From the NCBI GenBank assembly GCA_029243925.1, contig JAQWRC010000188.1, positions 1 through 11,995 on the forward strand: a stretch of DNA of 11,995 nucleotides. The letters run 5' to 3'. Position numbers and translations under genes: made by a program. How positions within the stretch are numbered: the first letter of the stretch is position 1; every line of letters begins with the position of its first letter. The notes under the pieces were generated by a model. It searched no databases, was not told the DNA's origin, and saw nothing but the letters and a program-made list of their open reading frames with translations. This stretch comes from Phycisphaerales bacterium (GTDB taxonomy: Bacteria > Planctomycetota > Phycisphaerae > Phycisphaerales > SM1A02). Shown here in pieces: positions 1 to 11,995 of this stretch.

Positions 1-990
1 GGCAGCAGCATCGAGTACAGCACCGCGCTCGTCACGCCGGACCCGATCGCCCTCGACAGCCTGTACTACGACTTCTATGCGCGCAATCAGGAGCGGGCTC
101 AACTGGCCATCGAACTCGATCAGGCCGCACTGACTCGAGGCTGGAATACGAAAAACGACATCCCGGTCCTTCCCTACGTCTACAACGGTGCCGTCGACTG
201 GTACAACGACGACGAATACACCGAGGCCGACCTTGAGCAGTTCGAGGCATGGCTCGATGCCAACATCCCCTACGAGTACACCGGACCGATCTGCCTCGAC
301 ATGGAAGGCAACTGGTGGCCGCAGTTCGACTGGGTGGCGACACAGGAACAGATGGATGTGATTCTCGACTTCTATATCCAGGGGCTTGAATACGCGCAGG
401 CCATGCGACCGAATGCGAAGTTCGGCTACTGGGGGTTGCCGAAGAAGAACCAGACTGGCCCCGACTACAGCGGGCCGTCGATCGAGCGGCTGCTCCGAGC
501 ATGCGGCGCCATCTTCCCCGACACCTATGAAGACAATCCCGGCGGCAATGACGCCGCTCGTCTTGAACGCCACATCGAACGAGCCATGGAAATGGTGGAC
601 GGCCGCGTCCCCGTTCATGTGCAGATGAGTCCTCGCTACCGTGATGATGAACTCGGCGGCTGGCGTCACTTCCACGAGATCGACGAGATCATCCGCGATC
701 AGGCTCGACCCGCTCTAGAAGCCAGATATCAGAGTGCCCGAGGCGTCCATCGTGTCGCCAGCATCGGCCTGTGGGACGCGTACGTCTACGTGCAACGCTA
801 TCACGACGACTGGTGGTCACTCACCATGGAAGAAGTCGATGAACTCTGGGTGGAAGTCGACGAGTACCACAATGCCGTGTATCTAGCCATTGATGAAGTC
901 GTTGCCGAATACGCCACTCCCGACGAAGATCCGGACGCCGACAGGCCTGGTCCAGGCGACAGCCAACAGGGCAAGACGGCGTCACGCTGA
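1..990 (+). CDS. Hyaluronidase-like (GH56-like) TIM-barrel protein, 3' part
   Basis: Frame 1 is open from the first base to the TGA at 988-990, so the 5' end and any signal peptide lie outside the window; 329 residues are visible. I read it as a glycoside-hydrolase-like barrel. The segment PYVYNGAVDWYND, followed about 40 residues later by TGPICLDMEGNWWP (fragment residues 93-106) and then RPNAKFGYWGLPK, matches the order and spacing of the GH56 hyaluronidase core as I remember it: a strand ending in a D-x-E pair, a helix, then a RPNA-[LK]-[WF]-GYYGFP strand. The D-M-E at residues 100-102 would hold the catalytic glutamate. Many Trp, Tyr and acidic residues fit a carbohydrate-binding surface. 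The last 30 residues are Asp/Pro/Gly/Gln-rich and look like a disordered tail. The family assignment rests on remembered motifs only; substrate and even enzymatic activity are unproven, and another GH18/GH25-like barrel is possible. It converges on fbaB, 60 bases away. Confidence 0.55.
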   Translation, partial: GSSIEYSTALVTPDPIALDSLYYDFYARNQERAQLAIELDQAALTRGWNTKNDIPVLPYVYNGAVDWYNDDEYTEADLEQFEAWLDANIPYEYTGPICLDMEGNWWPQFDWVATQEQMDVILDFYIQGLEYAQAMRPNAKFGYWGLPKKNQTGPDYSGPSIERLLRACGAIFPDTYEDNPGGNDAARLERHIERAMEMVDGRVPVHVQMSPRYRDDELGGWRHFHEIDEIIRDQARPALEARYQSARGVHRVASIGLWDAYVYVQRYHDDWWSLTMEEVDELWVEVDEYHNAVYLAIDEVVAEYATPDEDPDADRPGPGDSQQGKTASR

Positions 991-1040
991 TCCGTCCACA
1001 CGCACTACTAATGTGACATAGATGTGGCCCTGCCAAGAGC

Positions 1041-1061
1041 CCATCGCCTGTCAGGCGATGG
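1041..1061. terminator. Inverted repeat between convergent genes, containing the fbaB stop codon
   Basis: Two perfect 10-base arms, CCATCGCCTG and CAGGCGATGG, flank a single T. As RNA this folds into an 8-bp stem with a 5-base loop on either strand. The fbaB stop codon (complement of 1051-1053) sits in the loop/stem. No T-run follows on either strand, so it is not a classical intrinsic terminator. It may be a bidirectional 3'-end processing or protective hairpin for the barrel gene and fbaB. Confidence 0.5.
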
Positions 1062-2127
1062 TGATCGAGGAATCCAGATACACATTCTGGATCGCGTTGA
1101 GCAGTTGCACGCCCTCATCCATCGGACGCTGGAATGCCTTGCGACCGGAAATCAATCCACTCCCGCCAGCACGCTTGTTGATGACGGCTGTGCGAACCGC
1201 TTGGGCGAAATCATTGTCGCCGGAAGCGCCGCCGGAGTTGATCAGGCCAATACGCCCCATGTAGCAGTTGGCGACCTGCCAGCGACACAGATCGATCGGA
1301 TGGTCACTGCAGAGTTCGTCGTACATCTTCTGATCGAACTTGCCATAGGAACCGCCATCATTCATCGCGATGTAGCCGCCATTGTTCGTGGCAAGTTTCT
1401 GCTTGATGATGTCGGCTTGAATCGTCACGCCCAGATGATTTGCCTGACCGGTGAGATCGGCAGCGGCGTGGTAATCCGTTCCTCCAACCTTGAAGTCATC
1501 GCTGCGGAGGTAGCACCACAGAACCGTTGCCATGCCCAACTCATGAGCAAATGCAAACGCATCGGCAATCTCCTGAATCTGACGTCGTGACTGATCGGAA
1601 CCAAAGTAGATGGTTGCACCAACTGCGCTGGCACCAAGATTCCATGCTTCCTGAACGGAACCGAACAGAACTTGGTCGTACGAATTGGGGCTGGTCAACA
1701 ACTCGTTGTGGTTGATTTTCACGATGAAGGGGATCTTGTGAACCCACTTGCGTGCAACCGAGCCGAGCACGCCGTACGTCGTGGCCACGGCATTGCACCC
1801 GCCCTCGACCGCAAGACGAATGATGTTGTCGCCATCGAAGTAGATCGGATTCTTCGCAAACGAAGCGGCCGCGGAATGCTCGATGCCCTGATCGACGGGC
1901 AGAATCGAAACATACCCGGTATTGGCCAATCGACCGTGACCGTAGATCGACTGCAGTGATCGAAGCACCTGCGGCGAACGGTCGGATGCCACGAAATGGC
2001 TGCCCACGACATCAGGGCCCGGCAGGCTCAGCATGGACTTGTCGATGACCGCATCATGATTGAGCAGTGAATCGGCCTCAGAGCCCAATAGATCGTGGAT
2101 TGAAGCGTCAGCAGCAATGGTGGTCAT
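1051..2127 (-). CDS. fbaB: Class I fructose-bisphosphate aldolase (FbaB/DhnA type)
   Basis: This enzyme cleaves fructose 1,6-bisphosphate to dihydroxyacetone phosphate and glyceraldehyde 3-phosphate (or the reverse) in cytoplasmic glycolysis/gluconeogenesis through a Schiff base. The 358-residue product follows E. coli FbaB almost from end to end by remembered sequence: LLGSEAD (13-19), [16 protein letters not shown] (71-86), ATTYGVL (115-121), VKINHNE (136-142), [18 protein letters not shown] (170-187), DLTGQANH (224-231), ADIIKQK (238-244), [17 protein letters not shown] and a final YLDSSITIA. The Schiff-base lysine should be K242. The start at 2127 is chosen because the family begins just there and because GGAG (complement of 2136-2139) lies 8 bases upstream. 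The frame stays open another 100 codons upstream, but that extension is low-complexity and overlaps mnmA. It diverges from mnmA and ends in the inverted repeat at 1041-1061. Confidence 0.96.
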
Positions 2128-2161
2128 GAGAAAGGCTCCGGAAGAGGGTCCAATGAGTGTC

Positions 2162-2170
2162 ATTCTAGCA
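2162..2170 (-). promoter_or_regulatory. Extended -10 promoter candidate of fbaB
   Basis: Read on the minus strand this is TGCTAGAAT, an extended -10 (TGn) plus TAGAAT (5 of 6 matches to TATAAT). The distance to the fbaB ATG gives a leader of roughly 28 bases with the GGAG ribosome-binding site inside it. No good -35 is seen at the ideal distance; TTGGTC occurs 19 bases upstream, within the direct repeat. The same TAGAAT hexamer occurs in the fusA promoter of this window. Confidence 0.5.
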
Positions 2171-2196
2171 CGGACCAAGTACCGCGGACCAAGTAC
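2171..2196. repeat. Two 12-base direct repeats in the fbaB-mnmA divergent region
   Basis: CGGACCAAGTAC occurs at 2171-2182 and again at 2185-2196, separated by 2 bases (period 14). The repeats sit between the -10 candidate of fbaB and the mnmA start, where a regulator of either gene could bind. They could equally be a small local duplication. No known operator was recognised. Confidence 0.45.
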
Positions 2197-2206
2197 ACTC
2201 ACACGA

Positions 2207-3349
2207 ATGTCCACCACACGCATAGACCCCCCTCCCGGGGGCAAGATCCTCGTCGCGATGTCCGGCGGGGTCGATTCCTCAGTCGCAGCCGCATTGCTGG
2301 CACGCGATGGCTGGGAGGTGGTCGGCTGCTTCATGCGACTGGGGTCTCCGGGCGAGGAACTCGATGCCGGGCCGGTCCTGCATAGTGACAGTGACATCCG
2401 CATTGGCCACAAGGGCTGCTGCTCCATCACCGATGCAGCGGACGCCAGACGTGTCGCGGGCCAACTCGATGTCCCTTTCTACGTGTGCAACTTCAAGAAG
2501 GATTTCGGCCGCATCATCGACTACTTCGTCGGCGAGTACAACGATGGCCGGACGCCCAACCCATGCGTGCGATGCAACGACTGGCTCAAGTTCGGCAAAC
2601 TGCACGAATACGCTCGCCAACTGGGCGCGTCCCATGTCGCTTCCGGACATCATGCACGAATCGAATCCGTTCAAGGCGAACCCCGACTTCGCATGGGCGC
2701 CGATTCCGGCAAAGATCAGAGTTATGTCCTCTTCGGCGCTCGACGACAACAGCTTGGAGAAATGCTCCTCCCCATCGGTGGGTACACCAAAGATGAAATA
2801 CGATCACTGGCCAAGGAGTTGGGACTCGGTGTCCATAACAAACCCGATTCCCAGGAGATCTGCTTCGTACCCGATGATGACTACGCCGGGCTCGTCTCGC
2901 GAACGACACCGGATGCGATCCAAGAGGGCGAGATTCACGATCTTGAAGGGAACGTCATCGGTACGCACCGGGGCCACCAACATTTCACCGTCGGACAGCG
3001 TCGCGGGCTGGGCGTGTCAATCGGACTGCCGATCTATGTCGTCGACAAAAATGCGGAAACGAATACGGTAACCGTCGGTCCGAAAAAATCCTTGGCTGCT
3101 TCAGGATGCAGAGCGGATGAATCAAATTGGCACGTCGATGCGTGGGACGAATTGCGTCCCTGCATGGCCAAGATCCGTTACAACGCAGATCCGGTCCCGG
3201 CACGCGTCAGATCGACCGGCCCTGATCACATCGAGGTTTGTTTCGATGAGCCACAGGATGCCGTCGCACCTGGACAGGCTGTCGTCTGCTACGAAGGCGA
3301 TCTCGTCATTTGTGGCGGCTGGATTCGTGAAGCGATGATGACTTCATGA
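2207..3349 (+). CDS. mnmA: tRNA-specific 2-thiouridylase MnmA
   Basis: MnmA thiolates U34 of tRNA-Lys, -Glu and -Gln: it adenylates the uridine and inserts sulfur delivered as an enzyme persulfide. The 380-residue product (E. coli 368) has the PP-loop SGGVDSS (19-25), the segment [15 protein letters not shown] (116-130) with nucleophile C123, SGHHAR (146-151), KDQSY (169-173), the persulfide cysteine C219 in [12 protein letters not shown], and TVGQRRGLG (261-269). A GCC motif with two adjacent cysteines (C71, C72) is present, as in many non-proteobacterial MnmAs. The start at 2207 (10 residues before KILVAMSGG) fits the family but lacks a ribosome-binding site. An in-frame ATG at 2153 has GAGGG just upstream and would add 18 residues, so the start is not settled. 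The stop overlaps the ggt start (ATGA), which suggests translational coupling. Confidence 0.96.
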
Positions 3350-4938
3350 ACACGGCCATGGACTGGACATTGCCCTACGACTCACGCCGCATGCCGGTAT
3401 GCGCGGGAAGCACCGTCGCAACGAGCCAACCTCTGGCCGCAACAGCTGCAATCGATGTTCTTCGAGATGGTGGCAATGCCGTTGACGCAGCCATTGCCGC
3501 CGCCATGGCACTGACGGTGGTTGAACCATGTTCCAACGGCATCGGTGGTGATGCGTTCGCCATGGTCCATGACGGCACACGCCTTCATGGCCTGAACGCT
3601 TCCGGACGTGCTCCACGATCGTGGAGCATCGAACGGTTCGCCGGGCATGACCGGATGCCCACACTGGGGTGGGATGCGGTCACCGTCCCAGGCGCCGTAT
3701 CGGGATGGGCTGCACTGTCCGAACGATTTGGAACAATGCCATTGACGCGACTCGCGCAGGCAGCGTGCGACTATGCTCGCGATGGATTCCCCGTATCACC
3801 GCAGGCAGCCAACTCATGGGAGCGAGCACGACATCGCTATGAATCCTGTCCCCAATGGCAGCAGACTTTTGCTCCGCACGGGCGAGCGCCTCGCCCAGGC
3901 GAACGATTTTCCTGCCCAGCACAGGCGGATTCACTTGAAGCCATCGCATCGAGCAATGGACAGGATTTCTACACCGGCGATCTTGCACGGCGTATCGTCG
4001 AAGCTGCCGCTGCTGACGGCGGCGCGCTCGATGCGACCGATCTCGCACGCCATGAACCGCTCTGGGTCGAACCGCTTTCCATCCCCTACCGTGATCGAAT
4101 GCTGCATGAACTGCCGCCAAATGGCCAAGGGCTCGTGCCGCTGGTTGCCGCAGCATTGCTTGACCGATTCGACGTCTCCATGCATGAACCCGATGATCCA
4201 GCCTTGCTGCATCTTCAAATTGAATCGATCAAACATGCGTTTGCCCTCTGCAAACCTGAACTTGGGTGTCCCGACTCGATGCGCCGATCTCCGGAGTCGC
4301 TCCTGGACTCGAAGCAACTCGATGCGATTGCAGCCACAATTGCCCCCGACGCGGCGCATGATCCAGGCCACGTCGTCGTGACAGATGCATCAACCGTCTA
4401 TCTTGCGGTCGGCGATGCAAACGGAATGATGGTGTCCTACATTCAATCGAACTACATGGGCTTTGGCAGTGGGATCGTGGTGCCAGATACTGGAATCGCA
4501 ATGCAGAATCGAGGGGCTGGATTCGTGCTCGAGCCAGGACACCCCAACGCGGTGGCTGGTGGCCGACGTCCATACCACACGATCATTCCTGGTTTCATTT
4601 CCAGAAATGGCGCACCGGAAATCGCCTTCGGCGTGATGGGTGGGCACATGCAACCGCAGGGTCATCTACAGGTCCTGTCGCACCTCGTTGATGCGGGCAG
4701 AAATCCCCAGGCGGCTCTGGATGCACCGCGCTGGCGCATCGACCAAGGCTGTCGAGTCCATCTTGAACCTGGCTTTTCATCCGCGACAATTGATGGATTA
4801 CGCACTCGAGGCCACGCCATCGAACACGCGAGCGAACGAAGCGTCGCCTTCGGCGGCGGGCAGGTGGTTCAACGAATTGAAGCCGATTACGTCGCTGGGA
4901 GTGACTCACGTCGGGATGGGCTGGCAATGGGACGATGA
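3346..4938 (+). CDS. ggt: Gamma-glutamyltransferase family protein (YwrD type)
   Basis: This is an N-terminal-nucleophile hydrolase that cleaves or transfers gamma-glutamyl groups from glutathione or other gamma-glutamyl compounds after self-cleavage into two subunits. The 530 residues contain GSTVATSQPLAA (21-32), GGNAVDAAIAAAMAL (42-56), EPCSNGIGGDAF (60-71), LNASGRAP (83-90; R88 fits the substrate-carboxylate arginine), then TDASTVYLAVGDANG with T350 as the likely processing nucleophile, counted by equal spacing to the Thr391-to-DKDG segment of E. coli GGT. SNYMGFGSGIVVPDTGIAMQNRG and GVMGGHMQPQGHLQV follow the pattern of cytoplasmic YwrD-like members. No signal peptide is visible, unlike periplasmic GGT. 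The start ATG overlaps the mnmA stop; ATG at 3358 is an alternative. Whether it acts on glutathione or another substrate cannot be told. Confidence 0.9.
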   Translation: MNTAMDWTLPYDSRRMPVCAGSTVATSQPLAATAAIDVLRDGGNAVDAAIAAAMALTVVEPCSNGIGGDAFAMVHDGTRLHGLNASGRAPRSWSIERFAGHDRMPTLGWDAVTVPGAVSGWAALSERFGTMPLTRLAQAACDYARDGFPVSPQAANSWERARHRYESCPQWQQTFAPHGRAPRPGERFSCPAQADSLEAIASSNGQDFYTGDLARRIVEAAAADGGALDATDLARHEPLWVEPLSIPYRDRMLHELPPNGQGLVPLVAAALLDRFDVSMHEPDDPALLHLQIESIKHAFALCKPELGCPDSMRRSPESLLDSKQLDAIAATIAPDAAHDPGHVVVTDASTVYLAVGDANGMMVSYIQSNYMGFGSGIVVPDTGIAMQNRGAGFVLEPGHPNAVAGGRRPYHTIIPGFISRNGAPEIAFGVMGGHMQPQGHLQVLSHLVDAGRNPQAALDAPRWRIDQGCRVHLEPGFSSATIDGLRTRGHAIEHASERSVAFGGGQVVQRIEADYVAGSDSRRDGLAMGR

Positions 4939-4959
4939 TCGTCCGCTACCCTGTATGGC

Positions 4960-5946
4960 ATGTTGCTCTACGCAGGAATCGATGAAGCTGGCTACGGACC
5001 GATGCTCGGACCACTGTGTGTGGGCCGCGCACTGTTCGCTATCGAGGACTGCGATCCGAATCTTGGTGCTCCGGATCTGTGGGCTCGGCTTGACCATGCC
5101 GTGTGCAGAGGTCGCCGTGACCATGGCAAGCGCATCGCCGTCGACGACTCAAAGAAACTCAAGAGCAGCAACAAGGGATCAATCCATCCACTTCACCATC
5201 TTGAACGTGGCGTGCTGGCGTTTCTGGGCGTGACCCGGGATTCGATGGATTGGTTCGAGTCATTGACGGATGAGGACGTCCTCGCCGTGCTCGGGGCACA
5301 GGTGCCTCCACATGCCTGGTACACCGGCAAGACCGAACTCCCCGTCGGTGAAGATCGAGGACTGCTTCGCATAGCAACATCTCGTCTGCAGCGATCCATG
5401 ATCGATGCAGGAGTGACCTGCAGATCACTGGCCTGTGAGATCATCGATGCTGATGCGTTCAATCTTCAAGTGGATCGCACCGGCAACAAGGCACATGTGA
5501 ACTTTGCCGCGGTGCTTCGTCATATCGAACACCTCCGACACCACCATCCTGAAGATGATCTCCACGTGGTCGTGGATCGCCAAGGTGGCCGAACGACCTA
5601 CCGCCGGGACCTTCAGCAGGCATGGCCAGAAGACACCCTCAAGGTGCTGGATGAGGCCCCCGCCCTCTGTCGATATCGCCTGGATTCGACGAATCGAGCT
5701 GCGTGCAGCATCACATTCGCGCAAGCCGGCGACAGCCGCCACCTCCCGATCTCCTTGGCCTCGATGGCCGCAAAGTACACCCGGGAGCTCCTTATGCTGA
5801 GGCTCAACCGATGGTTCGCTGCCACCAAGCCAGACCTGAAGCCCACCGCAGGATATGTTCAGGATGCACGGCGATACCTCCAGGATATCGAAACGATCCT
5901 CGAATCAAAATCCATAGATCGATCAAACCTGATCCGCGTCTGCTGA
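4960..5946 (+). CDS. RNase HII-like protein, enlarged
   Basis: RNase HII removes ribonucleotides from DNA and RNA:DNA hybrids. This 328-residue protein starts with YAGIDEAGYGPMLGPLCVG (4-22), contains VDDSKKL (61-67), VVVDRQGGR (203-211) and AGDSRHLPISLASMAAKYTREL (256-277, key D258). Together D8, E9, D206 and D258 line up with the four catalytic acids D-E-D-D of RNase HII (E. coli D16, E17, D108, D126). Two things differ from the usual enzyme of about 200 residues: the substrate-recognition GRG motif reads GYG, and about 75 extra residues (roughly 90-165) separate the DSKKL motif from the third catalytic Asp. The family is clear, but specificity (ribonucleotide excision, hybrid cleavage, or something else) is not. 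It follows ggt by 21 bases without an obvious ribosome-binding site, so it probably belongs to the mnmA-ggt transcript. Its stop codon is inside the structure at 5945-5983. Confidence 0.82.
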   Translation: MLLYAGIDEAGYGPMLGPLCVGRALFAIEDCDPNLGAPDLWARLDHAVCRGRRDHGKRIAVDDSKKLKSSNKGSIHPLHHLERGVLAFLGVTRDSMDWFESLTDEDVLAVLGAQVPPHAWYTGKTELPVGEDRGLLRIATSRLQRSMIDAGVTCRSLACEIIDADAFNLQVDRTGNKAHVNFAAVLRHIEHLRHHHPEDDLHVVVDRQGGRTTYRRDLQQAWPEDTLKVLDEAPALCRYRLDSTNRAACSITFAQAGDSRHLPISLASMAAKYTRELLMLRLNRWFAATKPDLKPTAGYVQDARRYLQDIETILESKSIDRSNLIRVC

Positions 5947-5983
5947 GCAACTGCAACCCAAGTTGCTCCTCTACTGGGTTTTT
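5945..5983 (+). terminator. Terminator with possible H-type pseudoknot at the end of the mnmA-ggt-RNase run
   Basis: GAGCAACT (5945-5952) pairs perfectly with AGTTGCTC (5961-5968). The 8-base loop contains AACCCA (5955-5960), which pairs perfectly with TGGGTT (5975-5980), followed by TTTAT. The second stem alone plus T-run resembles an intrinsic terminator. The two stems together have H-type pseudoknot geometry: 2-base first loop, no junction, 6-base last loop. The stop codon at 5944-5946 overlaps the first stem. Confidence 0.65.
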
Positions 5984-5987
5984 ATCA

Positions 5988-6015
5988 TTGACAGGGCTCT
6001 TTTCGCCGATAGAAT
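5988..6015 (+). promoter_or_regulatory. Sigma70-type promoter upstream of fusA
   Basis: TTGACA (5988-5993) is a perfect -35. A 16-base spacer leads to TAGAAT (6010-6015), 5 of 6 matches to the -10 consensus. It starts right after the T-run of the upstream terminator, so fusA seems to have its own transcript. Predicted transcription start is about 6022, leaving a leader of about 300 bases before the fusA ATG. Confidence 0.8.
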
Positions 6016-6097
6016 CCCCAGATTGCTGGTGAATAATGTTTCTCTCCAGCGATTTTGAATCAGGCGTACCGATTTCCAACTGCACTCGGAGGTTTCC

Positions 6098-6136
6098 ATG
6101 CAGAACGAGGATGACGAATACGCCCGGGTTCGCTGA
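6098..6136 (+). CDS. Candidate 12-residue leader peptide upstream of fusA
   Basis: The ORF reads MQNEDDEYARVR and ends with TGA at 6134-6136. GGAGG (6088-6092) lies 5 bases before the ATG, the best ribosome-binding site in the window and much better than that of fusA itself. The peptide is acidic in the middle and ends Arg-Val-Arg (codons CGG, GTT, CGC). It is too short to be a conventional protein. Its last codons are part of an RNA sequence that can pair with the stem downstream, as in ribosome-sensing leader peptides. It has no run of one amino acid, so classical amino-acid attenuation is not indicated. Translation is inferred from the ribosome-binding site only. Confidence 0.45.
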   Translation: MQNEDDEYARVR

Positions 6137-6174
6137 GGCTCCGGACCACAAGTCCAGCCCGGTGTTCACCGGGC
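6122..6174 (+). promoter_or_regulatory. Mutually exclusive stems at the end of the leader ORF
   Basis: GCCCGG occurs at 6122-6127 (inside the leader ORF) and again at 6157-6162. Either copy can pair with CCGGGC at 6169-6174. The second copy gives a 7-bp stem with a GTTC tetraloop (6157-6174). A third hairpin, 6137-6159 (GGCT/AGCC and GGAC/GTCC around a 2-base bulge), uses up part of the left arm of that stem. A ribosome at the leader ORF stop would cover the first copy and favour the last stem, which is the logic of an attenuator switch. The pairings are directly visible; the switching is inferred. Confidence 0.45.
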
Positions 6175-6189
6175 CAGAGTCGGCGGAAC

Positions 6190-6210
6190 GCATCACGTAT
6201 CAGGTGATGC
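6190..6210 (+). repeat. Perfect 7-bp hairpin in the fusA leader
   Basis: GCATCAC (6190-6196) and GTGATGC (6204-6210) flank the 7-base loop GTATCAG. It lies between the competing stems and an unstructured A/C-rich stretch (6211-6234). Function unknown. Confidence 0.5.
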
Positions 6211-6234
6211 CCACCGAAACACATCAAACAACAA

Positions 6235-6263
6235 CGCACCGCGATCGGTGCGGATACGTATCC
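6235..6263 (+). repeat. 7-bp hairpin abutting a 12-base palindrome in the fusA leader
   Basis: CGCACCG (6235-6241) and CGGTGCG (6246-6252) flank a CGAT tetraloop. The palindrome GGATACGTATCC (6252-6263) starts on the last base of the stem. As RNA the first part is a stable hairpin. As DNA the palindrome could be an operator, but it lies more than 200 bases after the promoter, an unusual place for one. Confidence 0.45.
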
Positions 6264-6274
6264 CTCCACATTCA

Positions 6275-6289
6275 GGTCCATTTCGGACC
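6275..6289 (+). repeat. 5-bp hairpin nearest the fusA start
   Basis: GGTCC (6275-6279) and GGACC (6285-6289) flank the loop ATTTC. It ends 33 bases before the fusA ATG, so it does not directly cover the start codon. Confidence 0.4.
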
Positions 6290-6322
6290 ACTTACCACTC
6301 TACGACCCCAACGGATCACATC

Positions 6323-8437
6323 ATGTCCAAGAATCTCTCAAATGTCCGCAACATTGGAATCTGCGCCCACATCGACGCAGGCAAGACCACCGTCACGGAA
6401 CGTGTCCTCTACTACACGGGCATGAACTACAAGATGGGCGAAGTCCATGAGGGCACCGCCACGATGGATTTCCTTGAGGAAGAACAGCAGCGAGGGATCA
6501 CCATCCAGTCTGCAGCGACCACGTGCCCATGGGATTTCCATGGCGACACGTACACGGTCAACCTCATCGATACTCCTGGTCACGTCGATTTCACGATCGA
6601 AGTCGAACGCTCAATGCGTGTGCTTGATGGCGCAGTCACGGTCTTCGACGGCAAGGAGGGCGTGGAGGCCCAATCCGAAACCGTGTGGCGACAAGCTGAC
6701 CGATACAACGTCCCCCGTATCTGCTTCATCAACAAGATGGACAAGATCGGAGCCAACTTCGAATTCTCATACAACTCCATCATTGAACGGCTTGGCGCAA
6801 ATCCGATTGCCGTGCAGATTCCCATCGGCGCCGGAGATGACCTGAAGGGACTCATTGATCTCATCGAAATGCGTGCTTTCTACTTTGACAGCGGCGAGCT
6901 TGGAGCCGTCGTAGAAGAACGCGACATTCCAGACGACCTCCGAGGCGAGGCTGACGCATGGCGTCACCAGATGCTCGAGCAGACGGCTGAATTGAATGAT
7001 GATTTCATGGAGCAGTACCTCGAGGATGAACACTCCATTGATGTGGAAGCGATCCGCTCGGCCCTCCGAGATGGCACGATCAATCACAAATGTACTCCCA
7101 CCTTCTGCGGCGCAGCCCTTCGCAACATCGGTATCCAGCGACTTCTCGATGGAGTCATCACGTTCCTGCCAAACCCCACAGAAGTTCCTGACGTCCAAGG
7201 GACGAACCCCAAGGACGAAAAGGAGAAACTGTCACGAGCCAGCACGGCCGATGCCCCGTTCTCCGGTCTGGTTTTCAAGGTTGTTTCTGATACCCACGGC
7301 GATCTGACCTACTGCAGGATCTATTCGGGCACGCTGAAGAAGGGAACACGGGTTCTGAATCCTGGCAACAACAAGAAGGAAATCGTCTCACGCATCTACG
7401 AGATGCATGCCAAGGACAGAGAAGCACTTGATGAAGCGTACGCTGGTTCAATCGTTGCACTCATTGGCCTCAAGAATTCCGGAACAGGCGACACCCTGTG
7501 CTGCAACGACTCCCCCATCATCCTTGAGCGGATGCACTTCCCTGATCCGGTCATCTCGATGTCCATCGAACCCATTACGACGGATGACAAGAAGAAACTT
7601 GGCGAAGCGCTTGGCACGATTCAGCGCGAAGACCCCTCTTTCCGTTCCCGATACAACGATGAAACCGGCGAAACCATCATTTCCGGCATGGGTGAACTCC
7701 ACCTTGAAATCGTCAAGAACAAGCTTGTTCGGGACATGAAGATCGGCGTGAACGTCGGCACACCACGCGTGAGCTACCGCGAAACTATTACCGGCATCGC
7801 AACCGATGTCCGTGGCAAGTTCGTGAAGCAGACCGGCGGTCGCGGCCAGTACGGCGATGCGGTACTCAATGTCGAACCGATCACCATGGAACAGGCCGAA
7901 GAACAGGAACTGACCATGAAGGACGGCGTCGTCTTCGTGGACAACATCAAACAGGGCGTGATTCCTCGCGAATACATTCCTTCCGTTGAAGTCGGCGCTC
8001 GATCTGCTGCACTCTCAGGCATTCTGGGCGGGTACCCCATGCAGAACGTCAAAGTCGAACTTGTCTTCGGTTCCTACCATGACGTCGACTCGAGTCAGGT
8101 TGCCTTCGAGCAGGCTGGAGCGCTTGCGTTCCGCCAGGCGTGCACGCAGGCGGGACTCACCCTCCTTGAGCCCATCATGCGAGCGATGATCACGACTCCG
8201 GAGGATTTCTTCGGACCCGTCAGCGGCGACCTCTCCTCCCGACGTGGGCAGATCGTCGAAACTGAAATTCGTGCCAACACGAGAATCATCCACGCCGATG
8301 TACCGCTCTCAGAAATGTTTGGATACACGACCGTACTCCGCGGCATGACTCAGGGCAGAGCCTCGATGACCATGGAGCCGAGCGAATACCGGGCCATGCC
8401 ACCAAACCTGACCAAGGAAGTTCTGGCCCAGACCTGA
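6323..8437 (+). CDS. fusA: Translation elongation factor G
   Basis: EF-G is the GTPase that drives tRNA-mRNA translocation on the ribosome and, with RRF, ribosome recycling. The 704-residue length equals that of E. coli EF-G. GTPase motifs are all present: AHIDAGKTT (15-23), RGIT (57-60), DTPGH (83-87, catalytic H87), NKMD (137-140) and CGAA (262-265). Domain IV carries TGGRGQYGD (504-512). [21 protein letters not shown] is of the canonical EF-G I kind, not the mitochondrial/spirochaete-like spdEFG1 kind. The start at 6323 begins [13 protein letters not shown] as expected; a GTG at 6248 is in frame but would add 25 residues atypical of the family. Only a weak CGGA precedes the ATG. The gene stands alone between its own promoter and a strong terminator, not in the usual rpsL-rpsG-fusA-tuf string, at least on the visible side. 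Confidence 0.98.
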
Positions 8438-8463
8438 ATGTGAATATCTACTCTCATCTTGGA

Positions 8464-8481
8464 TGCCGCTGGTACGCGGCA
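8464..8481 (+). repeat. Small hairpin after fusA
   Basis: TGCCGC (8464-8469) and GCGGCA (8476-8481) flank TGGTAC. It precedes the main terminator by about 20 bases and may be a 3'-UTR stabiliser. An alternative pairing CTGGT/ACCAG overlaps it. Confidence 0.4.
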
Positions 8482-8499
8482 CCAGGATGCTCTCTCCCG

Positions 8500-8562
8500 C
8501 TCAACCCCGCTCCTCGGTAGACCGACTGTTCGGTCTGGTATGGTCCGGGGTTGAGTTTTTTT
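8500..8562 (+). terminator. Strong intrinsic terminator of fusA with nested hairpin
   Basis: CTCAACCCCG (8500-8509) pairs perfectly with CGGGGTTGAG (8546-8555), followed directly by seven T (8556-8562). Inside the 36-base interval a second perfect 7-bp hairpin, AGACCGA/TCGGTCT with loop CTGT (8519-8536), sits on top. This is the best terminator in the window and separates fusA from ribD. Confidence 0.92.
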
Positions 8563-8632
8563 GTGCCTCACCTGCTCCTGATTCATTTGAGCGTGCATCA
8601 AACGGCTTGTGCCGCGACAATGGGATCGGAAC

Positions 8633-9772
8633 ATGACTGCCATTGCCCCACAACTTGAACGTGACCTCTTCATGCTGGACCTAGCGGCACGTGGAGCCCA
8701 ACGTGGACACGGGCACGTCGAGCCCAATCCCATGGTTGGCTGCGTCGCGACCGACAGCACTGGGGTTGTCATCACCGCGGACCATCACCGCACATATGGG
8801 GGGCCACATGCTGAAATTCTTGTGCTGAACACGGCGGGTGATCGCATGCGAGGAGGCACCCTCTTCGTCACACTTGAACCCTGCGACCATGAAGGGCGCA
8901 CTGGCCCATGCACCAATGCCATCATCGACGCGAGTCCGGCACGGGTGGTCATCGGACACCGCGACCCAAACCCGGAAGCAACTGGGGGCATCGAGCGGCT
9001 TCGCAGCGCTGGCATCGAGGTGGATCTTGTTGAACACGAACCTTCCCGGAGACTGATCGAACCCTTCTGCACCCGCTGGGCGAAGCATCGACCGTGGGTC
9101 GTCGCCAAATGGGCGCAGACACTCGATGGACATCTGGCCACTCGCTCAGGACAAAGCCACTGGATCAGTTCAGTGCAAAGCCGCCGTCTGGTGCACCGAG
9201 AACGCGGCCGCGTCGATGCGATACTTACCGGTATTGGAACCGTGCTGTCAGACAATCCCCGCTTGACCGCTCGTGGCGTGCGCCATCGCCGCATTGCCAG
9301 ACGAATCGTTGTCGATCCTTCACTGCGCATCCCCGATGACGCCGCACTGCTGCAGACACTTGAGATTGCGCCTCTGACCATCGTCTGCAGCCAGGACGCT
9401 GATGCACGGCGACAAGCTCAACTGCATGATCTTGGCGTCGACGTGATTCCAATGCCAGTCCACGACGCTCGAATGAACCTCCAGCATGTTCTGGAGCAAC
9501 TGCAGTCCCGGCATGACCTGTCCACCGTGCTCGTCGAAGCTGGGCCGGGATTGCTTTCATCTCTTGCTGCAGAGAACTGCATTGATGAAGCGGTCGTCAT
9601 CGTAGCGCCAACGTTGCTTGCGGATGCACGCGCTCTACCAAGTCTAGACGGGCAGAGTCCGGACACCATTGCCGACGGACTGACCCTCACCCTGCGACGA
9701 ATTCACCGCCGCATGGATGACGTCGTGCTTCACTACGGCGTCTCAGCTGGATCCGAAACGGGCAATCCATAA
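8633..9772 (+). CDS. ribD: Bifunctional riboflavin deaminase/reductase RibD
   Basis: RibD performs two consecutive steps of riboflavin synthesis: deamination of 2,5-diamino-6-ribosylamino-4(3H)-pyrimidinone 5'-phosphate, then NADPH-dependent reduction of the ribosyl side chain. The 379 residues (E. coli 367) show the zinc deaminase domain first: VEPNPMVGCV (29-38), GGPHAE (56-61; H59 ligand, E61 proton shuttle), TLEPCDHEGRTGPC (80-93; zinc ligands C84 and C93). The reductase domain follows with VAKWAQTLDGHLATRSGQSHWISS (157-180), DAILTGIGTVLSDNPRLTAR and VEAGPGLLSSL. DGH replaces the usual DGK/DGR. The start at 8633 is chosen over a GTG at 8609 because the domain begins at once and CGGA precedes it. 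No convincing promoter was found in the 70 bases after the fusA terminator. Its last 40 bases overlap the convergent DUF4340 gene. Confidence 0.96.
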   Translation: MTAIAPQLERDLFMLDLAARGAQRGHGHVEPNPMVGCVATDSTGVVITADHHRTYGGPHAEILVLNTAGDRMRGGTLFVTLEPCDHEGRTGPCTNAIIDASPARVVIGHRDPNPEATGGIERLRSAGIEVDLVEHEPSRRLIEPFCTRWAKHRPWVVAKWAQTLDGHLATRSGQSHWISSVQSRRLVHRERGRVDAILTGIGTVLSDNPRLTARGVRHRRIARRIVVDPSLRIPDDAALLQTLEIAPLTIVCSQDADARRQAQLHDLGVDVIPMPVHDARMNLQHVLEQLQSRHDLSTVLVEAGPGLLSSLAAENCIDEAVVIVAPTLLADARALPSLDGQSPDTIADGLTLTLRRIHRRMDDVVLHYGVSAGSETGNP

Positions 9773-11097
9773 TCCACTGGAGCAAGTGGAAGAACGAGAA
9801 ACTCCGGGTGGATGCGAATCACACGATCGCCATTCTCCATTCCCCAGCGACCTGCATCACCTGTTTCTCGAAGCAAACGCACAGTATCCATCGGCATCGC
9901 ATCGAAGCCATGGAAGGTCACGCGAGCTCGCTCAAGATCCTCCGGGTAGACCGTCTTGAGTTCCACTTCAGTTGCTCGCAGTGTCGTCAATGCATCAAGC
10001 AACTGATCCACCGTCTCGGCCGGCACAGCCTGATCAGCATGTGATGGCGCAGACCATTCATCCAGAACCCGTTCAAGAATGATCGTCTCTTCCGGCAACT
10101 CGATGACGACTCGTTTCACATCAGCTGGAAGGATCCCCGAACCAGTGTGATCGATCAAGGTGCCTGGATCCGAGAGGATCCGCCCTACGGTATCGCCACT
10201 GATCCGCAGCACCACAGGCACACCAACCACCATTGCCGCACGGTCCTGCGTATTGCTGCCCAACTGCTCACCAACATGGAGCTCCATGGTTTCACCACCA
10301 CGTTCGATCCGCAGCGTCGCCACGGGTGGGTCCAGTCCAAATCCCGCCAGATCCTCGGGCTGTTCCAGAAGTACATCCGTCCATTCTGCCCGGGCCAAAT
10401 TGATGACATGATTGCTCATCGCCTCCGAGTCGATTCGAGTGCTGATGGGATCCGTCATCTTCCAGATCCGTCCAGCACGTTCGATGACGATGGGCTTGCC
10501 ATCGATGCTTCGACTCAAACGATCAATTTCGATGTCCATCCCAGGAAACAGCGAACGCTCCCTCCATTGAACTGGATTCTGCCCAAACAGCTGCTCATGC
10601 AATGATCCGCTGGTCAGCAGAACGTGCTCGCCATCACGGTGGCGCACATAGCCCCTGCCGCCAATCCCCGTTCTGCCAAGTTCAATTTCGACAGAGCGCG
10701 TCACTGCATGGAATCCGATCACTGCACGCGGCGTCTGCAACTGGTAGCGTTCAAGCGCACCCTGCTCTTGCACTGAAATCGAATCGACCACCTCCGTCAA
10801 GAGTGCCGCATCGATCAATTGATGCATCGCCGTCACTCGCACTTGATGTCGAAATGGCGAGACCATCCACCACTCATCTCCTTCACGCTCATAGGTGGAT
10901 GCCTCGCCCGCATCATCAACGATGCTGATGCTCTGCACCTGATCACGAGGCAACTGGTCTCGGGAGATCAGCATGGCATCCTTCGAGTTGACATCCGATG
11001 TGAACACACTCGAAGCAGAATCCATTCGGAACTGCCATGCGGTCACTGCTGCAACTGCAGCCAACAAACACATGATGCACGTTGATCGCCAACCCAT
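9733..11097 (-). CDS. DUF4340 domain protein, membrane-anchored
   Basis: A 454-residue protein with an N-terminal hydrophobic segment (residues about 7-21) that would anchor it in the membrane or serve as an uncleaved signal, followed by a long exported domain. VQSISIVDDAGEASTYEREG, WWMVSPFRHQVRVTAMHQLIDAAL and, in the second half, IWKMTDPISTRIDSEAMSNHVINLA and FGLDPPVATLRIERGGETMELHVGE follow the repeated pattern of DUF4340. That family typically sits with GldG-like ABC-transporter auxiliary proteins, as here. The start at 11097 is chosen because its ATG overlaps the stop of the upstream gene (TGATG) and the hydrophobic segment follows directly; an upstream in-frame ATG at 11172 lies inside that gene. 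Function is unknown. It ends 40 bases inside ribD. No terminator was recognised. Confidence 0.85.
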   Translation of the reverse strand: MGWRSTCIMCLLAAVAAVTAWQFRMDSASSVFTSDVNSKDAMLISRDQLPRDQVQSISIVDDAGEASTYEREGDEWWMVSPFRHQVRVTAMHQLIDAALLTEVVDSISVQEQGALERYQLQTPRAVIGFHAVTRSVEIELGRTGIGGRGYVRHRDGEHVLLTSGSLHEQLFGQNPVQWRERSLFPGMDIEIDRLSRSIDGKPIVIERAGRIWKMTDPISTRIDSEAMSNHVINLARAEWTDVLLEQPEDLAGFGLDPPVATLRIERGGETMELHVGEQLGSNTQDRAAMVVGVPVVLRISGDTVGRILSDPGTLIDHTGSGILPADVKRVVIELPEETIILERVLDEWSAPSHADQAVPAETVDQLLDALTTLRATEVELKTVYPEDLERARVTFHGFDAMPMDTVRLLRETGDAGRWGMENGDRVIRIHPEFLVLPLAPVDYGLPVSDPAETP

Positions 11098-11995
11098 CAG
11101 TTTCGCCTCGTCATATACACGAACAATCCAAACACAATGGTCAAGCCAGGCAACCCCAGCAGCAGAAGCCAACCGGCTCCGCGGCGAGTGTCCTCTGTGA
11201 CGCCGCGCAACCGAGCGACCTCCTGCGACAATGGACCTTGGGCGACCAGATCATCCTCGCCCGAAAGCCAAGCCACAGCAGCTTGCAGAAGCTCGTGATT
11301 TCCTGGGTTCAAGAGGGTCATTCGCCCCCCACCGGCCGAAACAACCACATCCGCAACATTGGTCAGCAGCCAGGGGCCGGAACCTGCAACAAGCAACCGC
11401 TGAACCGCATCACCATCAATGCCGGCGCGTTCCAAGGACCACAGGACGTCAACCGGCCCATCGAGCACCGAAGTTCCACGTTCCACTGGGCCCAGATCAC
11501 TGCTTGGCACCCACTCGCGCTCAAGCCAACGCGCCTGACCCGGCTCGATCGTAGCCAACGCATTCCAACGATCCTCCGTGGCTTGTATTGGCAGCGGGAG
11601 TGGAAGTACGAGGCGCTGCCCATTCAGAGCTGCGGCAATGGGATGTTCCGCGGGAAACTCAACGAGATGCTGATACATCTGCACCGCTTTCCCTCCATCA
11701 GCCCCAATCGTCTCTTCCAGCAGCACAGTGCCCGTCGAAGCCTCAAGTCCAAGAGGTTCCAGCAGCTGAGCCCATGGGTCAGACAATCCGTACCGTGGGA
11801 GGTAACTCGGATAGAGATTGATCAGAACAGAATCCCCCGCTTCAATGAGATTTGCTGATTCCTCCAGCAGGCGTTTCTCCGCTTCCGTGATTTCAAAGCC
11901 GGCCCGCTGCGCCGGTGGCAGAATCACCCATGCAGCCGGCGCCCCTGCAGCAATGTTTGGTTTCGGCCCAAGTGTGACCGGCCATTCAATCACAT
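11097..11995 (-). CDS. GldG-like ABC-transporter auxiliary protein, C-terminal part
   Basis: The frame runs off the right edge, so the N-terminus is missing; about 298 residues are seen. The visible part has AAWVILPPAQRAGFEITEAEKRLL, a segment typical of the region of GldG-like proteins where a lost-glutamine-amidotransferase-like fold precedes 'LLEPLGLEAS'. It then has GGGRMTLLNPGNHELLQAAVAWLSGEDDLVA and one C-terminal transmembrane helix (WLLLLGLPGLTIVFGLFVYM) ending in MTRRN. This end matches the family pattern of N-x-x-L-x-x-A-V-x-W-L followed by a membrane helix and basic tail. In gliding Bacteroidota GldG works with GldA/GldF, but homologs are widespread in non-gliding bacteria and their substrate is unknown. 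The stop overlaps the DUF4340 ATG (TGATG). An ABC ATPase and permease would be expected just beyond the window. Confidence 0.75.
   Translation of the reverse strand, partial: VIEWPVTLGPKPNIAAGAPAAWVILPPAQRAGFEITEAEKRLLEESANLIEAGDSVLINLYPSYLPRYGLSDPWAQLLEPLGLEASTGTVLLEETIGADGGKAVQMYQHLVEFPAEHPIAAALNGQRLVLPLPLPIQATEDRWNALATIEPGQARWLEREWVPSSDLGPVERGTSVLDGPVDVLWSLERAGIDGDAVQRLLVAGSGPWLLTNVADVVVSAGGGRMTLLNPGNHELLQAAVAWLSGEDDLVAQGPLSQEVARLRGVTEDTRRGAGWLLLLGLPGLTIVFGLFVYMTRRN

Follow-up and report, generated by a model that had tools for sequence, protein, structure and literature searches.

Introduction

Upstream of fusA, the gene for elongation factor G (EF-G), a Phycisphaerales genome carries a short, Shine-Dalgarno (SD)-led reading frame that overlaps RNA stems of which the alternatives exclude one another. 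This arrangement raises the question of whether the frame and the stems act together as a regulatory leader for a core translation factor and, if so, which event in translation such a leader would report. The window analyzed here, a stretch of 11,995 nucleotides, comes from a metagenome assembly that is incomplete (G000; 1.86 Mb in 408 contigs) and whose nearest named relatives by EF-G are metagenome-assembled genomes of Phycisphaerales, several of them bearing marine isolate names.

According to excerpts of one study (PMC2965389), RNA leaders before fusA have been predicted in streptococci and, by other work that it cites, in Pelagibacter. The window shares with those cases a predicted RNA control upstream of fusA; it differs in that the leaders described in these excerpts belong to the rpsL-rpsG-fusA operon, the streptococcal one being a predicted terminator, whereas the window has a leader ORF and no terminator was found. 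The publications found on fusA leaders or upstream regions appear to concern Bacteroides and Pelagibacter. No fusA leader peptide was found in the literature searched, which consisted of open-licence papers, so that absence there is no proof. The excerpted text of a survey of leader genes by distance to gene, Planctomycetes included (PMC4833913), does not name fusA, and a word search of the text of a uORF review (PMC11550727) returned neither fusA, EF-G, nor MgtL.

The fusA locus and its leader

In the window, fusA stands outside the rpsL-rpsG-fusA operon, its neighbors being a gene for an RNase HII-like protein and, directly 3', the RibD gene. The genes on its 5' side resemble those for MnmA (tRNA 2-thiouridine synthase), gamma-glutamyltransferase, and the RNase HII-like protein. 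The latter (4960-5946, 328 aa) matches Pfam family PF01351 only in part (49 bits, 66 residues), and its gene precedes fusA in both same-genus genomes too. The features of the leader are collected in Table 1.

Table 1. Positions in the window of the features of the fusA leader
Feature	Position	Strand	Details
Predicted sigma-70-type promoter	5988..6015	+	TTGACA-16 nt-TAGAAT; 11/12 matches
Whole element by covariance model R1	6080..6192	+	32.1 bits, E = 1.9e-5 in 347,598 bases
P0 hairpin, SD in loop	6080..6103	+	CTGCA 6080-6084 with TGCAG 6099-6103, the latter overlapping the start codon
Mini-ORF Shine-Dalgarno GGAGG	6088..6092	+	Five bases before ATG 6098
Leader mini-ORF MQNEDDEYARVR and stop TGA	6098..6136	+	ATG at 6098
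Acidic run E-D-D-E, codons 4-7	6107..6118	+	Near-invariant codon positions 1-2, varied third, in 55 aligned elements
ALT strand 1 GCCCGG, last ORF codons	6122..6127	+	Pairs with CCGGGC 6169-6174
P3 post-stop hairpin within ALT	6137..6159	+	GGCT/AGCC, GGAC/GTCC; predicted fold
P1 stem enclosing P2	6137..6181	+	GGCTC 6137-6141 with GAGTC 6177-6181
P2 local hairpin, excludes ALT	6157..6174	+	GCCCGGT 6157-6163 with ACCGGGC 6168-6174
Distal leader	6182..6322	+	Beyond the stretch matched in two same-genus genomes; no intrinsic terminator detected on the + strand
fusA, elongation factor G	6323..8437	+	TIGR00484, 902 bits, cut-off 659

The preliminary description of this DNA had reported a GGAGG five bases before the ATG of a 12-codon ORF, a GCCCGG repeat (6122-6127 and 6157-6162) with a shared CCGGGC partner, and a competing hairpin (6137-6159), and all of these coordinates were confirmed. 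It had also called the ribosome-binding site of fusA poor, which agrees with the anti-SD duplex energies in the window, -3.3 kcal/mol for fusA versus -10.2 kcal/mol for the mini-ORF; the duplex is the stronger one at the mini-ORF in 86 of 93 leaders.

Conservation of an acidic mini-ORF before fusA

Two collections of leaders were used. The f1 set comprises 121 unique fusA leaders, mostly of family f1, and includes at least four loci from other families (L094, L095, L101, and L113) that are also present in the second collection, the order set, which holds 57 leaders picked by hand from other families of the order. Under a fixed criterion (an SD match of at least 4 nt, 5-20 codons, and at least four Asp/Glu among residues 2-10), an acidic mini-ORF was found in 51 of the 118 leaders nearest the window, leaders shorter than 300 bases being excluded from the 121, versus a mean of 0.25 in 20 dinucleotide shuffles, and in 27 of the 57 order-set leaders versus a mean of 0.35 in as many shuffles. 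Relaxing the criterion to at least three acidic residues raised the counts to 64 and 29 leaders, versus 2.8 and 1.3 in shuffled sequence. At the same loci, an acidic SD-led ORF is present in 38 of 55 leaders versus none in 293,463 bases of same-strand flanks; the opposite-strand flanks held four in 315,738 bases.

By eye, 64 of the 121 f1-set leaders were judged to carry an acidic SD-led mini-ORF, 176 to 403 nt before fusA, and the other 57, three of which have less than 200 bases of leader, were not. The two same-genus genomes carry the mini-ORF MQHEEDEHARLR with an SD identical to that of the window, and further f1-set examples are MPNDEDDDARPR, MQEDDEEDARLH (TTG start), MLDEAENARLR (TTG start), MSDDDEVARLY, and MPGDSDNDDDAGC. 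In the order set, an ORF was listed by eye in 33 of 57 leaders, three of them doubtful, with a distribution over families of 27/34 in f2, 1/1 in f3, 5/6 in f4, 0/4 in f5, and 0/12 in f6; examples include MDEEDEIGLR, MEQDPDPEQA, MSDSDDDDSDPR, and MNDEDD. Three long or doubtful order-set ORFs (L249, L254, and L268) and a copy of L095 (L246) were excluded from the pairing, energy, and composition tests. Outside the order, 40 hand-picked leaders, 20 from further orders within the class and 20 from other classes, have no acidic mini-ORF; one of them (L317) has only 14 bases of leader.

Several leaders fall between these classes. Four of them (L144, L184, L186, and L160; genera g26, g16, and g62) hold acidic, partly proline-rich frames that lack a clear SD, such as MPGDDDDPDPN..., MDDDPPNDDDEPT, and MPSDDDPPPDDDEPT; these lie at approximately the right distance from fusA, were not counted, and are possibly weak or leaderless versions. 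SD-led short ORFs with few acidic residues stand at the expected place in L120 (genome G010) and L093 (genome G004), VEVSESAGLLT and MDQIKEGNIQAPLR, and are perhaps decayed copies. One genome (G091), in an assembly rated 5% contaminated, has two fusA copies (L142 and L143, the latter with many N), with an acidic mini-ORF (MPGDDEEDPG) before one only.

Of 64 leaders, 43 have a promoter match of at least 9/12 in the 150 bases preceding the mini-ORF, and 2 have one between the mini-ORF and fusA; the order set gave 13 of 33 upstream and 0 of 33 in the interval between mini-ORF and fusA. A match upstream of the mini-ORF means that the predicted transcript includes the ORF, and on the sequence level this speaks against a transcription start downstream of 6136, the possibility that the preliminary description had named as fatal to its reading. 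The promoter stretch 5994-6020 has a second copy elsewhere in the window's genome (contig C257, 1746-1772; 89% over 27 bases).

Peptide constraint and RNA constraint

Which part of the mini-ORF is held as peptide and which as RNA was read from its codons. In the alignment of 55 elements, variation at the first two acidic codons is 0-0.23 bit at positions 1-2 and 1.8-1.9 bit at position 3. Usage of GAC/GAA/GAG/GAT in the mini-ORFs is 39/27/17/17% versus 26/35/22/17% in fusA; since the acidic codons are thus used approximately as in fusA, charge alone seems to be fixed. Asp and Glu interchange across the mini-ORFs, as do ATG and TTG starts, and the acidic run mostly consists of 3-6 D/E, usually without prolines. 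Among residues 2-10 of the accepted ORFs, the share of D/E is 50% for the f1 set and 56% for the order set, acidity being in part a criterion of acceptance.

The 3' codons behave in another way. GCC accounts for 86% of the 59 Ala codons in mini-ORFs versus 37% in fusA, and this GCC is the beginning of the ALT strand. Some ORFs end right behind the acidic run, namely MNDEDD* in four f4 leaders, MQEEDW* in L115, and MLDEDE* in L187, and the latter two retain the ALT strand downstream of the early stop, out of the ORF frame. Because early-stop ORFs keep the pairing strand, the 3' codons look conserved as RNA. The codon patterns therefore suggest that the acidic run is a conserved peptide signal and that the A-R-L-R codons are kept mainly as an RNA strand. 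The preliminary description had recognized the leader ORF, its SD, the exclusive pairings, and the choice of the downstream fold, and these parts of its interpretation stand, the ORF itself being conserved; it had overlooked the acidic run as the conserved part of the peptide and the conservation of the 3' codons as RNA, as seen in L115, L187, and the early stops of f4.

EttA is an ABC-F factor that relieves acidic pauses. Twenty of the 45 f1 genera, the window's genus included, lack a match to its model TIGR03719, as judged from a match list in which the 52 genomes without a match are unnamed. The mini-ORF is present in 19 of the 20 EttA-less genera versus 8 of the 25 with EttA (Fisher p = 1.4e-5, from a hand-made genus table). 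An EF-G tree (56 rows, 34 genera) reduces this to 3-4 independent pairs by mini-ORF or 6-8 by EttA, over which the sign test does not reach significance. Family f4, which has both the mini-ORF and EttA, and genus g36, which has neither, are exceptions, absence of EttA is unsure in the incomplete genomes G000 and G001, and genus g29 has a contig-edge fragment. The association was dropped as evidence because the tree-aware test fails.

Mutually exclusive folds over the end of the ORF

The leader can take two predicted states, state A with ALT around P3 and state B with P1 around P2. The free fold of the window from 6119 is state A (-34.5 kcal/mol), and blocking the 18 nt at the ORF's 3' end in silico yields state B (-24.4 kcal/mol), in line with the earlier proposal that a ribosome on the mini-ORF would select the downstream fold. 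Fifteen members were folded and classified by eye: ALT appears in the free fold of 11, three (L059, L043, and L110) already form P1 and P2, and in L034 the ORF end is paired elsewhere. When the ORF end is blocked, P2 forms in 13 of the 15, the standard P2 being absent in L034 and L140.

Conservation of the pairings was assessed by cognate tests, for which rows more than 75% alike were thinned so that 80 of 93 leaders were used. The ALT duplex is more stable when both strands come from one leader than when the downstream strand is taken from another, both in the f1 set (-20.9 vs -17.6, sd 0.4, p <= 1e-4) and in the order set (-17.6 vs -16.2, p = 0.004). P0 and P1 pairing is cognate in the f1 set (p <= 1e-4 and p = 0.001) and gives p = 0.68 and p = 0.21, respectively, in the order set. 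The controls, distal leader and acidic codons, were flat.

Covariation of ALT was examined in a 55-row alignment not fitted to it, where 29 cells show change on both sides versus 17 in shuffles (0/500 as high) and the covariation score is 0.115 versus 0.082 (0/500). The number of ALT pairs with change on both sides is not striking in that alignment (6 vs 4.4, with 29/500 shuffles as high), and its pair types show no excess (123/500). In a 19-row seed, the both-sided cells of ALT fail against shuffles (72/500), and the percentage paired was reached in 2/500. For P0, P1, and P2 together, the figures were 83 versus 27 shuffled (0/500) in the alignment fitted to these stems and 18 versus 8.5 (0/500) in the unfitted 19-row seed. 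Conservation of the ORF, its SD, and the alternative pairings in relatives had been named by the preliminary description as the check on its reading, and the mini-ORF counts, the covariation, and the cognate duplexes bear it out.

Two readings of the leader can be weighed here. A protein such as a CsrA-like or ribosomal protein may bind the RNA at P0 or at P1/P2, the mini-ORF being a mere ribosome landing site; the many f1-set leaders with the SD in the loop of a hairpin, and the covariation of P0, P1, and P2, would suit this. P0 is undetectable in the order set, yet the acidic run is retained there, and Rfam holds no matching family, which makes such a protein-bound element improbable. Translation of the mini-ORF may otherwise protect or unfold the mRNA constitutively, with no sensing, as its strong SD, the promoter match upstream, and the weak fusA site would allow. 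This leaves the acidic run and the conserved mutually exclusive pairing unexplained, and we regard it as very improbable.

A covariance model and its distribution

A covariance model, R1, was built on P0, P1, and P2 from 19 relatives with the window left out. In the window's genome, the element is the sole match at E <= 0.01 (E = 1e-4 there). Across the family, R1 finds 69 places in 67 of 181 genomes, and where the genome has a listed fusA, 47 of 53 places lie on the same strand, 96-323 nt upstream of fusA. Among the remaining six, one (G062) reads into fusA and two (G030 and G005) stand at contig ends, compatible with an assembly break. The other three, at contig C16 of G020 (246029-246139), contig C476 of G015 (635-729), and contig C353 of G139 (638-725), lie away from the listed fusA and may be fortuitous or mark further carriers of the element. 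A further 16 places have no listed fusA position, one of which (G025) reads into fusA.

At E <= 0.01 in genomes of the order outside f1, one match (L271, genome G054) adjoins fusA. Three more (L290-L292) were treated as chance as no fusA is encoded nearby, as was the match in G240, which lies on a different contig from its fusA. In the other orders and classes sampled, no match fell below E = 0.26.

That the ORF and the pairings arose by chance has no supporting point that we could find; the shuffled-leader and flank controls, the R1 match, the covariation, and the cognate duplex tests all speak against it, and this explanation is hardly credible. The existence of an acidic leader ORF with a two-way fold before fusA, conserved in many Phycisphaerales, is well supported.

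Candidate outputs of the leader

How the folds could act on fusA was approached through several known kinds of output. An intrinsic terminator follows the element in only 3 of 80 leaders (15 for the reverse strand), and none was found on the + strand of the window between 5900 and 6400. Pairing of the element with the fusA start region is not cognate (p = 0.41 and 0.87). Given the lack of cognate pairing at the fusA start and the few intrinsic terminators, the output step is unsupported. A translational attenuator of the mgtQ type that sequesters the ribosome-binding site was rejected on the lack of cognate pairing. In the distal leader, C exceeds G in 36 of the 52 f1-set leaders that carry the ORF and in 49 of the 54 that lack it; base composition does not separate the two groups and lends no support to a C-rich Rho signature.

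Classical amino-acid attenuators have a leader ORF that overlaps mutually exclusive stems. The fusA leader is like them in this overlap and unlike them in that no intrinsic terminator was found in the window, Asp and Glu are interchangeable, and the gene lies outside amino-acid synthesis; with terminators in so few leaders, this class was rejected. Rfam has no family at gathering score in the window, the best for 5950-6330 being an unrelated sRNA (E 0.32, 18.3 bits vs a cut-off of 50). A ribosomal-protein leader of the rpsL/fusA kind was set aside as well, with no match to a described RNA family and with RNase HII-like and RibD genes as neighbors.

A proposed model of ribosome abortion on acidic codons

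To our knowledge, the ribosome-destabilizing leader ORFs described so far all serve enterobacterial Mg2+ genes. As reported in excerpts of one study, MgtL, the leader of mgtA in enterobacteria, has early acidic residues (EPDP), and drop-off versus completion leads to different mRNA conformations (PMC11282234). Excerpts of another describe mgtQ, an 8-codon ORF before mgtB in Salmonella, with ribosome-destabilizing Asp/Glu codons and alternative stem-loops that overlap the ORF (PMC8092293). D/E-rich N-termini abort translation approximately in proportion to the number of D/E, an effect that Mg2+ counteracts, according to a third, likewise excerpted source (PMC9718836). The fusA leader carries the sequence features of such a destabilization leader, namely a short SD-led ORF with a promoter match, early acidic residues, and mutually exclusive stems.

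By analogy, we consider it probable that the fusA leader acts like MgtL and mgtQ, aborts on the acidic run being reported by an RNA switch that sets fusA expression. The fusA transcript would start upstream of the mini-ORF, and a ribosome would initiate well there and meet Asp/Glu codons within a few residues. A ribosome that passes the run would cover the ORF end, so that 6169-6174 would fold into P2 within P1. An abort in the run, by intrinsic ribosome destabilization or peptidyl-tRNA drop-off, would leave the ORF end free to form ALT around P3. The two folds would then set fusA expression, with Rho-dependent termination, translation, or mRNA decay as candidate outputs, and EF-G supply would track early ribosome abortion on acidic nascent chains. 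The signal itself, ribosome abort on acidic codons, is likewise taken from these known leaders and may apply here.

The likeness to MgtL lies in a short leader ORF with acidic first codons and in two mRNA conformations, which are predicted folds here. The target is EF-G instead of an Mg2+ transporter and the phylum is a different one; the MgtL run contains proline, whereas the fusA-leader run is usually proline-free; and a Rho-dependent terminator is described for MgtL, whereas the distal base composition of the fusA leader is non-discriminating. With mgtQ, the leader shares Asp/Glu codons and alternative stems that overlap the ORF; mgtQ acts by releasing the ribosome-binding site of mgtB from sequestration, whereas the fusA start region is unpaired with the element. 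Since the downstream gene encodes EF-G and has no part in Mg2+ transport, the leader is viewed as working like an Mg2+ leader without being classed as one.

The same anatomy would fit pausing or slow elongation, in which the dwell of the ribosome relative to RNA polymerase picks the fold and the leader senses elongation speed, as the preliminary description had supposed, or the charging of Asp/Glu-tRNA. Excerpts of the MgtL study also indicate that a stable pause can arise from acidic residues in certain genes (yjbJ, PMC11282234). Asp and Glu swap freely, hence no single charged tRNA would be read; a ribosome held up towards the end of the run would presumably still mask the ORF end, as after completion; and the gene for EF-G belongs to no amino-acid pathway. 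This reading is thus unlikely, if less so than a protein-bound element, and the conserved acidic run points to ribosome destabilization or drop-off over elongation speed as such.

Within the abort-based reading, a tentative and rather doubtful extension would make the leader a gauge of EF-G itself. EF-G in excess would translocate before slow peptide-bond formation in the acidic run ends and eject the short peptidyl-tRNA, giving ALT and lower fusA expression, and scarcity of EF-G would allow completion and raise it. With prolines and D-amino acids, EF-G has been observed in vitro to drive drop-off on short nascent chains that are difficult to make, as excerpts of one report state (PMC8934632); that it also does so on acidic runs and in the fusA leader is our proposal. 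If EF-G concentration raises drop-off on slow short chains, the leader would, speculatively, be a direct EF-G gauge. Such autoregulation, if true, would mean that the leader gauges EF-G concentration through an error that EF-G itself causes.

The fusA leader offers a test of EF-G regulation through translation failure, and its short mini-ORF and RNA strands allow clean mutants. If the abort-based reading is true, the leader would be an independent case, in several Phycisphaerales families, that guards a core translation factor, and early acidic chains would then be a more general sensor.
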